A stretch of DNA of 64,000 nucleotides from Actinobacteria bacterium HGW-Actinobacteria-6. GTDB taxonomy: Bacteria > Actinomycetota > Coriobacteriia > Anaerosomatales > Anaerosomataceae. Of this stretch, positions 1 to 64,000 are shown one piece after another. The translations under genes were made by a program, and so were the position numbers. How positions within the stretch are numbered: the first letter of the stretch is position 1; the number at the start of each line of letters is the position of its first letter. The stretch covers positions 1 through 64,000 of the forward strand of contig PHEU01000008.1 of NCBI GenBank assembly GCA_002841295.1, written 5' to 3'. The notes under the pieces were generated by a model. It did no database searches, had not been told where the DNA came from, and was given only the letters and a program-made list of their open reading frames with translations.

Positions 1-222
1 GTTGGCGGCCTGGTTCTTGTGGATGATGCCCTTGCTGGCAGCCACGTCGAGCGCCTTGCTCGCCTTGTTGGCAGCCTCAACGGCCGCAGCCTTGTCGCCG
101 GCGACGACGGCCTCATCGACGCGCTTGACAGCGGTCTTGAGGGCCGACTTCTCGGCCTTGTTGCGGATGCGCGCCTTCTCGTTGGTCAGCACGCGCTTCT
201 TCTGGCTCTTGATATTCGCCAC
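1..222 (-). CDS. rpsT: 30S ribosomal protein S20 (partial, C-terminus cut by window edge)
   Basis: S20 binds 16S rRNA in the small ribosomal subunit. The reverse strand reads from a GTG at 222 as [18 protein letters not shown] and continues as a Lys/Ala/Arg-rich helical protein with the family signature ending in [12 protein letters not shown], so only the last residues are missing (74 of about 86 visible). A GGAGGG ribosome-binding site lies at about 233-239. It is divergent from lepA. S20 next to lepA is a common bacterial arrangement. The forward-strand reading frames over the same bases are antisense shadows. Confidence 0.95.
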
Positions 223-284
223 AGTCTCAGGTCCCTCCAGATTCGGATGATGCCCGTCGCAGTGGAGTGCAGACGAACCCTGAG

Positions 285-314
285 ATACTAACACACGGCA
301 TCGGGCGTCGCCAA
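285..314 (-). promoter_or_regulatory. candidate sigma-A promoter for rpsT
   Basis: On the reverse strand TTGGCG (314-309) and TAGTAT (290-285) are separated by 18 nt, each matching four of six consensus positions, and sit about 63 bp upstream of the rpsT start. This is pattern matching only. No equally good promoter was seen for the divergent lepA. Confidence 0.4.
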
Positions 315-358
315 CAGGGGTATTCGTAAGTGAGTTGCCCTGCTATCCTTACGCTCCG

Positions 359-2161
359 ATGACTGACCCCACACTCATACGAAACTTCTCGATCATTGCG
401 CACATCGACCACGGGAAATCGACGCTGGCCGATCGCATGCTCGAGCTGACGAACACCATCGCCGATCGCGACATGATGGAGCAGGTGCTCGACTCGATGG
501 ATATCGAGCGCGAGCGCGGCATCACCATCAAAGCGCAGGCGGTGCGTGTTTACTTCGAGGCGGCCGATGGCCTCACGTACCAGCTCAATCTCATCGATAC
601 TCCCGGGCACGTCGACTTCACGTATGAGGTGTCGCGCTCGCTTGCAGCGTGCGAAGGCGTATTGCTTGTCGTCGACGCCACGCAGGGCGTTGAGGCGCAG
701 ACAGTCGCCAACGCGCAGCTTGCGATGAACGCGCACCTGGAGATCGTCCCGATCATCAACAAGATCGATTTGCCGGCGGCCGATCCGGAGCGCGTGCGTC
801 ACGAGATCGAAGAAGGTCTCGCGATTCCTGCCGACGATGCGGTGCTCACGAGCGGCAAGACCGGACTCGGCGTGCGCGAGGCGCTCGAAGCTGTCGTCAA
901 GCACGTGCCGCATCCCGTAGGGGACCCTGACGCGCCTTTGAAGGCACTCATCTTCGACTCGTACTTCGACGCGTACCGTGGTGTGGTCGCGCTCATCCGG
1001 GTCATGGACGGCAAGGTCAGCAAAGGCATGAAGGTCCGCCTGCTTGCCACGCAGACCGTCACTGACGTCGAAGAAGTCGGCGTCCGGCGTCCTGCGAACG
1101 TCCCGGTCGACGCGCTTACCGTGGGTGAGGTCGGCTACCTGATCACGGGTCTCAAGGACCCGTCCATCATGAAGGTCGGCGACACCATCACCCTCGCCAA
1201 GCACGGTACCGAAGAGCCTCTGCCCGGCTATCGTGAAGTGAAGCCGATGGTCTACACCGGCCTCTTTCCGATCGACGGCGACCAGTACCCGGAGCTACGC
1301 GACGCACTCGACAAGCTGCAGCTGAACGACCCCGCGCTCATCTACGATCCCGAGAGCAGCCACGCGCTCGGCTTCGGATTCCGCGTCGGGTTCCTCGGCT
1401 TGTTGCACATGGAGGTCGTCAAGGAGCGTCTGGAGCGTGAGTTCGATCTGGACCTGCTCGCGACCGCGCCCTCGGTGGAGTACCACGTCTTCAAGACCAA
1501 CGGGACGAGCGAGTACATCCACTCGCCGCAGGATATGCCGGATCCCGGGACTATCGACCGTATGGAGGAGCCGTACCTCAAGGTGACGGTCCTCGTGCCC
1601 CCGGAGTACGTCGGCGCCGTCATGGAGCTTGCCGAGGGACACCGCGCCAGCTTCAAGGACATGCAGTATCTCTCCAAGACGACCGTTGAGATGCACTACG
1701 AGATGCCGCTTTCCGAACTCATCATGGACTACTTCGACCAGCTCAAGAGCCGTACTAAGGGCTACGCGAGCCTGGACTATGAATACATCGGCTACCGCGA
1801 AAGCGCGCTCGTGAAGCTCGACGTGCTGCTTGCCACCAAGATCGTGGACGCACTGAGCTTCATCGTGCACAAGGATAAGGCGTACGCCCGCGGCAAGATC
1901 CTTACCGAGAAACTTCGCGAGATCATCCCCCGACAGATGTTCGAGGTTCCGATCCAGGCGGCCATCGGCGGGCGCATCATCGCCCGCGAGACCGTCAAGG
2001 CCAAGCGCAAGGACGTTCTTGCCAAGTGCTACGGCGGCGACATCAGCCGCAAGCGCAAGCTTCTGGAGAAGCAGAAGAAGGGCAAGAAGCGCATGAAGAA
2101 CGTCGGCAACATCGAAGTCCCCCAGGAGGCCTTCATGGCTATCCTGAAGGTCGATGAGTAG
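359..2161 (+). CDS. lepA: elongation factor 4 (LepA), back-translocating translational GTPase
   Basis: LepA/EF4 acts on stalled or mistranslocated ribosomes using GTP. The ATG at 359 gives 600 aa, the usual family length; an in-frame TTG at 335 would add eight unlikely residues. Visible are the G1 loop AHIDHGKST (residues 14-22), switch [12 protein letters not shown]3 DTPGH, G4 NKID, EF-G-like domains II, III and V, and the LepA-specific lysine-rich C-terminal domain ([19 protein letters not shown]). There is no strong ribosome-binding site. The stop overlaps the hemW start by 8 nt, so the two genes are probably translationally coupled. Confidence 0.98.
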
Positions 2162-3341
2162 CCCCGGCGACACCCCAGCGCTGCCCGAGCACCTCTACGT
2201 GCACGTCCCGCTCTGCCGAACGAAGTGCGCGTATTGCGACTTCTATTCGCTCCCGCTCGCCGGAGTGACCGAGGACGTCAGTAGTATCGCCGCCTCGCTC
2301 GCAGCACAGGCGCAGGCGTGGCTGGCCCGAGATGTCCGTCCGCAACTCCTCAAGAGCCTCTACATCGGCGGGGGAACGCCCACCGTGCTCGGCCCCGAAC
2401 TTGCGATGCTCGTGGCGGTCCTCACCACGTGGTTCCCGCTCGCCCCCGGCGCCGAGGTGACCGTCGAGGCCAATCCCGAATCGCTCGACGCGTCGCTCGC
2501 AGCCGCGCTCGCCGAGGCGGGTGTCACGCGCGTGAGCCTCGGCGTGCAAAGCCTCGACGATGGTGTGCTCGCATTCCTCGAGCGTCCGCACGATGCTGCG
2601 ACCGCCCGCGCGGCCGCACACGCCGTGCGCGACGCGGGTCTCGCGCTCTCGGTCGACCTCATCTGCGGCATCCCGGGCCAGACCGCGCAGTCGTGGATCG
2701 ACACCCTGAACGGCGCGATTGCGATGCGTCCCGAGCACGTCTCGGTGTACCCGCTGGCGATCGAAGCCGGAACGCCGCTCTCGGCGGCCGTTGCCATCGG
2801 CGACGTGCCGGAGCCGGATCCCGATACCGCCGCCGACATGATGCTGCTCGCGCAGCACGTGCTGGGGCAGGCGGGTCTCGCGCGCTACGAGGTCGCCAAC
2901 TACGCGCTTCCCGGCGCCGAGTCGCGCCACAACACCGCCTACTGGACCGGTGCGCCCTACCTGGGCGTCGGCCCCGGCGCACACGGCATGCTCGACGCCG
3001 CGACTGCAGCCGCCGTCGGCTTCACGCCCGCTCGCGCTGATGACGTCGCCCGCCTGCGCTACTCGGTGGCGTGCGATCTCCGGGAAGGCCTCACTCCGAT
3101 GCCGCGCCTCGACGTCGAAGTTCTCACCGGCGAGGAGACCCGCCGGGAGGACGTCATGCTCGGCCTACGGCTCGCGCGCGGCGTTGCCGACGACGAGGCC
3201 GGAGCCGCAGGCGTCACCGGTGCACTCGAAACGCTCGAAGCCGCCGGCCTCGTGGAACTCGTCGAGAGTCGCTGGCGCACGACCGAGCGCGGCTGGCTCC
3301 TCGGCAACGAGGTGTTCTCGGCGGTGTGGGCGGGGGAGTAG
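2154..3341 (+). CDS. hemW: HemW-like radical SAM protein (haem chaperone, coproporphyrinogen oxidase-related)
   Basis: 395 aa radical SAM protein. The cluster motif C21-x3-C25-x2-C28 is followed by D-F ([10 protein letters not shown]). In HemN proper the motif continues with another Cys, so this is the HemW subfamily, which binds haem and delivers it to haemoproteins rather than oxidising coproporphyrinogen. A GGGTPT motif (residues about 69-74) and a HemN C-terminal domain follow. The ATG at 2154 overlaps lepA. A haem-handling protein directly upstream of three multihaem cytochrome genes is suggestive, but lepA-hemW is a widespread pair and the linkage may be coincidental. Confidence 0.93.
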
Positions 3342-3544
3342 GAGCGACACGCTGCCTCCATACCATGACGCGACGCCTAGCACTGTGCTCCCGTAGTCGC
3401 GCACGACGCTGCGCTGACCTCTCTTCTGATCGTTCTTCTCACCAGGAGTCTTGCGCAGTCTTACGATGCATGATGTACTGTTGCCGAGTTTGCATGCTAG
3501 GGGGCGGTGATTCACCGGTTGCTCGTTGAGGGTGAGGTACGTCT

Positions 3545-6500
3545 GTGAAATGGCGCGCGTTTTCACCGCTAGTTTCGTCGATAGCCGTCCTTCTTGTCGT
3601 AATCAGCGTGTCACTGGGCTTCGCGAACGCGAAGGTCGACCTGAGCGTCCGTGATTCCAGTTCCCAGCCTCTCGTAGGAGCCGTATCGGTGATCGAGGGG
3701 AAGACTGGCTCGTCGAGCGCAATTGAGTCGGCCGCGATTCCTGACCGGGCTTCATCTGCCAGGGTATCGGGGCTCGAAAAGGATACGAGGAGCGCGCGCA
3801 CGCCAAGACCGAAAACGGTACTGCCTCCGACCGACCCCATCGATCCGTCTGTCGTGCCTCCCACTGAACCCAGCGACCCGCCAGTAGTGCCTCCCACGGA
3901 CCCGGTTGATCCGCCGGCCGAACCTCCCACCGAACCCGCTGATCCGCCTGTGCTTCCGGCGGCACCTGGTGCGATCGTGGGCGTGGCGTGCGTTTCGGCT
4001 GATATGGCCGATGTCGTTACATTCGATGCGCCGGCGGTCGGCGGTTCCGTGACATCATTCGCGTTGTTGCGCGCGGACTCCGCAGGGGGTTCATTTGTAC
4101 AGGTGGCGACGGCCACAGCGGAGTCCCGAATGTTTCGTTACTCGGTGGAGGAGCCTTCCGCAGCTGTTTACGCGGTCGTCGCGCATGGCCCGGGCGGCGA
4201 AGGACCCCGCTCTTCTCCTGTCGACAATGCGGTGGTCTCGATCGCGACGGACGTCACGTCCGGCGGAGGGACGCTCCGCTCCTCAAACGGCGAGGTCGTG
4301 CTCGCGCTCGCTCCCGGCACGTTCACTTCTACAACCACAGTCACGATCGACGAGGTAGCCGGCACGCCCGCGGGCGGCATCCTCTCGCTAGCCGGCGTGT
4401 ACAGAATCGAGCCGTCGGGGGACCTGCAGGCTCCCGCTACGTTCTCGGTGGCGTACACGCTTGCCGTGACGCATCACCAGGTCTCTGCGGCACTGTTGAA
4501 GGCCGCTTGCCTAATGACCTACGACGAGAACACGGGCCAGTGGGTGTCGGGAGCACGTGACGTCCACGCCGAAGCGGGGTACGTCACGGGTACGCTGGAC
4601 CACTTCAGCGAGTGGGTCCCCGGCACGATACAGCCGCATGGCACGAGTCCGGAGTCGGTCGACTACTGCTCCGGTGTGTGTCATGACCTGGAGACAGCGG
4701 TAGGCTCAACGCTTCGGTACGCCGCGAGGGACTCCCAGGTCTGCTACAACTGCCACGGCAATCCGGACCTCGATGCCCCACCGCTAGGCGCCAGTGGAGC
4801 GAACGTCCAGAGCTCGTTCATGGGCTCGTCAATTATCTCGAAGCACCCCGTGGTCACGGGAGGGTTGTTCTGCACGGCATGCCACAATCCGCATGCGGAT
4901 CCCGCTGCGAGTCCGGGCCTCCTGCGCGCGTATGATGCGGTCTCCGGCAAAGCAGTGACGACCGGCACGGCGTACTGCTGGACATGTCACGGTACCGTGA
5001 GCAACCGCACTATCAACGCGCTGGTTCCCGGGTACCTCACCCGAACAGGCGGTAACAAGAAGACGGGATTCAACGGGGCGCATACCGCATCGCGCGCGTC
5101 CAGCACTCGGTACGACACGGCCGAGGAGTTGCGCCAGGGGTCCACTCTCGGAACGCAGATTCTCAGCGGAGGCACTGTCGAGAACACATTCGAGCCCGTC
5201 CGACTCCCCAAAGACCCCGTCGCCGTGCCGTCTCCGCCGTTCCCGGCCGGGGCTGCCTACGCAGACAAGCCCTACGACGGAGACGCATCGAGTGGCGGAG
5301 GGGTGAACTGGACTGCTTCCACCCTGGGTGCGTCGGCGGCGAATGGCTGGTTTGGAAGCGGTACTGTGACTATCGACCTCGGAAGTGTCACCAATCTGAG
5401 CGCGTTCGAGTGTATGGGCGTGTCCACACCGGGTCGCTCCGCACACATTCTGGAGATTCAGACAAGCGATACCGGTCTAGCCGGCACCTTCGTGCCCTTG
5501 GTGAGCCAGGGGCAGCTCGGTACGGGGCTGCCGTACACCACGACGCTCACCGCATCGGCGAGTTGCCGGTACGTGCGGTTCGTGTTCTCGCGGCAGTTCG
5601 CGGCTGCGGGTGACCGTCTGGACATAGTCGAACTCTCCATCTTTGGCCCCACGCCTGGCACGTTCACCGTTCAGCCCGAAGTCGCTCGAAAGGCGACTTA
5701 CGGGAGCGGTGTTGTCAGGTGGGGCGCCACCGGGCCGGCAGCTACAGACGTCACTGTTGATGCTCGCCTGTCCACGAACAGTGGTGTCACCTGGTCCGCC
5801 TGGCAGCCGGTCACCAACGGCGGTTCGCTGATGCCGGACAAGGCCGGAAGTAGTCTCGAGTATGCCCAGATGGAGTTGAGGACGACGCTTCCAGGGTCTC
5901 CAGGGGCCACGGCGGCCCTGGACTGGATCGAGGTCGCCACGACCCGCGGGAACATAACCGGAGTGACGCCCCAATGGACGGGCGAGTCACCTTCGAATGA
6001 GTGCCAGCGCTGTCACAGCTCACATGGAAGCGAGAACTCCGGACTCGTGGCGGCCGGCAGCACAGCGGCGTGTATCAACTGCCATGGTGGCGCCTTCGGC
6101 GGTTATGCCGGAGCCGCTCAGTTCGGTGTGTCCGCACACAAGACCGTCGACTGTGCCGAGTGTCACACGTCACACGGCAATGCGACCGGATCAGGCGCCA
6201 CCTATGCGTACCTTCTGAACGACATTCCCAGGGACGCGTGTCTGGAATGCCACACGGCCGTCAAGGCAGCGTTCGACGCGAAGCAAGGAGTCGCCTCGGA
6301 GCGGGCCAAGCACGACGTCTACACTCCCGAGCAGGCCATCAGTGGCAGCCGACTTGCGTGTCGCAACTGCCACGCGACTCACAGCTCCGCCAATGGACTC
6401 GTGAATCCGGACAACCTCACTCAGGCGTACGGTGCGACGCGATTGGATCCAGCGTCGATTCCCACAGCGGAAGTTGTGATCTACCCCAGCATGGATACGA

Positions 6501-7477
6501 TCCTGGACGCCACCAACCCGTCTTTCAACTACGGACAGTCGCCCCAGGGCACGATCACCCCAACGTCCAGGGCGCTGTTCTACTTCGATCTGAGTGTGAT
6601 TCCCGCATCCGCTACCATTCAGAACGCCACACTCGTGATGTGGCCGAGCAATCCCGCCGACGTCAGCGTGGCCGACCACTACGTTGTCTATCCCATCACC
6701 GCCAGCTGGCGCGAAGGCACGGGCACGGGCACTCTCAACGACGGAGCGGTCAACGGGGCCACCTGGCTCGAGCGGGAGAACGCCCTGTCCTGGGCAGCGC
6801 CGGGCGGGGACCGCGGCGCGATCGGACCGTATGGCGTAACTGGTATCTCGCCTCGGAATATCACCGACATGGTGCAGGCCCTTCACGTGGGGCCGAACTA
6901 CGGGCTCATGGTAGCGCCCCATGACCCGGATACAGCCACCTCGTTGCCGATCTACATGGACGAGTATGCCGGCGCGAATTCGTCTAAGTACCGGCCCAGG
7001 TTGCGCGTCGTCTATCAGACAGAGCCGGGCACCAAGACGGTCCTGGACGATGAGGCGTTCTGTCTGAAGTGCCACGACAATGACCTGCCGTTCAACCTCA
7101 AGGGCATCACCGGTATCACGCGCATCAACACCGCGTGGGTGATGTACAGCCCGCACGGTGCGGTGAAGGGTATCGGTCCGGGCTACGACAACAACGACAG
7201 CGGATCACTGAAGGCCCCGTACTCATGGGGCATGGACCCATTGCCATGCATGACGTGTCACGACCCACACGGTTCACGTCTGCCATTCCACCTGCGGGAA
7301 GTCGTGAACGGACGCGACATGACGCCGGTACTCAGCAGTGGGTGGACGTCGGCGTCGGCTGCCACGGTGCCCGCATACTTCTGCGGAGCGTGCCATGTGA
7401 TTACCACGTCGCACCCGGGAAGCCTGGATTCGCCCGCAACACTCTGCGCCGGTCTGTGCCATAGTTCGGCGCACTAG
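3545..7477 (+). CDS. large secreted multihaem c-type cytochrome (13 haem motifs) with discoidin-like and DNRLRE-like modules
   Basis: 1310 aa from a GTG preceded by GAGGGTGAGG. It has an N-terminal signal peptide (hydrophobic residues about 9-27), then a Pro/Thr/Asp-rich linker (about 95-138), an Fn3-like segment (about 140-230) and a ZU5-like beta domain (about 232-365). Haem motifs start at residues 375 (CSGVCH, CX3CH), 400, 443, 478, 820, 843, 870, 899, 939, 1173, 1235, 1280 and 1301 (CAGLCH, CX3CH); the other eleven are CX2CH. Between haem groups lie a discoidin/F5-8C-like beta module (about 577-700) and a DNRLRE-like module (about 975-1158). Probably exported and wall or surface associated, moving electrons across or outside the envelope. 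No LPXTG motif or C-terminal membrane anchor was seen. Domain names are assigned by eye. Confidence 0.9.
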   Translation: MKWRAFSPLVSSIAVLLVVISVSLGFANAKVDLSVRDSSSQPLVGAVSVIEGKTGSSSAIESAAIPDRASSARVSGLEKDTRSARTPRPKTVLPPTDPIDPSVVPPTEPSDPPVVPPTDPVDPPAEPPTEPADPPVLPAAPGAIVGVACVSADMADVVTFDAPAVGGSVTSFALLRADSAGGSFVQVATATAESRMFRYSVEEPSAAVYAVVAHGPGGEGPRSSPVDNAVVSIATDVTSGGGTLRSSNGEVVLALAPGTFTSTTTVTIDEVAGTPAGGILSLAGVYRIEPSGDLQAPATFSVAYTLAVTHHQVSAALLKAACLMTYDENTGQWVSGARDVHAEAGYVTGTLDHFSEWVPGTIQPHGTSPESVDYCSGVCHDLETAVGSTLRYAARDSQVCYNCHGNPDLDAPPLGASGANVQSSFMGSSIISKHPVVTGGLFCTACHNPHADPAASPGLLRAYDAVSGKAVTTGTAYCWTCHGTVSNRTINALVPGYLTRTGGNKKTGFNGAHTASRASSTRYDTAEELRQGSTLGTQILSGGTVENTFEPVRLPKDPVAVPSPPFPAGAAYADKPYDGDASSGGGVNWTASTLGASAANGWFGSGTVTIDLGSVTNLSAFECMGVSTPGRSAHILEIQTSDTGLAGTFVPLVSQGQLGTGLPYTTTLTASASCRYVRFVFSRQFAAAGDRLDIVELSIFGPTPGTFTVQPEVARKATYGSGVVRWGATGPAATDVTVDARLSTNSGVTWSAWQPVTNGGSLMPDKAGSSLEYAQMELRTTLPGSPGATAALDWIEVATTRGNITGVTPQWTGESPSNECQRCHSSHGSENSGLVAAGSTAACINCHGGAFGGYAGAAQFGVSAHKTVDCAECHTSHGNATGSGATYAYLLNDIPRDACLECHTAVKAAFDAKQGVASERAKHDVYTPEQAISGSRLACRNCHATHSSANGLVNPDNLTQAYGATRLDPASIPTAEVVIYPSMDTILDATNPSFNYGQSPQGTITPTSRALFYFDLSVIPASATIQNATLVMWPSNPADVSVADHYVVYPITASWREGTGTGTLNDGAVNGATWLERENALSWAAPGGDRGAIGPYGVTGISPRNITDMVQALHVGPNYGLMVAPHDPDTATSLPIYMDEYAGANSSKYRPRLRVVYQTEPGTKTVLDDEAFCLKCHDNDLPFNLKGITGITRINTAWVMYSPHGAVKGIGPGYDNNDSGSLKAPYSWGMDPLPCMTCHDPHGSRLPFHLREVVNGRDMTPVLSSGWTSASAATVPAYFCGACHVITTSHPGSLDSPATLCAGLCHSSAH

Positions 7478-7648
7478 GGTAGGCATCTGCCTCGCGCAAG
7501 GGTCCGGCTGCGAAGGGCGCTAATCGCCGTCTGTGGTCAACGGGCAGCCTCGGTCGCGGTTGTCCGGTCGCTGCCGGTAGCTCGCGTCCGTTGGCTTCTC
7601 GGAAACAGGGTGTTCAGTGCGGTATGGGCAGGGGAGTAGAGTCATTTA

Positions 7649-7677
7649 TTGACGCTTTCCCACGGCGCAGTTAAGGT
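7649..7677 (+). promoter_or_regulatory. candidate promoter for the 7-haem cytochrome gene
   Basis: TTGACG (7649-7654) is separated by 17 nt from TAAGGT (7672-7677), about 50 bp before the start codon. The -35 is good and the -10 is weak. It lies in the 240-bp gap after the 13-haem cytochrome; nothing else recognisable was seen in that gap. Confidence 0.35.
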
Positions 7678-7727
7678 AATTCAGTCTGGATAATGTTCAC
7701 AGAACTTTCGCTACGGGGGTGGCGTGG

Positions 7728-8771
7728 ATGCAAGGTGGTGCGTACGCAAAGGTCGGTTTTGCGACTGCTGTGCTGCTGGTTGCATCCGTCTTTGCGGCAC
7801 CTTCCGTCTCGTTCGGATTTTCGGACCCTGGATTCACAAGTCCATACACGTGCGATCAGTGCCACTCGACAAGCGGAGCGTCTTCTTCTGACTGGGAAGG
7901 CAAGGGTCCGCATGGGCTCTACACTGCGACTACTACCAAATGCGCCGTGTGTCATTCGGTGCATCAGGCACCTGCGACCGGCGTGCTGTTACTGAGTGGA
8001 ACGACGGTCTCGGGATCGTGTCTCTCATGTCACGACGGTACGGGTGGTACGGCACCGTACAACGCGATCGAGGCGCGCGGCGGCAGCGTGGTCTCTGAAC
8101 ATTCGATCGACGCGACATCGGTGGTCCCGGGCGGATCTGTGCCGCTGTCGTCTATTCTCGGCTGCGGGGACTGTCATAGCGTGCACCGTGCCAAGGTCGT
8201 TGCACCGTTCTATCGCGATAGCGGCATTGCATTGGGCGCTCAGCAGCTAGTCGCTTCAGATTGTCTGTTGCGGAGCGATGTGAGCACCAGCAATCCTGTC
8301 GGGTACCCAGTCTATGGCGCGCAGTGGTGCGCATCGTGTCACGACCAGCGCCACTCGCAGTCGATGACGATGAATCACCCTGTAGCTGGTAGCTACTCTG
8401 TCGGTTATGGCGAGGTGACTACCACCGAAGGACTCGCTGGGAATCCTACGCGAGCATATGGTGACGGCAGTGACGGCACTTACTTCGTGGGTATGGGCCA
8501 GACGAACGCAGGCTACGTTATGGCTCCGGTTGTGGCCTCTGCAGACGGCAGGGTCGAGAATCGGCAGGACCCCCTGTGCCAGCAGTGCCACGAGGATGCA
8601 AGGAATGTCGCCTTGGCGTTCCGCGCGGACTACTCGGATCCTGCTCCGATTGCCGCTGGATACAACCCTTTGTACTTGACGTTCCCGCATCAGGGAACCG
8701 GCGAGCACCTGCTCGTTGAGCAGAAAGACGACCTCTGCCTCAACTGTCACTTGGTTGCAACGCTCCCGTAG
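7728..8771 (+). CDS. secreted seven-haem c-type cytochrome
   Basis: 347 aa from the ATG at 7728, chosen because GGGGGT at 7715-7720 is well placed for it; an in-frame GTG at 7719 would overlap that site. A signal peptide (hydrophobic residues about 9-24) precedes seven CX2CH motifs: CDQCH (Cys 42), CAVCH, CLSCH, CGDCH, CASCH, CQQCH and CLNCH. The pattern of SVH after motif 2, HDGTGG after motif 3, HEDAR after motif 6 and a C-terminal CLNCH is shared with the convergent cytochrome at 8864-9976, so the two are paralogues. Predicted extracytoplasmic electron carrier; redox partner unknown. No cytochrome maturation genes are in the window. Confidence 0.9.
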   Translation: MQGGAYAKVGFATAVLLVASVFAAPSVSFGFSDPGFTSPYTCDQCHSTSGASSSDWEGKGPHGLYTATTTKCAVCHSVHQAPATGVLLLSGTTVSGSCLSCHDGTGGTAPYNAIEARGGSVVSEHSIDATSVVPGGSVPLSSILGCGDCHSVHRAKVVAPFYRDSGIALGAQQLVASDCLLRSDVSTSNPVGYPVYGAQWCASCHDQRHSQSMTMNHPVAGSYSVGYGEVTTTEGLAGNPTRAYGDGSDGTYFVGMGQTNAGYVMAPVVASADGRVENRQDPLCQQCHEDARNVALAFRADYSDPAPIAAGYNPLYLTFPHQGTGEHLLVEQKDDLCLNCHLVATLP

Positions 8772-8863
8772 CGCTGCGCGCGGCGACGGTGTTGCAGCAG
8801 ACTGGCGTCTGAATCGCCGAGAGACCTGCGATGCACCCGCAACGATGACCCGTGGCCATCGAC

Positions 8864-9976
8864 CTACGGTAGCTGCGACGTCGGGTGACAGTTCAAGCAG
8901 AGATCGTCGTTGAATGACGTGGCTCCGGCCTCAACGAGCATCCGATAGTTCGTGGTCTCGTGCGGGAAGTTCTGGAACCGTGGGTTGCTCGACGTTTCGA
9001 CGCCATCTGGCATCGTCACCAGGAACGGTGTGACGAGCGCCTGCGTCCCGGTTGTAGATAGACTACCGAGACTACGTGCATCCTCGTGGCACTGCTGGCA
9101 GATCGGCGCGTGACCGGCCTGCTGCGGCGTTCGCGGATACGGCATCAGGTAACCCTGATTGTTGAAACCAAGCGTCTGGCTCGCGACTGTGGTTCCCGTC
9201 CATGCTCCGGCAACGTCCAGTCTGGCTACGCGGTCGTATACGAACGGCACCGAAGTCGTTGCCTTTGAGTCCGCCGGATGGTTGTGAACCGTGCTCAGCG
9301 CCGAGGAGCGACCCTTGTGACAGGCCAGGCACCAGTCAGAGCCGTACTCCGCCACTGCAGTGGTAACGCCGCCCGGGCGTTGCTTGAGCAGGCGAGACTT
9401 CACCTGCGGTACGCGAGTCGTCGAGTTCGCGATGCGATAACGGTCGCCCTGGAAGGCCGCTACCATGCTGCTGGCATGAGGGGTGTGGCAGTCCGTGCAC
9501 GTCAGCGTGCCGTTGAGTCCCCCGAGAACCATCGTTGCCGAGCCGCCCGTGGAGGCGTTTCCGCCCGGGATGACGCTTGTGGATTCAACAGAGTGATCTG
9601 CAGCCACCGTCAATCCTCGCGCTGCGATCGTGCCGTACACTCCGCCTCCGCCAGTTCCATCGTGGCATGTCTCACATGAGGCCTTGACGGTTACCCCCGC
9701 GAGCAGTTGTTGCCCGCCTGCGGCTGCGGCGTGAACCGAGTGACACCCCTTGCACTTGTAGCTGGTCGCAGTGTAGCCGCCGTGCACACCAATCGCGGAT
9801 GCGCCGTGGAAGATGCTGAAGCCGAAGGGGTTATGGCAGCGGCCGCAGTTCTCCTCGGTCATAGCTGGGTTCGGGGCCGAGGTGGTTTCGTCGTACGCGA
9901 ACGCGACTCCGGCGCCAAGCAGTACGAGTGCCATCCCCACAACGAAAGAGCAGGTGACAAGCCGGATGCGATTCAT
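8864..9976 (-). CDS. secreted seven-haem c-type cytochrome, paralogue of the gene at 7728-8771
   Basis: 370 aa from the ATG at 9976 (MNRIRLVTCSFVVGMALVLL). An upstream in-frame extension to 10102 lacks sense as a protein and passes through the ribosome-binding site. A signal peptide is followed by CGRCH, CKGCH, CETCH, CTDCH, CLACH, CQQCH and CLNCH. Shared landmarks with the convergent neighbour are the CHDGTGG segment, a (S/T)SV(I/V)PGG segment, QQCHEDAR and a terminal LCLNCH. It is convergent with that gene, leaving 92 bp, and divergent from hrcA. The Shine-Dalgarno is an uninterrupted run of 11 G. Confidence 0.9.
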   Translation of the reverse strand: MNRIRLVTCSFVVGMALVLLGAGVAFAYDETTSAPNPAMTEENCGRCHNPFGFSIFHGASAIGVHGGYTATSYKCKGCHSVHAAAAGGQQLLAGVTVKASCETCHDGTGGGGVYGTIAARGLTVAADHSVESTSVIPGGNASTGGSATMVLGGLNGTLTCTDCHTPHASSMVAAFQGDRYRIANSTTRVPQVKSRLLKQRPGGVTTAVAEYGSDWCLACHKGRSSALSTVHNHPADSKATTSVPFVYDRVARLDVAGAWTGTTVASQTLGFNNQGYLMPYPRTPQQAGHAPICQQCHEDARSLGSLSTTGTQALVTPFLVTMPDGVETSSNPRFQNFPHETTNYRMLVEAGATSFNDDLCLNCHPTSQLP

Positions 9977-9979
9977 GGT

Positions 9980-9990
9980 CCCCCCCCCCC
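9980..9990 (-). promoter_or_regulatory. 11-G homopolymer serving as ribosome-binding site
   Basis: The reverse strand has eleven consecutive G residues three bases before the ATG of the cytochrome gene at 9976. It is the only plausible Shine-Dalgarno. Tracts of this length can slip during replication, changing the spacing or strength of the site. Confidence 0.6.
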
Positions 9991-10024
9991 GAGAGACAAG
10001 GCATATTAAGCATGCGTAACACTC

Positions 10025-10051
10025 ATTATCACACGCAGACCGGAGGCGCAA
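10025..10051 (-). promoter_or_regulatory. weak candidate promoter for the reverse-strand cytochrome
   Basis: On the reverse strand TTGCGC (10051-10046) is followed after 15 nt by GATAAT (10030-10025). The -10 is close to consensus but the spacing is short. It lies in the intergenic region divergent from hrcA. Confidence 0.3.
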
Positions 10052-10105
10052 TAGAGATGCGAATCGCAGAGACTTCTGGTGGACGGCCGAGCGTGATACC
10101 ATTCT

Positions 10106-10132
10106 TTGGCACTCTCATACGCTGAGTGCCAA
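10106..10132 (+). promoter_or_regulatory. CIRCE operator (HrcA binding site)
   Basis: TTGGCACTC (10106-10114), nine bases, then GAGTGCCAA (10124-10132) form a perfect 9-9-9 inverted repeat. The consensus CIRCE is TTAGCACTC-N9-GAGTGCTAA; here both arms carry the compensating A-to-G / T-to-C change. It lies 14 bp upstream of hrcA, as expected for autoregulation of the heat-shock operon. Confidence 0.93.
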
Positions 10133-10146
10133 CGTAGGAGTCTCGT

Positions 10147-11169
10147 ATGCTGAACGAACGCCGGCGCGCTGTTCTCGCCGCACTCGTCGATGAATATGTG
10201 AGCACCACCCAGCCGGTCGGCTCCAAGGTCCTCGTGGAGCGGCATCGTTTGGGCTGTTCGCCTGCGACCGTGCGCTCAGAGCTCGCCGCGCTTGAAGAGA
10301 GCGGCTTCCTGCGCCAGCCGCACGTCTCGGCGGGGCGCGTACCCACCGACGTCGGCTATCGTGCGTTCGTCGATGACGTCCATGAGCGTATCGGTGCCCT
10401 CGGTCTTTCCGCCGAGGAAGTCGGCAGCATCCACACCGCGTACGACGCCCTCGAGCATGAGATGGCCGACGTCATGCGTGAGACCTCCGTGTTGTTGTCG
10501 CGCTTCACTAACTACGTCGCGGTCGTTGCGGCGCCTGCGCTCAGGCGTGCCCGCATCCGCCGCGTCTCGGTTGTCCCGCTTGCCGAGCGCCGCGCACTCG
10601 TGGTCGTCGTCACTGACTCCGGGCAGGTCGCGAACCGCACGCTCGACTTGCAGGTCTCGGCCACCGACATGATGCTTGCCGAGGTCGAGCGGTACCTCAC
10701 CGCGATCCTCGAGAACAAGGTGGGCGACCAGGTCGTTGGTATCCGAGACGATGCTTCGGCGGCTGGTGATGCGTTTGCGCGCGTCACGCTCCAGGTGCTC
10801 GATGAGGTCGTAGACTGTCTCAAGGAAGCCGACGAGGATCGGGTAGTCACCGGTGGTGTGGCTGCGCTTCTCGCGCAGCCGGAACTCGCCGATCCCGGCG
10901 TTGCTCGGCCGGTCGTGGCGCTTCTTGAGGACGGTCTCACGATGTTGAAGGTCCTCTCGGATGTGATGCAGACCGGTGGCGTGGCGGTGCGCATCGGGCA
11001 CGAGAATCCGGTGGATGCGCTTGGCGCGATGAGCTTCGTTGCCAGCCCGTATGGGACCAAGGATCGCACCGGTGTCATCGGTGTCATCGGGCCCACTCGC
11101 ATGAACTATGCCCGCGCGATCACCACGGTGAAGACCGTGGCCGATTCGCTTACTGACGTGCTCGGATAA
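10147..11169 (+). CDS. hrcA: heat-inducible transcription repressor HrcA
   Basis: 340 aa, normal length. HrcA represses class I heat-shock genes by binding CIRCE and is kept active by GroEL. The N-terminal winged helix (residues about 1-75) contains [13 protein letters not shown] and [20 protein letters not shown], followed by the GAF-like region and the C-terminal stretch with the motif [20 protein letters not shown]. Start ATG 10147 is preceded by GTAGGAG. The CIRCE directly upstream makes it self-repressing. dnaJ follows after 11 bp. The usual grpE and dnaK between them are absent. Confidence 0.97.
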
Positions 11170-11180
11170 GAAGGAGAACT

Positions 11181-12284
11181 GTGGCTTCCACTGACTACTA
11201 CGATGTTCTTGGCGTTGCGCGTGATGCCTCGGGCGAAGAGATCAAGAAGGCGTTTCGCAAGAAGGCCCGCGAGACGCATCCCGACGTGTCCGACGGTGAG
11301 CATGCCGAGGAGGAGTTCAAGCGCATCAACGAAGCGTACGAGGTGCTCTCGGACGACCAGAAGCGCCAGAATTACGACCAGTACGGGACAGCAGACCCGC
11401 GGCAGGGCGGCTACGGCGATTCCGGCGTTGGCTTTGGCGGCTTTGAAGACATCTTCTCGGTGTTCATGGGCGGTATGGGCGGCATGGGTCAGCAGCGCGT
11501 GCGGCTTGAGGGTCGAGACATGCGCGGGCAGACCGTCATCACCCTGCAAGAGGCCGCGAAAGGCGTCGACAAGGACGTTCCCGTCACGCGTGTAGGTCCG
11601 TGCTCAACGTGCAATGCGAGCGGAGCCGCGCCCGGCGGCAGGGTCGAGACGTGCCCGTCGTGCAACGGCTCCGGTCAGCGCAGGACGCAGCGCAGGACGA
11701 TCCTGGGCGTCATGGAGTCCATGTCGCCGTGCGAGCAGTGCTCGGCTACCGGCAAGATCGTCGATCCGCCATGCCCCACGTGTGGCGGCGAAGGCCGCAC
11801 GCGCGTGTCCGAGAGCGTTCACGTGTCGATTCCGGCCGGCATCGACGACGGCGACACCATGCGCGTGAGCGGTAAAGGCGAAGCCGGTGTTCGCGGAGCG
11901 CAGTCGGGCGACTTGCTGCTGACCGTGCGTATCGCACCGCATGAGTTCTTGCATCGCGAAGGCGATGACCTGCACGCCATGGCGGCTATCAACATCGCAC
12001 AGGCGGCTCTCGGCGGAAGCATCAAGGTGCCCGGACTCTTTGAAGATGAAGAGGTCAAGTTCAGCGCCGGCGTGCAAAGTGGTGCAACAGTGCGCCTGAG
12101 GAGTAGCGGCATGCCGAGGATGCGTGGCGGCGTGGGCGACCTCATCGTGCACTTGCGCGTTGATGTCCCGAAGAAGCTCGACAAGAAGCAGCGTGAGCTC
12201 CTGCGCCAGCTGGGCGAGTCGTTTGGTACCGGCAAGGGCGGGCCCAGCAAGCTTGAGCGCCTCAAGGATTGGCTCGGCGCATAA
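11181..12284 (+). CDS. dnaJ: type I chaperone DnaJ (Hsp40)
   Basis: 367 aa co-chaperone stimulating DnaK ATPase. The J domain (residues about 1-70) contains the essential HPD (ETHPDVSDG) and YEVLSD. A Gly/Phe-rich linker follows, then four zinc-binding repeats ([32 protein letters not shown]; the first and third deviate from CXXCXGXG) and the two beta-barrel substrate domains. The GTG start has AAGGAG in good position. It shares the CIRCE-controlled operon with hrcA. A type I DnaJ here without its DnaK neighbours suggests dnaK-grpE, perhaps with a second dnaJ, lie elsewhere. Confidence 0.96.
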
Positions 12285-12285
12285 G

Positions 12286-13041
12286 ATGGCCGAGCACCGC
12301 TTTTTCCTCGAAGGCCCGCTTGTGCCCGAGGGTGCGCTGGCACTCTCGCCGCAAGATGTGCACCACCTGCGCTCCGTGCTGCGCCTCGGCGCGGGCGACG
12401 AGATCGTCGTCGTGAGCTCGGATGGCGAGGCCGCGCTCGTGCGTCTCACCATGGTGAGTGCCGAGGGAGTGAGCGGTTCTGTCCGAGAAGCCGTTGAGGC
12501 GCCGCGCGTACCGCGTGTGTGGCTCGTGCAGGGTCTTGCCAAGGGCGAGAAGATGGACCTTGTCGTGCGCATGGTCACGGAGCTTGGCTGCGAGCGGATC
12601 GTTCCGCTCATGACGTCGCGCTCAGTCGTGCGGCTTGATCCTGCTCGCGCCGAGGCGCGCGTAGAGCGCTGGCAGCGAATCGCCGCCGGTGCTGCGAAGC
12701 AGGCGCAGCTCGTGCGTGTACCGGACGTGACTCCCGTCGTCACCATCGCGGGGCTCACCGATGCGCTTGAGGGAGCCGCACTCACGCTCGTTGCCTGGGA
12801 GGACTCCTTCGGCGCGCCGAGCATCGCCTCTGCGATCGAGGAGGCTGCACTTCCCGCCAGCGCGGCCGTCGCGATCGTTATCGGCCCGGAAGGCGGTCTC
12901 TCTGCCGAGGAAGTCACGCAGCTTCGTCATGAAGGCGCGGGTGTTGTCTCGCTCGGCGACACGATTCTGCGGACGGAGACGGCCGGTGTGGTCGCGACCG
13001 CGCTTGCACTCGCTGCCCGCGGAGGCCTCGGTGGCGTGTAG
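12286..13041 (+). CDS. rsmE: 16S rRNA (uracil-1498-N3)-methyltransferase RsmE
   Basis: 251 aa from the ATG at 12286, one base after the dnaJ stop. A longer open frame from 12124 only overlaps dnaJ out of frame. RsmE is a SPOUT methyltransferase; the knot motifs IGPEGGLSAEEV and LGDTILRTETAGVVA near the C-terminus are diagnostic, and an N-terminal PUA-like part (HRFFLEG...LSPQDVHHLRSVLR) precedes them. The order dnaJ-rsmE-mtaB matches the Bacillus heat-shock operon downstream genes, although prmA, which usually sits between dnaJ and rsmE, is missing. Confidence 0.95.
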   Translation: MAEHRFFLEGPLVPEGALALSPQDVHHLRSVLRLGAGDEIVVVSSDGEAALVRLTMVSAEGVSGSVREAVEAPRVPRVWLVQGLAKGEKMDLVVRMVTELGCERIVPLMTSRSVVRLDPARAEARVERWQRIAAGAAKQAQLVRVPDVTPVVTIAGLTDALEGAALTLVAWEDSFGAPSIASAIEEAALPASAAVAIVIGPEGGLSAEEVTQLRHEGAGVVSLGDTILRTETAGVVATALALAARGGLGGV

Positions 13042-14272
13042 TTCGCATAAGGTGGCATTTCGCACGCTCGGCTGCAAGGTCAATCAAGTCGATGCCGAGA
13101 CGATCGCCGCCGCGCTCATCGGCGACGGCGCCGTGATAGCCCCGCAAGAAGATGCCGAGATCGTCATCGTGACGACGTGCACCGTCACCGGCGAGGCCGA
13201 CCACAAAGCCCGCAAGGCCGTGCGTCACGCGCACGCGCTCCCGCAATCACCCGTGGTGCTCGTGACCGGCTGCCTCGCGGCCGTTGATGATGGCACCCTC
13301 GTATCGCTCGGCGAACGCGTCATCGTCGAGGCCGACAAGTCAGCCGTTCCCGCACGCGTTGCGGCACTGCTCGGCGAGCAGACGGACGCGTCACCGCATC
13401 CCACCACCCGCGCCGGCGAGGGTTTCCATACCCGAGCGTTCGTGAAGGTCGAAGACGGCTGCGACAACTTCTGCGAGTACTGCATCGTGCCCTACGCACG
13501 CGGCGTGCCCCGGTCGATGGCGCTTGCCTCCGTCGTGAGCGAGGTCACCGCGCTTCACGAATCAGGCGCGCATGAGGTCGTGCTCACTGGCATCAACATC
13601 GGCCGCTATGAGGACGCCGGTGTGCGCCTGCCCGGGCTCATCGAAGCCGTTGCCGCCACCGGCATCGAGCGCATCCGGCTCTCCAGCATCGAGCCCGAAG
13701 ATGTGGATGCCGCGCTCCTCTCCGCAATCAACGCTGCGCCGGCGTTCTGCGAGCACCTGCATATCCCGCTGCAGTCCGGTTCAGACCGAACCCTGGCCGA
13801 GATGGGCCGCCGCTACGACACCGCTACGTATGCCACCATCGTCGAGCGTGCCCGAGAAGCGATTCCACACCTGGCGCTTTCTGCCGACGTCATCGTTGGC
13901 TTTCCCGGCGAGACCGAAGCAGACGCAGCCGAGACGCTCGCGTTGCTTGAGCGCATCGGTTTCGCGAAGCTCCATGTCTTCCGCTACTCGGCACGCGCCG
14001 GCACTCCGGCGGCTGCTCGCACGGATCACGTGGCTCCCACAACGATCGCGGAGCGTGCCGCAGCGGTACGCGCTCTCGGTGATCGCATGCGTCTCGCGCA
14101 TCTGCGTACGCAGGTGGGTCGCGAGCTTGAGGTCCTCGTCGTGCGCCCGGGTGAAGGTGTTGCGCGCGATGGTTCCCGGGTACGCTTTGCTTCAAGCACC
14201 ACGAGCCCGGGAGAGCTCGTGGCGGCCACGGCAACAGGCATCGATGAAGCAGGATTCACGCTGACTGCGTGA
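13031..14272 (+). CDS. mtaB: tRNA t6A37 methylthiotransferase MtaB (MiaB-like radical SAM)
   Basis: About 413 aa. It converts t6A37 to ms2t6A37 in tRNA. The N-terminal UPF0004 domain carries FRTLGCKVNQVDAE, TCTVTGEAD and VTGCLA cysteines for the second cluster, followed by the radical SAM motif CDNFCEYC and a TRAM-like C-terminal tail (about 350-413). The start is uncertain: GTG 13031 has GGAGG five bases upstream and overlaps rsmE by 11 nt; GTG 13052 would remove seven residues. LGCKVNQ favours MtaB over MiaB. Confidence 0.93.
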   Translation: MACSSHKVAFRTLGCKVNQVDAETIAAALIGDGAVIAPQEDAEIVIVTTCTVTGEADHKARKAVRHAHALPQSPVVLVTGCLAAVDDGTLVSLGERVIVEADKSAVPARVAALLGEQTDASPHPTTRAGEGFHTRAFVKVEDGCDNFCEYCIVPYARGVPRSMALASVVSEVTALHESGAHEVVLTGINIGRYEDAGVRLPGLIEAVAATGIERIRLSSIEPEDVDAALLSAINAAPAFCEHLHIPLQSGSDRTLAEMGRRYDTATYATIVERAREAIPHLALSADVIVGFPGETEADAAETLALLERIGFAKLHVFRYSARAGTPAAARTDHVAPTTIAERAAAVRALGDRMRLAHLRTQVGRELEVLVVRPGEGVARDGSRVRFASSTTSPGELVAATATGIDEAGFTLTA

Positions 14273-14310
14273 TAGAATCTACTGGTCAGCCCAAGGAGGC
14301 GATTACGAGC

Positions 14311-15285
14311 GTGTCTAACCCCACCCAGGTACGCCTGGTCGTTCCACCAGAGATCAATATGGTCGATCTCCTCGGCGAGGGAGACCATCTCTTGAAGCTC
14401 ATAGAAGAGCAGTTCGAGTCGGAGATCGCTGTTCGCGGTAATGAAGTCGCCATCGTCGGCGACGTTGCCGAGGCACAGGCCGTCTCGGCAGTCTTTGGCG
14501 AACTCATCTCGCTGGTGAGCAAGGGCGAGCACCTCAATCCAGAGAGCCTTGACCGTGCGATGGACATGCTCAAGCGTGGCGAATGCAGCCCCACAAGCGT
14601 GTTCTCCGACGTTGTGCTGACGCATCGTGGTCAGAGTATCCGCCCCAAGACCGCTGGTCAGAAGGCGTACGTCGATGCGATCCGCAAGAACACCGTCACC
14701 TTCGGTATCGGCCCGGCCGGCACCGGCAAGACGTATCTCGCGATGGCAATGGCGGTTGATGCGCTGCGCAAGAAGGAAGTCGGCCGCATCATACTGACCC
14801 GTCCGGCGGTTGAGGCGGGGGAGAAGCTCGGGTTCTTGCCGGGCACGCTCTATGAGAAGGTCGACCCCTATCTGCGCCCGCTCTACGACGCGCTTTTCGA
14901 CATGATGGATATCGAGCAATCCACGATGCTCACCGAGAAAGGCGTCATCGAAGTCGCCCCGCTCGCGTTCATGCGCGGGCGCACGCTCAATGACAGCTTC
15001 GTCATTCTCGATGAGGCACAGAACACCACTCCCGAGCAGATGAAGATGTTCCTCACCCGCCTCGGCTTCGGCAGCAAGATGGTCGTGACCGGTGACGTGA
15101 CACAGACCGACCTCATCGGTGGGATGTCCGGCCTCATGCAGGTCCGGGACATTCTCGGCGGAGTGAACGACGTGTCGTTCGTAGAACTCTCTGCCCGCGA
15201 TGTCGTCAGGCATCGTCTCGTCCAGCGCATCGTGACCGCGTACAGCGAGTTCGAGGGGGCGAAGGCGGCCGCCCGCGATGCCTAG
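14311..15285 (+). CDS. phoH: PhoH-like ATPase
   Basis: 324 aa from GTG 14311, preceded by AAGGAGG at 14293-14299; an in-frame ATG at 14269 overlaps mtaB and lacks such a site. The Walker A GPAGTGKT is at about residues 134-141, Walker B is VILDEAQNTTPEQMKMFLTR, and an N-terminal KH-like region (about 1-105) is present, as in bacterial PhoH/YbeZ linked to RNA metabolism. The conserved linkage phoH - pgpH - ybeY fits YbeZ-YbeY cooperation in ribosome quality control. It overlaps the next gene by 8 nt. Confidence 0.93.
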   Translation: MSNPTQVRLVVPPEINMVDLLGEGDHLLKLIEEQFESEIAVRGNEVAIVGDVAEAQAVSAVFGELISLVSKGEHLNPESLDRAMDMLKRGECSPTSVFSDVVLTHRGQSIRPKTAGQKAYVDAIRKNTVTFGIGPAGTGKTYLAMAMAVDALRKKEVGRIILTRPAVEAGEKLGFLPGTLYEKVDPYLRPLYDALFDMMDIEQSTMLTEKGVIEVAPLAFMRGRTLNDSFVILDEAQNTTPEQMKMFLTRLGFGSKMVVTGDVTQTDLIGGMSGLMQVRDILGGVNDVSFVELSARDVVRHRLVQRIVTAYSEFEGAKAAARDA

Positions 15286-16729
15286 CCTCCTGGATAGGAT
15301 CGCGCGACTCTGGCCAAAGGAGGGTGCACTCTCGACCTCCTCGGGACAGCGCGTCGCGCTTGGGGTAGCGACCGCGCTCATGGCGTCGGTTCCGTTCGTC
15401 TTGACGCAAGAGAGCCTTCTGACCGCTGTTGCCGATGTCGTGTTGGTCTCGCTGCTCGTCTTGGTCGGTGGACTGTATCTCAACGCAAATGAGCAGTCAG
15501 TGTGGACGCGCTTCCGTGATGTCGCGATTCTCGCGGTCATCGTGCTCGGCGTTGTCTACGGCACGTGGCTCTCGGCGCTGGTCCTTCCCGGTGTGCCGCC
15601 ATACGTGCTCCCCATCCCGCTCGCACCGATTCTCGCGACGCTGCTGCTCAACCCGCGTGTCGGCATCATCGTTGCCGTGGTCGGGGTCGGTGTTGGCGTG
15701 CTGTTCAACGTACTCGACGGCCCGCACGTTGTCGGCTCGCTCCTGGCTGCGGCTGCGGGCGTGACCGCCATGGGCGTCATCAGTGAGCGCTCCAAGCTCA
15801 TCTCGGCAGGCGGACTGGTCGTCGCCGTCACCGGTGCCGCCGCTATGGGGGCAACGCTCATCGAGGGCGGCATTCTCTCAGGCGCGATCGTGGCCGGCGG
15901 ACTGGGGCTTGTCGGCGGCTCGCTGACCGTCATTCTCATGCTCGGCCTGCTGCCCGTCTTCGAGGCCGTCTTTGGAGTGACCACGGACGTTCGTTTGCTG
16001 GAGCTTGCTAATCCGGGCAACCCGCTTCTCAGGCGGCTCATGATGGAGGCGCCCGGCACGTACAGCCACTCGGTCATGACCGGTAACCTTGCCGAGACGG
16101 CCGCCCTTGAGATCGGCGCGAGCGGACTGCTCGCCCGTGTGGGTTCGTACTACCACGATATCGGCAAGATCCGCCGTCCCGGCTTCTTCGTCGAGAACCA
16201 GGCCGGAGCGCAGAACCCTCATGACAACACGTCGCCCGCGCTTTCTGCGCTCATCATCACCGCGCACGTTCGCGAGGGTGTAGAGCTCGCCGAGCAGTAC
16301 CGTCTGCCAGCCGAGATCGTGGAAATCGTCCGGCAACATCACGGCACCTCGATGGTGATGTACTTCTACAACAAAGCTGCTGCCGAGGGAGGCCCCGTCT
16401 ACGAGGCGGACTTCCGGTATGCCGGTGAACGTCCGCGTTCCCGGGAGGCGGCGCTCGTGATGCTTGCGGATAGCTGCGAGGCTGCGGTCCGTGCGACCAC
16501 CAAACCGACCCCGCCGCGTATTGAAGAGGTCGTGCGAAAGGTAGTCTCGGCCAAGCTAGCCGACCATCAGCTTGACTTGGCTAAGCTCACACTGGCCGAG
16601 ATCGAATCGGTCATCGGCGTGTACACCCGGATGCTCTCGAGCGTGTACCATCCGAGAATGGAATACCCGGACGTCGTCAGCGGGAGGGACAAGCATGCAG
16701 GTCAGCGTAACAAGCCATCGCGAGCCTGA
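15278..16729 (+). CDS. membrane HD-domain phosphohydrolase, PgpH-like, lacking the extracellular 7TMR-HDED domain
   Basis: 483 aa. Residues about 25-240 form roughly seven hydrophobic helices. The C-terminal HDIG domain contains the metal ligands in APGTYSHSVMTGNLAE, YYHDIGKIRRP, NPHDNTSPALSA and RQHHGTS. This matches PgpH/YqfF, the membrane cyclic-di-AMP phosphodiesterase of Gram-positive bacteria. Those proteins are usually about 700 aa with a large extracellular domain after the first helix; here the protein starts with a short cytosolic tail and goes straight to the membrane block. Position between phoH and ybeY is the same as in Bacillus. Cyclic-di-AMP cleavage is inferred from the family. 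Confidence 0.88.
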   Translation: MPSLLDRIARLWPKEGALSTSSGQRVALGVATALMASVPFVLTQESLLTAVADVVLVSLLVLVGGLYLNANEQSVWTRFRDVAILAVIVLGVVYGTWLSALVLPGVPPYVLPIPLAPILATLLLNPRVGIIVAVVGVGVGVLFNVLDGPHVVGSLLAAAAGVTAMGVISERSKLISAGGLVVAVTGAAAMGATLIEGGILSGAIVAGGLGLVGGSLTVILMLGLLPVFEAVFGVTTDVRLLELANPGNPLLRRLMMEAPGTYSHSVMTGNLAETAALEIGASGLLARVGSYYHDIGKIRRPGFFVENQAGAQNPHDNTSPALSALIITAHVREGVELAEQYRLPAEIVEIVRQHHGTSMVMYFYNKAAAEGGPVYEADFRYAGERPRSREAALVMLADSCEAAVRATTKPTPPRIEEVVRKVVSAKLADHQLDLAKLTLAEIESVIGVYTRMLSSVYHPRMEYPDVVSGRDKHAGQRNKPSRA

Positions 16730-17138
16730 GCCGCTCAACTTCGAGGCGTTCGAGCGTCTCGCTCACTTCGTCCTGAAGATCGAAGCCGCGCCGGAGCTCT
16801 CGGAGCTCTCTATCGCGCTCGTTGATATCGACGAGATGACGCGGCTGAACGAGCAGTACCGCGGCATCGTGGGACCCACCGACGTGCTCTCATTCGGCTG
16901 CGATGATCCGTGCGTTGCCGCTGGCGATGAGCCGATAACCCTTGGCGACGTGATCATCGCTCCCGAGGTTGCTGCCGAGCAGGCCATCGAGCTTGAAACC
17001 ACCATAGAAGCCGAGCTGAACCTTCTGCTCGTCCATGGCATCTTGCATCTGCTCGGCTATGACCATGAGGGCGATGAGGACGCGGCTGTGATGCAGGCGC
17101 GCGAAGTCGTTCTGCTCGAGGCGTACGCAGCGGAGTAG
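16695..17138 (+). CDS. ybeY: endoribonuclease YbeY (rRNA maturation factor)
   Basis: 147 aa from ATG 16695 with GGAGGG upstream; it overlaps the preceding gene by 35 nt in another frame. YbeY is a zinc-dependent RNase for 16S rRNA 3'-end processing and ribosome quality control. The zinc site HGILHLLGYDH (three His) and the upstream PTDVLSFGCDD and LGDVIIAPEVA motifs are intact. A longer open frame from 16572 is an artefact of overlap. Confidence 0.96.
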   Translation: MQVSVTSHREPEPLNFEAFERLAHFVLKIEAAPELSELSIALVDIDEMTRLNEQYRGIVGPTDVLSFGCDDPCVAAGDEPITLGDVIIAPEVAAEQAIELETTIEAELNLLLVHGILHLLGYDHEGDEDAAVMQAREVVLLEAYAAE

Positions 17139-17141
17139 CAT

Positions 17142-17846
17142 ATGCGAAGCCGTTCGCTCCTCTGGAGCTTCAACTACGCGATCGACGGCATCGTCTACGC
17201 GTTGCGCACCCAGCGCAACATGCGGATTCACGTCGCCACAGCGACGCTTGTGCTCATCGCGGCACTCTTCTTCCGTGTCAGCAGGTTGGAGTTTCTCGTT
17301 CTCGTGCTCACGGTGGCGTTCGTGATCGGTACGGAGCTCGTCAATACGGCGGTGGAAGCCACCATCGACGTCGCCACTCAGACGTTCGACCCGATCGCCA
17401 AGATCGCCAAGGACGTTGCGGCCGGTGCAGTCTTTGTCAGCGCGATCTGCGCGGTTGTCATCGGCTACGTGATCTTCTTCGGCAGGCTCACCAGCGTGAC
17501 CACGACGCTGCTTGTGCGTGTGCGGCAGACACCTGCGCATATCACCGTCGTCACGCTTGTGCTTGTCGCCTTCGCTGTGCTGGTTGCGAAAGCACTCAAC
17601 CGGGAGGGCGGAACGTGGCTACGAGGCGGATGGCCATCGGGGCATACCGCGCTTGCGGTCTCCGGCGCAGCGGCGATCGCCTACACCACGGGAAGCGCCG
17701 GTGCCGGCGTGATCGGACTCTTCCTGGCGGCGCTCGTCGCGCACAGTCGCGTAGAGTCCGAGACGCACACGATATGGCAGGTTATCTGGGGCGGTACGCT
17801 CGGCTTTCTCATCACGACTGCCGTCTTTCAGCTATTCTGGGTGTAG
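17142..17846 (+). CDS. undecaprenol/diacylglycerol kinase fused to a PAP2-type phosphatase domain
   Basis: 234 aa integral membrane protein. Residues 1-115 are a prokaryotic DagK/UndK domain: NYAIDGIVYALRTQRNMRIH, a GTELVNTAVEATID helix and the IAKDVAAGAVF motif with catalytic Glu. Residues 120-234 are a PAP2 domain: loop KALNREGGTWLRGGWPSGHT with the PSGH phosphatase motif, and the distal HSRVESETHT(IW) with Arg and His. One polypeptide thus has both a lipid kinase and a lipid phosphatase module, probably tuning undecaprenyl-phosphate. Placed between ybeY and cdd as dgkA is in Bacillus, where it is kinase only. Confidence 0.9.
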   Translation: MRSRSLLWSFNYAIDGIVYALRTQRNMRIHVATATLVLIAALFFRVSRLEFLVLVLTVAFVIGTELVNTAVEATIDVATQTFDPIAKIAKDVAAGAVFVSAICAVVIGYVIFFGRLTSVTTTLLVRVRQTPAHITVVTLVLVAFAVLVAKALNREGGTWLRGGWPSGHTALAVSGAAAIAYTTGSAGAGVIGLFLAALVAHSRVESETHTIWQVIWGGTLGFLITTAVFQLFWV

Positions 17847-17876
17847 TCGCAACAAGAAGGGTCTGAACCCAATTCC

Positions 17877-19166
17877 ATGATCGCACTCATCCTTATCTCA
17901 GAAGTTGTCCTCCTTGCGCTGCTCGCTGCTGCGCTCGGCATACTTTCGGCTGCCGACGGAGCGGTTCCGCACATCTCGCGCGGACGTGGCCGTCGTCTTG
18001 CGGAGAGTGATCGACGCGGCGCAGCCGAGCTGGACGCTCTCCTGGAGCATCCGGGCCGTCTCGTGGCTGCCACGGCGCTCATGCGCGCTCTCGCGTACGT
18101 GATCGCCTCGGCCAGCATCGGTTGGGTGCTGCTCAATCTCGCGAGTCTCCCACAGGTCTGGGCAACGCTCGCGGTTGGTTCGCTCCTCGGACTCCTGGTG
18201 GTGTTCGTGTTCGCCGAGGCGCTCCCGCGCACGTTCGCGGTTCAGAATCCGGAGCGAGTGGCCCTCTCGGCGGCTCCGATCGCAACCGCGTTCGTCACGG
18301 TGCTCTATCCGGTCGCGAAGTTGCTCGGAGTTGGCTGGACCGCGCTCGTGGGTCTCGTTGCTGATGAACACGCCGTTGATGCGTGGGTCACCCCCGACGA
18401 GCTGCGATCCGGCGGCAACGGAGACGAAGACGCTACCACCCGCGAGGAAGCGGAAGACGCGATCATCGACGCTGTCGCCGATTTCACGAGCAAAATCGTG
18501 CGCGAGGTCATGGTGCCGAGAACAGACATGGTGTGCCTTGAGGACACCGCCACGGTGGGCGATGCACTCGATCTCATCGAGGAGTCCGGAGTCTCCCGAC
18601 TTCCTGTGTATCACGATACTGTCGACGACATCCTCGGCGTGCTCTACGCCAAGGACCTGCTCATCTTCCTCGGGCGTGGCAGCGTTGACGCTCAGCTCTC
18701 CAAGATCGCGCGGGCACCGTACTTCGTGCCTGAGACCAAGCCTGTTGAGGAGCTGCTGATCGAGATGCGCAGCAAGACGCACATCGCGATCGTCGCCGAC
18801 GAATACGGTGGTACGTCGGGTCTCGTGACCATCGAGGATCTGCTTGAGGAGATCGTCGGTGAGATCTTCGACGAGTACGATGTGGCCGAACAGATGATGG
18901 TCGATATCGGTGAAGGGCGTATGCTCATAGATGGACGAACGCCGATCGGCGATCTGAACGAGGCATTCGGAACCGATGTTGAGCTTGAAGCCGACTCTGT
19001 CGGTGGGTTGTTCATTGAGATTGCCGGTCGTATCCCCGATGCAGGGGAATCGATCGAGGTCGAGGGTCTTCGTATCACCGTTCGAGAAGTTGAAGGAAAC
19101 CGTATCCGCCGGGTCGTTGTTGAACCTGCGGCAGCGCCTACTGAGAGAGGGGCCGAGAATGACTAA
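17877..19166 (+). CDS. CNNM/CorC family transporter-like protein with CBS domains
   Basis: 429 aa. The N-terminal DUF21/CNNM membrane region (about residues 1-150, three to four helices) is followed by a CBS pair (about 190-310; VMVPRTDMVCLE, SRLPVYHDTVDDILGVLYAKDLL, YGGTSGLVTIEDLLEEIVGEI) and a CorC_HlyC domain (about 335-415). The family includes Mg2+/Co2+ efflux-associated proteins such as MpfA; old haemolysin labels are not supported. Ion specificity cannot be read here. The last 8 nt overlap cdd. The gene is additional to the Bacillus-type order. Confidence 0.9.
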   Translation: MIALILISEVVLLALLAAALGILSAADGAVPHISRGRGRRLAESDRRGAAELDALLEHPGRLVAATALMRALAYVIASASIGWVLLNLASLPQVWATLAVGSLLGLLVVFVFAEALPRTFAVQNPERVALSAAPIATAFVTVLYPVAKLLGVGWTALVGLVADEHAVDAWVTPDELRSGGNGDEDATTREEAEDAIIDAVADFTSKIVREVMVPRTDMVCLEDTATVGDALDLIEESGVSRLPVYHDTVDDILGVLYAKDLLIFLGRGSVDAQLSKIARAPYFVPETKPVEELLIEMRSKTHIAIVADEYGGTSGLVTIEDLLEEIVGEIFDEYDVAEQMMVDIGEGRMLIDGRTPIGDLNEAFGTDVELEADSVGGLFIEIAGRIPDAGESIEVEGLRITVREVEGNRIRRVVVEPAAAPTERGAEND

Positions 19167-19590
19167 AGGCATCACGCAACCTGATCTTGCTTTGCTTGCC
19201 TTTGCGCGCGAGATTCGATCCAAAGCCTACGCCCCGTATTCGAATTTCCGAGTCGGAGCCGCGATATTTGCCGGCGGCGAGATATTCCAGGGCGTGAACG
19301 TCGAGAACGCGGCGTTTGGCTCGACCATCTGTGCGGAGCGCGCGGCAGCCATGGCAGCAGTCACGGCCGGCTTCACCGACTTTGACGCGATTGCCGTCGT
19401 CGGCGATTCTGACGCACCGACCGTCCCGTGTGGGGCGTGCAGACAGTTCCTGGCTGAGTTCAATCCGGAGATGCGTGTCATCCTCGGCGGGAAGACCGAC
19501 GCAGTCGAGGTCACCTCGCTCGACGTGCTGCTTCCCGACGCATTCGTGCGCGGCTATCTCGATCAGGACGACAACGAGGACGAAGAATGA
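19159..19590 (+). CDS. cdd: cytidine deaminase
   Basis: 143 aa homotetrameric-type cytidine deaminase converting (deoxy)cytidine to (deoxy)uridine in pyrimidine salvage. Zinc and catalytic residues are in NAAFGSTICAERAA (CAE) and PCGACRQFLAEF (PCxxC). SNFRVGAA substrate motif is at the N-terminus. ATG 19159 lies after GAGAGAGG and overlaps the CNNM gene; the longer open frame from 18976 is overlap. The C-terminus ends in an acidic tail (DQDDNEDEE). It overlaps era by 4 nt. Confidence 0.96.
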   Translation: MTKGITQPDLALLAFAREIRSKAYAPYSNFRVGAAIFAGGEIFQGVNVENAAFGSTICAERAAAMAAVTAGFTDFDAIAVVGDSDAPTVPCGACRQFLAEFNPEMRVILGGKTDAVEVTSLDVLLPDAFVRGYLDQDDNEDEE

Positions 19591-20501
19591 CCGAACCTAC
19601 ATACGAGGTCGTGAAGAGCGGCTTCGTTGCGCTTGTCGGTCGTCCGAACGCTGGCAAGTCAACGCTCGTGAACGCGCTTGTCGGATCGAAGGTCGCCATC
19701 ACCTCGAACACGCCGCAGACCACGCGGCACCGCCTGCGCGCGATCGTCGACCAGGAGGATGCGCAGATCGTCTTCGTCGACACGCCAGGGCTCCACAAGC
19801 CCGAAGATGCGCTCGGTGAGGAGCTCAACCGCTCGGCCATGATGGCGCTCTCTGATGTTGACGTGGCGTGTCTTGTCATCGATGCGTCGCAGCAGATCGG
19901 CCCGGGCGACCGCTGGGTTGCGCATCGCGTGGCCGAGGCTAAGGCCGCTCGCGTGCTCATCCTCACCAAAGTCGATATAGCGCGACCTGAAGAGGTCGAG
20001 AAGCAGCTTGTGGTCGCACGTGGTCTGGCAAAGTTCGATGAAGTCGTGGTCTGCTCGGCACGCGAGGCGTTCAACCTCGATGGTGTCATCGCCGCGGTGA
20101 AATCGCACCTGCCCGACGGCCCGCGCTATTTCCCGCGCGACATGCCGACCGACCAGTCCGTCGTGGTCATGCTTGCGGAGTTCATCCGCGAGCGCGTCTT
20201 GCACAACACCCGCGATGAGGTTCCGCATGCCGTCGGCGTGGTCATCGAGGACATGAAGTACTCCAAGAAGTCAGACACGACCACGATAATGGCGATCATC
20301 TTCGTTGAACGTGAGTCTCAGAAGGGCATCATCGTCGGTAAGAGCGGCGATATGATCCGCAAGATCGGTACCGATGCGCGCGTGGATCTTGAGCGGCTTC
20401 TCGGCACGAAGGTCTATCTTGACCTGCGAGTGAAGGTGAAGAAGGACTGGCGCCGGGACGCATCGCAGATCAAGCGCTTCGGTTACGGAGAGGGGCGCTA
20501 G
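19587..20501 (+). CDS. era: GTPase Era, 30S ribosome assembly
   Basis: 304 aa. The N-terminal GTPase domain has G1 GRPNAGKST, G2 TTRHRL, G3 DTPGLH and G4 TKVD; the C-terminal KH domain (about 200-300) includes GIIVGKSGDMIRKIG, which binds the 3' end of 16S rRNA. The ATG overlaps cdd by 4 nt (ATGA), indicating coupling. Era, YbeY and RNA-related PhoH in the same run fit ribosome maturation. Confidence 0.98.
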   Translation: MTEPTYEVVKSGFVALVGRPNAGKSTLVNALVGSKVAITSNTPQTTRHRLRAIVDQEDAQIVFVDTPGLHKPEDALGEELNRSAMMALSDVDVACLVIDASQQIGPGDRWVAHRVAEAKAARVLILTKVDIARPEEVEKQLVVARGLAKFDEVVVCSAREAFNLDGVIAAVKSHLPDGPRYFPRDMPTDQSVVVMLAEFIRERVLHNTRDEVPHAVGVVIEDMKYSKKSDTTTIMAIIFVERESQKGIIVGKSGDMIRKIGTDARVDLERLLGTKVYLDLRVKVKKDWRRDASQIKRFGYGEGR

Positions 20502-20502
20502 C

Positions 20503-21195
20503 ATGGCGATCGACCGCGCGGCACTAGCCGCATCCATCGACCAGACGCTGCTCAAGCCAACGGTGGGCTTCAAGGCGGCCGCCGAGTGGATCGAGCAAAG
20601 CTCGCAGCTGGGGTTCGCCTCGCTGTGCGTTTCGCCGTTCCTGGTGCCGGTGACCACACAGCTGCTCTCCGGGACCAGCACAAAGGTGTGCTCGGTCTGC
20701 GGATTCCCGCTCGGCTATTCGATGACCGAGAGCAAGGCCGAGGAGGCCACGCATCTCGTGAACCTCGGTTGCCAAGAGGTCGACATGGTGATGAACGTCG
20801 CCGCGCTCCTTGAGAGCGAGGATGCATTCGTGAAGGATGACATCGCTGCAGTTGTCGCCGCCGTCCGTGACGCCTCGCGTGGCACCGGGCTGGTCAAAGT
20901 CATCCTTGAGACCGGGTACCTCAGCGATGAACAGATCGTGCGCGCGAGCCGCATAGCTGTGGCTGCCGGTGCCGACTTTGTGAAGACATCCACCGGGTTC
21001 GGGCCGAGAGGCGCAAGCGTCGAGGACGTCCGCGCCATGCGGAGCACCGTGGGTCCAGATATCGGCGTGAAGGCGGCCGGCGGCATTCGTGACCTGGATG
21101 CGGCGCTGGCGATGATCGAGGCGGGTGCGAACCGCATCGGTTCTTCGGCGGGCATCGAGATCCTCGCTGCCTTCGACGCACGGAGCGGCGAGTAA
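20503..21195 (+). CDS. deoC: deoxyribose-phosphate aldolase
   Basis: 230 aa class I aldolase cleaving 2-deoxyribose-5-phosphate to glyceraldehyde-3-phosphate and acetaldehyde. The Schiff-base lysine is in FVKTSTGFG and the assisting lysine in GVKAAGGIRDLD; DMVMNVAALLES and KVILETGYL are family motifs. It starts two bases after the era stop. Together with cdd it completes a small deoxynucleoside salvage set. deoC between era and recO is not part of the usual Bacillus order. Confidence 0.97.
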   Translation: MAIDRAALAASIDQTLLKPTVGFKAAAEWIEQSSQLGFASLCVSPFLVPVTTQLLSGTSTKVCSVCGFPLGYSMTESKAEEATHLVNLGCQEVDMVMNVAALLESEDAFVKDDIAAVVAAVRDASRGTGLVKVILETGYLSDEQIVRASRIAVAAGADFVKTSTGFGPRGASVEDVRAMRSTVGPDIGVKAAGGIRDLDAALAMIEAGANRIGSSAGIEILAAFDARSGE

Positions 21196-21199
21196 CGCT

Positions 21200-21952
21200 G
21201 TGGGGACAGCGTACCGCGTGCGGGCGCTCGCGCTTCGCAAGACCAAGCTCGGCGAGTCCGATCTCATCGTGACGCTGCTTGCCGCTGACGGCTGCCAGAT
21301 ACGCGCCGTCGCGAAGGGCGCGCGCAAGACCAAGTCCCGCTTCGGGGCGCGCCTCGAGCCGTTCTCGGTGGCGGATCTCATGCTCTCCCCGGGTCGTTCG
21401 CTGGAGATCATAACCGAGGCCGAGACGGTCACGAGTCACGATGCGCTCAGGAGCGACTACGACCGCCTTCGCGCGGCATCCGTGGTCGCTGACTTCCTCG
21501 ACAAGGTCTCGGTTGAATGCCAGGCCGAGGAGCGCACCTTCGCGCTGGCAACCACGACGCTTGATGTCATGGAGCGCTCGGAGATCGAGCTCCTGCCGGC
21601 AGTCGTCACCGCATTCCTCATCAAAGGGATGGCGATGCAGGGGTACCGCCCCCAGCTGTCCTCATGCGCCATGTGTGCCGCAGCTACCGACGTTCACGAC
21701 GTGCGGTTCTCCCTCTCTGCAGGCGGCGTTGTCTGCCTTGCATGTGGCGGCGCTGATGTCTCGGCGATGTCGGTGGCGGCCGACATGCCTGTGATCCTCG
21801 ACGCGCTCGTACGCGCGAAGCTTGCCGACGTTGCGGCTCTCGGCATACCGGCCCCGGCTATCACCGATGCGCTGCGCCTCGTTGGCGCGTTCGTCGTGTA
21901 TCACGTGCCGGCGCGCATGAAAGCGCTCGACGCATATCTTCGGGGTGCGTAG
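21200..21952 (+). CDS. recO: DNA repair protein RecO
   Basis: 250 aa from GTG 21200, four bases after the deoC stop. The longer frame from 21125 overlaps deoC. RecO mediates RecA loading and strand annealing in the RecFOR pathway. An N-terminal OB fold (about 1-80; ALALRKTKLGESDLIVTLL, GARKTKSRFG) is followed by a helical domain with a zinc site formed by CAMC and CLAC (spaced by about 18 residues). Confidence 0.94.
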   Translation: MGTAYRVRALALRKTKLGESDLIVTLLAADGCQIRAVAKGARKTKSRFGARLEPFSVADLMLSPGRSLEIITEAETVTSHDALRSDYDRLRAASVVADFLDKVSVECQAEERTFALATTTLDVMERSEIELLPAVVTAFLIKGMAMQGYRPQLSSCAMCAAATDVHDVRFSLSAGGVVCLACGGADVSAMSVAADMPVILDALVRAKLADVAALGIPAPAITDALRLVGAFVVYHVPARMKALDAYLRGA

Positions 21953-22063
21953 GAGTCAGTGAAATCGCGACCCTGACATAGGGACGGCGCGACGCCTGTT
22001 GTACACTATCTGGCACACAAGTTTCACCCGCTGTGACCGCAACTATGCGAGGGGCATCGCTTC

Positions 22064-22948
22064 ATGAGCGCACTAACCTTCCAGGACATGATCCTGGCGC
22101 TGTCGCGTTATTGGGCCGATCAGGGCTGCGTGGTCTTGCAGCCGTACGACATGGAGGTCGGCGCCGGTACCTTCCACCCTGCCACGACGCTTCGTGCTCT
22201 TGGCCCGGACGCGTGGCGCACGGCGTACGTGCAGCCGTCGCGCCGCCCAACCGACGGCCGTTACGGTGAGAACCCGAACCGCCTGCAGCACTACTACCAG
22301 TTCCAGGTGATTCTCAAGCCGAGCCCGGACGACGTGCTCGACCTGTACTTCGGCTCGCTTCGCGCCATCGGTATCGAGCCTGCCGAGCACGACATGCGCC
22401 TCGTGGAAGACGACTGGGAGTCGCCAACGCTCGGCGCATGGGGCCTCGGGTGGGAAGTGTGGCTCAACGGCATGGAAGTAACACAATTCACATACTTCCA
22501 GCAGGTCGGCGGCATCGAATGCCGTCCGATACCCGCAGAGATCACGTACGGCCTGGAGCGCCTCGCGATGTACATCCAGGGTGTGAACAGCGTCTACGAC
22601 CTCATCTGGTCCGAGGGTCCCGACGGGCTCAAGTTCACCTACGGCGACGTCTTCTTGCGCAACGAGCAGCAGTACTCGGCATATAACTTCGAGACCGCGA
22701 ACGTCGATATGCTCCTCGGCCTATTCTCCACGTATGAGGCCGAGTGCAAACGCACGCTTGAGGCGGGGTTGGTCTTGCCGGCGTACGACTTCGTGCTCAA
22801 GTGCTCCCACGCATTCAACCTGCTCGATGCTCGCGGCGCGATCGCAGTGACCGAGCGCACCGGCTACATCCTGCGTGTTCGCTCGCTCGCCAAGGCCTGC
22901 TGCGAAGCGTACTACGCACTGGTGACCGAAGGGGGCGATGCCCTGTGA
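22064..22948 (+). CDS. glyQ: glycyl-tRNA synthetase alpha subunit
   Basis: 294 aa catalytic subunit of the alpha2-beta2 bacterial GlyRS. It begins with the family signature [20 protein letters not shown] and contains [10 protein letters not shown]-like and [19 protein letters not shown] motifs. The 111-bp gap upstream is too short for a T-box leader and no T-box sequence was seen. The gene overlaps glyS by 4 nt. Many Actinobacteria use the single-chain GlyRS, so the split enzyme is informative about lineage. Confidence 0.98.
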
Positions 22949-25017
22949 GCCGCGACCTCATCTTTGAGATCGGTTCCGAGGAGATCCCCTCGGCTCCACT
23001 GTATTCCGCGATCACGCAGCTCAAGGAGCGCGCCGAGAAGGCATTTGCCGACGCGCACCTCGAGTACGGCACCATCACCGTGTACGGATCGCCCCGGCGA
23101 CTCGCTCTGTCGGTGACCGATCTTGCCGAGCAGCAGCAGGACGTGACGCTTCGGCACAAGGGTCCCGCGTCCAAAGCGGCCTTCGATGCCGAGGGTAACC
23201 CCACGAAAGCCGCTGAGGGTTTCGCCCGCGGCAAGGGCCTCGCCGTAACTGACCTGACGATCGAAGACGTCGAAGGCGGTTCGTACGTCTTCGCCATCGT
23301 CGAGCGCAAGGGTATGCCTGCAACCTCCGTCCTGCCCGATATCCTGAGCGGGCTCATCGGCGGTCTCGACTGGCCGAAGTCAATGCGGTGGGGAAGCGGC
23401 AGCGCCAAGTTCATTCGCCCGGTTCGCTCGATCGTTGCGCTCTTCGGCGACGAGGTCGTGCCGGTCGAGTACGCGGGTGTGACGGCCGGGCGCGTGAGCG
23501 CAGGACACCGGTTCCTCGGCGGTCCTGTTGAGATCATGTCGGCAGGAACGTACGTGGAGTCGCTCATCGACGGCAAGGTCATGGCGAACCAGGACGCTCG
23601 TGCCAGCGCGATCGCTGCCGGTATCGACGCGGCTGCTGCCGAGCGTGGCGGGCGTGCGGTCGTGCCCGAGAAGACGTTCGCGGAGGTCGTGAACCTCGTT
23701 GAGTGGCCGACTGTTGGCGTTGGGCACTTTGATGAGGCGTTCCTCGATGTGCCGCGCGAGGTGCTTGAAGAGGCGATGGAGTCACATCAGCGGTACTTCC
23801 CGATCGAGCGCGCTGATGGCGCCCTCTCGCCGTACTTCATCGTCGTCCACAACGGTGAGCCCACTCGAACAGACGCCATCATCGCGGGCCACGAGCGCGT
23901 TATCCGTGCCCGTCTCGCAGACGCCGCATTCTTCTACACCGAGGACCTCAAGCACCCGCTCGAGGCGTATGTCGATCGTCTCGGCGTGATCGTCTTCCAG
24001 GAGAAGCTCGGTTCGCTCGGCGATAAGGTCGTGCGGATTGAGGCGCTTGCACGCGCACTTGCCGCACAGGCCGGAGCGTCCCCCGACGACGAGGCGTACG
24101 CGGTTCGTGCCGCACACCTCGCCAAGGCCGATCTCGTGACGCACGCGGTCGTCGAGTTCACGTCGCTCCAGGGCGTCATGGGTCGCTACTACGCGCTCGC
24201 GTCCGGTGAGGTAGAGGGTGTGGCCGAGGCGATTCTCGATCACTATCGCCCGCGTTTTGCCGGTGACACGTTGCCGTCATCGCTTGCGGGCAAGCTGGTC
24301 TCGGCAGCCGACAAGTTCGACACCATCGCGGGTATCTTCGCGATCGGGCAGGCGCCGACCGGCTCGGCAGACCCATACGCGCTCAGGCGCTTCGCCATCG
24401 GCATCATCACGATGATGGTCGATGGTGGACTCAATATCACCTTCGATGAGTCGATCGCATCCGCGCTGGCGGGTTACACAGATGTGCTGCCAGCGCTTGA
24501 CGTCGAGAAGGTCGGTTCGGAGATCAAAGCGTTCTTCCTCGGCAGGCTTGAGGGCATGCTGCGCGATCGCGGTCATGCGTACGACACGGTTGCAGCCGTT
24601 CTGGCCACGGTTGGTGATGATCCCGCGGGTGCGCTTGCGCGTGCCGAGGCACTCACAGCTGTTCGCGCCGAGGCAGACGCCATCGAGGACCTCTCCGTTG
24701 CATTTGCGCGTGCGAGCAAGCTCGGTAAGCCTGAGCTTGGATGCGAGGCAGACACCGCGCTCATGGGTGAGGTCGAGGCTGCACTCTCATCGGCGCTTGA
24801 AGTGGCCGAGAGCGCGGCTCGCGAGGCCATGCAGCTCGAAGACTACGCTGGCGCCCTGCGGGTGCTCGCAGAGCTCAGGCCGCAGATTGATGCTTTCTTT
24901 GACGGTGTGCTCGTCATGGATCCCGACGAGGCCGTGCGCACGATGCGCCTGCAACTACTCAACAGGTTTGTGACGCTCTTTGCCTCATTTGCCGACTTCG
25001 GTGCGCTGGCAGGGTGA
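22945..25017 (+). CDS. glyS: glycyl-tRNA synthetase beta subunit
   Basis: 690 aa from GTG 22945 overlapping glyQ by GTGA; an upstream extension to 22801 lies over glyQ. The N-terminus [17 protein letters not shown] is the family hallmark. HD-like and anticodon-binding regions follow ([28 protein letters not shown]). It recognises tRNA-Gly and is required for activity of the alpha subunit. The stop overlaps ppsR by 4 nt. Confidence 0.98.
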
Positions 25018-25835
25018 TGAAGGTGGCCGGACCGCTTACCGTACATGTTCTCTCGGATTCCCTGGGCGAAACGGGGGAGACAGTCGCGCGAGCCGCAGTG
25101 GCTCAGTTCGACAGCGAGGCGTTCCGCATCGAGCGGTTGCCGAAAGTCTCGACTCCCGAGGAGTTGCATGCGGCAGTCAAGTCGCATTGCGGGTCGGATT
25201 GCATATTCTTCTATACCTTCGTGAACGACGCCCTTCGCAGCGAGATGTCAAAGCTCGCCATGGGCGGCGTGAACGCGGTCGACCTGATCGGCCCGTCGGT
25301 GGAATTGCTCAGGCGTGCCAGTGGTTTCGAACCTACTGGTGAGGCCGGTGCGATCCGCCGAACCGACCAGGATTACTTCGACCGTATCGAGGCGATGGAG
25401 TTTGCGGTTCGTCACGACGACGGGCGCAACACCGAAGGACTCCAGGAAGCTGACATCGTTCTCATCGGTGTATCGCGCACGAGCAAGACGCCGCTTTCAA
25501 TGTATATGGCGTTCAAGGGGTTTCGCGTTGCCAACGTGCCGCTCGCGCCGGGCTCCGCTCCACCCCCCGAGATATTCGAGCTTGACCCGCGCCGCGTGTT
25601 CGGGCTTGTGACGTCGGCCGATATCCTTATGGAGATCCGTACGGCGCGCATGTCTGAGCTTGGCGGATGGATTCCGGGGTATGCGGAGCGCGAGACCGTC
25701 GAGCGCGAGATCGAGGATGCACGCTCCGTGATGAGACGCATCGGATGCCTCGTCATCAGAACCGATGATCGCGCCATCGAAGAGACATCTCGCGAAATCA
25801 TCGCTCACCTGCAAGGCTACGAAACGCACGATTAG
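25014..25835 (+). CDS. ppsR: pyruvate, phosphate dikinase regulatory protein (bifunctional kinase/phosphorylase, DUF299)
   Basis: 273 aa. The family switches PPDK off by ADP-dependent phosphorylation of an active-site threonine and on by Pi-dependent dephosphorylation. The P-loop-like motif GVSRTSKTPLSMY is present, with the N-terminal VLSDSLGETGETVARAA and RRTDQDYFDRIEAMEF. It overlaps glyS and sits 117 bp upstream of ppdK, its expected target. Bacillus YqfL occupies the same place. Confidence 0.96.
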   Translation: MMKVAGPLTVHVLSDSLGETGETVARAAVAQFDSEAFRIERLPKVSTPEELHAAVKSHCGSDCIFFYTFVNDALRSEMSKLAMGGVNAVDLIGPSVELLRRASGFEPTGEAGAIRRTDQDYFDRIEAMEFAVRHDDGRNTEGLQEADIVLIGVSRTSKTPLSMYMAFKGFRVANVPLAPGSAPPPEIFELDPRRVFGLVTSADILMEIRTARMSELGGWIPGYAERETVEREIEDARSVMRRIGCLVIRTDDRAIEETSREIIAHLQGYETHD

Positions 25836-25885
25836 GCACGTCACGCCCGGTTAACCGCGTTACGTAGAACTGTCATCCATAAGGC

Positions 25886-25916
25886 TTGTCCCGCAACGCC
25901 CGGTTTACGCTATCAT
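25886..25916 (+). promoter_or_regulatory. weak candidate promoter for ppdK
   Basis: TTGTCC (25886-25891) and TATCAT (25911-25916) are separated by 19 nt, in the 117-bp gap before ppdK. The spacing is longer than ideal. Confidence 0.3.
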
Positions 25917-25952
25917 GCTCTCGTCGGTCGCCAGCTGTGAGGGAGAACTGTC

Positions 25953-28670
25953 TTGTCTGACGTCAAGCGCGTATACGCCTTTGGTGGGGGACGTACCGAA
26001 GGCAACAAGAACATGAAGTTCATTCTCGGCGGCAAAGGTGCGAACCTTGCCGAGATGGCCAATATGGGGCTTCCGGTCCCGCCTGGGTTCACAATCACCT
26101 GTCAGGCGTGCATGGAGTATTACAACTCCACACCGCCGGCATTCCCGGCCGGACTTGCCGAAGACATCGACGAGTACATCGCCGAGCTCGAGGGCAAGAT
26201 GGGCAAGCGCCTCGGAGATCCCGCCGATCCGCTGCTTGTCTCGGTCCGCTCAGGCTCTGCTTTCTCGATGCCGGGCATGATGGACACGATTCTCAACCTT
26301 GGCCTCAACGACACCTCGGTTCAGGGTCTCATTCAGCAGACCGGCAACGAGCGTTTCGCATGGGACAGCTACCGCCGCTTCATCCAGATGTTCAGCAAGG
26401 TCGTCTTGGATGTTGACGGTGATCGGTTCGAGAACGCCATCAACAAGATGAAGCTCGACCGTGGTGTGAGAAACGACACCGATCTTGACGCAGCGGACAT
26501 GCGCGCCCTGGTCGATGAGTTCAAGGAGATCGTCTCGGCAGAAGTGAGTGCCGAGGAGTTCCCGATGCTCGCAGTCGGCGGTCGCGTGGTCTTCCCGCAG
26601 ACGGTTTCCCAGCAACTCACGCTCTCGATCGAGGCCGTCTTCAAGAGCTGGAACAACAAGCGCGCCTTCGACTATCGCAAAATGGAGAAGATCGCGGACG
26701 ATATCGGCACCGCGGTCAACGTGCAGACGATGGTCTTCGGCAACAAGGGCGAGACCTCGGCCACGGGCGTCGCGTTTACGCGCAACCCGGCCGACGGCAC
26801 GAACGAGTACTACGGCGACTTCCTCACGAACGCGCAGGGCGAAGACGTCGTTGCCGGTATCCGCAACACCTCGCCGCTCGCCGAGCTGCCCGCTGTCTTC
26901 CCGGAAGCCGGCCGAGAGCTCTATGACATCTTCGAGGTCTTGCAGAACGCGTATCGCGACATGTGCGACATCGAGTTCACCATCGAGCAGGGCACGCTCT
27001 GGATGCTTCAGACCCGCGTCGGCAAGCGCACCGCGCGCGCTGCGCTCAAGATCGCCGTCGATATGGTCGAAGAAGGCATGATCGACCGTGAGGAAGCGGT
27101 GCTCCGCATCGATCCCGCGCAGCTCGATCAGCTCCTGCACCCGCAGTTCGACGTGAACGCCGACTACGACGTCGTCGCCAAGGGCCTGAACGCGAGCCCC
27201 GGTGCAGCCGTTGGAGAGGTCGTCTTCTCGGCAAACGATGCCGAGGCAGCCGCTGCCGAGGGACGCAAAGTCATCCTCGTTCGCTGGGAGACCACGCCCG
27301 ACGACCTGCATGGCATGGTAGCCGCGCAGGGCATCCTCACGTCGCACGGTGGCAAGACGTCGCACGCGGCGGTTGTTGCCCGCGGTATGGGCAAGCCGTG
27401 CGTCTGCGGTGCCGATATGCTCAGAATCGATGCCGAGCACAAGATCGCTCGCATCTCCGGTACCGATGTCGAGCTCAAAGAGGGCGACATCATCTCGATT
27501 GACGGCACGACCGGTAAGGTCGTTCTCGGCGCCGTGTCATTGGTTGAGCCCGAGGTCTTCGACGAGTTCGACACGATCCTCACCTGGGCCGATGAGTTCC
27601 GCACCATGGGTGTTCGCGCAAACGCCGACACGCCTGATGATGCCGCACTCGGCCGCAAGTTCGGTGCCGCCGGCATCGGCCTGTGCCGCACGGAGCACAT
27701 GTTCCTCGGCACGCGTAAGGACATCATCCAGGACTTCATCCTGGCCGATGACCAGCACACGCGCGAAGAGGCTCTCAGCAAGCTCATGAAGGTTCAGACC
27801 GAGGATTACCTCGGCATACTGAGCGCGATGGACGGGCTGCCGGTGACGGTTCGCCTGCTCGATCCGCCGCTCCACGAGTTCCTGGACAGCCCGCGTGAGC
27901 TTGAGGTCGAGATCGTGCGCGATGAGTGCGCCGGTCGTCCGACAGCCGACACCGCTGTGAAGCGTCGCTTGCTCGCGCAGATCGACTCCATGACCGAGAT
28001 GAACCCGATGCTCGGACTCCGTGGGTGCCGTCTCGGCATCATGTTCCCCGAGCTCTATGCGATGCAGGTTCGCGCAATCGCGCACGCGACTGCCGAACTC
28101 ATCGGTGCCGGCAAGAACCCGCGCCCCGAGATCATGATTCCGCTCGTTTCGGTGAAGGCCGAGCTTGATGTACTTCGTGCCGAGAGCGAAGCCGTTATCG
28201 CCGAGGTCATCGCCGCCACAGGTGTCATGCTCGATATCCCGATCGGCACGATGATCGAGCTTCCCCGTGCTGCCATCACCGCAGACGAGATCGGTACGGT
28301 CGCCGACTTCTTCAGCTTCGGCACCAACGACCTCACGCAGACGACGTTCGGCTTCTCGCGCGACGATATCGAGGCGAAGTTCCTGCCGCGGTACCTGGAG
28401 CGCAAGGTGCTCATTCGTAACCCGTTCGAGACCGTCGACTCGGGTGTGGCTGAGCTCGTGCGCATCGGCTGCGAGAAGGGCCGCCAGGCCAATCCGGGCA
28501 TCAAGCTCGGTGTGTGCGGCGAGCACGGTGGGGATCCCGAGAGCGTGAAGATCTTCCACACAATCGGCCTCAACTACGTGAGCTGCTCACCGTACCGGAT
28601 CCCGCTCGCTCGCCTCGCAGCTGCGCAGGCTGCACTGGCCGACAAGGCGGTCGCGTCAGATAATCGCTAA
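25953..28670 (+). CDS. ppdK: pyruvate, phosphate dikinase
   Basis: 905 aa. It interconverts pyruvate + ATP + Pi and PEP + AMP + PPi. N-terminal nucleotide-binding domain (YAFGGG..EGNKNMKFILGGKGANLAEM, RSGSAFSMPGMMDTILNLGLND), swivelling His domain (GGKTSHAAVVARGMGKPCVCG with phospho-His and the regulatory Thr), and C-terminal TIM barrel (GLCRTEHMF, GTNDLTQTTFGFSRDD, GVCGEHGGDPESV). The TTG start at 25953 follows GAGGGAGA. A regulator gene precedes it. PPi made in the PEP direction could feed the pyrophosphatase encoded at 34031. Confidence 0.98.
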   Translation: MSDVKRVYAFGGGRTEGNKNMKFILGGKGANLAEMANMGLPVPPGFTITCQACMEYYNSTPPAFPAGLAEDIDEYIAELEGKMGKRLGDPADPLLVSVRSGSAFSMPGMMDTILNLGLNDTSVQGLIQQTGNERFAWDSYRRFIQMFSKVVLDVDGDRFENAINKMKLDRGVRNDTDLDAADMRALVDEFKEIVSAEVSAEEFPMLAVGGRVVFPQTVSQQLTLSIEAVFKSWNNKRAFDYRKMEKIADDIGTAVNVQTMVFGNKGETSATGVAFTRNPADGTNEYYGDFLTNAQGEDVVAGIRNTSPLAELPAVFPEAGRELYDIFEVLQNAYRDMCDIEFTIEQGTLWMLQTRVGKRTARAALKIAVDMVEEGMIDREEAVLRIDPAQLDQLLHPQFDVNADYDVVAKGLNASPGAAVGEVVFSANDAEAAAAEGRKVILVRWETTPDDLHGMVAAQGILTSHGGKTSHAAVVARGMGKPCVCGADMLRIDAEHKIARISGTDVELKEGDIISIDGTTGKVVLGAVSLVEPEVFDEFDTILTWADEFRTMGVRANADTPDDAALGRKFGAAGIGLCRTEHMFLGTRKDIIQDFILADDQHTREEALSKLMKVQTEDYLGILSAMDGLPVTVRLLDPPLHEFLDSPRELEVEIVRDECAGRPTADTAVKRRLLAQIDSMTEMNPMLGLRGCRLGIMFPELYAMQVRAIAHATAELIGAGKNPRPEIMIPLVSVKAELDVLRAESEAVIAEVIAATGVMLDIPIGTMIELPRAAITADEIGTVADFFSFGTNDLTQTTFGFSRDDIEAKFLPRYLERKVLIRNPFETVDSGVAELVRIGCEKGRQANPGIKLGVCGEHGGDPESVKIFHTIGLNYVSCSPYRIPLARLAAAQAALADKAVASDNR

Positions 28671-28694
28671 TTCCAGCATCTCCCTAGCGTTTAT

Positions 28695-28728
28695 GCGTGC
28701 CTCCGGCGATACTTCGTAGGAGGCACGC
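28695..28728 (+). repeat. 10-bp perfect inverted repeat after ppdK
   Basis: GCGTGCCTCC (28695-28704) and GGAGGCACGC (28719-28728) can form a 10-bp stem with a 14-nt loop, 24 bp after the ppdK stop. No T-run follows, so it is either a Rho-independent-like RNA stabiliser or attenuator, or an operator for the next gene, rather than a classic terminator. Confidence 0.55.
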
Positions 28729-28746
28729 AACGCGTTAGGGGCCTGA

Positions 28747-29100
28747 ATGGCGAGCAGGACCAAACTTTACCAGCGAGCACAATCACCGCTTATCCAGGGT
28801 CGCTCCAAGCGTGAGCGTCCGTTTTGGCAGCCGCTGCTCCTGGCGTTTGCGGCGGCCATGTTCCTGCCGCTCTTTGTGTGGTGGCTCATCACGATGATTG
28901 CAGGAGCTCAGCCCGGAGAGGCGATTGCTCTCCTCGGCGCTGACTTCGTCACCATCCTCGCGCCCATGCTCCCCGGTGCGCTCGTTGGCAGCTACGTTGG
29001 CGTCTGGGGCGCTCGTCAGTGGGCGAGCCGTCGCGCGTGGCTCGTCGGTGCGCTGATGGGTGCCGTTCTTGGCGGAGCTGGCCTGTTACTGTTCGGCTGA
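28747..29100 (+). CDS. small membrane protein of unknown function
   Basis: 117 aa. A basic N-terminus (about residues 1-26, with SKRERPFW) precedes three hydrophobic segments at about 28-50, 60-84 and 97-116; the last two are Gly/Ala-rich (GALVGSYVGVWGARQW, GALMGAVLGGAGLLLFG). AGGGG is at 28736-28740. Codon use matches neighbours and it lies in line between ppdK and dgt, so it is probably real. Not recognised as a named family. Confidence 0.7.
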   Translation: MASRTKLYQRAQSPLIQGRSKRERPFWQPLLLAFAAAMFLPLFVWWLITMIAGAQPGEAIALLGADFVTILAPMLPGALVGSYVGVWGARQWASRRAWLVGALMGAVLGGAGLLLFG

Positions 29101-29113
29101 TCGGGGAGCACAC

Positions 29114-30154
29114 GTGAGCGATGTCATTCTTACACGTGAGGCGGCAGAGGCTGAGGAGCGCTTGCGCCTTTCGCCGAGAGCCGCGTTCTCTGACGCCACT
29201 GTCGGCCGGGAGATTCCGCTGGAGCCGGATCCGCTGCGTACCGAGTTCCAGCGCGATCGCGACCGGATCATCCACTGCAAAGCGTTCCGGCGACTGTCAC
29301 ACAAGACGCAGGTCTTCCTGGCGCCCGAGGGTGATCACTACCGGACCCGACTCACTCATACCCTTGAGGTCGCACAGATTGCCCGCTCCATCGCGCGGGC
29401 GCTTCGACTGAACGAGGACCTCACCGAGGCCATCGCGCTTGGACACGACCTTGGCCACACGCCATTTGGTCACACCGGCGAGAGTGCGCTCTCACAATGC
29501 CTTGCCGAGGTGGCGGCCGAGTACCCCGGAATGCCGCATGCGTACGAGCATAACCTGCAGTCACTACGCGTGGTCGAGGTGCTCGAGTATGACGGTCGCG
29601 GACTGAACCTCACCTGGGAGGTGCGTGACGGCATCCGGAATCACACCGGAGAAGATGTGCCCGCCACGCTTGAAGGCCAGATCGTGAAGACCGCCGACCG
29701 TATCGCCTATATCAACCACGATATCGACGACGCGGTTCGGGCCGGTGTGATGTCGGATTCCGAGATTCCCGAGGCCATCACGGCTGTCCTGGGCAAGCAT
29801 CATGGCGAGCGGATCACGGCACTCGTGCAGTCGATGGTCATGGCGAGCGCCGACCAGGATCGCATCATGATGACGCCGGAGGTTGAGGCCGCGATGCTCA
29901 CGCTCCGGGCGTTCCTTTTCGACCGCGTTTACCTCTCGATGGACGCGAAGGGGGAGGACCCGAAAGCGCTCGAACTTGTGAAGCGCCTCTTCGGCTACTA
30001 CCTGACACATCCGTCAGAGCTGCCCGAGGAGTTCGCGCTCGAGTCGCTCGGCCCGCTGCCGCAGCGCGTCGTCGATTACGTTGCCGGGATGACCGACCGG
30101 TACGCGATCCGCACGTACGAACACCTCTTCATGCCGTCCAGATGGAAGATGTAG
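29114..30154 (+). CDS. dgt: dGTP triphosphohydrolase-like HD protein
   Basis: 346 aa from GTG 29114 with GGGGAG upstream; the longer frame from 29060 overlaps the membrane-protein gene. HD-superfamily metal ligands are visible in YRTRLTHTLEVAQIAR, ALGHDLGHTPFGHTGE and TADRIAYINHDIDD. The N-terminal RTEFQRDRDRIIHCKAFRRLSHKTQVF is typical of Dgt. It hydrolyses dGTP (or dNTPs) to deoxynucleoside and tripolyphosphate. Dgt upstream of dnaG is a recurrent arrangement, here interrupted by 6 kb. Confidence 0.92.
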   Translation: MSDVILTREAAEAEERLRLSPRAAFSDATVGREIPLEPDPLRTEFQRDRDRIIHCKAFRRLSHKTQVFLAPEGDHYRTRLTHTLEVAQIARSIARALRLNEDLTEAIALGHDLGHTPFGHTGESALSQCLAEVAAEYPGMPHAYEHNLQSLRVVEVLEYDGRGLNLTWEVRDGIRNHTGEDVPATLEGQIVKTADRIAYINHDIDDAVRAGVMSDSEIPEAITAVLGKHHGERITALVQSMVMASADQDRIMMTPEVEAAMLTLRAFLFDRVYLSMDAKGEDPKALELVKRLFGYYLTHPSELPEEFALESLGPLPQRVVDYVAGMTDRYAIRTYEHLFMPSRWKM

Positions 30155-30330
30155 AGCGTCATCTACCGCTGTCGGCGTGCGAATTCAGTGAAGTCGCCTG
30201 TATATTTCAGTCAGGGACTGTGACTTAAGCTTGACTACGGGTAACTTAATTAGTTGAGGGGGTCGCTGCGTCTCGGCCTCCAAAACGTGATGCGGCTGAT
30301 TTTGTGCCGCCTGACTGCAAGGGGGTACAT
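30155..30330 (+). promoter_or_regulatory. AT-richer leader of the AOR gene
   Basis: 176-bp intergenic region, clearly more AT-rich around 30195-30260 than its surroundings. It contains TATATT at about 30202, two ACTTAA copies about 22 bp apart (near 30222 and 30245), and a small GCGGC/GCCGC stem around 30292-30310. Transcription of AOR most likely starts here, but I cannot assign -35/-10 boxes with confidence. Confidence 0.35.
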
Positions 30331-32106
30331 ATGCGTGAAATCATGCGTGTGAACATGTCGGATCTGTCGATCAAGATGGAAGCGGTTCCGGACAAGTGGG
30401 CCCGGTACGGAGGACGTGCACTTACCTCGGCGATCGTCTTCGACGAAGTTCCGGCCACGGCCGACGCCATGGGTCCCGACAACAAGCTCGTGTTCGCACC
30501 GGGGTTCCTCGGCGGAACGAATGCACCAAACGGCGGACGGCTCTCCGTTGGTGCCAAGAGTCCCCTCACAGGCGGCCTCAAGGAATCCAACTCCGGCGGC
30601 CAGGCTGCCAATGCTTTCGGCAAGATGGGTCTTGCAGCTGTGATCGTTGAGGGTGTTCCGGCTGATGCTTCGGCTGCGTACATGCTGGTCATCGATCCTG
30701 ACAAGTCCGCGAAGCTTGAGCGTGTCGACGCCTGGAAGGGCATGGGCAACTACGCCGTCGCCGATGCCATCAAGGCAATGCGTCCTGAGGGCGATCGCTA
30801 TGCCACCATCACGAACGGGCCTGCCGGTGAAATGGGTCTCAAGGCCTCCGGTATCGCCATGTCCGACATGAAGGGTTACCCGAACCGCTTTGCTGGCCGT
30901 GGTGGCCTCGGTGCGGTCATGGGAACCAAGGGCCTGAAGGCGATCGTTGTCAGCGATAAGGGTCTCCCCATGCGCGAGCATGCTGACAAGGAAGCATTCC
31001 AGGCTGCGATGAAGGTCTTCGCGAACGCGCTGACCACGCACCCGGTCTCCGGACAGGGTCTGCCCACGTACGGCACGAACGTTCTTGCCAACATCATCAA
31101 TGAGGCCGGCGGGTATCCGACGCGCAACTTCTCGGATGGTCGTTTCGAAGGCGTCGAGGGCATCTCCGGTGAGAAGCAGCGCGAGATGACACTCGAGCGT
31201 GGCGGCAACGTGAAGCACGGCTGCCACACGGGCTGCGTCATCCAGTGCTCGCGGTACTGGAATGACAAGGACGGCAACTATGTGACCAAGGGCCCCGAGT
31301 ATGAATCCGCATGGGCGCTTGGCGCTGACTGTGGCATCTCAGACCTGGATGTCGTCGGCGTGCTTGACCGCATGTGCGGCGATTACGGCCTGGATACGAT
31401 CGAGATGGGCGCAACGCTCGGCGTGTATATGGACTCCGGCGCAATCGCCTTTGGCGACGGCGATGCGGCCATCGCAACGCTCAAGGAGACCGTGACGGGT
31501 AGCGAGCTTGGCCGTGCGATCGGCGACGGAGCCGAGGCGACCGGTATCAAGTACGGCGTCGCACATATCCCGGTCGTGAAGCACCAGGCGCTGCCGGCGT
31601 ACGACCCGCGTCCGATCCAGGGCATCGGCGTCACGTACGCGACGTCCACGCAGGGTGCGGACCACACCGCAGGGTACGCCATCACGGCCAACGTGCTTGC
31701 GGTCGGTGGCTCGGTCGACCCGCTGAAGCCGGAGGGTCAGGCTGCACTGTCGCAGGGTCTGCAGATCGCGACAGGCATGCTCGACTCGATGGGCTTCTGC
31801 ATCTTCGTCGCGTTCCCGGTGCTCGACATGCCCGAGGCGTTCGGCGCGATCGTGGACATGATGTCCGCCCACACCGGCGACACGTGGGATGCCGACGCGC
31901 TCATGGCTGTCGGTAAGGAAGCGCTGACGTATGAGCGGCTGTTCAACCAGCACGCCGGGTTCACTGCGGCCGACGATCGTCTGCCTGCGTTCTTCACCGA
32001 GGTGCCGCTGCCGCCGCACAATGTGGTGTTCACGGTTACCGACGCGGAGCTCGATTCGGTGTTCGACTTCGTTGACGAGACCGCCAAGGGGCTTGGAATC
32101 TCGTAG
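30331..32106 (+). CDS. aor: aldehyde:ferredoxin oxidoreductase (tungsten-pterin enzyme)
   Basis: 591 aa from ATG 30331, which follows AAGGGGGT; GTG 30304 is a less likely start. The enzyme oxidises aldehydes to acids and reduces ferredoxin, using a tungstopterin and one [4Fe-4S] cluster. Cluster ligands appear as C298-x3-C302-x3-C306 (CHTGCVIQC) and distal C490 (SMGFC); the classic spacing is CXXCXXXC, so this is a variant subgroup. The N-terminal pterin-binding domain contains GRALTSAI, NAFGKMGLAA and RFAGRGGLGAVMGTKGLKAI. The MoaD-like and ThiF-like genes downstream support a pterin cofactor. Substrate not inferable. Confidence 0.93.
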   Translation: MREIMRVNMSDLSIKMEAVPDKWARYGGRALTSAIVFDEVPATADAMGPDNKLVFAPGFLGGTNAPNGGRLSVGAKSPLTGGLKESNSGGQAANAFGKMGLAAVIVEGVPADASAAYMLVIDPDKSAKLERVDAWKGMGNYAVADAIKAMRPEGDRYATITNGPAGEMGLKASGIAMSDMKGYPNRFAGRGGLGAVMGTKGLKAIVVSDKGLPMREHADKEAFQAAMKVFANALTTHPVSGQGLPTYGTNVLANIINEAGGYPTRNFSDGRFEGVEGISGEKQREMTLERGGNVKHGCHTGCVIQCSRYWNDKDGNYVTKGPEYESAWALGADCGISDLDVVGVLDRMCGDYGLDTIEMGATLGVYMDSGAIAFGDGDAAIATLKETVTGSELGRAIGDGAEATGIKYGVAHIPVVKHQALPAYDPRPIQGIGVTYATSTQGADHTAGYAITANVLAVGGSVDPLKPEGQAALSQGLQIATGMLDSMGFCIFVAFPVLDMPEAFGAIVDMMSAHTGDTWDADALMAVGKEALTYERLFNQHAGFTAADDRLPAFFTEVPLPPHNVVFTVTDAELDSVFDFVDETAKGLGIS

Positions 32107-32199
32107 GTAGGCTCAGGGGTTTGGATACAGCTCGCGCCGGGCGGTTGGTTGCGTCCGGCGCGAGCGTTTTGCCCGGTCGGAAGCGGAGGGTGGTGGGTC

Positions 32200-32442
32200 A
32201 TGATGGTCGTTGATGTCGCGCTGTTCGCAAGTCTGGCGTCGTTTCAACCCGACGGGCTGCCCGGCCGTCACTCCCGGCCGATCGAGTTCCCGGACGGGTT
32301 CTTGATCTCGCAGGTGATCGAGATGCTGGCCTTGCCTGACGAGCCGCGCGTGATCTTCGTGAACGGCCGCCATGCCGAGGAGCGCTCGGCGCTGCGCGAT
32401 GGTGACCGGCTCGCGATCTTCCCGCCGGTTGGCGGAGGGTAG
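32200..32442 (+). CDS. MoaD/ThiS-like sulfur carrier protein
   Basis: 80 aa ubiquitin-like protein from ATG 32200 with GGAGG at 32185-32189. It ends in PPVGGG; the terminal Gly-Gly is the adenylation and thiocarboxylation site. The pattern FVNGRH...LRDGDRLAIFPPVGGG is typical of MoaD. It lies between AOR and a ThiF-like activating enzyme, so a role in the dithiolene sulfur transfer for the tungsten pterin of AOR is likely. Confidence 0.85.
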   Translation: MMVVDVALFASLASFQPDGLPGRHSRPIEFPDGFLISQVIEMLALPDEPRVIFVNGRHAEERSALRDGDRLAIFPPVGGG

Positions 32443-32446
32443 CGCG

Positions 32447-33043
32447 ATGGATGCGAATACTGATTCCCGCTTGGCGTTGCGAGGTGCGACGGTCGCGATC
32501 ATCGGGTGCGGCGGGCTTGGGAGCAACGTGGCCGCCATGCTCGTGCGTTCGGGCGTGGGGACGCTGCACCTCATCGACTTCGATCGGGTGGAGGAAGACA
32601 ACCTCAACCGGCAGCTGTTCTTCCAAGATGACATCGGTCGCCTGAAGACCGGGGCGCTCGCGGACACGCTGCGCCGGATCTCGCCCGAGGTGAGGCTGCT
32701 GGAGACCGTCGCGCGTGTCACGGCCGAGAACCTCGCGGGGCTTGTCGGCAGCGCCGACGTGATCGTCGAAGCTGTGGACGGCGCGGCCGACAAGGCGATG
32801 ATCGGCAACGTCTGCACGACCGAGCTGCCTGAGGTGCCGCTCGTGACAGCGTCGGGCCTTGCGGGGAGTGGCTCGGCGAACGAGATCGTGAGCGAGCGGA
32901 TTGCGGACAACGTGTACCTGGTGGGGGATCTGTCGAGCGATGTCCGAGACGGTCTGCCGCTGTACGCATCGCGTGTGATGGTGGCCGCCGCTCACGAGGC
33001 GCACGTGGTGATCCGCGTGCTGCTCGGATACCGTGAGCCTTAG
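32447..33043 (+). CDS. ThiF/MoeB-family sulfur-carrier adenylyltransferase
   Basis: 198 aa from ATG 32447, four bases after the MoaD-like stop. The nucleotide-binding motif IIGCGGLGSNVAAMLVRSGVG, acidic LIDFDRVEEDNLNRQLFF and DVIVEAVDGAADKAM define the E1-like fold. It is shorter than MoeB (about 250 aa), with no paired CXXC zinc motifs and no rhodanese domain. It probably activates the neighbouring GG-terminal carrier. Confidence 0.87.
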   Translation: MDANTDSRLALRGATVAIIGCGGLGSNVAAMLVRSGVGTLHLIDFDRVEEDNLNRQLFFQDDIGRLKTGALADTLRRISPEVRLLETVARVTAENLAGLVGSADVIVEAVDGAADKAMIGNVCTTELPEVPLVTASGLAGSGSANEIVSERIADNVYLVGDLSSDVRDGLPLYASRVMVAAAHEAHVVIRVLLGYREP

Positions 33044-33185
33044 ATCGGGGTCGCGCACGCTGTCTTGAGTAAGTATCTGTTCAGGTTCTGATCGGCGTTC
33101 GTTTGGTGCGACGCTGTAGTGTGCTGCTCGTGATCGCGGCGTTTGATTCGCGGACGATGCAGAAGTCCGGGTCCCTTTCGGAGTT

Positions 33186-33203
33186 CATCGAAGTGTTTCG
33201 ATG
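33186..33203. repeat. short hairpin
   Basis: CATCGAA (33186-33192), four bases, TTCGATG (33197-33203): a perfect 7-bp stem with a 4-nt loop. It may end the AOR-moaD-thiF transcript, although no T-run follows. Confidence 0.5.
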
Positions 33204-33224
33204 TCACGCGCACCCCATATTGAC

Positions 33225-33355
33225 ACCGCCCGTGTCGATATCGATGTCGGCAATGTAAGGAATATCAGGGCTTGCCGCCGTCGGCCATTGAGTGATTACG
33301 GGTCCGCTGCGACGCCACAATCACCCGTATGTGATTCGATATCGACACGGGCGGT
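33225..33355. repeat. 131-bp element with perfect 20-bp inverted arms and internal stems
   Basis: The arm at 33225-33244 (accgcccgtgtcgatatcga) is exactly the reverse complement of 33336-33355. Each arm contains the palindrome TCGATATCGA. Inside are CGGCAA/TTGCCG (33248-33253 with 33272-33277) and TACGGGT/ACCCGTA (33297-33303 with 33323-33329). GTGATT/AATCAC (33292-33297 with 33319-33324) competes with the last stem. It could be a structured RNA, a paired operator or a miniature inverted-repeat element. No target duplication was seen. Confidence 0.7.
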
Positions 33356-33551
33356 CTCGATGGGCGCGAGGGCGGTATCGACGCGCATCGATGAGCGTGA
33401 AAAGAGGGAGGGGAGCGCGAGCATGACGATTCCGAGGCGCGCTCGCGTTCACGGCAGCGTTGAGACTGAGTACATCAACTTCGGACGGGGGCCGGTGTCG
33501 CATGCGCACCATCTATCAGTCCAACAACCACCCAAAGGGGGCGCAACACCT

Positions 33552-33884
33552 ATGGCCGGACCGGATTTCGCGCGGATACCCGACATCATTGCGATGCTTA
33601 ACAATGGCACACGCCGTCATGTGTGCGAGTACCTCGCCATGCAGCCCCTCACCATGCAGCAACTCTCGCAGTACGTCTCGGTCAAACAGCCGACATTCTC
33701 GTACCACATGGGCGCTCTGTTCGACTCTGAACTCGTTACCTGGCGATTCGGCGATGACCTGCTGTACCTGAATCCCACTCACGTCGCGCTCCTGCAGCGC
33801 TACGCGTGCGAGGTGCTTGCAGATCACAACCGCGCCACCAAGAGCCTTCTCGAGACACCTCCACTAGGGCCGCTTGGTCTCTGA
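33552..33884 (+). CDS. ArsR-like winged-helix regulator
   Basis: 110 aa from ATG 33552, preceded by AAAGGGGGC. An alternative ATG at 33423 with an equally strong site would give 153 aa with a low-complexity N-terminal extension. The HTH region is DIIAMLNNGTRRHVCEYLAMQPLTMQQLSQYVSVKQPTFSYHMGAL, followed by a wing (VTWRFGDDLLYLN). No metal-binding CXC box was seen, so the signal is unknown. It may bind the paired palindromes upstream and control itself, the AOR set or hppA. Confidence 0.72.
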   Translation: MAGPDFARIPDIIAMLNNGTRRHVCEYLAMQPLTMQQLSQYVSVKQPTFSYHMGALFDSELVTWRFGDDLLYLNPTHVALLQRYACEVLADHNRATKSLLETPPLGPLGL

Positions 33885-33922
33885 GCTCCTCACACGGTAT
33901 CTATCCTTCCGTTTCCAACTTG

Positions 33923-33951
33923 TTGCCGCACGCCGACTCTTCGAATAGAAT
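33923..33951 (+). promoter_or_regulatory. candidate sigma-A promoter for hppA
   Basis: TTGCCG (33923-33928) and TAGAAT (33946-33951) with exactly 17 nt between them, 80 bp before the hppA start. This is the best promoter match in the window. Confidence 0.55.
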
Positions 33952-33964
33952 CACCGGAGCATCA

Positions 33965-33986
33965 CAGGGGGCAAGGGAACCCCCTG
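33965..33986 (+). promoter_or_regulatory. GC-rich hairpin in the hppA 5' leader
   Basis: CAGGGGG (33965-33971) and CCCCCTG (33980-33986) form a 7-bp stem with an 8-nt loop between the promoter and the hppA ribosome-binding site. It could stabilise the mRNA or modulate translation. Confidence 0.45.
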
Positions 33987-34030
33987 CGTAAATGCACCCG
34001 GTGTGGTATTCGAAGGGAGAGTTGCGACTT

Positions 34031-36139
34031 ATGGCTGACTGGATTGCCTGGTTTGCCCCGATCGCTGCTGTGATCGGTGTAGCCGTGGCAGCGTACCTCG
34101 GCGCATGGGTCCTCAAGCAGGATTCAGGCACTGAGAAGATGCAGGAGATTTCCAAGGCGATCCAAGAGGGCGCCATGGCATTCCTTCTGCGCGAGTACCG
34201 CGTGCTCATCATATTTGCCGCGGTCGTGTTCCTGGTTCTTGGCTTTGCCATTAACTGGCTAACTGGTGTGGCGTTCCTCACAGGTGGAATCCTTTCCGCC
34301 TCCGCCGGCTTCTTCGGCATGTACATCGCCACCCGCGCAAATGCACGTACCGCTCAGGCAGCCACGTCTGGCATCGCCAAGGCACTCAACGTAGCGTTCC
34401 GTTCCGGTCTCATGATGGGCTTGACCGTCGCCAGCTTCGGCCTCGGTGGACTCAGCCTCTGGGCCATCTTCATGCTCGTGACCGGCACCAACCCCGCTGC
34501 GAACGCTGAGATCGTCAACGGCTTTGCAATGGGCGCCAGCTCAATCGCACTCTTCGCTCGTGTTGGTGGCGGCATCTACACCAAGGCTGCTGACGTAGGC
34601 GCCGACCTCGTCGGTAAGGTCGAGGCCGGTATTCCCGAGGACGATCCGCGCAACCCCGCCGTTATCGCCGACAACGTTGGCGACAACGTTGGCGACGTCG
34701 CCGGCATGGGTGCCGACCTCTTCGAGAGCTACGTTGGCTCGATCCTCGCGCCGATGGTTCTCGCAATCTCGCTGTGGTACACCGCAGGCGGCGCTCGCAG
34801 CCTCGATCTGCAGTACGGCATCATCACACCGCTTCTGATCGCCGCCTTCGGCATCATCATGTCGATCGTCGGTCTGTTCGCGGTTCGCGCCAAAGAGGGC
34901 GACAATCTTCACAACGCGCTCAACCGCGGCACCTACGTGGCCGCTGGCCTTGAGATCGTCGCGATGTTCTTCCTGTTCTATCACTGGAGCAGCCGCACCC
35001 TCGAGCAGACCGCCGGCGTCGACACCAGTGCTCGTATCTGGTTCTTCGGCTCCGTTGTAGTCGGTCTCGCCGCCGGTATCGCAATCGGCAAGATCACCGA
35101 GTACTACTGCTCGGATCATTACAGCCCGGTCAAGAAGATCGCCGAGGCGTCCGAGACGGGTGCCGCCACCAACATCATCCAGGGACTTGGAACCGGTATG
35201 ATCTCCACCGTCTTCCCGATCCTCGTTGTTGGTGCTGCGATCCTCGCGGCCTACGCCATGGGTAACATGGCCGTGCCGGACAACAACCTTTCCGGTATCT
35301 ACGGTATCGCTCTTGCCGCGCTCGGCATGCTCTCCATCACCGCCATCACCGTTGGTGTTGACGCGTATGGTCCTGTGGCCGACAACGCCGGTGGAATCGC
35401 CGAGATGGCCCACATGGGCAAGGACATCCGCTCCATCACCGATAACCTCGACTCGGTGGGCAACACCACCGCAGCCATCGCTAAGGGCTTCGCGATCGGC
35501 TCTGCCGGTCTTACCGCCCTCGCGCTGTTCGTTGCGTTCCGCCAGTCGCTCTCCCTCGGCGGGCTCACCGTCGACATGTCGCTGGAGAACCCGAAGGTCA
35601 TCGTCGGCCTCTTCGTCGGCGGTATGCTGCCGTTCCTGTTCGGCGCGCTCACCATGGGTGCCGTCGGCCGCGCAGCCTTCGCGATGATCGGTGAGGTTCG
35701 CCGTCAGTTCCGCGAGATCCCGGGCATCATGGAGGGCACTGGCCGTCCTGACTACGCAGCGTGCGTGGACATCTCCACCAAGGGCGCGCTCAAGGAGATG
35801 GTCGTTCCCGGCGCGATCGCCGTTGCCGTGCCGATCCTGGTCGGTATCGTCGACCTCTCCATGCTTGCGGGTCTGCTCGCCGGCGCTCTCGTCACCGGCT
35901 TCCTGCTGGCCATCTTCATGGCCAATGCGGGTGGCGCGTGGGACAACGCCAAGAAGTACATCGAGAGTGGCGAGCACGGTGGCAAGGGCTCAGATGCTCA
36001 CAAGGCCGCTGTTGTTGGCGACACCGTTGGCGATCCGTTCAAGGACACCTCCGGTCCCTCGATGAACATTCTCATCAAGCTCATGACGGTTGTGTCACTC
36101 GTCTTCGTGCCGCTGTTCCTCAAGGTTCACGGCGGCTAA
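34031..36139 (+). CDS. hppA: membrane-bound ion-pumping pyrophosphatase, K+-dependent type
   Basis: 702 aa with about 16 membrane helices. It couples PPi hydrolysis to H+ and/or Na+ export. ATG 34031 follows GGGAGA; the frame from 33992 is a longer but unlikely start. The catalytic region [20 protein letters not shown] and [27 protein letters not shown] is intact, as is the C-terminal [17 protein letters not shown]. The motif [10 protein letters not shown] has Ala where K+-independent enzymes have Lys, so potassium dependence is predicted. H+ versus Na+ cannot be settled by eye. Neighbouring PPDK is a possible PPi source. Confidence 0.97.
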
Positions 36140-36166
36140 GACCGCGTCACTGCTGTAGGGTAGAAT

Positions 36167-36206
36167 GCTCCCGGGTGCCATAATCGGCGCCCGGGAGCGT
36201 TGTCTT
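36167..36206 (+). terminator. intrinsic terminator after hppA
   Basis: A 13-bp GC-rich stem (36167-36179 with 36186-36198, one G-T pair) with a 6-nt loop ATAATC is followed by GTTGTCTTT. It is 27 bp past the hppA stop and before dnaG. TAGAAT directly before the stem resembles a -10 box but lacks a -35. Confidence 0.75.
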
Positions 36207-36223
36207 TGCCGAGAGGGGGTTAC

Positions 36224-38071
36224 GTGGGTCGCATCTCTGACGTAGACGTTGAGCGCGTTCGCGACGCCACAGACCTCGTCGCACTCGTTTCTGAGACCGT
36301 TGTCCTCAAGAAGAAGGGTCGTCTCTTCTGGGGTAACTGTCCGTTCCATGGCGAGAAGACGCCCAGTTTCAAGATCGATCCGGGCACGGATCTGTGGCAC
36401 TGCTTTGGCTGCGGGCTCGGCGGCGACGTCTTCGGCTACGTGATGCGTGCCGAGAACCTCGAGTTCCCCGACGCCATCAGGCGCCTTGCAGACCGCGCTC
36501 ACATCGAGATCGTCGAAGAGGGCGGCGCGGGCATGCCCACGGGCCGCAAAGAGCGTCTCATCGCCGCGTGCGAGGCCGCCGCCGACTTCTTCCACAAGAA
36601 TCTCATTGCCGGGCGCAGCCCCGGTGCCGAGGAGGCCCGCGAGTACCTCAAGCGCCGGGACTTCGGCATCGACGTCGCCAAGCGCTGGCGTCTGGGGTAT
36701 GCGCCGAGTGGCAAAGATGAGATGACCAAAGCACTCCTCGCGCAGGGGTTCACGCGTGACGAGCTCGTTGACGCGAACATCACACTCGCCGTTGAGCGCG
36801 GTGCCGTGAAGGACCGCTTCTTCGGGCGCATCATGTTCCCGATCACCGACCTGTCCGGCCGCGTCATCGCTTTTGGTGGGCGCGTGGTCGGCGACGGGCA
36901 TCCCAAGTACCTCAACAGCAACGAGACGCCGATCTTCCACAAGTCGTCGAACATGTACGGCATCGACCGCGCGCGCAATGAGATCGTCGCAAGCGGTACG
37001 GCGGTCGTGGTCGAAGGGTACACCGACGTCATCGCGTTGGCCGAGCAGGGGATCGGCTACGTTGTGGCCACACTCGGCACGGCGCTTACCGAGCGGCACG
37101 TGAAGCTCCTCGGCAGGTTTGCCAAGAAAGTCGTGTACCTCTTTGACGGCGACGAGGCAGGCCAGCGCGCTGCAAGCCGCGCTGCCGAGTTCATCGACGC
37201 AAGTTCGACTCCCGAGGCAGGCAATGCGCGCGTCGACCTTGGCGTGGCCGTCATCCCTGAAGGCATGGACCCGGCGGATTTCGTTGGTGAACGTGGCGCG
37301 GTCGAGATGCGCGCGCTCATCGATGGCGCGCAACCTCTGCTGCGATTCGTGATCGACCAGCGTTTGTCCACGCACGACCTCTCCACGCCGGAGGGAAAGT
37401 CAGCAGCGCTCAACGATGCGGTGCAGCCGCTTGCGGCAGTGAAGGGCTCGATACTCGCGCAGGAATACGTGAGCTACATCGCAAGTCGCCTGCTCACGAC
37501 GCCCGATTACGTGCAGCGCGCGCTATCCGGCGCTCACGTCCACAGGCCCCGGTCTGAGGCCGAAGAAGAGCAGGTCGCACAGCACGGTGTGAAGGCTCCG
37601 ACGATCGACAGCAACCAGGCCCGTGCCGAGAAAGAGCTGCTGCGCACCGTGACGCTTGCGCCCTCCATCCGCGCCGAGGCACGCGATTTGCTATCGGAGG
37701 AGTTCGTACTCGACGAAAGCCGTCGGGTCTTGCTCGGCTGGATTCTTGAGGCCGGGCAGGCGTCGGGACAAGCACTTTTTGACAGTATTTCGAAGCGTGA
37801 TAGAAATAGTGCGGAATCCTTGTCTGAGTGGTTGGTAGACGCTCCTGACGTGGAACAGATAGAATACGCATTTCGGGAAGTTTCGGGCCGTCTCAAGGAA
37901 TTCGCCCTTGAGCGTCTAATACTTACTAAGAAAGCTGGTCTTCGCGCGCTTGACGCTGTGAAGGACGCGACCGCCTACGACGGACTATTCAGGGAAGTCG
38001 TCACACTGGAAAGACAGCGCAACGCGCTGAGAACCCGTATGACACAACCTGCTGATGGAAGAGTGGAGTGA
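36224..38071 (+). CDS. dnaG: DNA primase
   Basis: 615 aa from GTG 36224 after GAGAGGGGG; an in-frame TTG at 36200 lies at the terminator. It synthesises RNA primers at the replication fork. CHC2 zinc ribbon C39-H42-C60-C63, TOPRIM acidic motifs [12 protein letters not shown] and [13 protein letters not shown], and a C-terminal helicase-binding region are visible. dnaG-rpoD adjacency is the classic macromolecular-synthesis operon, lacking rpsU here. Confidence 0.97.
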
Positions 38072-38075
38072 CTGC

Positions 38076-39509
38076 GTGAGCCCTGCAGCCAAGAAGACTG
38101 ACAAGACCGAGACCACTGCTGCGCCTGTGAAGGCTGAAGCGAAGCCAAAGGCAGCACCAAAGGCGAAAGCGAAGGCAACGCCAAAGGCGAAGCCGGAAGC
38201 AACGGTAGAAGCAACGCCTAAGCCGAAGGCGAAGGCCAAAGCCAAAGCGACCAAGCTTGCACCCGAGCTTGAGCTTGCTGCTGTTCAGAAGCTCATCACC
38301 GCCGGCAAGACCAAGGGGAGCCTCACTGACGAGGAAATCCAGGTTGCGCTGAGTGACGTCGATTTGTCCGACGATCAGTTCGAGTCTGTCTACGCGCACA
38401 TCTCCAAGAGCGGCATCGACGTCGTCGAGGATCCGATTCACGCATCCGCCGATGAGCCCGATCACGCCGACGAGCTTCCTGAGGATGCTGTCGTCGAGGA
38501 GATCCCTGCCGAGACAGAAGAGGTCATCAAGCCCGTCAAGGCCAAGAAGAAGCCGAAGCGCAAGGTCGACGCGCACACGCTGGCGCCGCTCACGAGCGAC
38601 CCCGTGCGCATGTACCTCAAGGAGATCGGCAAAGTCTCGCTCCTGAACGCTCGCCAGGAAGTGGATCTCGCCAAGAAGATCGAAGCCGGCGAAGAGGTCA
38701 TGGCTCGCCTGGCCGAGATCGATGAGACGGGTGAGAAGGTTGAGAAGGCCGAACTCCGTCGCCTCCACCGCATCGAGGACATCGGCCTGAACGCCAAGAA
38801 GCAACTCGTCGAGGCCAACCTGCGCCTCGTTGTATCGATCGCAAAGCGCTACGTCGGTCGCGGCATGCTCTTCCTGGACCTTATCCAGGAAGGCAACCTC
38901 GGCCTCATTCGTGCCGTGGAGAAGTTCGACTACTCCAAGGGCTTCAAGTTCTCCACCTACGCCACCTGGTGGATCCGCCAGGCCATCACCCGCGCAATCG
39001 CGGACCAGGCCCGCACGATCCGCATCCCGGTGCACATGGTCGAGACCATCAACAAGCTCATCCGCGTACAGCGCCAGCTGTTGCAGGAGCTCGGGCGTGA
39101 GCCGCTGCCCGAGGAGATCGGCGAGAAGATGGATATGACCGCCGAGCGTGTCCGTGAGATCCTCAAGATCTCGCAGGAGCCTGTCTCGCTGGAAACGCCG
39201 ATCGGCGAAGAAGAGGACTCTCAGCTCGGAGACTTCATTGAGGACTCCGAGGCCGTGGTTCCCCCGGATGCAGCCAGCTTCTCGATGCTGCAGGAGCAGC
39301 TGACCCGCGTGCTCGATTCGCTCTCTGAGCGTGAGCGCAAGGTCATCGAGCTGCGCTTCGGTCTAGATGACGGGCATCCGCGCACGCTCGAAGAGGTGGG
39401 TCGCGAGTTCGGCGTCACCCGCGAGCGCATCCGTCAGATCGAGAGCAAGACACTGTGCAAGCTGCGGCATCCGTCGCGGTCGAGCAAGCTCAAGGATTAT
39501 CTCGAGTAG
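38076..39509 (+). CDS. rpoD: primary RNA polymerase sigma factor (SigA/RpoD)
   Basis: 477 aa from GTG 38076; the ATG at 38055 would overlap dnaG. The N-terminus (about 1-70) is a low-complexity Lys/Ala/Pro tract, followed by a region 1.1-like part. Region 1.2 is [17 protein letters not shown], region 2 [48 protein letters not shown], region 3 and region 4 [23 protein letters not shown]. It directs housekeeping transcription; the -10/-35 candidates quoted elsewhere assume this factor. It is convergent with the receiver gene 12 bp downstream. Confidence 0.97.
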
Positions 39510-39521
39510 CGTTCGGCCGAC

Positions 39522-40115
39522 CTAGCCGCGCAGCGCCTGCTTTTCTAGCTCCTCGTTCAATCGACGAATCAGGGCGTCTTTCGCGTTGACCTCATCACTC
39601 AGGAGGTCGATTGTCACGCGCAGCTCGTTGTTGTCCTTCTGGAGGCTGTCGACCTTCTTCTCCAGCTTGTTCACAAGCCGCTCGTTGTACTGGCGCAGAA
39701 TGGCGATGTCCTCGGCGGCAACCCGCTTGGCGGAGCGCTTGAGTGCCTTCTTCTCACGATGGATCTGCTCGACGATGTGGATGAGCGTGTGCGCCTCCAT
39801 CGGTTTACGCAGAAACGCATCGGCTCCCAGAGAGAGTGCGAGGCTCTCGTCTTCTTCTTCCACGTACGTGGCTGTATAGAAGGCGAACACAATCGAGGCG
39901 AGCTGCGGGTCTTGGTGCCATTCAATGCACAGACGGTAGCCATCCATGACTGGCATGAGTATGTCGGCGATGATCATGTCCGGTGGGTTGGTTCTGGCGA
40001 GCTCAAGCGCCTCTGCACCGTCGGACGCGGTTTCGACCTTGTGCCCCCGGGCTGTGAATACCGATTCGAGCAGATATCGTGATGGTGCATCATCGTCAAC
40101 GACCAGCAATCGCAT
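39522..40115 (-). CDS. stand-alone receiver-domain protein with coiled-coil tail
   Basis: 197 aa from ATG 40115, preceded by GGGGGG on the reverse strand. The receiver domain (about 1-120) has the acidic pair DDD near residue 8, phospho-acceptor Asp in MIIADILMPVMDGY, and Lys in FLRKPME. Residues about 125-195 are a heptad-rich coiled coil (KKALKRSAKRVAAEDIA..., NKLEKKVDSLQKDNNELRV) with no DNA-binding or enzymatic output domain. It may act by dimerisation or as a phospho-relay. The histidine kinase at 40465 is divergent from it and may be the partner. Confidence 0.85.
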   Translation of the reverse strand: MRLLVVDDDAPSRYLLESVFTARGHKVETASDGAEALELARTNPPDMIIADILMPVMDGYRLCIEWHQDPQLASIVFAFYTATYVEEEDESLALSLGADAFLRKPMEAHTLIHIVEQIHREKKALKRSAKRVAAEDIAILRQYNERLVNKLEKKVDSLQKDNNELRVTIDLLSDEVNAKDALIRRLNEELEKQALRG

Positions 40116-40189
40116 TTGAACCCCCCAGTTCATGGCGCATGCAATGGTGCTCTATGAGTATGCCTTCAAAGTGGCTCTGCACACAAGAA

Positions 40190-40213
40190 CGCCCCCCACG
40201 GAGGCGGGGGGCG
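40190..40213 (-). terminator. terminator of tRNA-Asn
   Basis: CGCCCCCC (40190-40197) and GGGGGGCG (40206-40213) form an 8-bp stem with an 8-nt loop; on the reverse strand it is followed by TTCTTGT. It lies 15 bp after the tRNA-Asn CCA end. Confidence 0.6.
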
Positions 40214-40227
40214 CCTTTGGATTCAAA

Positions 40228-40303
40228 TGGCTCCTCGGGTAGGACTCGAACCTACAACCCTCCGGTTAACAGCCGGATGCTCTGCCAATTGAGCTACCGA
40301 GGA
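40228..40303 (-). tRNA. tRNA-Asn (anticodon GTT)
   Basis: The reverse strand folds into a cloverleaf: acceptor TCCTCGG/CCGAGGA, D arm AGCTCAATTGGCAGAGC, anticodon stem-loop CCGGCTGTTAACCGG with anticodon GTT, T arm GTAGGTTCGAGTCCTAC, discriminator G and encoded CCA (40230-40228). Confidence 0.97.
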
Positions 40304-40464
40304 GTATCAGTGGGACCCGAACTGAGCGGGCGCACCGACGCATTATAGACGGAGCGTGGCGCTTGGCGCAACGCTTTGGGAGGGTCTTTCAGCAGTCTGG
40401 ATTCTTTCGCTGCAATCGGGCACATTCACCTATTGCCCACTCGTGGGTTGGCGGGTAGGCTCTC

Positions 40465-42177
40465 ATGGAAGTTGTCGGGGGTAATGTTCAAGTGGGGGAC
40501 GGGGTGCTCGCCCGAGTGTCTACTCGTGGATTTCGCCGGAATGGGCGCACGCTCAGACCGATCTATGCCGTCGCGGCAATCACCGTGCTGGTGTGCGTCG
40601 TCCTCACAGCGGTCGCAATCTGGGCTTACGGCGTCGTGTCGCAGGAAGCAGAGGCCGATGCTCACATCTACCTTTCTCAGGTAGCGGAGGGCAATGCCGC
40701 GCTCATGCGGTACTGGTTTGCCGAGAGTGAATCCGACATTGAGTCTCTTGGCACCACGTCTCGCGTTCGTACCGAGTTCGAGCAGTACCTGGACGGTGAC
40801 AGGGACAAGGTGGACTGGCTGACGCTTCGTCTTGAATCTGAGCGTAAGTCCCGCAATTACGTGAACATCACGCTCTTCGATACCCTCGGCAAGGCGCAGT
40901 TGACCCTTGGACCGGGATCCCCGGGACACGAGCAGCAGATCGTGCAGTACGCTTCTGTGGCCGCAGACATGACCGGCGGTGTCATTTCAACGTCCCACGC
41001 TGCCGATCACGGCGAGTATCACGTTCTGTGGTTTGCTCCGCTGCGCGTAGGAGAAGGTGAGCCTGGCGGTGCCCGAACGACCGGCGTGGTTATGTACGAG
41101 TCGGACCTGAAGCGGTACCTGCAGCGAGTCGTCGCACCGGTGAATGACCCGTGGCCCACGACGGTCTCGCTACTCATCTCGGACCACGGCGGCGACTACC
41201 AGGCGTCAACTGACGACATGTTCAACTTTGGTCTTTCGACCGATAGCTCCCGCGGATCCGACTTCATCAGTGAGCACGCAACGGTGAACGGCTCGAACGT
41301 GGTCGTAGCCGCGTACACCACCAGGAAGCAGCTCGAAGATTCACTCCTGTGGGAGCGGAACACCATCGCGGCTGTGGGCTTGGCAGTGCTTCTGACGCTT
41401 CTCGCCTTCGTGTTCATCTACGCGCGTTCGGAGCGCAATCGCCACAAGGAGCAGTTGGCCAAAGAGCAGCTCGCCGAGGCGCTCGAGACCCAGGATCGCT
41501 TCCTTGCGAACATGAGCCACGATCTGCGCACGCCGCTCAACTCGATACTCGGGTTCTCATCGATGATGCGCACCGGCCTGACGGGTCCGCTCAACGAGGA
41601 GCAACAGCGCCAGGTCACGATGATCGAGTCATCGGGCAGGCATCTTCTGGCGCTGGTGACCGATGTCCTCGAACTGAGCAAGGTGAGGGCCGGCAAGGAG
41701 GACCTGGATCCCGAGACGTTCTTTGCGGCTGACCTCATCAACCTCGTTACAGATGTGCTTGCTCCCCAGGTGGCCGAGAAGGGCCTGACGTGGACAGCAA
41801 CGGTTCCCGAGGGCCTTGAGATCACCACCGACCGTCGCCTTGCAGAGCGTGTGCTGCTCAATCTGTGCGGCAACGCCGTCAAGTTCACGGTGAACGGCGG
41901 CGTGAGCGTCGTTGTAACCCGACGCGCCGATGGTGCAACCTGGATAGCCGTTCACGACACGGGTCCGGGCCTTGAGTACGGCACGCATCGCGAGATTATG
42001 CGGGAGTTCAGCCAGCTCCATCGCCCCGGCACGCTCAAGCCGGAGGGCTCGGGGCTCGGCTTGGCGATTTGCTCTACCACGGCTGAGCTGCTCGGCGGTT
42101 CGATCGACGTCAACAGTGTTCCCGGTCACGGTGCAACATTCACCTTCGTCTTACCCCCAAATGGTGATGTATCATAG
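40465..42177 (+). CDS. membrane sensor histidine kinase
   Basis: 570 aa. TM1 at about residues 32-56, an extracytoplasmic sensing domain of about 240 residues (Cache-like by length and layout), TM2 at about 299-320, then HisKA with phospho-His 352 in NMSHDLRTPLNSILGF, and HATPase_c with N box NLCGNAVKFT, G1 DTGPG and G2 GSGLGLAI. The kinase is hybrid-free. Start ATG 40465 follows GGGTAGG. It diverges from the receiver gene across tRNA-Asn. The sensed signal is unknown. Confidence 0.9.
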   Translation: MEVVGGNVQVGDGVLARVSTRGFRRNGRTLRPIYAVAAITVLVCVVLTAVAIWAYGVVSQEAEADAHIYLSQVAEGNAALMRYWFAESESDIESLGTTSRVRTEFEQYLDGDRDKVDWLTLRLESERKSRNYVNITLFDTLGKAQLTLGPGSPGHEQQIVQYASVAADMTGGVISTSHAADHGEYHVLWFAPLRVGEGEPGGARTTGVVMYESDLKRYLQRVVAPVNDPWPTTVSLLISDHGGDYQASTDDMFNFGLSTDSSRGSDFISEHATVNGSNVVVAAYTTRKQLEDSLLWERNTIAAVGLAVLLTLLAFVFIYARSERNRHKEQLAKEQLAEALETQDRFLANMSHDLRTPLNSILGFSSMMRTGLTGPLNEEQQRQVTMIESSGRHLLALVTDVLELSKVRAGKEDLDPETFFAADLINLVTDVLAPQVAEKGLTWTATVPEGLEITTDRRLAERVLLNLCGNAVKFTVNGGVSVVVTRRADGATWIAVHDTGPGLEYGTHREIMREFSQLHRPGTLKPEGSGLGLAICSTTAELLGGSIDVNSVPGHGATFTFVLPPNGDVS

Positions 42178-42216
42178 GTGGTCGCTGTTCAGCGGGCGTT
42201 GGCCTGTTGTCCGGCC

Positions 42217-42291
42217 GGGCCCGTAGCTCAACGGTGGAGCAGGGGACTCATAATCCCTTGGTTGTAGGTTCGAATCCTACCGGGCCCACCA
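42217..42291 (+). tRNA. tRNA with CAT anticodon (elongator Met, or Ile2 read by lysidine)
   Basis: Cloverleaf with acceptor GGGCCCG/CGGGCCC, D arm GCTCAACGGTGGAGC, anticodon stem-loop GGGGACTCATAATCCCT (CAT at 42249-42251), T arm GTAGGTTCGAATCCTAC, discriminator A and encoded CCA. The paired G1-C72 and absence of a GGG/CCC anticodon stem exclude initiator tRNA. The loop CTCATAA occurs in both elongator tRNA-Met and minor tRNA-Ile, so the identity is left open. Confidence 0.93.
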
Positions 42292-42302
42292 ACATGCAAC
42301 CG

Positions 42303-42317
42303 GCACCTCGGAGGTGC
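42303..42317 (+). promoter_or_regulatory. hairpin masking the amidase ribosome-binding site
   Basis: GCACCT (42303-42308), CGG, AGGTGC (42312-42317) form a tight 6-bp stem 12 bp after the tRNA and 4 bp before the TTG start. The stem contains the GGAGGTG Shine-Dalgarno. It may end or process the tRNA transcript and at the same time hold down translation of the amidase. Confidence 0.5.
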
Positions 42318-42321
42318 ATTC

Positions 42322-43446
42322 TTGGCGATTGGAAGAGTCGCTCGGCGCGATAGAGCGAACACCCGACGCAAACGAACGTACGTCGTGCCCGTAGCGGCGA
42401 TCATAGCTCTCGCAGTGGTGGCAATCGGCACTGGCGTAGCACTCGGCATCTTCCGCGCCGCACCGGCAGACGTTTCTTTGGCGGTCGTTGAGGTTCCTGC
42501 CGAGGCGGCAACCGCTTCCGTGGTCGCATCCGATGTGGCTTCCGGGGAGACCAGCGCCACCGGCACCATGGTCGAGGTCCCGGATGTGACGGGTTCGGCC
42601 GTCGACGACGCCGACACGCTGCTCACGATCGCCGGCTTTGAAGTCGTCCACACGGCCACGCCCGCAGGTGACGCGAAGGTCGGCACCGTCCTGGCGCAAG
42701 ATCCCGCCGCCGGCTCTGTGATGGTGCGCGGCACAACAGTCATGCTCACGTATGCATCCGACGACCCGAACGTCACCACCACATCCGCCCTCAAGGCTGA
42801 TGCGACCACTACCGGCCGCGTCTACGTTGTCTGCATCGATCCCGGTCATCAGGACAAGGCGAACAACGACCAGGAGCCTATCGGCCCCGGCTCAAAGACG
42901 CTCAAGGCGAAGGTCACCGGCGGCGCGAGTGGCGCGGTCACCAAGCAGCGTGAGTCCAACCTTGTGCTCAAGATCGCCGTGCGCCTGAAGAAGGAGCTCG
43001 AGGCCCAGGGTGTGCGCGTGGTCATGACGCGTACCACCGGAGCCGTCGACATATCCAACGCTCAGCGTGCCGAGGTGGCTAACGCAGCGGGAGCCGATCT
43101 CTTCATCCGGATCCATGCCGACGGCAACACCAATGGCGACGTACGCGGCATGTCGACGCTCTATCCGGCGGGCAATGACTGGGTCAAGCCGATCACCGCA
43201 CAGAGCCTCACCGCCGCCAGGGCGATTCACAACGCCACGCTCTTCACGACCGGTGCGAAGGACCACGGCGTCGTCCCCAGGAGTGACATCTCCGGGTTCA
43301 ACTGGTCAAAGGTGCCGTCTGTGATCGTCGAAGCTGGCTTCCTCAGCAATCCCGTTGAAGACAAGCTTCTCGCAAGCGAGGCGTATCAGGCTAAACTAGC
43401 CGAGGGCATGAGCCGCGGCATCATGGCGTACCTAAAGGGGGAGTAG
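42322..43446 (+). CDS. membrane-anchored N-acetylmuramoyl-L-alanine amidase with PASTA domain
   Basis: 374 aa from TTG 42322 with GGAGGTG upstream. A basic N-terminus and TM helix (about 21-44) precede a spacer, one PASTA domain (about 87-152; VEVPDVTGSAVDDADTLLTIAGF) and an Amidase_3 domain (about 170-372) with zinc ligands in CIDPGHQ, KQRESNLVLK and FIRIHADG and catalytic Glu in VIVEAGFLSNP. It cleaves the amide between MurNAc and the peptide stem. PASTA domains bind muropeptides or peptidoglycan. Next gene starts after 1 bp. Confidence 0.92.
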   Translation: MAIGRVARRDRANTRRKRTYVVPVAAIIALAVVAIGTGVALGIFRAAPADVSLAVVEVPAEAATASVVASDVASGETSATGTMVEVPDVTGSAVDDADTLLTIAGFEVVHTATPAGDAKVGTVLAQDPAAGSVMVRGTTVMLTYASDDPNVTTTSALKADATTTGRVYVVCIDPGHQDKANNDQEPIGPGSKTLKAKVTGGASGAVTKQRESNLVLKIAVRLKKELEAQGVRVVMTRTTGAVDISNAQRAEVANAAGADLFIRIHADGNTNGDVRGMSTLYPAGNDWVKPITAQSLTAARAIHNATLFTTGAKDHGVVPRSDISGFNWSKVPSVIVEAGFLSNPVEDKLLASEAYQAKLAEGMSRGIMAYLKGE

Positions 43447-43447
43447 C

Positions 43448-44185
43448 GTGTCGCAGCCGGGGGGCGGAGGATTCGCTAGCGCGTTTCGTACCGGAACCAT
43501 CGCGGGACTTGTCGTTATCGTTGTCGTTGGCGCGGCTCTTGGCGCGTACGTGGCGACTGGTAACAGACTGCCCGGACAAGGAAGAACCGACTCTGGCCGC
43601 GTGCTCATCGTTACGGGTGTGCCGGATGAGAACGGCGACTTGGTCGCACAGGTCATCGCCGATGTGGAAGCGACCGACGCATCCGCCCCACCTGTCGTCT
43701 TCAGCGTTGATCCCACAAGCGCCGTGACGATCGTTGGCACCAGTTACGGTCATCTGCGCGACGCATACCCGTTCGGTGGCGGGGCACGGGTCTCAGAGGC
43801 GTACGCACGCCTCAATGGCGGCGTGACACTCCCGTACATCGATTTCGGACCGACTGCGTTGGCCGAAGCAGTGAAGGCCGCCGGTGGTGTGAACCTTGAG
43901 CTGCCCTCAGCCATCAATGTCTTCGACGGCGAGGCGCTCTACACGTTCCCTGCGGGCGCGGTGCTTGTGGATGCCGAGGAGTTCCGAGCCATCCTGAACG
44001 GCGTGGCATACCTGCCGGACGCCGAACGCAGGGACGTTCTTGCGCAGGCGGCCGAGCGAGTGACCGCACTGATAGCGGGGTATCCCGGTGGGCTTGGGAG
44101 CGCGATTAACGCCGGGACAGTTACGACCGACCTGGGTGCCGATGACGTCGCGACGTTTGTGACGCGGCTCACTCAAGCCCGCTAG
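43448..44185 (+). CDS. membrane-anchored LCP-like (LytR-CpsA-Psr-like) protein, reduced
   Basis: 245 aa with a TM helix at about residues 16-38. The region HLRDAYPFGGGARVSEAYARLNG...PYIDFGPTALAEAVKAAGGVNLELP resembles the core of LCP phosphotransferases that attach polymers to peptidoglycan. The typical Arg/Asp-rich N-terminal motifs of active LCP enzymes are not obvious, so activity is doubtful. GTG start follows AAAGGGGGAG. It sits between an amidase and the polysaccharide locus, which fits a cell-wall attachment role. Confidence 0.6.
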   Translation: MSQPGGGGFASAFRTGTIAGLVVIVVVGAALGAYVATGNRLPGQGRTDSGRVLIVTGVPDENGDLVAQVIADVEATDASAPPVVFSVDPTSAVTIVGTSYGHLRDAYPFGGGARVSEAYARLNGGVTLPYIDFGPTALAEAVKAAGGVNLELPSAINVFDGEALYTFPAGAVLVDAEEFRAILNGVAYLPDAERRDVLAQAAERVTALIAGYPGGLGSAINAGTVTTDLGADDVATFVTRLTQAR

Positions 44186-44188
44186 CTG

Positions 44189-44207
44189 CGCAAACCCATT
44201 GTTTGCG
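44189..44207 (+). promoter_or_regulatory. 7-bp inverted repeat overlapping a candidate promoter
   Basis: CGCAAAC (44189-44195), five bases, GTTTGCG (44201-44207). The right arm overlaps the putative -35 TTTGCG (44202-44207), which is 17 nt from TAATGT (44225-44230). It could be an operator controlling the downstream anchored protein and BY-kinase, or a terminator of the LCP-like gene; no T-run is present. Confidence 0.4.
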
Positions 44208-44311
44208 AGATGTTTACATAGTGCTAATGTGTTGTGGAATTGTGTAAAGTGAGGGCGGCATGCGCCACATTGACGCTGCCGGGGGGCGCTTTCTCGGGGA
44301 TTGGCAACAAT

Positions 44312-45148
44312 ATGACGGTTGACGAAGCAGTTCGTTCAAGCAAGCGTGGCGTGCTGGTTGCGCTCGCGCTTGTTGTAGTGGTTGCCGCACTTCTGGGTGT
44401 GGGCTACTTCTTCTTGGGTGGTGCCGATCTTATGGCCGAGCTCACCGGCGGCAAGCCCGTCGCCGAGACGCCGAGCACGCCCGCGCCGGCACCCACGACA
44501 TCGGATGAGGGGTCTTCCGAGTCGACTGACAGCGTGAGTACCGAAGCCGAAGAGGCCGAGCCCGCCGAGGATTCCGAGGCGGCACCGTCCGGCTTCACCA
44601 GCACCGACGCAAAGACCAACACCGCTGTGACGCCGCCCACGGGCGACCAGGCAGCGCGTATGTACTGGGAGCAGGCCGCCAGCCAGGAGCAGATCGCCAA
44701 GCTCGTGGCCGGTGAGATCAAGACCGTGAGCTTTGGCACCGTCACCACAAGCGGCAACACCGCTAACGTGCGCCTCACGGTAACCGGCACGTCCAGCAGC
44801 GTGTCGGGCACCATGGTGCTTCGCAACTACAGCGGCGTGTGGTACTTCTCGAGCATCGCCCGTGACGGCAACACGCTTGCGGTCACGACCGGCAAAGCAG
44901 CCGACCTGGGCATCGTATCCACACTCGTTGCCAATCAGGCGAGCAACCAGGCTATCGTCAAAGGCATCATCAGCGGCGGCTATAAGACGTGCACCGTGAA
45001 CGGCGTCTCGAGCGGCTCTGGCACCGCCACGATCAAGATGACCGTTGGTGGCGGCACGTCGCCAGCGACCGCCGGCAGCATCGTGTGCGTGAGCAAGACG
45101 ATCGGCGGCAGCAAGTACTGGTTCATCACCTCGTTCACCAAGAACTAG
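44312..45148 (+). CDS. membrane-anchored extracytoplasmic protein of unknown function
   Basis: 278 aa from ATG 44312; an upstream start at 44234 is less plausible. TM helix at about residues 14-38, then an acidic Ser/Thr/Glu/Pro-rich linker (about 55-110), then about 160 residues of two similar beta-rich repeats, each ending in a WYF/W-F motif (SGVWYFSSIARD; KYWFITSF). It is not recognised as a named family. It is the first gene of the apparent transcription unit leading into the BY-kinase, 28 bp away, so a link to envelope or polysaccharide assembly is inferred. Confidence 0.75.
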   Translation: MTVDEAVRSSKRGVLVALALVVVVAALLGVGYFFLGGADLMAELTGGKPVAETPSTPAPAPTTSDEGSSESTDSVSTEAEEAEPAEDSEAAPSGFTSTDAKTNTAVTPPTGDQAARMYWEQAASQEQIAKLVAGEIKTVSFGTVTTSGNTANVRLTVTGTSSSVSGTMVLRNYSGVWYFSSIARDGNTLAVTTGKAADLGIVSTLVANQASNQAIVKGIISGGYKTCTVNGVSSGSGTATIKMTVGGGTSPATAGSIVCVSKTIGGSKYWFITSFTKN

Positions 45149-45176
45149 CCCGGACACCAGAAGCGGAGACAACTGC

Positions 45177-46991
45177 GTGGAGCTGCGCGATTACCTCAAC
45201 GTTATCCGGGCACGCAAGTGGGTCATCATCCAGGCCGTTGTTATCGTCACCATCACGGCGATAGTCGTAAGCCTGTTGCAGCCTGCCGTGTTCGAGGGTC
45301 AGGCAAAGGTCCTCATCTCAGATCGCGACACCGGCGCCGCCATCCTGGGCACCGCCATCTCCGATCTCACCAGCCAGCCAGAGCGCGGCCTGCAAACGCA
45401 GGTCCAGCTCATGCAGCTGCGTCCGCTTGCCGAGAACACCATCCGCAAGCTCGGACTCAAAGAGAAGCCGGAAGACCTCCTCAAGAACATCACCGTCTCC
45501 GCCGTTGGACAGACGAACATCGTGACCATCACGACGCGTGCCGGCGACTCCCGCATGGCGAGCATGATCGCCAACACCATGGCCGATGAGTTCGTTGCCT
45601 GGAGCCGGGAGTACAAGCGTGAGAGCATCAAGGCCGCAGCCGATGAGGTCGACGCGCGCCTTGAGCAGTCAAAGCAGGAGCTTCTTGAACTTGGGCGCCG
45701 CATTTCAGCTCAGGGCAAGAGCGACGAGCTCTCCGCCGAGCTGGCGATCGCTACCGGCAGCTACACCACGCTTGCGGGCCAGCTAGAAGAGCTCCGGATC
45801 CAGGAGCAGCTTGAGGTCGGCTCCGGCCGCGTGGTGAGCCCCGCTGTTGTGACCGACGAGAAGGTTGAGCCCAGCCCGAAGCGTAACGGTGCACTTGGCC
45901 TGGCTGTTGGCCTCATTTTCGGTCTGGGCATGGCGTTCTTCTACGAGTATCTCGACAACACCATCAAGTCCTCTGAGGAAGCCGAGAAGGTGTACGGCGC
46001 TCCGGTACTGGGCCTGATTCCTGCCGAGAAGTACGACAAGGACGAGAAGCGCAGACTCACGCTTATCACGCACTCGGGTACACCTGCTGCCGAGGCGTAC
46101 CGCGTACTGCGCAACAGCCTCGACTTCATCAACTTTGAGCACAACATCAAGACGCTGCTGGTAACGAGCGCAGCGCCTGCCGAGGGTAAATCCACCGTAG
46201 CTGCAAACCTGGCCGCAGGCCTTGCGCAGGCCGGCAAGAAGGTTGTGCTGCTCTCATGCGACTTCAGGCGTCCGACCACCCAGCAATTCTTCCAAGTGAA
46301 CACGATGATCGGACTCTCAGACGTGCTCACCGGCGCGAACTCGCTCAAGAGCGCGCTGCAGCGCTCCGGTGAACTTGCGAACCTGCTCGTCCTCACCAGC
46401 GGCAAGCTACCGCCGAACCCGAGCGAACTCCTGGGTTCCGATAAGATGCACGCGCTTATCAAGGAGCTTGAGGAGTGGGCCGACTGGGTTATCGTGGACA
46501 GCCCACCGCTTCTTGCTGTTGCAGACGGTGCCGCGGTTGCCCGTTGGGTCGACGGCGTACTCATCGTGACCAAGGGCGGTATGTCTACCCGGGATGCTGG
46601 CAAGAAGGCCACTGAGATGCTTGGGCAAGTGGGCGCTCGCATCATCGGTACGGTCGTGTGGGGTCTTGAGAGCACTCCCGGCGGCGGTGGCTACGGCTAC
46701 TACGGCGGCAAGGGGTATAAGGGCTACTACTACTACGCCGACTACTACAGCAACGTCCCGGCCGATGGCCGATCAGCGAAGCATGGCAAGGTTGCAGCCA
46801 TTCCTTCCGCGCAGACCCAACAGCATATCTACATCCCGCCGACGAGTCCCGGGCGTAAGTTCGCTGAGGCTGTGGGCAAGGTGCTGACCGGCGTGCTGGC
46901 GGCGCTTGTGGTGATCGTCATCGTGCTCCTGGTGGTGTACTTCCTAGACCAGGCGATGGGCTGGGGGATCATTACCAGTGCGCTAGGCTGA
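45177..46991 (+). CDS. polysaccharide co-polymerase / BY-type tyrosine kinase (Wzz-Wzc fusion) with an extra C-terminal membrane helix
   Basis: 604 aa. The Wzz domain is bracketed by TM1 (about 15-36) and TM2 (about 238-258). The cytoplasmic kinase has Walker A APAEGKST (about 329-336), Walker A' VVLLSCDFRRP and Walker B WVIVDSPP. A Tyr-rich cluster at about 505-527 is the autophosphorylation region. Unusually a hydrophobic helix follows at about 568-592, placing the C-terminus back at the membrane. It controls polymer length and export in Wzy-dependent systems. GTG start. Confidence 0.92.
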   Translation: MELRDYLNVIRARKWVIIQAVVIVTITAIVVSLLQPAVFEGQAKVLISDRDTGAAILGTAISDLTSQPERGLQTQVQLMQLRPLAENTIRKLGLKEKPEDLLKNITVSAVGQTNIVTITTRAGDSRMASMIANTMADEFVAWSREYKRESIKAAADEVDARLEQSKQELLELGRRISAQGKSDELSAELAIATGSYTTLAGQLEELRIQEQLEVGSGRVVSPAVVTDEKVEPSPKRNGALGLAVGLIFGLGMAFFYEYLDNTIKSSEEAEKVYGAPVLGLIPAEKYDKDEKRRLTLITHSGTPAAEAYRVLRNSLDFINFEHNIKTLLVTSAAPAEGKSTVAANLAAGLAQAGKKVVLLSCDFRRPTTQQFFQVNTMIGLSDVLTGANSLKSALQRSGELANLLVLTSGKLPPNPSELLGSDKMHALIKELEEWADWVIVDSPPLLAVADGAAVARWVDGVLIVTKGGMSTRDAGKKATEMLGQVGARIIGTVVWGLESTPGGGGYGYYGGKGYKGYYYYADYYSNVPADGRSAKHGKVAAIPSAQTQQHIYIPPTSPGRKFAEAVGKVLTGVLAALVVIVIVLLVVYFLDQAMGWGIITSALG

Positions 46992-46997
46992 TCATTG

Positions 46998-47762
46998 ATG
47001 TCCGAAGCCGTGCGCACATTGATACCGCACACTATTCATTACTGCTGGTTCGGTGGTGCTCCAAAGTCCGACCTGATCCTCAGATGCCAGGAATCCTGGA
47101 GCCATTTCATGCCCGGCTGGGAGATCATTGAGTGGAACGAGTCAAACTTCGACGTCACCAAGGCGCAGTATGCTCGAGAGGCATATGAAGCCAAGAAGTG
47201 GGCCTTTGTATCTGACTACGCTCGATTTGACATCCTGCAGGCGCATGGTGGGGTGTACCTCGACACGGATGTGGAGCTTCTCCAGCCTATTCCGCTGTGG
47301 GTACTTGAGAATCGCGCCTTCACTGGTATGGAATCTGGAGGGTTTGTGAACCCTGGATTGATTTTCGGGTGCGTCCAGTATCTCCCGCTCTTGTCCGAGA
47401 TCCTTGAATCCTATAACCGCAGCTCCTTCGTGACAGAAGATGGGTTGGATTTGCAGACCGTCAACAGGCGGGTGACTGGAATCCTGGAGTCACATGGATT
47501 CCGACATGAGGATGTAATCCAGCAAGTCGCCGATACGACCATTTACCCAGCTGAGTTCTTCTGTGGCTACGACCAGGATGTTCACGAGCCGAAGCTGACT
47601 GCGCATACCATTTCGATGCACCACTATGCACACACGTGGGGGCGTCCCCGAGACAAGATTAGAACAGATCTACAGCGGATTCTACGGAAGTGCATTGGAG
47701 ACTCAGCGTATCGTAGACTGCTCTCTGTTAAGAGGAGCCTTTTTGGGGTGCGTGGAGCATGA
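46998..47762 (+). CDS. glycosyltransferase, GT32-like (DXD sugar-binding)
   Basis: 254 aa from ATG 46998. The N-terminal PHTIHYCWFGG and AKKWAFVSDYARFDILQAHGGVYLDTDVE motifs are those of the OCH1/GT32-like family; DTD is the metal and nucleotide-sugar site. It adds a sugar, identity unknown, to the growing repeat unit in the cytoplasm. Codon use is less biased to C/G third positions than in genes before 46 kb. It overlaps the next gene by 4 nt. Confidence 0.85.
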   Translation: MSEAVRTLIPHTIHYCWFGGAPKSDLILRCQESWSHFMPGWEIIEWNESNFDVTKAQYAREAYEAKKWAFVSDYARFDILQAHGGVYLDTDVELLQPIPLWVLENRAFTGMESGGFVNPGLIFGCVQYLPLLSEILESYNRSSFVTEDGLDLQTVNRRVTGILESHGFRHEDVIQQVADTTIYPAEFFCGYDQDVHEPKLTAHTISMHHYAHTWGRPRDKIRTDLQRILRKCIGDSAYRRLLSVKRSLFGVRGA

Positions 47763-48853
47763 GGGTGGGGATTCTTACCTTCCACCGTGCTCTAAACTAC
47801 GGAGCCGTGCTTCAGGCGTATGCACTGCAGTGCTGCCTGAAGGGAATGGGTGCCGAGTGCGATGTCATCGACTACAGATGCGACTTCCTGGAACGGGGAT
47901 ACGGGGCGCTGCACTTGGGGACCGGGAGCCCTAGGGATATTGTCTCTGGCATGGCGCACGCTCCCGAGAGAATCATGAAGCATCGCCGTTTCCGCGAATT
48001 TCGGGACGCGCATCTGAGGCTTTCAGATGCCGCCTATACCCGCGAGATTGTTGCAGACGCCGATGAACTTTACGATCTGTTTGTCACCGGGAGTGACCAG
48101 GTGTGGAATCCTGATCTTACTGGGGATGATCTGACTTTCTATCTGGACTTCTGTGATGGGAGAAAGAGAATCTCCTACGCCGCAAGCCTTGGCAAGAGCG
48201 GATCCCTGGAGGAGTACGACAAGTTGTACCTTGAGCGGCTTTCGGAGTATAGAGCAATCTCCGTGCGCGAGGAGGACAGCAAGAACCACCTTGCGGCTTT
48301 GCTTCAGCGCGATGTCGAGTGGGTGTTAGATCCTGTGTTCCTTTTGCGGTCTGCAGAATGGGCCTCACTTGCCGCGGGTCCGTCCATGAATCGGCCCTAT
48401 ATCCTCGTTTACTGTCTGCATGAGAAGGCACTATACGGATACGCAGAGCAACTGCGAACAGCCAGCGGTCTGCACGTGGTATACGTGCCTGAGAGCATGA
48501 AGACATGGATCAAGGGAAGCAGGGTGGCAAGCCCCAGTGTGGTCGAGTTGTTGGGACTCATCAAGCATGCGGAGTTTGTGCTGACTGATTCATTCCACGT
48601 GCTTGCGTTCTCAATCATCTTCAGACGTAGCTTCAAGGTCCAACTGAAGGGGCGACTGCATGGACTCAATTCTCGAGTGACATCGCTGTTGACTGCCCTT
48701 GGGCTAGAGGAGCAGGTGATTCGCCAGGGCGACTGTCAGGAGATGGAGTTTTCGACAGTCGCGTTCGAGGCTGCAGGTCCGCTGTTGGAGGAGATGGTTG
48801 AGGAATCACTATCGTTCCTGCGAGCGGCCCTGGGCACCCGGACAACTCAGTGA
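47759..48853 (+). CDS. polysaccharide pyruvyl transferase family protein
   Basis: 364 aa. VGILTFHRALNYGAVLQAYALQ and the later FVTGSDQVWNPDL, SYAASLGKS, ISVREEDS and WVLDPVFLL segments are typical of the CsaB/WcaK family that transfers pyruvate from PEP to sugars, giving acidic ketals. FrhB-like and ferredoxin genes 1.3-2.3 kb downstream are frequent companions of this subfamily. Translationally coupled on both sides (ATGA and GTGA overlaps). Confidence 0.85.
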   Translation: MRVGILTFHRALNYGAVLQAYALQCCLKGMGAECDVIDYRCDFLERGYGALHLGTGSPRDIVSGMAHAPERIMKHRRFREFRDAHLRLSDAAYTREIVADADELYDLFVTGSDQVWNPDLTGDDLTFYLDFCDGRKRISYAASLGKSGSLEEYDKLYLERLSEYRAISVREEDSKNHLAALLQRDVEWVLDPVFLLRSAEWASLAAGPSMNRPYILVYCLHEKALYGYAEQLRTASGLHVVYVPESMKTWIKGSRVASPSVVELLGLIKHAEFVLTDSFHVLAFSIIFRRSFKVQLKGRLHGLNSRVTSLLTALGLEEQVIRQGDCQEMEFSTVAFEAAGPLLEEMVEESLSFLRAALGTRTTQ

Positions 48854-50109
48854 ATATGGGCCGAGTTCGAGATGTGTTCACGCACCTGGGGTTTGAAGCT
48901 AAGGTGTATGTGATCCTGTTCGTCGCGACATTATTCAGCGGTTCGCTATACGGCATTGTCGCGCCGTACTTCATTGTGATAGAGATTGCGCTGCTATTCT
49001 GGATGTGTGTCCAGATGCCTGGTAAGCGTCCGATGGCCTACTTTAATAGGTCGCACTATGTCCAGTTCGCCATCCTAGTGGTATTCAGCCTGTTCTTGCT
49101 GTGGCAGGTCCCGCATTCATACGTATCTTCTATCGGTTGGAGCTATGTACGGCGTTTCCTGGTGTTCTCGCTAATGTTTCTGATGGTGCCGCGTCCCGAG
49201 GTCGCCTTCTCCGCAATCAAAGCATCGAAGTACTACTCCCTCCTCGTCGCGGTATCCATAGTCATCGCGACACTACTGACTGGCGAGAAGACCGGTGGGC
49301 TGGTTGGAAGCTATCAGTATGGTGGGATGATGATGTCCGTCGCGTGCATCCTGTTCCTCGTTGACTATTTCATTGAAGAGGGACGGTCCACCGATGCCCT
49401 TGGTTTCACAATCTCGCTCGTTGCCCTGCTGATCAGCGGTAAGAGGATGTTCGCACTTCTTGTAGTGGTTGCATTTGTGCTCCTATATGCTCTGTCTAGG
49501 CGTCGTGCAGGAGTGGTGCGGGCAGCGAGACTTCTCGCTGCGGGCGCAATCATAGTTTTGCCGCTGTACTACTGGTTCGCGCCGGTCCGTGAACTCGCGC
49601 AGCGATTGCAGTTGCTGACAATGGATCCTGGATCAGCGACCAGCGGACGAAACCTACTATGGGCTGCGGCATGGGAGACGTTTCGCTCGCACAGTCTCAC
49701 GGGTATCGGGTTTGGGAACTTCGCTGCTTGGATCGGGGCGAACTATGACACGAGGACCATCGGACAGTACATGGCACACAACATCTACTACGGACTGCTA
49801 GCAGAGACGGGGATTGTCGGTTTTGTGCTGGTCGTAGGGTTGCTTGTGGTTTCGCTCATACAGTCAATCCCTGTACTCCTGCGCTTTAGGCGTGAGGAGA
49901 GTGCATTGCTGTACTACGTGCTGACAGTTTCAGTTGCATTCCAGCTATGGTTTGTCGTCTACGGACTGACCGGCAACGGCATCTACAACTGGCATGAGAT
50001 GTTTCTCTACGTAAGCGCCCTGGCGATGATGATATCGGTACAGGTTCACATGCGGACTGCAGTGAGGGGCGAATGGAACGCTACCCTCCCTGGAAGTGGC
50101 CCACGGTGA
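48850..50109 (+). CDS. O-antigen/polysaccharide polymerase-like membrane protein (Wzy)
   Basis: 419 aa with about ten hydrophobic helices and a large loop between late helices containing SATSGRNLLWAAAWETFRSHSLTGIGFGNF, in the style of the Wzy_C/O-antigen ligase domain. It is likely to polymerise lipid-linked repeat units outside the membrane. GTG 48850 overlaps the previous stop; ATG 48856 is an alternative. The stop overlaps the next ATG. Confidence 0.8.
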   Translation: MNMGRVRDVFTHLGFEAKVYVILFVATLFSGSLYGIVAPYFIVIEIALLFWMCVQMPGKRPMAYFNRSHYVQFAILVVFSLFLLWQVPHSYVSSIGWSYVRRFLVFSLMFLMVPRPEVAFSAIKASKYYSLLVAVSIVIATLLTGEKTGGLVGSYQYGGMMMSVACILFLVDYFIEEGRSTDALGFTISLVALLISGKRMFALLVVVAFVLLYALSRRRAGVVRAARLLAAGAIIVLPLYYWFAPVRELAQRLQLLTMDPGSATSGRNLLWAAAWETFRSHSLTGIGFGNFAAWIGANYDTRTIGQYMAHNIYYGLLAETGIVGFVLVVGLLVVSLIQSIPVLLRFRREESALLYYVLTVSVAFQLWFVVYGLTGNGIYNWHEMFLYVSALAMMISVQVHMRTAVRGEWNATLPGSGPR

Positions 50110-51056
50110 TGAGAATCTTCGCCGCGAAGCATCTTGATGAGACTGTTCGATCTAAGAGCACATCTGGCGGGGTCTTTGTTGCCCTGTGTGAGTACGTGCT
50201 GGGGCTTGGCGGCGTGGTGTACGGAGCGCGCTTCGATCAGGCGATGCGTGTCGTACACGATCGCGCCGTCTCGATGGACGAATGTGCAAGATTCTCAGGA
50301 TCGAAGTACGTACAGAGCGACATGGGGTCCTGCTATCGGTTGGTAAGAGAGGATATGCAGGCAGGGAGAAGGGTCCTCTTCTCAGGAACCCCGTGCCAGG
50401 TCGCAGGATTACGTTCATTCCTGGAACTCTCACGAACGGTCGGCAATCTATTGACTGTCGACCTCGTGTGTCACGGAGTCCCAAGCCCGATGATCTGGGC
50501 TGCTCACGTTGGCTTCATCCAGGCTGCTGAGCGGAGTTCCCTGCTCGACTACCGCTTTCGGGACAAGAGCGCCGGCTGGCATCGCTCACGGCATGTGGCA
50601 GTCATGGATAGGGGCGCAATATCGAATCATCGCGTAGATGCGTTTCGGGAAGTCTTCAACTTCAATTATGCCTTGCGCCCAAGCTGCCATGTTTGTCCGT
50701 TCGCAAGGCTCGACAGAGTTGCGGATATAACGCTTGGAGATTACTGGGGCGTTGGGCAGCACTTCCCAGATTTCGATGACAATCGCGGTGTATCACTGGT
50801 TATTCTGCATTCGGAGGACGGATCGGCTGCATTCGACGCGATTCGGGATCATTTCTCGTTAATTGAGCTATCGGTGGAGCAATGTCTTCAGCAACCGTTG
50901 CAGGCGCCCACGCCGCCGTCGCCGCAGCGAGCGGCGTTCTGGCGGGCGTACCGCCAGGGCGGCTACGAGGCGGCTATCAGGCGCTTCACAAGCTACGGGC
51001 TGATCAGGAGAATCGCGCGCGGACTGCGCAGGGCGATCAGGGAGTTCATGTCGTGA
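50109..51056 (+). CDS. coenzyme F420 hydrogenase beta-subunit (FrhB)-like protein in the polysaccharide locus
   Basis: 315 aa from ATG 50109 (ATGA overlap); the frame from 50073 lies inside the polymerase gene. FrhB-type motifs are KSTSGGVFVALCEYVL, GSKYVQSDMG, VLFSGTPCQVAGLRSFL, LTVDLVCHGVPSPMIW and RPSCHVCPFARLDRVADITLGDYWG, with cysteines suited to an iron-sulfur cluster and flavin binding. In the canonical single-chain form an N-terminal ferredoxin precedes it; here the ferredoxin is a separate gene directly downstream. A redox modification of a sugar or carrier is possible, but the reaction is unknown. Confidence 0.82.
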   Translation: MRIFAAKHLDETVRSKSTSGGVFVALCEYVLGLGGVVYGARFDQAMRVVHDRAVSMDECARFSGSKYVQSDMGSCYRLVREDMQAGRRVLFSGTPCQVAGLRSFLELSRTVGNLLTVDLVCHGVPSPMIWAAHVGFIQAAERSSLLDYRFRDKSAGWHRSRHVAVMDRGAISNHRVDAFREVFNFNYALRPSCHVCPFARLDRVADITLGDYWGVGQHFPDFDDNRGVSLVILHSEDGSAAFDAIRDHFSLIELSVEQCLQQPLQAPTPPSPQRAAFWRAYRQGGYEAAIRRFTSYGLIRRIARGLRRAIREFMS

Positions 51057-51289
51057 CGGATGAGAGGAAGATGACACCACCTCAAATCGTCGTGCTGGCG
51101 GTTGAATGTTGCGGGTGTACTGCGTGCGCCGCAATCTGCCCAGCAGGAGCAATCGTGATGTGTGCGGACGATGAAGGCTTCGTGTATCCCGAGATTGACC
51201 GCGCCGTGTGTACAGCCTGCATGCTCTGTGTCCGCGTGTGCCCGATGCGACGTGTGACGAGTGCGCCCGTGCGCGGGGGTACAGCGTGA
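51053..51289 (+). CDS. 2[4Fe-4S] ferredoxin
   Basis: 78 aa from GTG 51053 overlapping the FrhB-like stop. Two cluster motifs are present: C-x2-C-x2-C-x3-C-P in VECCGCTACAAICPAG and CTACMLCVRVCP. The frame from 50882 reads over the previous gene. Likely electron donor to or acceptor from the FrhB-like partner. It overlaps the flippase start by 4 nt, so it belongs to the polysaccharide operon. Confidence 0.88.
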   Translation: MTDERKMTPPQIVVLAVECCGCTACAAICPAGAIVMCADDEGFVYPEIDRAVCTACMLCVRVCPMRRVTSAPVRGGTA

Positions 51290-52752
51290 GCTTCCACGTG
51301 GCGCCCAGAAGCCTCAGAGCTCGCTATGGGGCGATGCCTTTACCAGTTCGTTCCGCCTTGTGGTTTACCTTTGCAGGGATCACCCTCAAAGCGATAGCCA
51401 TGCTTACAACGCCCATCTTCACACGCATAATGACGACGGACCAGTACGGTCTTTACAGCCTGTATAACTCCTGGTTCCAAGTGCTCATGGTCATCACAAC
51501 ATTCCGTCTGACTGCCGCTGTATTCAACAAGGGGATGAGTATCTTCCCAGAAGCGCGCGACGAATACACGGCCACCATGCAGACCACTTCTACGGCGCTC
51601 GTAGTGGTAGCGATGGTGGTGTACGCGGTGTTTCACGGGCGGTTTGACGCGATCACAGGCCTGCCGTCTGTAGTCATGATTGCCATGTTTAGTGAGCTCT
51701 TGTTCAGTCCCTCGGTGGCATTCTGGACCGCGCGTGAGAGGTATGACTACCACTACAGGCCGGTTGTGATAGTGACTGTTGGTATCTCCGCGCTAACGGC
51801 AATCGCAGGGGTGGTCGCGGTAGTGATGTCGGGTGACAAGGCCGTTGCCCGGATACTTGCCGGTGCGGTTGTGAGTACGGGCATAGGGATTGCAATCTAC
51901 GTTCGGAATATCAGGCGGGCTGGCAGGTTGTTCGTTCCTGCATACGCGCGCTATGCGCTGATGTTCAATCTCCCGCTGGTGCCACACTATCTCTCAATGT
52001 ACGCACTGGACCAGCTTGATCGCATCATGGTGGCGAGAATGGTCAGCCTATCAGCTGCTGCTATCTACAGCGTAGGCTACACGGTTGGGCTGGCCATTCG
52101 AGTCGCAACCGACAGTGCTTCTGCAGCCTTGATCCCGTGGCAGTACCGGCAGTTGGAGGCGGATAACCTTCGCGGCTTGGGAAGGAGACTGTCCCAAGTG
52201 TTCGTACTCTACGCATTTTTTGTCCTGTTCTTCGTCGCGCTTGCACCGGAGTTAGTGGCGGTGCTCGGGGGGAGCGCGTACCAAGGCGCAATCTACGTAG
52301 TACCCCCGGTGTCTGTTGCCACGTTCTTCATCTTCGCCTATATGATGTTCGGCAATATCGAGGTCTATTACGATGCGACCAAGATGATGACGTATGGATC
52401 CGTAGTGGCGGCAGTAGCCAACGTCGCCTTGAACGCGGTGTATATCCCTCGATTTGGCTACGTCGCGGCAGGTTACACGACACTCGCGTGCTATGGCGGA
52501 CTAGCGGCAGCGCATTACGTGTATGTGACGAGGGTCGTTCGCGTGCGTGTTGACGGCGGGCGTATTGTCGACGCAAAGGTGATGCTTGGGCTGACGGCTG
52601 GACTTCTAGCAGGAATGGCGCTTCTCGTGGCGACCTATCAAACCCCAGGTGTGAGGTATGTCTTGATAGTGCTGGGGTGTGTCGGGCTGTATCTGCAGCG
52701 AACTAGAATCAGGGCTCTGCTGGGCAGCATCAATGAACCTAGGGCTCAGTGA
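51286..52752 (+). CDS. polysaccharide flippase (Wzx/MATE-like)
   Basis: 488 aa with 12-14 hydrophobic helices. ALWFTFAGITLKAIAMLTTPIFTRIMTTDQYGLYSLYNSW at the N-terminus is the polysaccharide biosynthesis/export family pattern. It moves lipid-linked repeat units across the membrane. GTG 51286 follows GCGGGGGT; ATG 51334 is an alternative that would start just before the first helix. Confidence 0.88.
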   Translation: MSFHVAPRSLRARYGAMPLPVRSALWFTFAGITLKAIAMLTTPIFTRIMTTDQYGLYSLYNSWFQVLMVITTFRLTAAVFNKGMSIFPEARDEYTATMQTTSTALVVVAMVVYAVFHGRFDAITGLPSVVMIAMFSELLFSPSVAFWTARERYDYHYRPVVIVTVGISALTAIAGVVAVVMSGDKAVARILAGAVVSTGIGIAIYVRNIRRAGRLFVPAYARYALMFNLPLVPHYLSMYALDQLDRIMVARMVSLSAAAIYSVGYTVGLAIRVATDSASAALIPWQYRQLEADNLRGLGRRLSQVFVLYAFFVLFFVALAPELVAVLGGSAYQGAIYVVPPVSVATFFIFAYMMFGNIEVYYDATKMMTYGSVVAAVANVALNAVYIPRFGYVAAGYTTLACYGGLAAAHYVYVTRVVRVRVDGGRIVDAKVMLGLTAGLLAGMALLVATYQTPGVRYVLIVLGCVGLYLQRTRIRALLGSINEPRAQ

Positions 52753-52818
52753 TGAAACGTCTACGGTCTCAGAAGCATGCCCACTCTGTTGAGTCAGTCG
52801 GGACAATGGGGGGTTCGA

Positions 52819-54006
52819 GTGCCCATTAAGGTCGTGCGCAACTCAGGCTTACTCGAACGTCGGCGCTCTGGCAGGCGTGCCGAACTGCGAGTCGCGTCTG
52901 CCGAGAGACTGAGGGTACTCTCCGTTGGCCCCGGCCCTCGTGCGGGAGGAGGGATGTGGACCGTCGCGTCCGCGATTGCGAACTCAATCCAGGCTGACGC
53001 GGACGTCCGGCATCTGGAGACCACCGCAGACTCGTCTGCCGCAAGCGTGTGGAAGTTGGTCGTGGCTATTGCGGCGTACCTCAGGTTCCTAGCTATTCTC
53101 CTGTTTAGGCGTCCGGATGTGGTACACGTGCACTTCGCGTCAGGGTACAGCATCGTACGCAAGCTGCCCTTTATTAATGCGGCTTGCCGCATGGGTGTCC
53201 CGGTGCTCGCGCATCATCACGGCGGCGCTTTCACAGAGTTCATCGGGGCTGAGGACTGGCGCGTTCACGCAGCACGGCGCGCCCTGAAGCGCACAATGCT
53301 GATTGCTGTAATCGACGAGCGAAGTATGAGTCTCCTCTCAAATTGGCTGGGATTGCCCAATGAGCGTTTCGTGCTCCTCCCCAACACGGTTGTAGTGCCA
53401 ACTTCAGTGTCCAAGCGACGAACCCAAGAGCGGGATTCCTTGACGTTCCTCTATGTTGGAAGACTCTCTATAGAGAAAGGTGTTGACGACCTTCTGGAGG
53501 CCTTTGCAGGCATGGCTGATCAGATGCCGCGAGCCTCACTAATCGTAGCTGGTGATGGTTCACAGCTTGATGTACTTCTTGCTTCAAGCCGAGGGCTGCG
53601 CGTGGATTTCCTAGGAAGAGTCACCGCTGAGGACCGCGATAATCTGCTCGACAGGTGCGACGTATTCGTGCTCCCGTCGCATGTTGAGAACGTGCCACTC
53701 GCTCTAATGGAGGCCATGGCATATGGGCTTCCAGTGGTGGCTACCCGCGTTGGAGGCGTGCCGGATATGGTCGAGAACGGGAGTAGCGGCCTGATCGTCG
53801 AGGCGGGTGACGTGGTAGGTATGCGCCAGGCCATGGTTCGCTGCGCCGAAGATGGTTCTCTCAGGAGAGCGCTCGGGAGAGCAGCCCGAGTGAGAGCGGC
53901 TTCCTTCGATCGGCGTGCGTTGCGCGGTCATGTGTTGTGCGCATATCGAAGGTTGGTGGTTGAGGCGATGGAGCAGGAAGGAGAAGGCTATGGATCTCGC
54001 GAGTGA
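52819..54006 (+). CDS. glycosyltransferase family 4
   Basis: 395 aa from GTG 52819, which has GGGGGG five bases upstream; ATG 52777 is possible but has no ribosome-binding site. GT-B fold: N-terminal GPGPRAGGGMWTVASAIA and DVVHVHFASGYS, C-terminal FLYVGRLSIEKGVDDLLEAFAGM and the donor-binding stretch FVLPSHVENVPLALMEAMAYGLPVVATRVGG (E-x7-E motif). Transfers a hexose or similar to the repeat unit; donor unknown. Confidence 0.88.
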   Translation: MPIKVVRNSGLLERRRSGRRAELRVASAERLRVLSVGPGPRAGGGMWTVASAIANSIQADADVRHLETTADSSAASVWKLVVAIAAYLRFLAILLFRRPDVVHVHFASGYSIVRKLPFINAACRMGVPVLAHHHGGAFTEFIGAEDWRVHAARRALKRTMLIAVIDERSMSLLSNWLGLPNERFVLLPNTVVVPTSVSKRRTQERDSLTFLYVGRLSIEKGVDDLLEAFAGMADQMPRASLIVAGDGSQLDVLLASSRGLRVDFLGRVTAEDRDNLLDRCDVFVLPSHVENVPLALMEAMAYGLPVVATRVGGVPDMVENGSSGLIVEAGDVVGMRQAMVRCAEDGSLRRALGRAARVRAASFDRRALRGHVLCAYRRLVVEAMEQEGEGYGSRE

Positions 54007-55312
54007 CCGTATCAAGGGATTGACGCGAATCAATCGCTTAATCCGCCGGAACCCTATGCTATATGGACGCATAGGACGCCTGCTTGAGCACTGGGAATCT
54101 GTGCCCATCGAGCAACTGGCAAGCGAGATGGCCCAGCGATTGGAGCACTCCCTAGAATGGGCTGCGCATTCAGTCTCGGGTAGGCCCTACGCTAGACGTG
54201 CCCTTTCGGAGTGGCCGATCGTAGACAAGGATGAGATACGACAACGGTCGTGCGCCCGCTTGACTTCTGCCTGGCCGTACGCTGTGGGGCAGACGAGCGG
54301 AACGAGCGGAATGCCCCTCTCGGTGCGCCGAAGCGTGTACTCGGTTGTATTCGAGTGTGCGGTGATAGACCGGACGCTGAGGAAGGCTGGCGTGGCCGAC
54401 GTGGGTTCCGCCTACGCTGTGCTGCGAGGAGACAACATCCAGTCTCCAAGCGAGTTTGAGCCGCCGTTTTGGAAAATGTCCGATGGTGGCCGCGCGCTTG
54501 TCATGTCGTCAAACCACATTTGTGCTAGGACGGCGGGGGAGTATCACCGCGCACTCGTACAACATTCGCCCGACTACATGATCGCGTATCCCACATCGCT
54601 GGAGAGCCTGGCTGGTCACCTGAGGGCACAAGGTCTTTCGTTGGATATCCCTGTCATCCTCACGCAAGCCGAGGTCCTCAGTGACTACTGCAGAGAGCTG
54701 GCGACTGAGGTGTTTCGTGCAGCCGTCGTCGACGAATACGGTCATGCAGAGAGGGTTGTGAAGGCAAACTCCTTCGCACCGCACGCGTATCGATTCGTGC
54801 CGGGGTACTCGTTTATCGAACTGATTCCTTCCGCCGCCAACGGGTTGTGGGAGGTCATTGGCACTGGGCTCTTTAATCGAGCAATGCCGCTTGTCCGATA
54901 CCGCACTGGCGATCTCGTAGAGTTGCCGGCTGACGCCGATGAGAGCTATGTGAGGGCGGTTGAACTTGGACGCGCTGACTTCGTTCGTGTCTGCGGTAGG
55001 TCAGGGGACTATCTGCTCTCGCCGGAGGGCGTGAGGCTTATGGGGATAGACCACATTCCGCGGGGAGTGTCTAGCGTGATCCAGTCTCAGGTTGTTCAGG
55101 ATGGGCATTCAGTGACGTTTCGCATCGTCCCTGCAGCTTCTTTCAGCGAGGTTGACCTCGAGACCCTACTGCAGAATGCTCGCAAGAAGCTGCCTAACAG
55201 CATGGACGTGCGCATCGAACTTGTAGACATGCTGGAGCGCACCACGGCGGGAAAGACGCCGTATGTTATCAGACGAGGCCCCGACGACCAGAGAAAGGAC
55301 AGAGGTCTATGA
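53990..55312 (+). CDS. PaaK/CapK-like adenylate-forming protein
   Basis: 440 aa from ATG 53990 with GGAAGGAG upstream. It has the AMP-binding motif TSGTSGMPLSVRR (about 101-113) and YRTGDLVELP near residues 305-315, as in phenylacetate-CoA ligase relatives. Homologues called CapK occur in capsule loci, where their substrate is not established. It could activate an acyl or amino-acid substituent for the polymer. Located between two GT4 genes and coupled to both. Confidence 0.8.
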   Translation: MDLASDRIKGLTRINRLIRRNPMLYGRIGRLLEHWESVPIEQLASEMAQRLEHSLEWAAHSVSGRPYARRALSEWPIVDKDEIRQRSCARLTSAWPYAVGQTSGTSGMPLSVRRSVYSVVFECAVIDRTLRKAGVADVGSAYAVLRGDNIQSPSEFEPPFWKMSDGGRALVMSSNHICARTAGEYHRALVQHSPDYMIAYPTSLESLAGHLRAQGLSLDIPVILTQAEVLSDYCRELATEVFRAAVVDEYGHAERVVKANSFAPHAYRFVPGYSFIELIPSAANGLWEVIGTGLFNRAMPLVRYRTGDLVELPADADESYVRAVELGRADFVRVCGRSGDYLLSPEGVRLMGIDHIPRGVSSVIQSQVVQDGHSVTFRIVPAASFSEVDLETLLQNARKKLPNSMDVRIELVDMLERTTAGKTPYVIRRGPDDQRKDRGL

Positions 55313-56505
55313 GGGTTCCCCATGTTGTGATTGTCGTCGAGAACCTTCCGGTACCATTTGACCGTCGCGTCTGGATGGAGGCGCGGGCGTTGCGAGATTC
55401 CGGCTACAAGGTATCCGTGATCTGTCCGGTGGGTAAAGGGTTCTGCACAGAGGATGAGGTTCTCGAGGACGTCAGAATCCTGCGCCACGAGTTACACGAG
55501 GCCACCACGATGGTCGGGTACATCCGCGAATACACCTCCGCTCTATGGCATGAATCACGTCTGTTGGCTCGTCTGCGGCGCGAGGGTCCTATCGATGTGA
55601 TTCAGATTTGTAACCCGCCGGATCTACTCTTCCTCGTGACTCTAGCCCATAAGTTCCTCCATGGTACTCGAGTCGTATTTGACCATCACGACATCAATCC
55701 GGAGCTGTTTGAGGTGAAGTTCGGCCGCCGAGGTGTCTTCTACTGGCTTCTTAGAGTCGCCGAGCGCCTAACGTTCTCTGTTGCCGATGTGGTGATTTCC
55801 ACGAACGAATCCTACCGGGAAATAGCTCTTGGTCGTGGACGAGTGAATCCGGACCGCGTGTTCATAGTCAAAAGTGCACCGGATCTCGCAGAGTACACCG
55901 CTCCGTCATCTCACGGGCCGAGGGCTGGGGATGGATGTCTGATTGGTTACGTAGGGATTATGGCTGCACAGGACGGCGTTGATGTACTGATCGAGGCTGC
56001 TGCCATTCTGCTCGGACATCTCGCTTCCAACGGATTGAGGTTCCGAATCATAGGGGGCGGTTCCGAAGAGAACAACTTGCGCCGCCGAGCGCGAGACCTT
56101 GGTATCGAAGAGTCAGTTGAGTTCACGGGGTACCTCTACGGAGCGGACATGCGGCTGTCTCTCTCAGAGTGTGATCTCGGTGTGGTTCCTGACCCGAAGA
56201 ATCCGTACAACGATAGATGTACGATGAACAAGGTGCTTGAGTACATGGCACTTGGGTTGCCCGTCGTGCAGTTTGACCTGCTCGAAAGCAGGCGGTCCGC
56301 AGGCGATGCTGCACTCTACGCTGAGGGCAACGATGCCGCGGCACTCGCAGCGGCCATTGAGTCTGTGTGCTTTGATGCCGTCCAGCTGGAGCAAATGCGT
56401 CAGGCAGGCCTGGACCGCATCGGGCAGCTGCAGTGGGCGGTTCAGCGAGAAAGCCTTTCGGCGGCCTATGAGTGCGTTTTGGAGAGAACCATTTGGCATG
56501 GCTGA
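55309..56505 (+). CDS. glycosyltransferase family 4 (WcaI/WbuB-like)
   Basis: 398 aa. HVVIVVENLPVPFDRRVWMEARALRDSGYKVSVICP, VFDHHDINPELF and the donor site DLGVVPDPKNPYNDRCTMNKVLEYMALGLPVVQFD are typical of GT4 transferases of capsule and O-antigen loci. The ATG overlaps the previous stop (ATGA). Donor and linkage unknown. Confidence 0.88.
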   Translation: MRVPHVVIVVENLPVPFDRRVWMEARALRDSGYKVSVICPVGKGFCTEDEVLEDVRILRHELHEATTMVGYIREYTSALWHESRLLARLRREGPIDVIQICNPPDLLFLVTLAHKFLHGTRVVFDHHDINPELFEVKFGRRGVFYWLLRVAERLTFSVADVVISTNESYREIALGRGRVNPDRVFIVKSAPDLAEYTAPSSHGPRAGDGCLIGYVGIMAAQDGVDVLIEAAAILLGHLASNGLRFRIIGGGSEENNLRRRARDLGIEESVEFTGYLYGADMRLSLSECDLGVVPDPKNPYNDRCTMNKVLEYMALGLPVVQFDLLESRRSAGDAALYAEGNDAAALAAAIESVCFDAVQLEQMRQAGLDRIGQLQWAVQRESLSAAYECVLERTIWHG

Positions 56506-56514
56506 CCGGTACTC

Positions 56515-56718
56515 TTGGGTGTAGCCGCACGCTGGCTCAACGGTCGGAATGTCCTTGGAGGGTTGCGTAGTCGCCTGGCAGCGGGGGTCTTAGGCCTCAT
56601 TGACACGGACGAGCACCGTGCATCTTGCGTGTTCTGGCTCTACACATTCGTGCGATGGCAGCTGGGGCTGAAGTCAGATACGCTACGTAACAAGCTACAG
56701 GGGCCACGTGGCTTGTAG
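56515..56718 (+). CDS. possible small protein, unknown
   Basis: 67 aa frame from a TTG in the 235-bp gap between a GT4 and an acetyltransferase gene. No convincing ribosome-binding site. The composition (WLYTFVRWQLGLKSDTLRNKLQ) is compatible with a short membrane-associated helix and with the surrounding codon use. It could also be a chance frame or remnant of a larger gene. Confidence 0.3.
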   Translation: MGVAARWLNGRNVLGGLRSRLAAGVLGLIDTDEHRASCVFWLYTFVRWQLGLKSDTLRNKLQGPRGL

Positions 56719-56740
56719 TTGGCTGAGAAGGGGGTTGGCT

Positions 56741-57295
56741 GTGGGCGCATTACATGCGGTTCTGCGACGTTCCTACAATCGTTGGTTTCGGCCGAACCCT
56801 CTAGATGAGTTGAGGGCACGGGGACTCATCGTTGGCCGGAACTTCAAGATGTTAGACGGCGGGTCTCTTGACTGGAGCCATTGCTGGCATATCACTATCG
56901 GAGACGACGTCACGATGGCTCCAGGTGTTCGCATAATCGCACATGACGCTTCTACCAAGATGCACCTGGGATACACGCGGATTGGCAAGGTTGAGATTGG
57001 CGATCGTGTGTTCATTGGTGCAGCGTCAATTGTCTTGCCAGGTGTCCGAATTGGCACCAATGTCGTAATTGGAGCTGGGAGCGTTGTCTCAAAGAGCATC
57101 CCGGATAACACAGTGGCGTGTGGCAACCCGGCCAGAGCGGTGGGAGCGACCGACGAGTGGCTGGTTCGTAAGAGACGCGAGATGGGCACTGTGCCCTGTT
57201 TTGGCGAGGAGTATACAAGCCGACAGGATGTCACTGAGGCCATGAAGGTTGAGATGAACTCTCGCATGACCAGTGGCATCGGCTACGTCGTCTGA
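56741..57295 (+). CDS. hexapeptide-repeat acyltransferase (sugar O-acetyltransferase-like)
   Basis: 184 aa from GTG 56741 with AAGGGGG seven bases upstream; GTG 56708 is less likely. Left-handed beta-helix hexapeptide repeats include VEIGDRVFIGAASIVLPGVRIGTNVVIGAGSVVSKSIPDNTVACGNPARAVG, and the catalytic-type His lies in IIAHDASTK. It probably acetylates a sugar of the polymer. It is the last intact gene before the composite pseudogene. Confidence 0.85.
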   Translation: MGALHAVLRRSYNRWFRPNPLDELRARGLIVGRNFKMLDGGSLDWSHCWHITIGDDVTMAPGVRIIAHDASTKMHLGYTRIGKVEIGDRVFIGAASIVLPGVRIGTNVVIGAGSVVSKSIPDNTVACGNPARAVGATDEWLVRKRREMGTVPCFGEEYTSRQDVTEAMKVEMNSRMTSGIGYVV

Positions 57296-57318
57296 CTCTC
57301 AGTCAACCACCGCAAGCA

Positions 57319-57843
57319 CGTGCCAGCACTTGCTTTGAACTCGCAGCGGAAGTGCTACGGCCCGCCGGTTTGGAGCGCGAACTACTCCGTTTGAGCTCGA
57401 ATACGTTTCCGTCACGCGCTCCTCGACGCAAGAACTCCGTGCTGGATTGTTCGCGCGCCGCGTCTCTCGGCGTGGGCATGCCAGGCGAGGTGCACGGAGT
57501 CATCCGTCGCCCTTCCACATTCAGCACCGATCGCATTGATCACAACTACCGCGACCCGCATGACTCGGGCGCGCGTATGTTCCTGCACTACGGCGAACTC
57601 ACCGACGGCACCGGATTGCGCCGGATTCTAGAGAAGGTGCACCTGGACGACGTCTACAACCTCGGCGCGCAGTTGCATGTGAAGGTGTCGTTCGACATGC
57701 CCGAGTACACACCAGACGTGGTCGGCACCGGTACGTTGCGGTTGCTTGATGCAGTGCGCGACTACATTGGCATCTCCGGCAAACAGGTTCGGTTCCGTCA
57801 GGTTGGTTCCTCGGAGTTGAGGTTTGCTGCTCCACCCCTGTGA
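57319..57843 (+). pseudogene. composite remnant: 3' part of rmlD joined in frame to 5' part of gmd
   Basis: The frame reads first as an internal/C-terminal rmlD piece (ELAAEVLRPAGLEREL..., 39 of 49 residues identical to the rmlD at 60205-61056), then, after MP at about 57482, as gmd residues about 28-145 (EVHGVIRRPSTFSTDRIDH...), closely similar to the gmd at 61931. It has no start codon context or ribosome-binding site, lacks the gmd N-terminal dinucleotide motif and the YAASK catalytic motif, and stops at 57843. It is a recombination or deletion relic, not a functional enzyme. Confidence 0.85.
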
Positions 57844-57882
57844 TAATCTGACGTCGGCGAATCTGACGAATGGGGTGTACCG

Positions 57883-58743
57883 ATGAAGGGCATTATCCTT
57901 GCCGGCGGCGCAGGCACTCGGCTGCATCCCATTACGCTCGCTACGTCGAAGCAGCTGTTGCCTGTCTACGACAAGCCGATGATCTACTATCCGCTTTCCG
58001 TCCTCATGCTCGCGGGTATCCGCGAGGTCCTCGTTATCACCACTCCGGTGGATCAGCCCGCATTTCAGCGTCTCCTTGGCGATGGTGGGCAATGGGGAAT
58101 CTCGATATCCTATGCGGTGCAGCCAACTCCTGGGGGTCTTGCACAGGCATTTCTCATCGGTGAAGCGTTCCTGGATGGCGGGCCTGCCTGCCTCGTGCTG
58201 GGGGACAACATCTTCTTCGGTGCTGGCTTTAGTGAGGTTCTCAAGTCTGCAGCTGCAGACGCTGCGGAAGGCGGCGCGGTTGTCCTCGGCTATAAGGTCA
58301 AGGACCCTGAGCGCTACGGTGTCGTCGAGTTTGATGACGCCGGTCGTGCGGTCTCTATTGAGGAGAAGCCAGCTCAGCCGCGTTCCAATTACGCGGTCAC
58401 GGGACTCTACTTCTACGATGCTCGTGTGTGTGAGATGGCAAAGGCGGTCAAGCCTTCTGCGCGCGGCGAGCTTGAGATCACCACCCTTAACAACTTGTAC
58501 CTTGAAGACGGCAGCCTGAGTGTTCGCGTTATGGGGCGCGGCATGGCGTGGCTTGATACGGGAACGCCGGATTCGCTGCAAGAGGCGGGTGCGTTCGTGC
58601 AGACGCTTGAGAAGCGTCAGGGGCAAAAAGTCGCTTGCTTAGAAGAGATCGCGTACAGCATGGGCTTCATCGATCAGGATGCGCTCATGCGTGCCGCTGA
58701 AGGAACATCGTCTGAGTACTACAAGTACCTTATGGAGCTGTGA
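57883..58743 (+). CDS. rmlA: glucose-1-phosphate thymidylyltransferase
   Basis: 286 aa. It makes dTDP-glucose from glucose-1-phosphate and dTTP, the first step to dTDP-L-rhamnose. Motifs [36 protein letters not shown] and [20 protein letters not shown] are intact. It starts the rmlA-C-B-D run 40 bp after the composite pseudogene; a possible GATAAT lies at 57842-57847 within the remnant end, but the -35 is poorly spaced. Codon use returns to the host pattern here. Confidence 0.96.
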
Positions 58744-58752
58744 GGAGTCCTC

Positions 58753-59208
58753 ATGATCGACGGCGTGAAGATCGAAGACCTGAGTGTGATCCCGGACGAT
58801 CGCGGATTCCTCATGGAGATGTTCCGGAGCGATTCGCCGGACTTCATCAACTTTGGACAGGTGTACATGACGTGCGTGTACCCGGGCGTGGTGAAGGCGT
58901 GGCACTACCACAAGAAGCAGACCGACAACTTCATCTGCGTGGGCGGCATGGCTAAAGTCGCCCTGCACGATACGCGCGAGGATTCTCCCACCAAAGGTGA
59001 AACCAATACGTTCGTCATCGGCTGGCAGCGTCAGCGCAGGCTGACAATCCCTGCGGGCGTCTACCACGGCTTCACCGCAGTGGGCACGGAGCCGGCGAAC
59101 ATCATCAACATCCCCACCGAGGTCTACAACTACGACGAGCCCGACGAGTTCCGTCGCGCGTTTGATGACCCGGAAATCGGCTATGACTGGGGAGTGACCA
59201 ACGGATGA
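58753..59208 (+). CDS. rmlC: dTDP-4-dehydrorhamnose 3,5-epimerase-like protein (short)
   Basis: 151 aa cupin. Residues expected in RmlC are visible: RGFLMEMFRSD, the catalytic His in KAWHYHKKQTDNF, VALHDTRED and IPAGVYHGFTAVG. RmlC enzymes are usually about 180-200 aa, so it is shortened at the C-terminus and could be a related 3-epimerase. The position between rmlA and rmlB supports rhamnose synthesis. It overlaps rmlB by 4 nt. Confidence 0.85.
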   Translation: MIDGVKIEDLSVIPDDRGFLMEMFRSDSPDFINFGQVYMTCVYPGVVKAWHYHKKQTDNFICVGGMAKVALHDTREDSPTKGETNTFVIGWQRQRRLTIPAGVYHGFTAVGTEPANIINIPTEVYNYDEPDEFRRAFDDPEIGYDWGVTNG

Positions 59209-60212
59209 AACTCCTCGTCTGTGGCGGAGCCGGGTTCATCGGCTCCGCGTTCGTTCGCCGTCAGATCCAGCTGCATGATGATGTTGAGGTCGTGTGCCTC
59301 GACAAGCTCACGTACGCGGGTAACCTTGATAACCTTGCGCCTGTGGCAGAAGACGCCCGCTACACGTTTGTGGAGGGGGACATCTGCGACCGTGAGGTCG
59401 TGGAGGCTGCCGCCGCCGGAGTGGACGCTATTGTTAACTTTGCGGCGGAAACGCACGTAGACCGCTCGATAGCTGAGCCCGATGCGTTCATCCGTACGGA
59501 TGTTCTCGGCACGCATACGCTGCTTGAGGTTGTGCGCGAGCGCGGGATCGGACGCCTTGTGCAGGTCTCAACCGACGAGGTGTACGGCTCGATCGACGAA
59601 GGCTCCTTCACGGAAGAGAGCCAGATCACGCCGTCGAGTCCGTACTCGGCAAGCAAGGCCGGTGGCGACTTGCAGGTGCTGGCGTACCACAGGACCTTCG
59701 GCCTGCCGGTGATGATCACGCGCGGGAGCAACACCTACGGGCCGTACCAGTACCCGGAGAAGCTGATACCACTCTTTGTGACCAATGCGCTTGAGGGCAA
59801 GAAGATGCCGCTTTACGGCGATGGCATGAACGTGCGCGACTGGCTGCATGTGGACGATCACTGCTCGGGCATCGAGTGGGTTCTCGGCAAGGGTGAACCC
59901 GGCGAGGTCTACAACGTCGGTGGCGGCAACGAGCGCACCAACCGTGAGATCACATCCATCATCTTGGATGAGCTGGGGCTTTCTGAGGACTCGATCGAGT
60001 GGGTCACGGACCGGCCCGGTCACGATCGCCGCTACTCGCTGGATACCGGCAAGCTACGCGCGCAGGGCTGGGCGTCTGAGGTCGACTTTGAGCAAGGCCT
60101 GCGCGACACCATCCGCTGGTACCGGGACAACGAGACCTGGTGGCACAAGATCAAGCACGGCGAGGGCGAGTTTGCGCAGTGGCAGAAGCGGTGGTACGAA
60201 GACCGTGCCTAG
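59205..60212 (+). CDS. rmlB: dTDP-glucose 4,6-dehydratase
   Basis: 335 aa SDR enzyme. NAD-binding GGAGFIGSAFVR, LDKLTYAGNLDNL, the STDEVYG active-site loop with Asp-Glu, and catalytic YSASKAGGD are intact. It forms dTDP-4-dehydro-6-deoxyglucose. It overlaps rmlC and rmlD, indicating one transcript. Confidence 0.97.
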   Translation: MKLLVCGGAGFIGSAFVRRQIQLHDDVEVVCLDKLTYAGNLDNLAPVAEDARYTFVEGDICDREVVEAAAAGVDAIVNFAAETHVDRSIAEPDAFIRTDVLGTHTLLEVVRERGIGRLVQVSTDEVYGSIDEGSFTEESQITPSSPYSASKAGGDLQVLAYHRTFGLPVMITRGSNTYGPYQYPEKLIPLFVTNALEGKKMPLYGDGMNVRDWLHVDDHCSGIEWVLGKGEPGEVYNVGGGNERTNREITSIILDELGLSEDSIEWVTDRPGHDRRYSLDTGKLRAQGWASEVDFEQGLRDTIRWYRDNETWWHKIKHGEGEFAQWQKRWYEDRA

Positions 60213-61056
60213 TCGCGTACTGATCGCCGGCGCCGGCGGGATGCTCGGCACGGCGCTGCAGATGGTACTGGCCGGCCGCAACGTCGAAGTCACGGCTCCG
60301 TCTGAGGCAGAGTTCGACATCACCGATGAGCCTCGCACCCGCGCGGTTCTGCGCGCGTTTGCAGCCGCTGGCGGGGGAGTGCTCATCAACGCGGCAGCGT
60401 ACACCAACGTGGAAGCCGCGGAGGACAACGCTGAGCTCGCGTATCGCGTGAACGAGACTGGTGCACGCATCCTTGCTGAGGCAGCGCATGACCTCGGCGT
60501 GGGATTTGTGCACGTATCGACCGACTTCGTCTTCGACGGCACCAGAGATGGCGCGTACTCGGAGTACCTCGTGACCAATCCGCTCTCCGTGTACGGCGCG
60601 TCCAAGCTTGCAGGTGAGCGCGCGGTGCTCGAGGTCTGCCCCCAGGCGCTGATCGTGCGCACGGCGTGGGTCTTTGGGCCCGGCGGGCTCAACTTCCCGG
60701 CGAAGATACTGGAGCTTGCGCGCACGCGGGACTCGCTCTCTGTCGTGACGGATGAGATCGGCTCGCCCACGTACACACTCGATCTGGCGGCTGGGATTCT
60801 CGGCCTGGTGGATGCCGGTGCTTCCGGCATCGTGCATCTGGCGGGCGCTGGTTCTTGCAGCCGATATGAGCTTGCCGCAGAGGTACTGCGCCTGGCCGGT
60901 TTGGAGCGCGAACTGGTTCCGGTGACATCGGATGCGTTTCCGTCGCGCGCCGCTCGGCCAAAGAACTCGGTTCTGGATTGTTCACGCGCCGCATCTCTTG
61001 GCGTCACGATGCCGGAATGGCGCGATGCCCTGGAGCGGTTCGTTCAACGCGCATAG
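60205..61056 (+). CDS. rmlD: dTDP-4-dehydrorhamnose reductase
   Basis: 283 aa from GTG 60205 overlapping rmlB by 8 nt; the frame from 59848 runs over rmlB. NAD(P)-binding GAGGMLGTAL, STDFVFDG and catalytic YGASKLAGE are present. It completes dTDP-L-rhamnose synthesis. The C-terminal segment (about 226-275) is the parent sequence of the remnant at 57319-57485. Confidence 0.95.
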   Translation: MPSRVLIAGAGGMLGTALQMVLAGRNVEVTAPSEAEFDITDEPRTRAVLRAFAAAGGGVLINAAAYTNVEAAEDNAELAYRVNETGARILAEAAHDLGVGFVHVSTDFVFDGTRDGAYSEYLVTNPLSVYGASKLAGERAVLEVCPQALIVRTAWVFGPGGLNFPAKILELARTRDSLSVVTDEIGSPTYTLDLAAGILGLVDAGASGIVHLAGAGSCSRYELAAEVLRLAGLERELVPVTSDAFPSRAARPKNSVLDCSRAASLGVTMPEWRDALERFVQRA

Positions 61057-61145
61057 CGGATCCGCGGTTCTAGCGTCTAGGTCTCGGCAAGAGTCTGTTC
61101 TACCCCATATGAAACGCTGACAGGCGAGAGTCTCCCTTGTAAAGC

Positions 61146-61163
61146 GTTACCATGGGGGGTAAC
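61146..61163. promoter_or_regulatory. operator-like palindrome over the DUF4160 ribosome-binding site
   Basis: GTTACC (61146-61151), six bases, GGTAAC (61158-61163), ending 2 bp before the ATG. The right half and spacer contain the GGGGGGT Shine-Dalgarno. A downstream-encoded HTH protein is the obvious candidate to bind here. Confidence 0.55.
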
Positions 61164-61165
61164 AT

Positions 61166-61360
61166 ATGACTCGAATTCGTCGTGGTGGATACATCTTCGT
61201 CTTGTGGAGGGGCGACCACGATCCGCGCCATGTGCATGTCTTCAAGGACGCTCGGCTGCTCGGCAAGTGGAACCTTGATGCCGACTGCCTGATGTCGGGT
61301 TGCGTATCACCGCATGCGGTCGGTCTGATTCACGCTTTGAGCAGGGAGGGCAAGCTGTGA
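61166..61360 (+). CDS. DUF4160 small protein (putative toxin-like partner)
   Basis: 64 aa. The core GDHDPRHVHVFKDARLLGKWNLD carries the HxPxHVHV-type signature of DUF4160. The family usually occurs as a small gene next to a DNA-binding or DUF2442 partner, a layout reminiscent of toxin-antitoxin pairs; biochemical function is not established. It overlaps the HTH gene by 4 nt and lies between rmlD and gmd. Confidence 0.75.
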   Translation: MTRIRRGGYIFVLWRGDHDPRHVHVFKDARLLGKWNLDADCLMSGCVSPHAVGLIHALSREGKL

Positions 61361-61824
61361 GAATCCAATCCGTGCGATTGAACAACCGCAAGCGGGAGGT
61401 CGTGATCAGCACCCCGCGTGGCGAGTTCGCATACCCGTATGCCCGCCTTGATCCCGAACCCACGATTGACGACCCGATCGTTGAGTTCTTCATCGACGAA
61501 GAACTTGCGGGCATGGCGGTCACCTACGTTCTTGCGTCAGGGCGCGACGGGTTCGTCCACATGGAAATGGCGTTCGACTACAACCGGGAGCCCGCGTATA
61601 TGCGCGACATCCTACTGCACCGACTGACACTGGATGCGCAGAGCAGATTCACAGCGAGCGGCCTGTCGAAGCGAGAGGTGGCTAGACGCCTCAGGACTTC
61701 ACCGGCTCAGCTGTATCGGCTCCTTGACCAGACGAACTACGACAAGTCTGTGGACGGGATGCTCGAACTCCTGAGCGTTCTTGGGTGTGATGTGGAGTTC
61801 ACGGTGTCCGAGCGCTCGGCGTAG
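61357..61824 (+). CDS. HTH protein paired with DUF4160 (putative antitoxin/autorepressor)
   Basis: 155 aa from GTG 61357 (GTGA overlap). The N-terminal half is a beta-rich domain ([28 protein letters not shown]) related in look to DUF2442 partners. The C-terminal half (about 98-150) is a helix-turn-helix: [36 protein letters not shown]. It probably represses its own operon through the palindrome at 61146. A toxin-antitoxin role is inferred from layout only. Confidence 0.75.
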
Positions 61825-61930
61825 GATTTGTTCTCGAGCCCTCGTGCGCGCTGGAGCTGCTTCTCCACGAACTTGGAGTGAGCCCGTCTGCTACTCTAGG
61901 AGGTACCAGATACCGTCTCCGGAGGCTCCA

Positions 61931-62980
61931 ATGTCTCGCATCGCACTCATCACCGGCATCACCGGCCAGGACGGCTCTTACCTGGCTGAACTCCTTCTCG
62001 ACAAGGGGTATGAGGTGCACGGCATCATCCGTCGCGCCTCTACCTTCAACACCGACCGCATCGATCATCTCTATCGCGACCCGCATGAGTCGGGGGCGCG
62101 TATGTTCCTGCACTACGGCGACCTCACCGACGGCACCGGCCTGCGTCGCATTCTGGAGAAGGTACACCCGGATGAGGTCTACAACCTCGCTGCACAGTCG
62201 CACGTGAAGGTCTCGTTCGATATGCCTGAGTACACAGCAGACGTGGTTGCCACCGGCACGTTGCGGCTGCTCGATGCCGTGCGTGACTACATGCTCATCT
62301 CCGGCAATCAGGTCCGGTTCTATCAGGCCGGATCCTCTGAGATGTATGGCGCGGCTCCTGCCCCTCAGGGCCCGGACACGCCGTTTTATCCCCGCAGCCC
62401 GTATGCTGCTTCCAAAGTCGCTGCGTACTGGTACTGCGTGAACTACCGCGAGGCGTATGGGATGTTCATCGCCAACGGCATCCTGTTCAACCACGAGTCA
62501 GAAGAGCGCGGCGAGACGTTCGTCACCCGCAAGATCACACGCGCCGTTGGGCGCATCAAGCACGGACTGCAAGACAAGCTCTACCTCGGCAACATGGACG
62601 CCCAGCGGGACTGGGGCTATGCGCCTGACTATGTAGAGGCCATGTGGATGATGCTGCAGCAAGACGAGCCCGATGACTACGTCGTCGCCACAGGAGAGGC
62701 GTATTCGGTGCGACAGTTCCTGGAGCTTGCCTTCAGCATGGGGGGCATGGACTGGAAGCAGTTCGTCCAGATAGACCCGCGCTATTTCCGGCCGACTGAG
62801 GTCGATTATCTGCTCGGTGATGCGAGTGCCACGCGCGAGAAGCTTGGGTGGGCGCCGAAGGTCGGCTTTGAGGAGCTCGTCCAGCGCATGGTGGATCACG
62901 ACATGGAGCTTGCCGCACAGGAGAAGACCTTGCGCGATGCCGGTCATAGTGTAGGGCTCAGGGGGCTCTCGGATGCTTAG
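61931..62980 (+). CDS. gmd: GDP-mannose 4,6-dehydratase
   Basis: 349 aa from ATG 61931 with GGAGG five bases upstream; the frame from 61781 overlaps the HTH gene. NADP-binding [29 protein letters not shown] and catalytic YAASK are present. It makes GDP-4-dehydro-6-deoxymannose, the precursor of GDP-fucose and GDP-rhamnose. A degenerate copy of residues about 28-145 lies at 57485-57843. It overlaps fcl by 8 nt. Confidence 0.96.
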
Positions 62981-63902
62981 GTCGAGCCGAATCTACGTTG
63001 CGGGTCACAAGGGCCTCGTTGGCAGCGCCATCATGCGACGGCTTGAGGGCCTGGGACACGAGACGCTCATCACACGTACTCGTGCTGAGCTCGATCTCAC
63101 CCGACAGAACGACGTTGTCAGCTTCTTTGACGAGACCCGGCCCGACTATGTATTCATGGCCGGTGCGAAGGTCGGCGGCATTCTCGCTAATAGCACCTAC
63201 CCGGCTGATTTCATCCGCGAGAACCTTCTCGTCCAGACGAACGTCATCGATGCCGCCTACCGCAGTGGCGTGAGCAAGCTCCTCTTCCTCGGCAGCAGCT
63301 GCATCTACCCGAAGCTGGCACCGCAGCCGATGGTAGAGGAGTACCTGCTGAGCGGACCGCTTGAGCCAACCAACGAGGCGTACGCGGTTGCCAAGATCGC
63401 CGGTATCGTTATGGTGGACAGCTATCGCAAGCAGTACGGATTCAACGGCATCAGCCTGATGCCAACGAACCTCTACGGGCCGGGTGACCGGTTCGATCTG
63501 GAGTCGTCGCACGTACTGCCGGCTCTCATGCGCAAGTTTCATGACGCCAAGGTCGCGGGCGAGCCGCAGGTTGTTGTCTGGGGGACAGGCACACCCCGCC
63601 GCGAGTTCCTGCACGTGGATGATCTTGCGGATGCGGCCGTCTTCCTGATGGACAAATACGACGGCGCAGGTATTGTGAACGTCGGTGTTGGACATGACGT
63701 GAGCATCGCTGAGCTTGCCGCGATCATCGCGGAGGTCGTGGGTTACGAAGGTGAGGTCGTCTACGACGCCTCAAAGCCCGACGGCACGCCCAGGAAGCTT
63801 CTGGACGTCTCAAAGCTTGCCGCGCTCGGCTGGCGGCCCAGAATCGGCCTCAAGGACGGGATTGCTGCTACCTATCAGTGGTATGTGGCAAACTGCGGAT
63901 AG
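62973..63902 (+). CDS. fcl: GDP-L-fucose synthase
   Basis: 309 aa. It epimerises and reduces GDP-4-dehydro-6-deoxymannose to GDP-L-fucose. NADP-binding [27 protein letters not shown] and catalytic YAVAK are intact, as is the C-terminal [14 protein letters not shown]. With gmd it supplies fucose to the polymer; GDP-mannose synthesis genes are outside the window. Confidence 0.96.
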
Positions 63903-63939
63903 CAACGGATTCATATCGAGCTTCGGGGGGAGCAGTCCT

Positions 63940-64000
63940 GTGACTGAAGATCAAACGTTGGGCTTTCTTGAGAGGCAGCGCAGGAAGCGTCTTGTTGTTG
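63940..64000 (+). CDS. start of an unidentified gene (cut by window end)
   Basis: GTG 63940 with GGGGGG nine bases upstream begins MTEDQTLGFLERQRRKRLVV. Only 20 residues are available. The position after fcl suggests another polysaccharide gene, for example a priming transferase, but the sequence is too short to tell. Confidence 0.55.
   Translation, partial: MTEDQTLGFLERQRRKRLVV

Follow-up and report, generated by a model that had tools for sequence, protein, structure and literature searches.

The open reading frame at 3545..7477 on the forward strand of the window (the whole 64,000-nucleotide stretch of DNA analysed here) has a GTG start and codes for a 13-haem modular cytochrome of 1310 amino acids, a gene call that is supported by homologues. 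We give an even chance to the reading in which this protein would be a secreted, extracellular electron conduit whose beta modules keep it in wall glycan or exopolysaccharide. Most of that confidence belongs to the words "extracellular electron conduit", the preference for the cell's own glycan over an outside polymer, or over a spacer role for the modules, being a weak one. How the secreted cytochromes of Gram-positive bacteria stay at the cell and face their acceptors is poorly understood, and haem groups interleaved with modules of glycan-binding type would provide a concrete, testable answer to the problem of retention.

Eleven CX2CH motifs (residues 400, 443 and 478; 820, 843, 870, 899 and 939; 1173, 1235 and 1280) and two CX3CH motifs, which are the first (residue 375) and the last (residue 1301) haem sites, were counted in the protein, grouped 4, 5, 4 and leaving long haem-free stretches at residues 482-820 and 943-1173. 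The same numbers, grouping and haem-free stretches had been claimed in an earlier, sequence-only reading of this DNA. Shuffled versions of the protein contained a mean of 0.01 CX2CH motifs and a maximum of one, and haem group 2 of the window copy was matched by Pfam PF09699 (Paired_CXXCH) with an E-value of 9.3e-25. Judged by motifs well above chance in an exported protein, the product is a multihaem c-type cytochrome.

An alignment of the five relatives revealed 4, 5 and 4 conserved non-motif histidines in the three haem groups, for 4, 5 and 4 motifs. These candidate ligands are H365, H434, H450 and H513 in haem group 1 (4631..5083, forward strand), H827, H865, H877, H923 and H946 in haem group 2 (5954..6424, forward strand) and H1204, H1242, H1249 and H1290 in haem group 3 (7022..7474, forward strand); H1290 is unaligned in the distant genome G036 and group 1, with the exception of H513, is covered by three sequences. 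Histidines 214, 311, 341, 634, 1045, 1114, 1126 and 1310 vary, and His 310 and His 353 of the ZU5-like domain are conserved. The presence of one conserved candidate ligand for every haem implies that all 13 would be bis-His electron-transfer haems, leaving no catalytic site open. At the first haem site most relatives have CX3CH and two have CX5CH (CSDGGICH), and at the last G007 and G036 have CX2CH; since the length of the loop varies while the C...CH core persists in all sequences compared, both CX3CH positions look like true haem sites. CX3CH has been treated as a haem motif elsewhere (PMC10734462), and we infer that haem is attached at each of the 13 sites.

The modules follow one another on the forward strand in the order signal peptide, linker, Fn3 domain, ZU5-like domain, haem group 1, F5/8 type C module, Asp-box-like beta module, haem group 2, DNRLRE domain and haem group 3. 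A predicted signal peptide (residues 1-29, 3545..3631, cleaved between GFANA and K) and a linker that is Pro-rich at residues 91-140 (3632..3964) open the protein, as the sequence-only reading had described. The Fn3 domain (residues 141-230, 3965..4234) was assigned from a profile matching solved Fn3 proteins (3mpc, 1.8e-6). The ZU5-like domain (residues 231-362, 4235..4630) is below significance for PF00791 in the window copy and was assigned from the four of twelve homologues that match this model, the best at 4e-6. The F5/8 type C (discoidin) module (residues 576-705, 5270..5659) gave no match to PF00754 at E 1 in the window copy alone, but three of five homologues match that model (best 2.2e-9) and a profile of residues 560-710 matches the F5/8-type domain of solved sialidases (6.7e-8), CBM32 and lactadherin; by homologues and profile, rather than by the window copy alone, it is a well-supported family feature. 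It is followed by a beta module with the Asp-box-like motif STNSGVTW (residues 706-803, 5660..5953), the profile of which weakly matches Asp-box stretches of sialidases (0.0022). The DNRLRE domain (residues 984-1155, 6494..7009) was matched by NCBIfam NF033679 in the window copy itself (E 6.5e-13, 49.1 bits against a cut-off of 34) and in five of five homologues at E<1. PF06848, the DNRLRE model proposed by the sequence-only reading, stayed below threshold in the window copy (E 0.3 against 6.5e-13) and was dropped in favour of NF033679.

The two beta modules which that reading had placed at about residues 577-700 and 975-1158 are thus where the F5/8 C and DNRLRE profiles match; among the domain searches that it had suggested, DNRLRE and multihaem models were matched through NF033679 and PF09699, and PF06848 and the F5/8 C model failed in the window copy. 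Neither the profile of the DNRLRE module nor, directly, the whole 1310-aa protein had a match in the PDB, and structure predictions of residues 138-545 and 540-1310 from two-sequence alignments had mean pLDDT values of 34.0 and 31.8.

The possibility that a sequencing or assembly error had joined two separate genes, raised in the sequence-only reading, is ruled out by two full-length relatives with the identical module order. Genome G017 (same genus) has a complete 1321-aa frame and G043, from a different family of the order, a complete 1577-aa frame, both with 11 CX2CH and 2 CX3CH motifs of which the CX3CH are again first and last. Partial copies that keep the C-terminal part are present in G007 and in the more distant G036, which brings the beta-haem-DNRLRE arrangement to five of the 69 genomes of the order (the window genome, G017, G043, G007 and G036), a scarcity that counts against the conduit reading. 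The combination is not confined to the order, because G650 and G685, from elsewhere in the phylum, have frames of 14 and 12 motifs in which a DNRLRE-like match, though a weaker one, falls between haem groups. The other DNRLRE carriers of the order whose loci were opened showed no haem motif in the stretch fetched; those at loci L068-L097 are mostly large frames (many of 1000-2600 aa), some of them RHS-like by eye.

Other multihaem frames were seen in passing. Two, in actinobacterial relatives, are giants, L139:1627-15714 (G008:C2) with 4696 aa and 61 CX2CH and L138:1094-13447 (G060:C41), which contains a masked stretch, with 4118 aa and 75 CX2CH, against 86 in the largest ANME cytochrome (PMC9012536). 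In the window genome a long multihaem paralog (L049, G000:C66) is divided into two overlapping frames, 7312-10902 and 10808-13852; its counterpart in G017 (L050) is a single frame of 2301 aa, and a frameshift, either in the assembly or in the gene itself, is the probable cause of the split.

Apart from a marginal window at residue 142, the only long hydrophobic stretch of the 13-haem cytochrome is its N terminus, with the A-x-A site. Motif and hydropathy scans of the 1310-aa protein found no LPXTG and no C-terminal helix or hydrophobic segment, no lipobox was present in the first 60 residues, and no S-layer domain was matched in the window copy by Pfam; these export and anchor calls come from simple hydropathy rather than a dedicated predictor. 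The protein is likely to end up free on the outer side of the membrane, in what is presumed to be a Gram-positive cell. With no membrane, lipid or sortase anchor, its retention would need non-covalent binding, for which the binding modules are plausible agents. The genome contains a ResB-type maturation gene and many further multihaem open reading frames. The window also holds an exopolysaccharide region, with two components of polysaccharide synthesis, a Wzc-like tyrosine kinase (45177-46988) and a GDP-mannose 4,6-dehydratase (61781-62977).

The gene lies beside two seven-haem cytochrome genes, 7hA (7719..8771, forward strand) and 7hB (8864..10102, reverse strand), both assigned by their motifs and by neighbourhood comparison; the likelier start of 7hB is an internal Met at residue 43, ahead of a hydrophobic segment. 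On the other side lies a gene (2154..3341, forward strand) that we take to be hemW, part of a lepA-hemW-hrcA-dnaJ backbone that is conserved in the family and that has cytochromes in or beside it. With MHC13 denoting the 13-haem gene, the order is hemW-MHC13-7hA-7hB-hrcA in the window, lepA-MHC13-hemW-7hA-7hB-hrcA in G017 and 7hA-long cytochrome-lepA in G025, G004, G021 and G009. G007 carries them on separate contigs, 7hA-long cytochrome-lepA-hemW and MHC13-hrcA, and G018 has 7hB alone between hemW and hrcA. Many relatives have no listed cytochrome in the stretch fetched around the backbone; in G026 (L098), with the closest hemW (86%), the 4.6 kb from hemW to hrcA (10413-15039 after reversal) likewise contain none. 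A 7hA-type gene accompanies cytochromes sharing the N-terminal part of the window protein in seven genomes (G000, G017, G025, G004, G021, G009 and G007), which suggests that 7hA may be their electron donor.

That N-terminal part, the N-unit (residues 138-512: Fn3, ZU5-like domain and haem group 1), is common to longer cytochromes that differ elsewhere: their match to the window protein breaks off at residues 511-526, and only a weak match returns in haem group 3, with the modules in between not shared. Identity to the N-unit of the window copy is 77% in G017, 55%, 54% and 52% in the long forms of G025, G004 and G021, and 39% in G043; the G043 N-unit is 79% identical to that of its own tandem neighbour, which has another C-unit. 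A tree of the N-unit rejects the window copy, G017 and G043, all with the F5/8-DNRLRE C-unit, as a single clade (p-AU 8.6e-8). By identities and tree, then, the two units have different histories. The claim of exchange draws on two things: where the tree puts G043 with its neighbour, and the long forms, which have the N-unit and, more weakly, haem group 3 in common with the window protein. Part of this signal could also come from gene conversion within the tandem pair of G043. G017 is 52% identical to the window copy in the C-unit against 77% in the N-unit, and third-codon-position differences between them (0.49 and 0.56) approach saturation in each half. An N-unit that simply evolves more slowly fits equally well, and a recent exchange of N-units between these genomes is not claimed. 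This exchange, together with the Fn3, ZU5-like and Asp-box-like modules, had been overlooked by the earlier reading.

Based on these observations, we propose that the protein would be exported, its signal peptide cleaved, and haem attached at all 13 motifs, a second His being available for every one of them. The constant N-unit would take electrons from the adjacent 7hA, and the exchangeable C-unit (F5/8, Asp-box-like beta module, five haems, DNRLRE, four haems) would pass them outward, and its F5/8 and DNRLRE modules would keep the protein in place in the glycan of the wall or in exopolysaccharide that the cell itself makes. In a Gram-positive and, by the genus label it shares with G017, presumably Anaerosomatales-like (OPB41) host, the cytochrome would thus act as a stationary relay towards external acceptors, for example Fe(III). 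Electron path, glycan binding and acceptor are all putative, and so is tunnelling distance between the three haem groups, which the conduit reading assumes and the predicted models (mean pLDDT 34 and 32) do not support. Cultured Anaerosomatales are Gram-positive, have 17-18 multihaem cytochromes and include one obligate Fe(III) reducer; Anaerosoma tenue has many multihaem cytochromes yet is unable to reduce Fe(III) (PMC9686372), and gene content is therefore no proof of Fe(III) as the acceptor. More tentatively still, and in our view rather less likely than not, the constant N-unit may dock to the seven-haem partner while recombination swaps C-units with other binding modules, retargeting extracellular electron flow. 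If true, the lineage would retarget its electron outflow with the inner chain unchanged, and the constant/variable pattern would be a handle on the evolution of electron targets.

Two other readings, each with something under one chance in four, concern what the beta modules do. In the slightly better one they would be ligand-free structural spacers, as domains I and III, with their Greek-key fold, are in MtrC/MtrF, allowing haem groups 1-3 to stack. MtrC and MtrF alternate beta and haem domains, and the beta-haem-beta-haem-beta-haem order of the window protein parallels this alternation; long relatives moreover have a significant match to domains II/IV of MtrC/MtrF (PF22113). However, the modules belong to binding-type families (F5/8, DNRLRE) and not to the MtrC split barrel, and, without other anchors, something must retain the protein if it is located at the surface.

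The modules might instead bind a target outside the cell (a humic-type polymer, a foreign glycan or a mineral) and so direct the haems towards an acceptor there. The C-unit does vary more (52% identity to G017 against 77% for the N-unit), as expected with varying targets, and members of both families are found in enzymes whose binding target is foreign polysaccharide (PMC9971899). Against this, with third positions near saturation in both halves, selection for a change of target is unmeasurable. Mineral binding, moreover, is not known as a property of the F5/8 or DNRLRE family. By analogy polysaccharide is the more likely ligand, because the known ligands of CBM32 and of CBM96-like DNRLRE families are glycans; the DNRLRE family includes alginate-binding CBM96 (PMC9971899). 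Of the surface protein pictured by the sequence-only reading, with binding modules pressing haems against a polymer or mineral, the secreted cytochrome and both module types (by profile) stand and retention is plausible, and mineral binding by the beta modules is left with no support. That the protein is a terminal reductase with a catalytic haem, whether like OcwA/OmhA or of octahaem type, is very unlikely: Gram-positive metal reducers do have secreted multihaem reductases (PMC7829351), but the conserved ligand candidates equal the haems in number and Pfam, NCBIfam and PDB searches gave no match to these families or to any solved cytochrome.

Counterparts to this architecture can be found among several known systems. 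Cytochromes of the CFE_2239/OcwA/OmhA/SmhB type are likewise multihaem proteins that Gram-positive metal reducers secrete, and they have homologues reported in the same order; in the passages compared, no F5/8 or DNRLRE module is mentioned for them (PMC7829351, PMC9686372). DNRLRE-bearing RHS-like or wall-associated proteins and CBM96 share the DNRLRE family and are without a haem motif in the stretches fetched. MtrC, MtrF and OmcA resemble the window protein in their alternating beta and haem domains, and PF22113 is found in its long relatives; Pfam gave no PF22113 match in the window copy itself, which differs from OmcA and MtrC in having 13 haems as 4+5+4 rather than 10 as 5+5, and in lacking a lipobox. 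ANME MHC types A-C are, like the window protein, large secreted multihaem cytochromes with haem-free domains (PMC9012536); compared by description, they differ in being archaeal and in having other beta modules, and types A and B also in their S-layer domains and C-terminal membrane helices. Within the part of the literature searched, no open-licence paper was found that joins DNRLRE with a cytochrome or discoidin with a multiheme cytochrome. The nearest published idea found is that of ANME MHC-C, the pectin-lyase-like domain of which has been tentatively read as recognising a partner's cell wall (Chadwick et al. 2022, PMC9012536). The 13-haem cytochrome belongs among the known modular surface multihaem cytochromes, as a variant form.

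Follow-up and report, generated by a model that had tools for sequence, protein, structure and literature searches.

Organization of the locus

The window, a 64,000-nucleotide stretch of contig PHEU01000008.1 from Actinobacteria bacterium HGW-Actinobacteria-6, encodes a pyruvyl-transferase family protein (PST), an FrhB-family protein and a ferredoxin within a surface-glycan locus (Table 1). The ferredoxin contains two CxxCxxCxxxCP motifs, found by reading its sequence, and the Wzy polymerase gene separates PST from FrhB. In keeping with the translational coupling described in the sequence-only reading, the PST, polymerase, FrhB, ferredoxin and flippase genes overlap at every junction, by 1-4 bases (ATGA, GTGA, TGATG, GTGA and GTGA, including the GT32-PST junction at 47759-47762). 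FrhB is present as a single copy in the window's own genome, and pyruvate:ferredoxin oxidoreductase (POR) domains occur there in four places.

Table 1. Genes of the PST-FrhB-ferredoxin module and adjoining genes in the window
Feature	Position	Strand	Domain matches and remarks
GT32-type glycosyltransferase, adjoins module	46995..47762	+	PF04488; overlaps PST start
PST, pyruvyl-transferase family, S-type	47759..48853	+	PF04230, 103 bits (cut-off 25.3)
Wzy-type polymerase / O-antigen ligase family	48850..50109	+	PF04932, 62 bits
FrhB-family flavin/Fe-S reductase, without own ferredoxin domain	50109..51056	+	PF04432, 78 bits (cut-off 23.3); PF04422, 25.7 bits (cut-off 22)
2[4Fe-4S] ferredoxin, separate gene 3' of FrhB	51053..51289	+	several Fer4 models
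Wzx-type flippase	51286..52752	+	PF01943, 55 bits; overlaps ferredoxin stop

FrhB is a predicted ferredoxin-linked reductase

The window FrhB is a predicted FAD/[4Fe-4S] reductase. Its cysteines C96, C121, C193 and C196 are invariant across a 78-row alignment, and its AF2 model (pLDDT 96.1) matches the folds of FrhB (9r51, Z 19.6) and the hydroxymethyl-group reductase HCAR (5dqr, Z 15.8). Its best structural matches are F420-reducing FrhB, FpoF and Fsr (Z 16-19.6). Membership of PF04432 and database names would be compatible with an ordinary F420-dependent enzyme. However, the window protein scores only 17.4 bits against the 331.5-bit cut-off of TIGR03289, the equivalog for F420-reducing FrhB, and CofD (TIGR01819) exceeds its cut-off in none of the 41 genomes surveyed, while three control genomes pass. 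In the window's own genome, which is 95% complete, the CofD score is 29 bits against a cut-off of 257. On sequence grounds an F420 role thus appears unlikely, and we rejected the ordinary F420 enzyme as very improbable; the prospect that the homologues would prove to be such enzymes, on which the sequence-only reading would have fallen, did not materialize at this level. The FrhB family offers a precedent for ferredoxin-driven reduction. The Fe-S protein BciB, whose gene is annotated frhB, contains FAD and draws on ferredoxin electrons to reduce a vinyl group, according to the available portion of PMC4836224. BciB (a ferredoxin-dependent 8-vinyl reductase) and HCAR act on chlorophyll substrates, whereas FrhB proteins of the present kind accompany a glycan pyruvyl transferase and a 2[4Fe-4S] domain that is either encoded alongside or part of the same chain.

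Ferredoxin and FrhB are commonly joined, as the sequence-only reading had supposed. After 11 of 135 HMM hits were dropped (below 280 bits or with masked letters), 124 FrhB rows remained, and in 109 of these the ferredoxin is fused to the N-terminus of FrhB. The split, FrhB-first order of the window had also been read correctly and is a minority form shared by 9/124 rows; three rows show the split with ferredoxin first, and three have no detectable ferredoxin, so that ferredoxin is fused to or adjoins FrhB in 121/124. Because ferredoxin comes first in the fused form, the FrhB-first split has its gene order swapped and is not a frameshifted fusion. Nine natural fusions carry all three domains in a single chain, as either Fd-FrhB-PST (L069, L073, L076, L083 and L090) or PST-Fd-FrhB (L163, L170, L175 and L177), and they require four changes on the FrhB tree.

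Co-occurrence of PST and FrhB

The sequence-only reading had proposed a gene-neighbourhood survey of FrhB and pyruvyl transferases, and the pair proved to be conserved. In 41 genomes of the same class, a PST lies on the same strand and no more than 5 kb away at 59 of the 60 listed FrhB places; the count began from 61 FrhB rows, with G364:C31 omitted as the second piece of one interrupted gene. This piece adjoins other ORFs that cut into the FrhB gene. Elsewhere, 63/80 named loci have such a PST, as do 44/53 of those with 5 kb on both sides. Named plasmids from Ruminococcus albus 7, where a split FrhB precedes the ferredoxin as in the window, and from Dinoroseobacter shibae and Pseudobutyrivibrio carry the pair as well. 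Judged from record titles, the range of the pair includes Bacillota, Bacteroidota, Myxococcota, Fibrobacterota and others. Pairing of PST and FrhB in surface-glycan loci is therefore a feature of many bacteria, mostly anaerobes, and is not peculiar to the window genome. A match in Haloferax mediterranei is a different FrhB, located beside a gene annotated as ferredoxin-nitrite reductase.

The co-location and the fusions in two domain orders indicate that FrhB and ferredoxin belong functionally with PST, which makes a ferredoxin-linked step in glycan assembly likely; the sequence-only reading, which took such a step to be implied, is upheld to that extent. An incidental FrhB and ferredoxin, engaged in redox sensing or regulation or merely hitch-hiking beside a PST that yields a normal pyruvate ketal, is improbable given this co-location, the fusions and the spread over several phyla, even though PSTs of the window type (below) are also found without FrhB. 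A clade of seven Fd-FrhB genes from Clostridium, Pelosinus and relatives lacks a neighbouring PST; proteins of this type thus have a further role as well.

Most FrhB-linked PSTs have an altered active site

The window PST shares PF04230, a GT-B-like fold and the invariant arginine and histidine of the phosphoenolpyruvate (PEP) site with the ketal pyruvyl transferases CsaB, WcaK and Pvg1p, but differs from them in being linked to a redox partner. It scores 19.4 bits against the 213.1-bit cut-off of the CsaB equivalog TIGR03609, and no relatives in the PDB were found by sequence at E 1. Alignments place its site residues at R170, S278, H280 and R306 (own numbering). R170 and H280 correspond to CsaB R148 and H308, for which mutants show importance for PEP (PMC10435577, in the part available), and are kept in all 55 linked PSTs. 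By contrast, the equivalent of CsaB R306 (Pvg1 R337), a second PEP-site arginine on the docking- and model-based evidence of the published papers, is S278, and that of CsaB K328 is an arginine. Serine or threonine (S-type) replaces the CsaB R306 arginine in 51/55 FrhB-linked PSTs versus 9/27 readable unlinked ones (Fisher p 3e-8, kinship ignored), although one of these nine, G364:C20, looks misaligned. The arginine-bearing, CsaB-like form (R-type) accounts for the other 4/55 linked PSTs and for 12/98 separate-gene rows by an HMM seeded with the S-type window sequence. Since this HMM misses R-type PSTs such as L130, the Pfam-based figures serve as the R/S statistic. For the most part, PSTs linked to FrhB thus form a subfamily of their own with a re-tooled active site. 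Visual inspection of the six listed unlinked S-type loci, based on ORF starts only, revealed no obvious reductase next to them.

The altered site bears on what PST transfers. PST and FrhB could act in series on another donor, adding a group other than PEP-derived lactate such as a longer hydroxy-acid ether. Alteration of both the CsaB R306 and K328 equivalents in S-type PSTs is compatible with this, one unlinked S-type PST adjoins a MenD-like ThDP enzyme, and 2,4-dihydroxypentanoic acid ethers occur in bacterial glycans (PMC10609480, available portion). Full retention of the arginine and histidine implicated by the CsaB mutants argues for PEP, and we consider another donor rather unlikely. A somewhat stronger alternative, though still an unlikely one, is that FrhB and ferredoxin reduce or deoxygenate the sugar itself while PST independently installs a conventional ketal, either on that residue or on one next to it. 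The structural kinship to HCAR, the pairing of R-type PSTs with FrhB and the existence of the FrhB clade that lacks PST all favour it, but PST would be superfluous for a separate sugar reduction, and the repeated three-domain fusion in two orders together with the re-tooled PST site points to one shared substrate.

A proposed reductive pyruvylation

The best explanation, held at about even confidence, is that the module carries out reductive pyruvylation to give a lactyl (1-carboxyethyl) ether. We base this on the linkage, the single-chain fusions, the changed PST site, the BciB precedent, the Klebsiella pattern described below and the POR domains. PST would transfer the enolpyruvyl group of PEP to one hydroxyl of a sugar that either belongs to the lipid-linked repeat unit or is still in the form of the nucleotide precursor. 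Pyruvate:ferredoxin oxidoreductase would reduce the 2[4Fe-4S] ferredoxin, from which the adjoining FrhB would take electrons to reduce the enol-ether C=C, so that a lactyl ether, and not a cyclic pyruvate ketal, would result on the sugar. Export and polymerization of the modified unit by Wzx and Wzy would follow. The S-type PSTs without FrhB, the R-type PSTs with it, and the FrhB clade without PST count against reductive pyruvylation.

The proposed logic, enolpyruvyl transfer from PEP followed by flavin reduction to a lactyl ether, would be analogous to that of MurA/MurB. Homology to these enzymes was not seen, since a Pfam scan of PST and FrhB matches only PF04230 and PF04432/PF04422, and the reductant would be ferredoxin, whereas MurB uses NADPH. 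Enterococcus faecalis presumably has a MurB-family gene in its cps operon. We know of no glycan structure for the strains whose FrhB loci were read.

Lactyl sugars occur in characterized glycans. Among the 46 Klebsiella K types that lack a pyruvate ketal, a PST gene is confined to K8, K22, K37 and K66, according to the accessible part of PMC4616057, and the types listed with O-lactyl sugars are precisely K22, K37 and K66 (PMC6856556 Table 1). The chance of such an overlap is 2.6e-4, or 0.003 if K22/K37 are counted once, and no more than two independent clusters underlie the PST part of this argument. As far as the survey is available, its 79 clusters include one F420-hydrogenase-like and two nitroreductase genes. 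This natural experiment fits the PST half of reductive pyruvylation. Lactic acid is also reported at O-3 of Galf in Enterococcus faecalis CPS-C (PMC3060912, part available). Two further candidate examples were set aside: in the accessible text, no lactyl is described for the EPS of Bifidobacterium longum 35624 and no relevant gene content for Klebsiella oxytoca 0.062.

More tentatively, PST-Fd-FrhB may represent a widespread lactyl-ether synthase of surface glycans, built from three genes, two or one polypeptide. This extended proposal, which as a whole we regard as possible but clearly less probable than reductive pyruvylation itself, would also hold that the Arg-to-Ser and Lys-to-Arg changes in PST block closure of the ketal ring and pass the enolpyruvyl ether to FrhB, that the module accounts for the 1-carboxyethyl sugars present in many polysaccharides of bacteria, and that aerotolerant lineages swap FrhB for other flavin reductases (in Klebsiella K22/K37, a nitroreductase).

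The sequence-only reading knew of no described chemistry for such a step. Indeed, no paper assigning chemistry to the PST/FrhB pair was found in the literature as far as it was accessible, but 1-carboxyethyl ethers, to which the product probably belongs, are a familiar class. Natural single-chain fusions make reductive pyruvylation directly testable. If correct, it would provide an enzymatic route to 1-carboxyethyl (lactyl) ether sugars, antigenic glycan substituents without a route in the literature found, and the FrhB family would gain a role beyond F420 and chlorophyll chemistry. Many genes annotated as pyruvyl transferases may then not yield ketals, which would change the prediction of capsule and EPS structures.

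A conserved FrhB and pyruvyl transferase module

Five genes overlap head to tail in the window, encoding a pyruvyl-transferase family protein (PST, PF04230), Wzy, an FrhB-family flavin/Fe-S protein (FrhB, PF04432; single occurrence in the genome), a 2[4Fe-4S] ferredoxin (Fd) and Wzx. The sequence-only reading, which had described a redox module here, was correct in its coordinates and gene calls. Wzz/Wzc-like, GT32, two GT4 and dTDP-sugar genes (the last named from translations) surround the module, thus marking an exopolysaccharide (EPS) locus. A short ORF elsewhere in the window begins with a repeat of the C-terminal end of an rfbD-like protein and continues with what we take to resemble the start of GDP-mannose 4,6-dehydratase; it looks like a recombination remnant.

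Coordinates of the features discussed (L, individual comparison loci)
Feature	Location	Description
Five-gene overlap	window 47759-52752	PST, Wzy, FrhB, ferredoxin, Wzx
PST	window 47759-48853	
FrhB	window 50109 (start)	
Ferredoxin	window 51053-51289	
Short ORF	window 57352-57843	putative remnant
rfbD-like protein	window 59848-61056	C-terminal end repeated in the short ORF
FrhB copy	L210:6730-8590	seemingly interrupted
Long FrhB proteins	L065:7309-9261, L066:9068-10852, L072:9173-10852	559-650 aa
FrhB-less S-type PST and MenD-like neighbour	L186:5386-8300	EPS locus
FrhB-family gene and overlapping neighbour	L214:6687-10107	Haloferax mediterranei plasmid
Fd-FrhB clade without PST	L126, L129, L131, L132, L133, L138, L140	FrhB at about 10000, except in L140 (5015)

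Searching 396 same-class genomes with the window FrhB gave a match in 81, and PF04230 was searched in 41 of these and in 35 genomes for which no FrhB match was listed. A PST lies within 5 kb of FrhB, always on the same strand, at 59 of the 60 FrhB places in the 41 genomes, the exception being an interrupted copy; conversely, FrhB is near 55 of 84 PST places. A named contig scan holds at least 585 FrhB relatives. Among the best 80, a profile built from Pfam-detected PSTs places a PST within 5 kb at 63 loci (62 on the same strand), and at 44 of the 53 flanked by 5 kb or more in both directions; record titles of these 80 include Bacillota, Bacteroidota, Myxococcota, Fibrobacter and a Desulfobulbaceae bacterium. 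The pair is also found on annotated plasmids of Pseudobutyrivibrio, the alphaproteobacterium Dinoroseobacter shibae and Ruminococcus albus 7, the last with FrhB and Fd as separate genes in the window order. The association is therefore real and general, and the module is conserved. Side observations include a seemingly interrupted FrhB copy adjoining ORFs that are transposase-like by eye (L210), and an FrhB with an internal TGA in another genome (G408:C2).

Fusions link the three proteins further. Among 124 FrhB rows (11 of 135 HMM hits were left out for score or masked letters), Fd is fused N-terminally to FrhB in 109, split as FrhB-then-Fd in nine and as Fd-then-FrhB in three, and not found for three; splitting accounts for seven changes on their tree. 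Single chains occur as Fd-FrhB-PST (n=5) and PST-Fd-FrhB (n=4), with four changes on the FrhB tree, which held four of the five former chains. Because fusion occurs in two orders, it offers good evidence that PST, Fd and FrhB work together. In three long FrhB proteins a second, partial FrhB half at the N-terminus precedes the complete one, and ferredoxin is encoded by its own ORF.

FrhB cofactor and probable electron source

The AlphaFold2 model of the window FrhB (pLDDT 96.1) retrieves 20 Foldseek hits at E < 0.001, every one an FrhB-family chain, and aligns with FrhB of F420-reducing hydrogenase (Z 19.6) and HCAR (Z 15.8). C96, C121, C193 and C196 are invariant across 78 rows. F420 equivalog identity is ruled out (17.4 bits against a cut-off of 331.5), and CofD exceeds its cut-off in none of the 41 FrhB genomes, while three control genomes pass. 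PMC4836224 describes BciB, likewise annotated frhB, as an Fe-S protein containing FAD; reduced ferredoxin supplies its electrons, and its reaction is the reduction of a vinyl group. POR domains occur at four places in the window's own genome, so reduced ferredoxin should be available.

A predicted change in the PST donor pocket

For CsaB, PMC10435577 identifies R148, H308 and K328 through mutants as critical to phosphoenolpyruvate (PEP) binding, and docking adds R306; for Pvg1p, R217 and R337 are named (PMC4872226). With columns assigned to CsaB residues by motif order rather than an aligned CsaB sequence, the first PEP-site arginine is present in 84/84 Pfam-detected class PSTs and the histidine in 81 (three gaps). 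The R306 position differs: FrhB-linked PSTs carry Ser/Thr in 51 and Arg in 4 (n=55), whereas unlinked PSTs carry Ser/Thr in 9, Arg/Lys in 18 and gaps in 2 (n=29; Fisher p 3e-8, uncorrected for descent). The K328 position is Arg in 48/55 linked PSTs versus Lys in 21/29 unlinked ones. These columns also split a broader, HMM-collected set into 109 S-type PSTs (Ser/Thr at the R306 position; S278 in the window) and 32 R-type PSTs (Arg), and the S-type conserves a GSDQ-x-W motif; E. coli WcaK is R-type. By these differences, most FrhB-linked 'pyruvyl transferases' form a subfamily with a predicted change in the donor pocket.

Pairing is not strict. S-type PSTs without FrhB exist, with no reductase evident beside them at six loci looked at, and R-type PSTs occur at a few FrhB loci. 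A seven-gene Fd-FrhB clade (support 100/100) from Clostridium, Pelosinus and relatives has no PST within 5 kb at any locus, and no EPS locus is evident around the two read (L126, L132). Neither protein is therefore strictly bound to the other. One FrhB-less S-type PST (L186) adjoins a MenD-like thiamine-diphosphate enzyme (TIGR00173, 180 bits; cut-off 244). Outside EPS loci, an FrhB-family gene on a Haloferax mediterranei plasmid overlaps a gene annotated ferredoxin-nitrite reductase.

Klebsiella capsules and the proposed chemistry

Klebsiella offers a natural experiment. According to PMC4616057, among 46 K types lacking pyruvate ketals only K8, K22, K37 and K66 carry a PST gene. In Table 1 of PMC6856556, with columns assigned by tab position, O-lactyl sugars appear in K66 (beta-Glc) and in K22 and K37 (beta-GlcA) and in no other type; K8 is listed with pyruvylated galactose, which conflicts with PMC4616057. 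That K22, K37 and K66 should all lie within the set of four PST types by chance has a probability of 2.6e-4, or 0.003 with K22/K37 counted as one. PMC3857182 describes the K22 and K37 clusters as identical bar one acetyltransferase frameshift. A reference title there gives the K22 sugar as 4-O-[(S)-1-carboxyethyl]-glucuronic acid. Among the 79 clusters of the Klebsiella set, 'coenzyme F420 hydrogenase' is annotated once and 'nitroreductase' twice, as would be expected if the former served K66 and the latter K22 and K37, an assignment supposed here.

The protein families are already known and FrhB/PST pairing is common in databases; our literature search found no function assigned to the pair. 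A PEP-using transferase together with a ferredoxin-driven C=C reductase suggests that PST would first transfer enolpyruvyl to a sugar and FrhB would then reduce the double bond, yielding a lactyl (1-carboxyethyl) ether. Such sugars are familiar constituents of O-antigens and capsules (PMC8466920, PMC10609480), with E. faecalis a further example (PMC3060912). The chances that the predicted product is a lactyl ether are about even; a ferredoxin-driven step in glycan assembly is likely.
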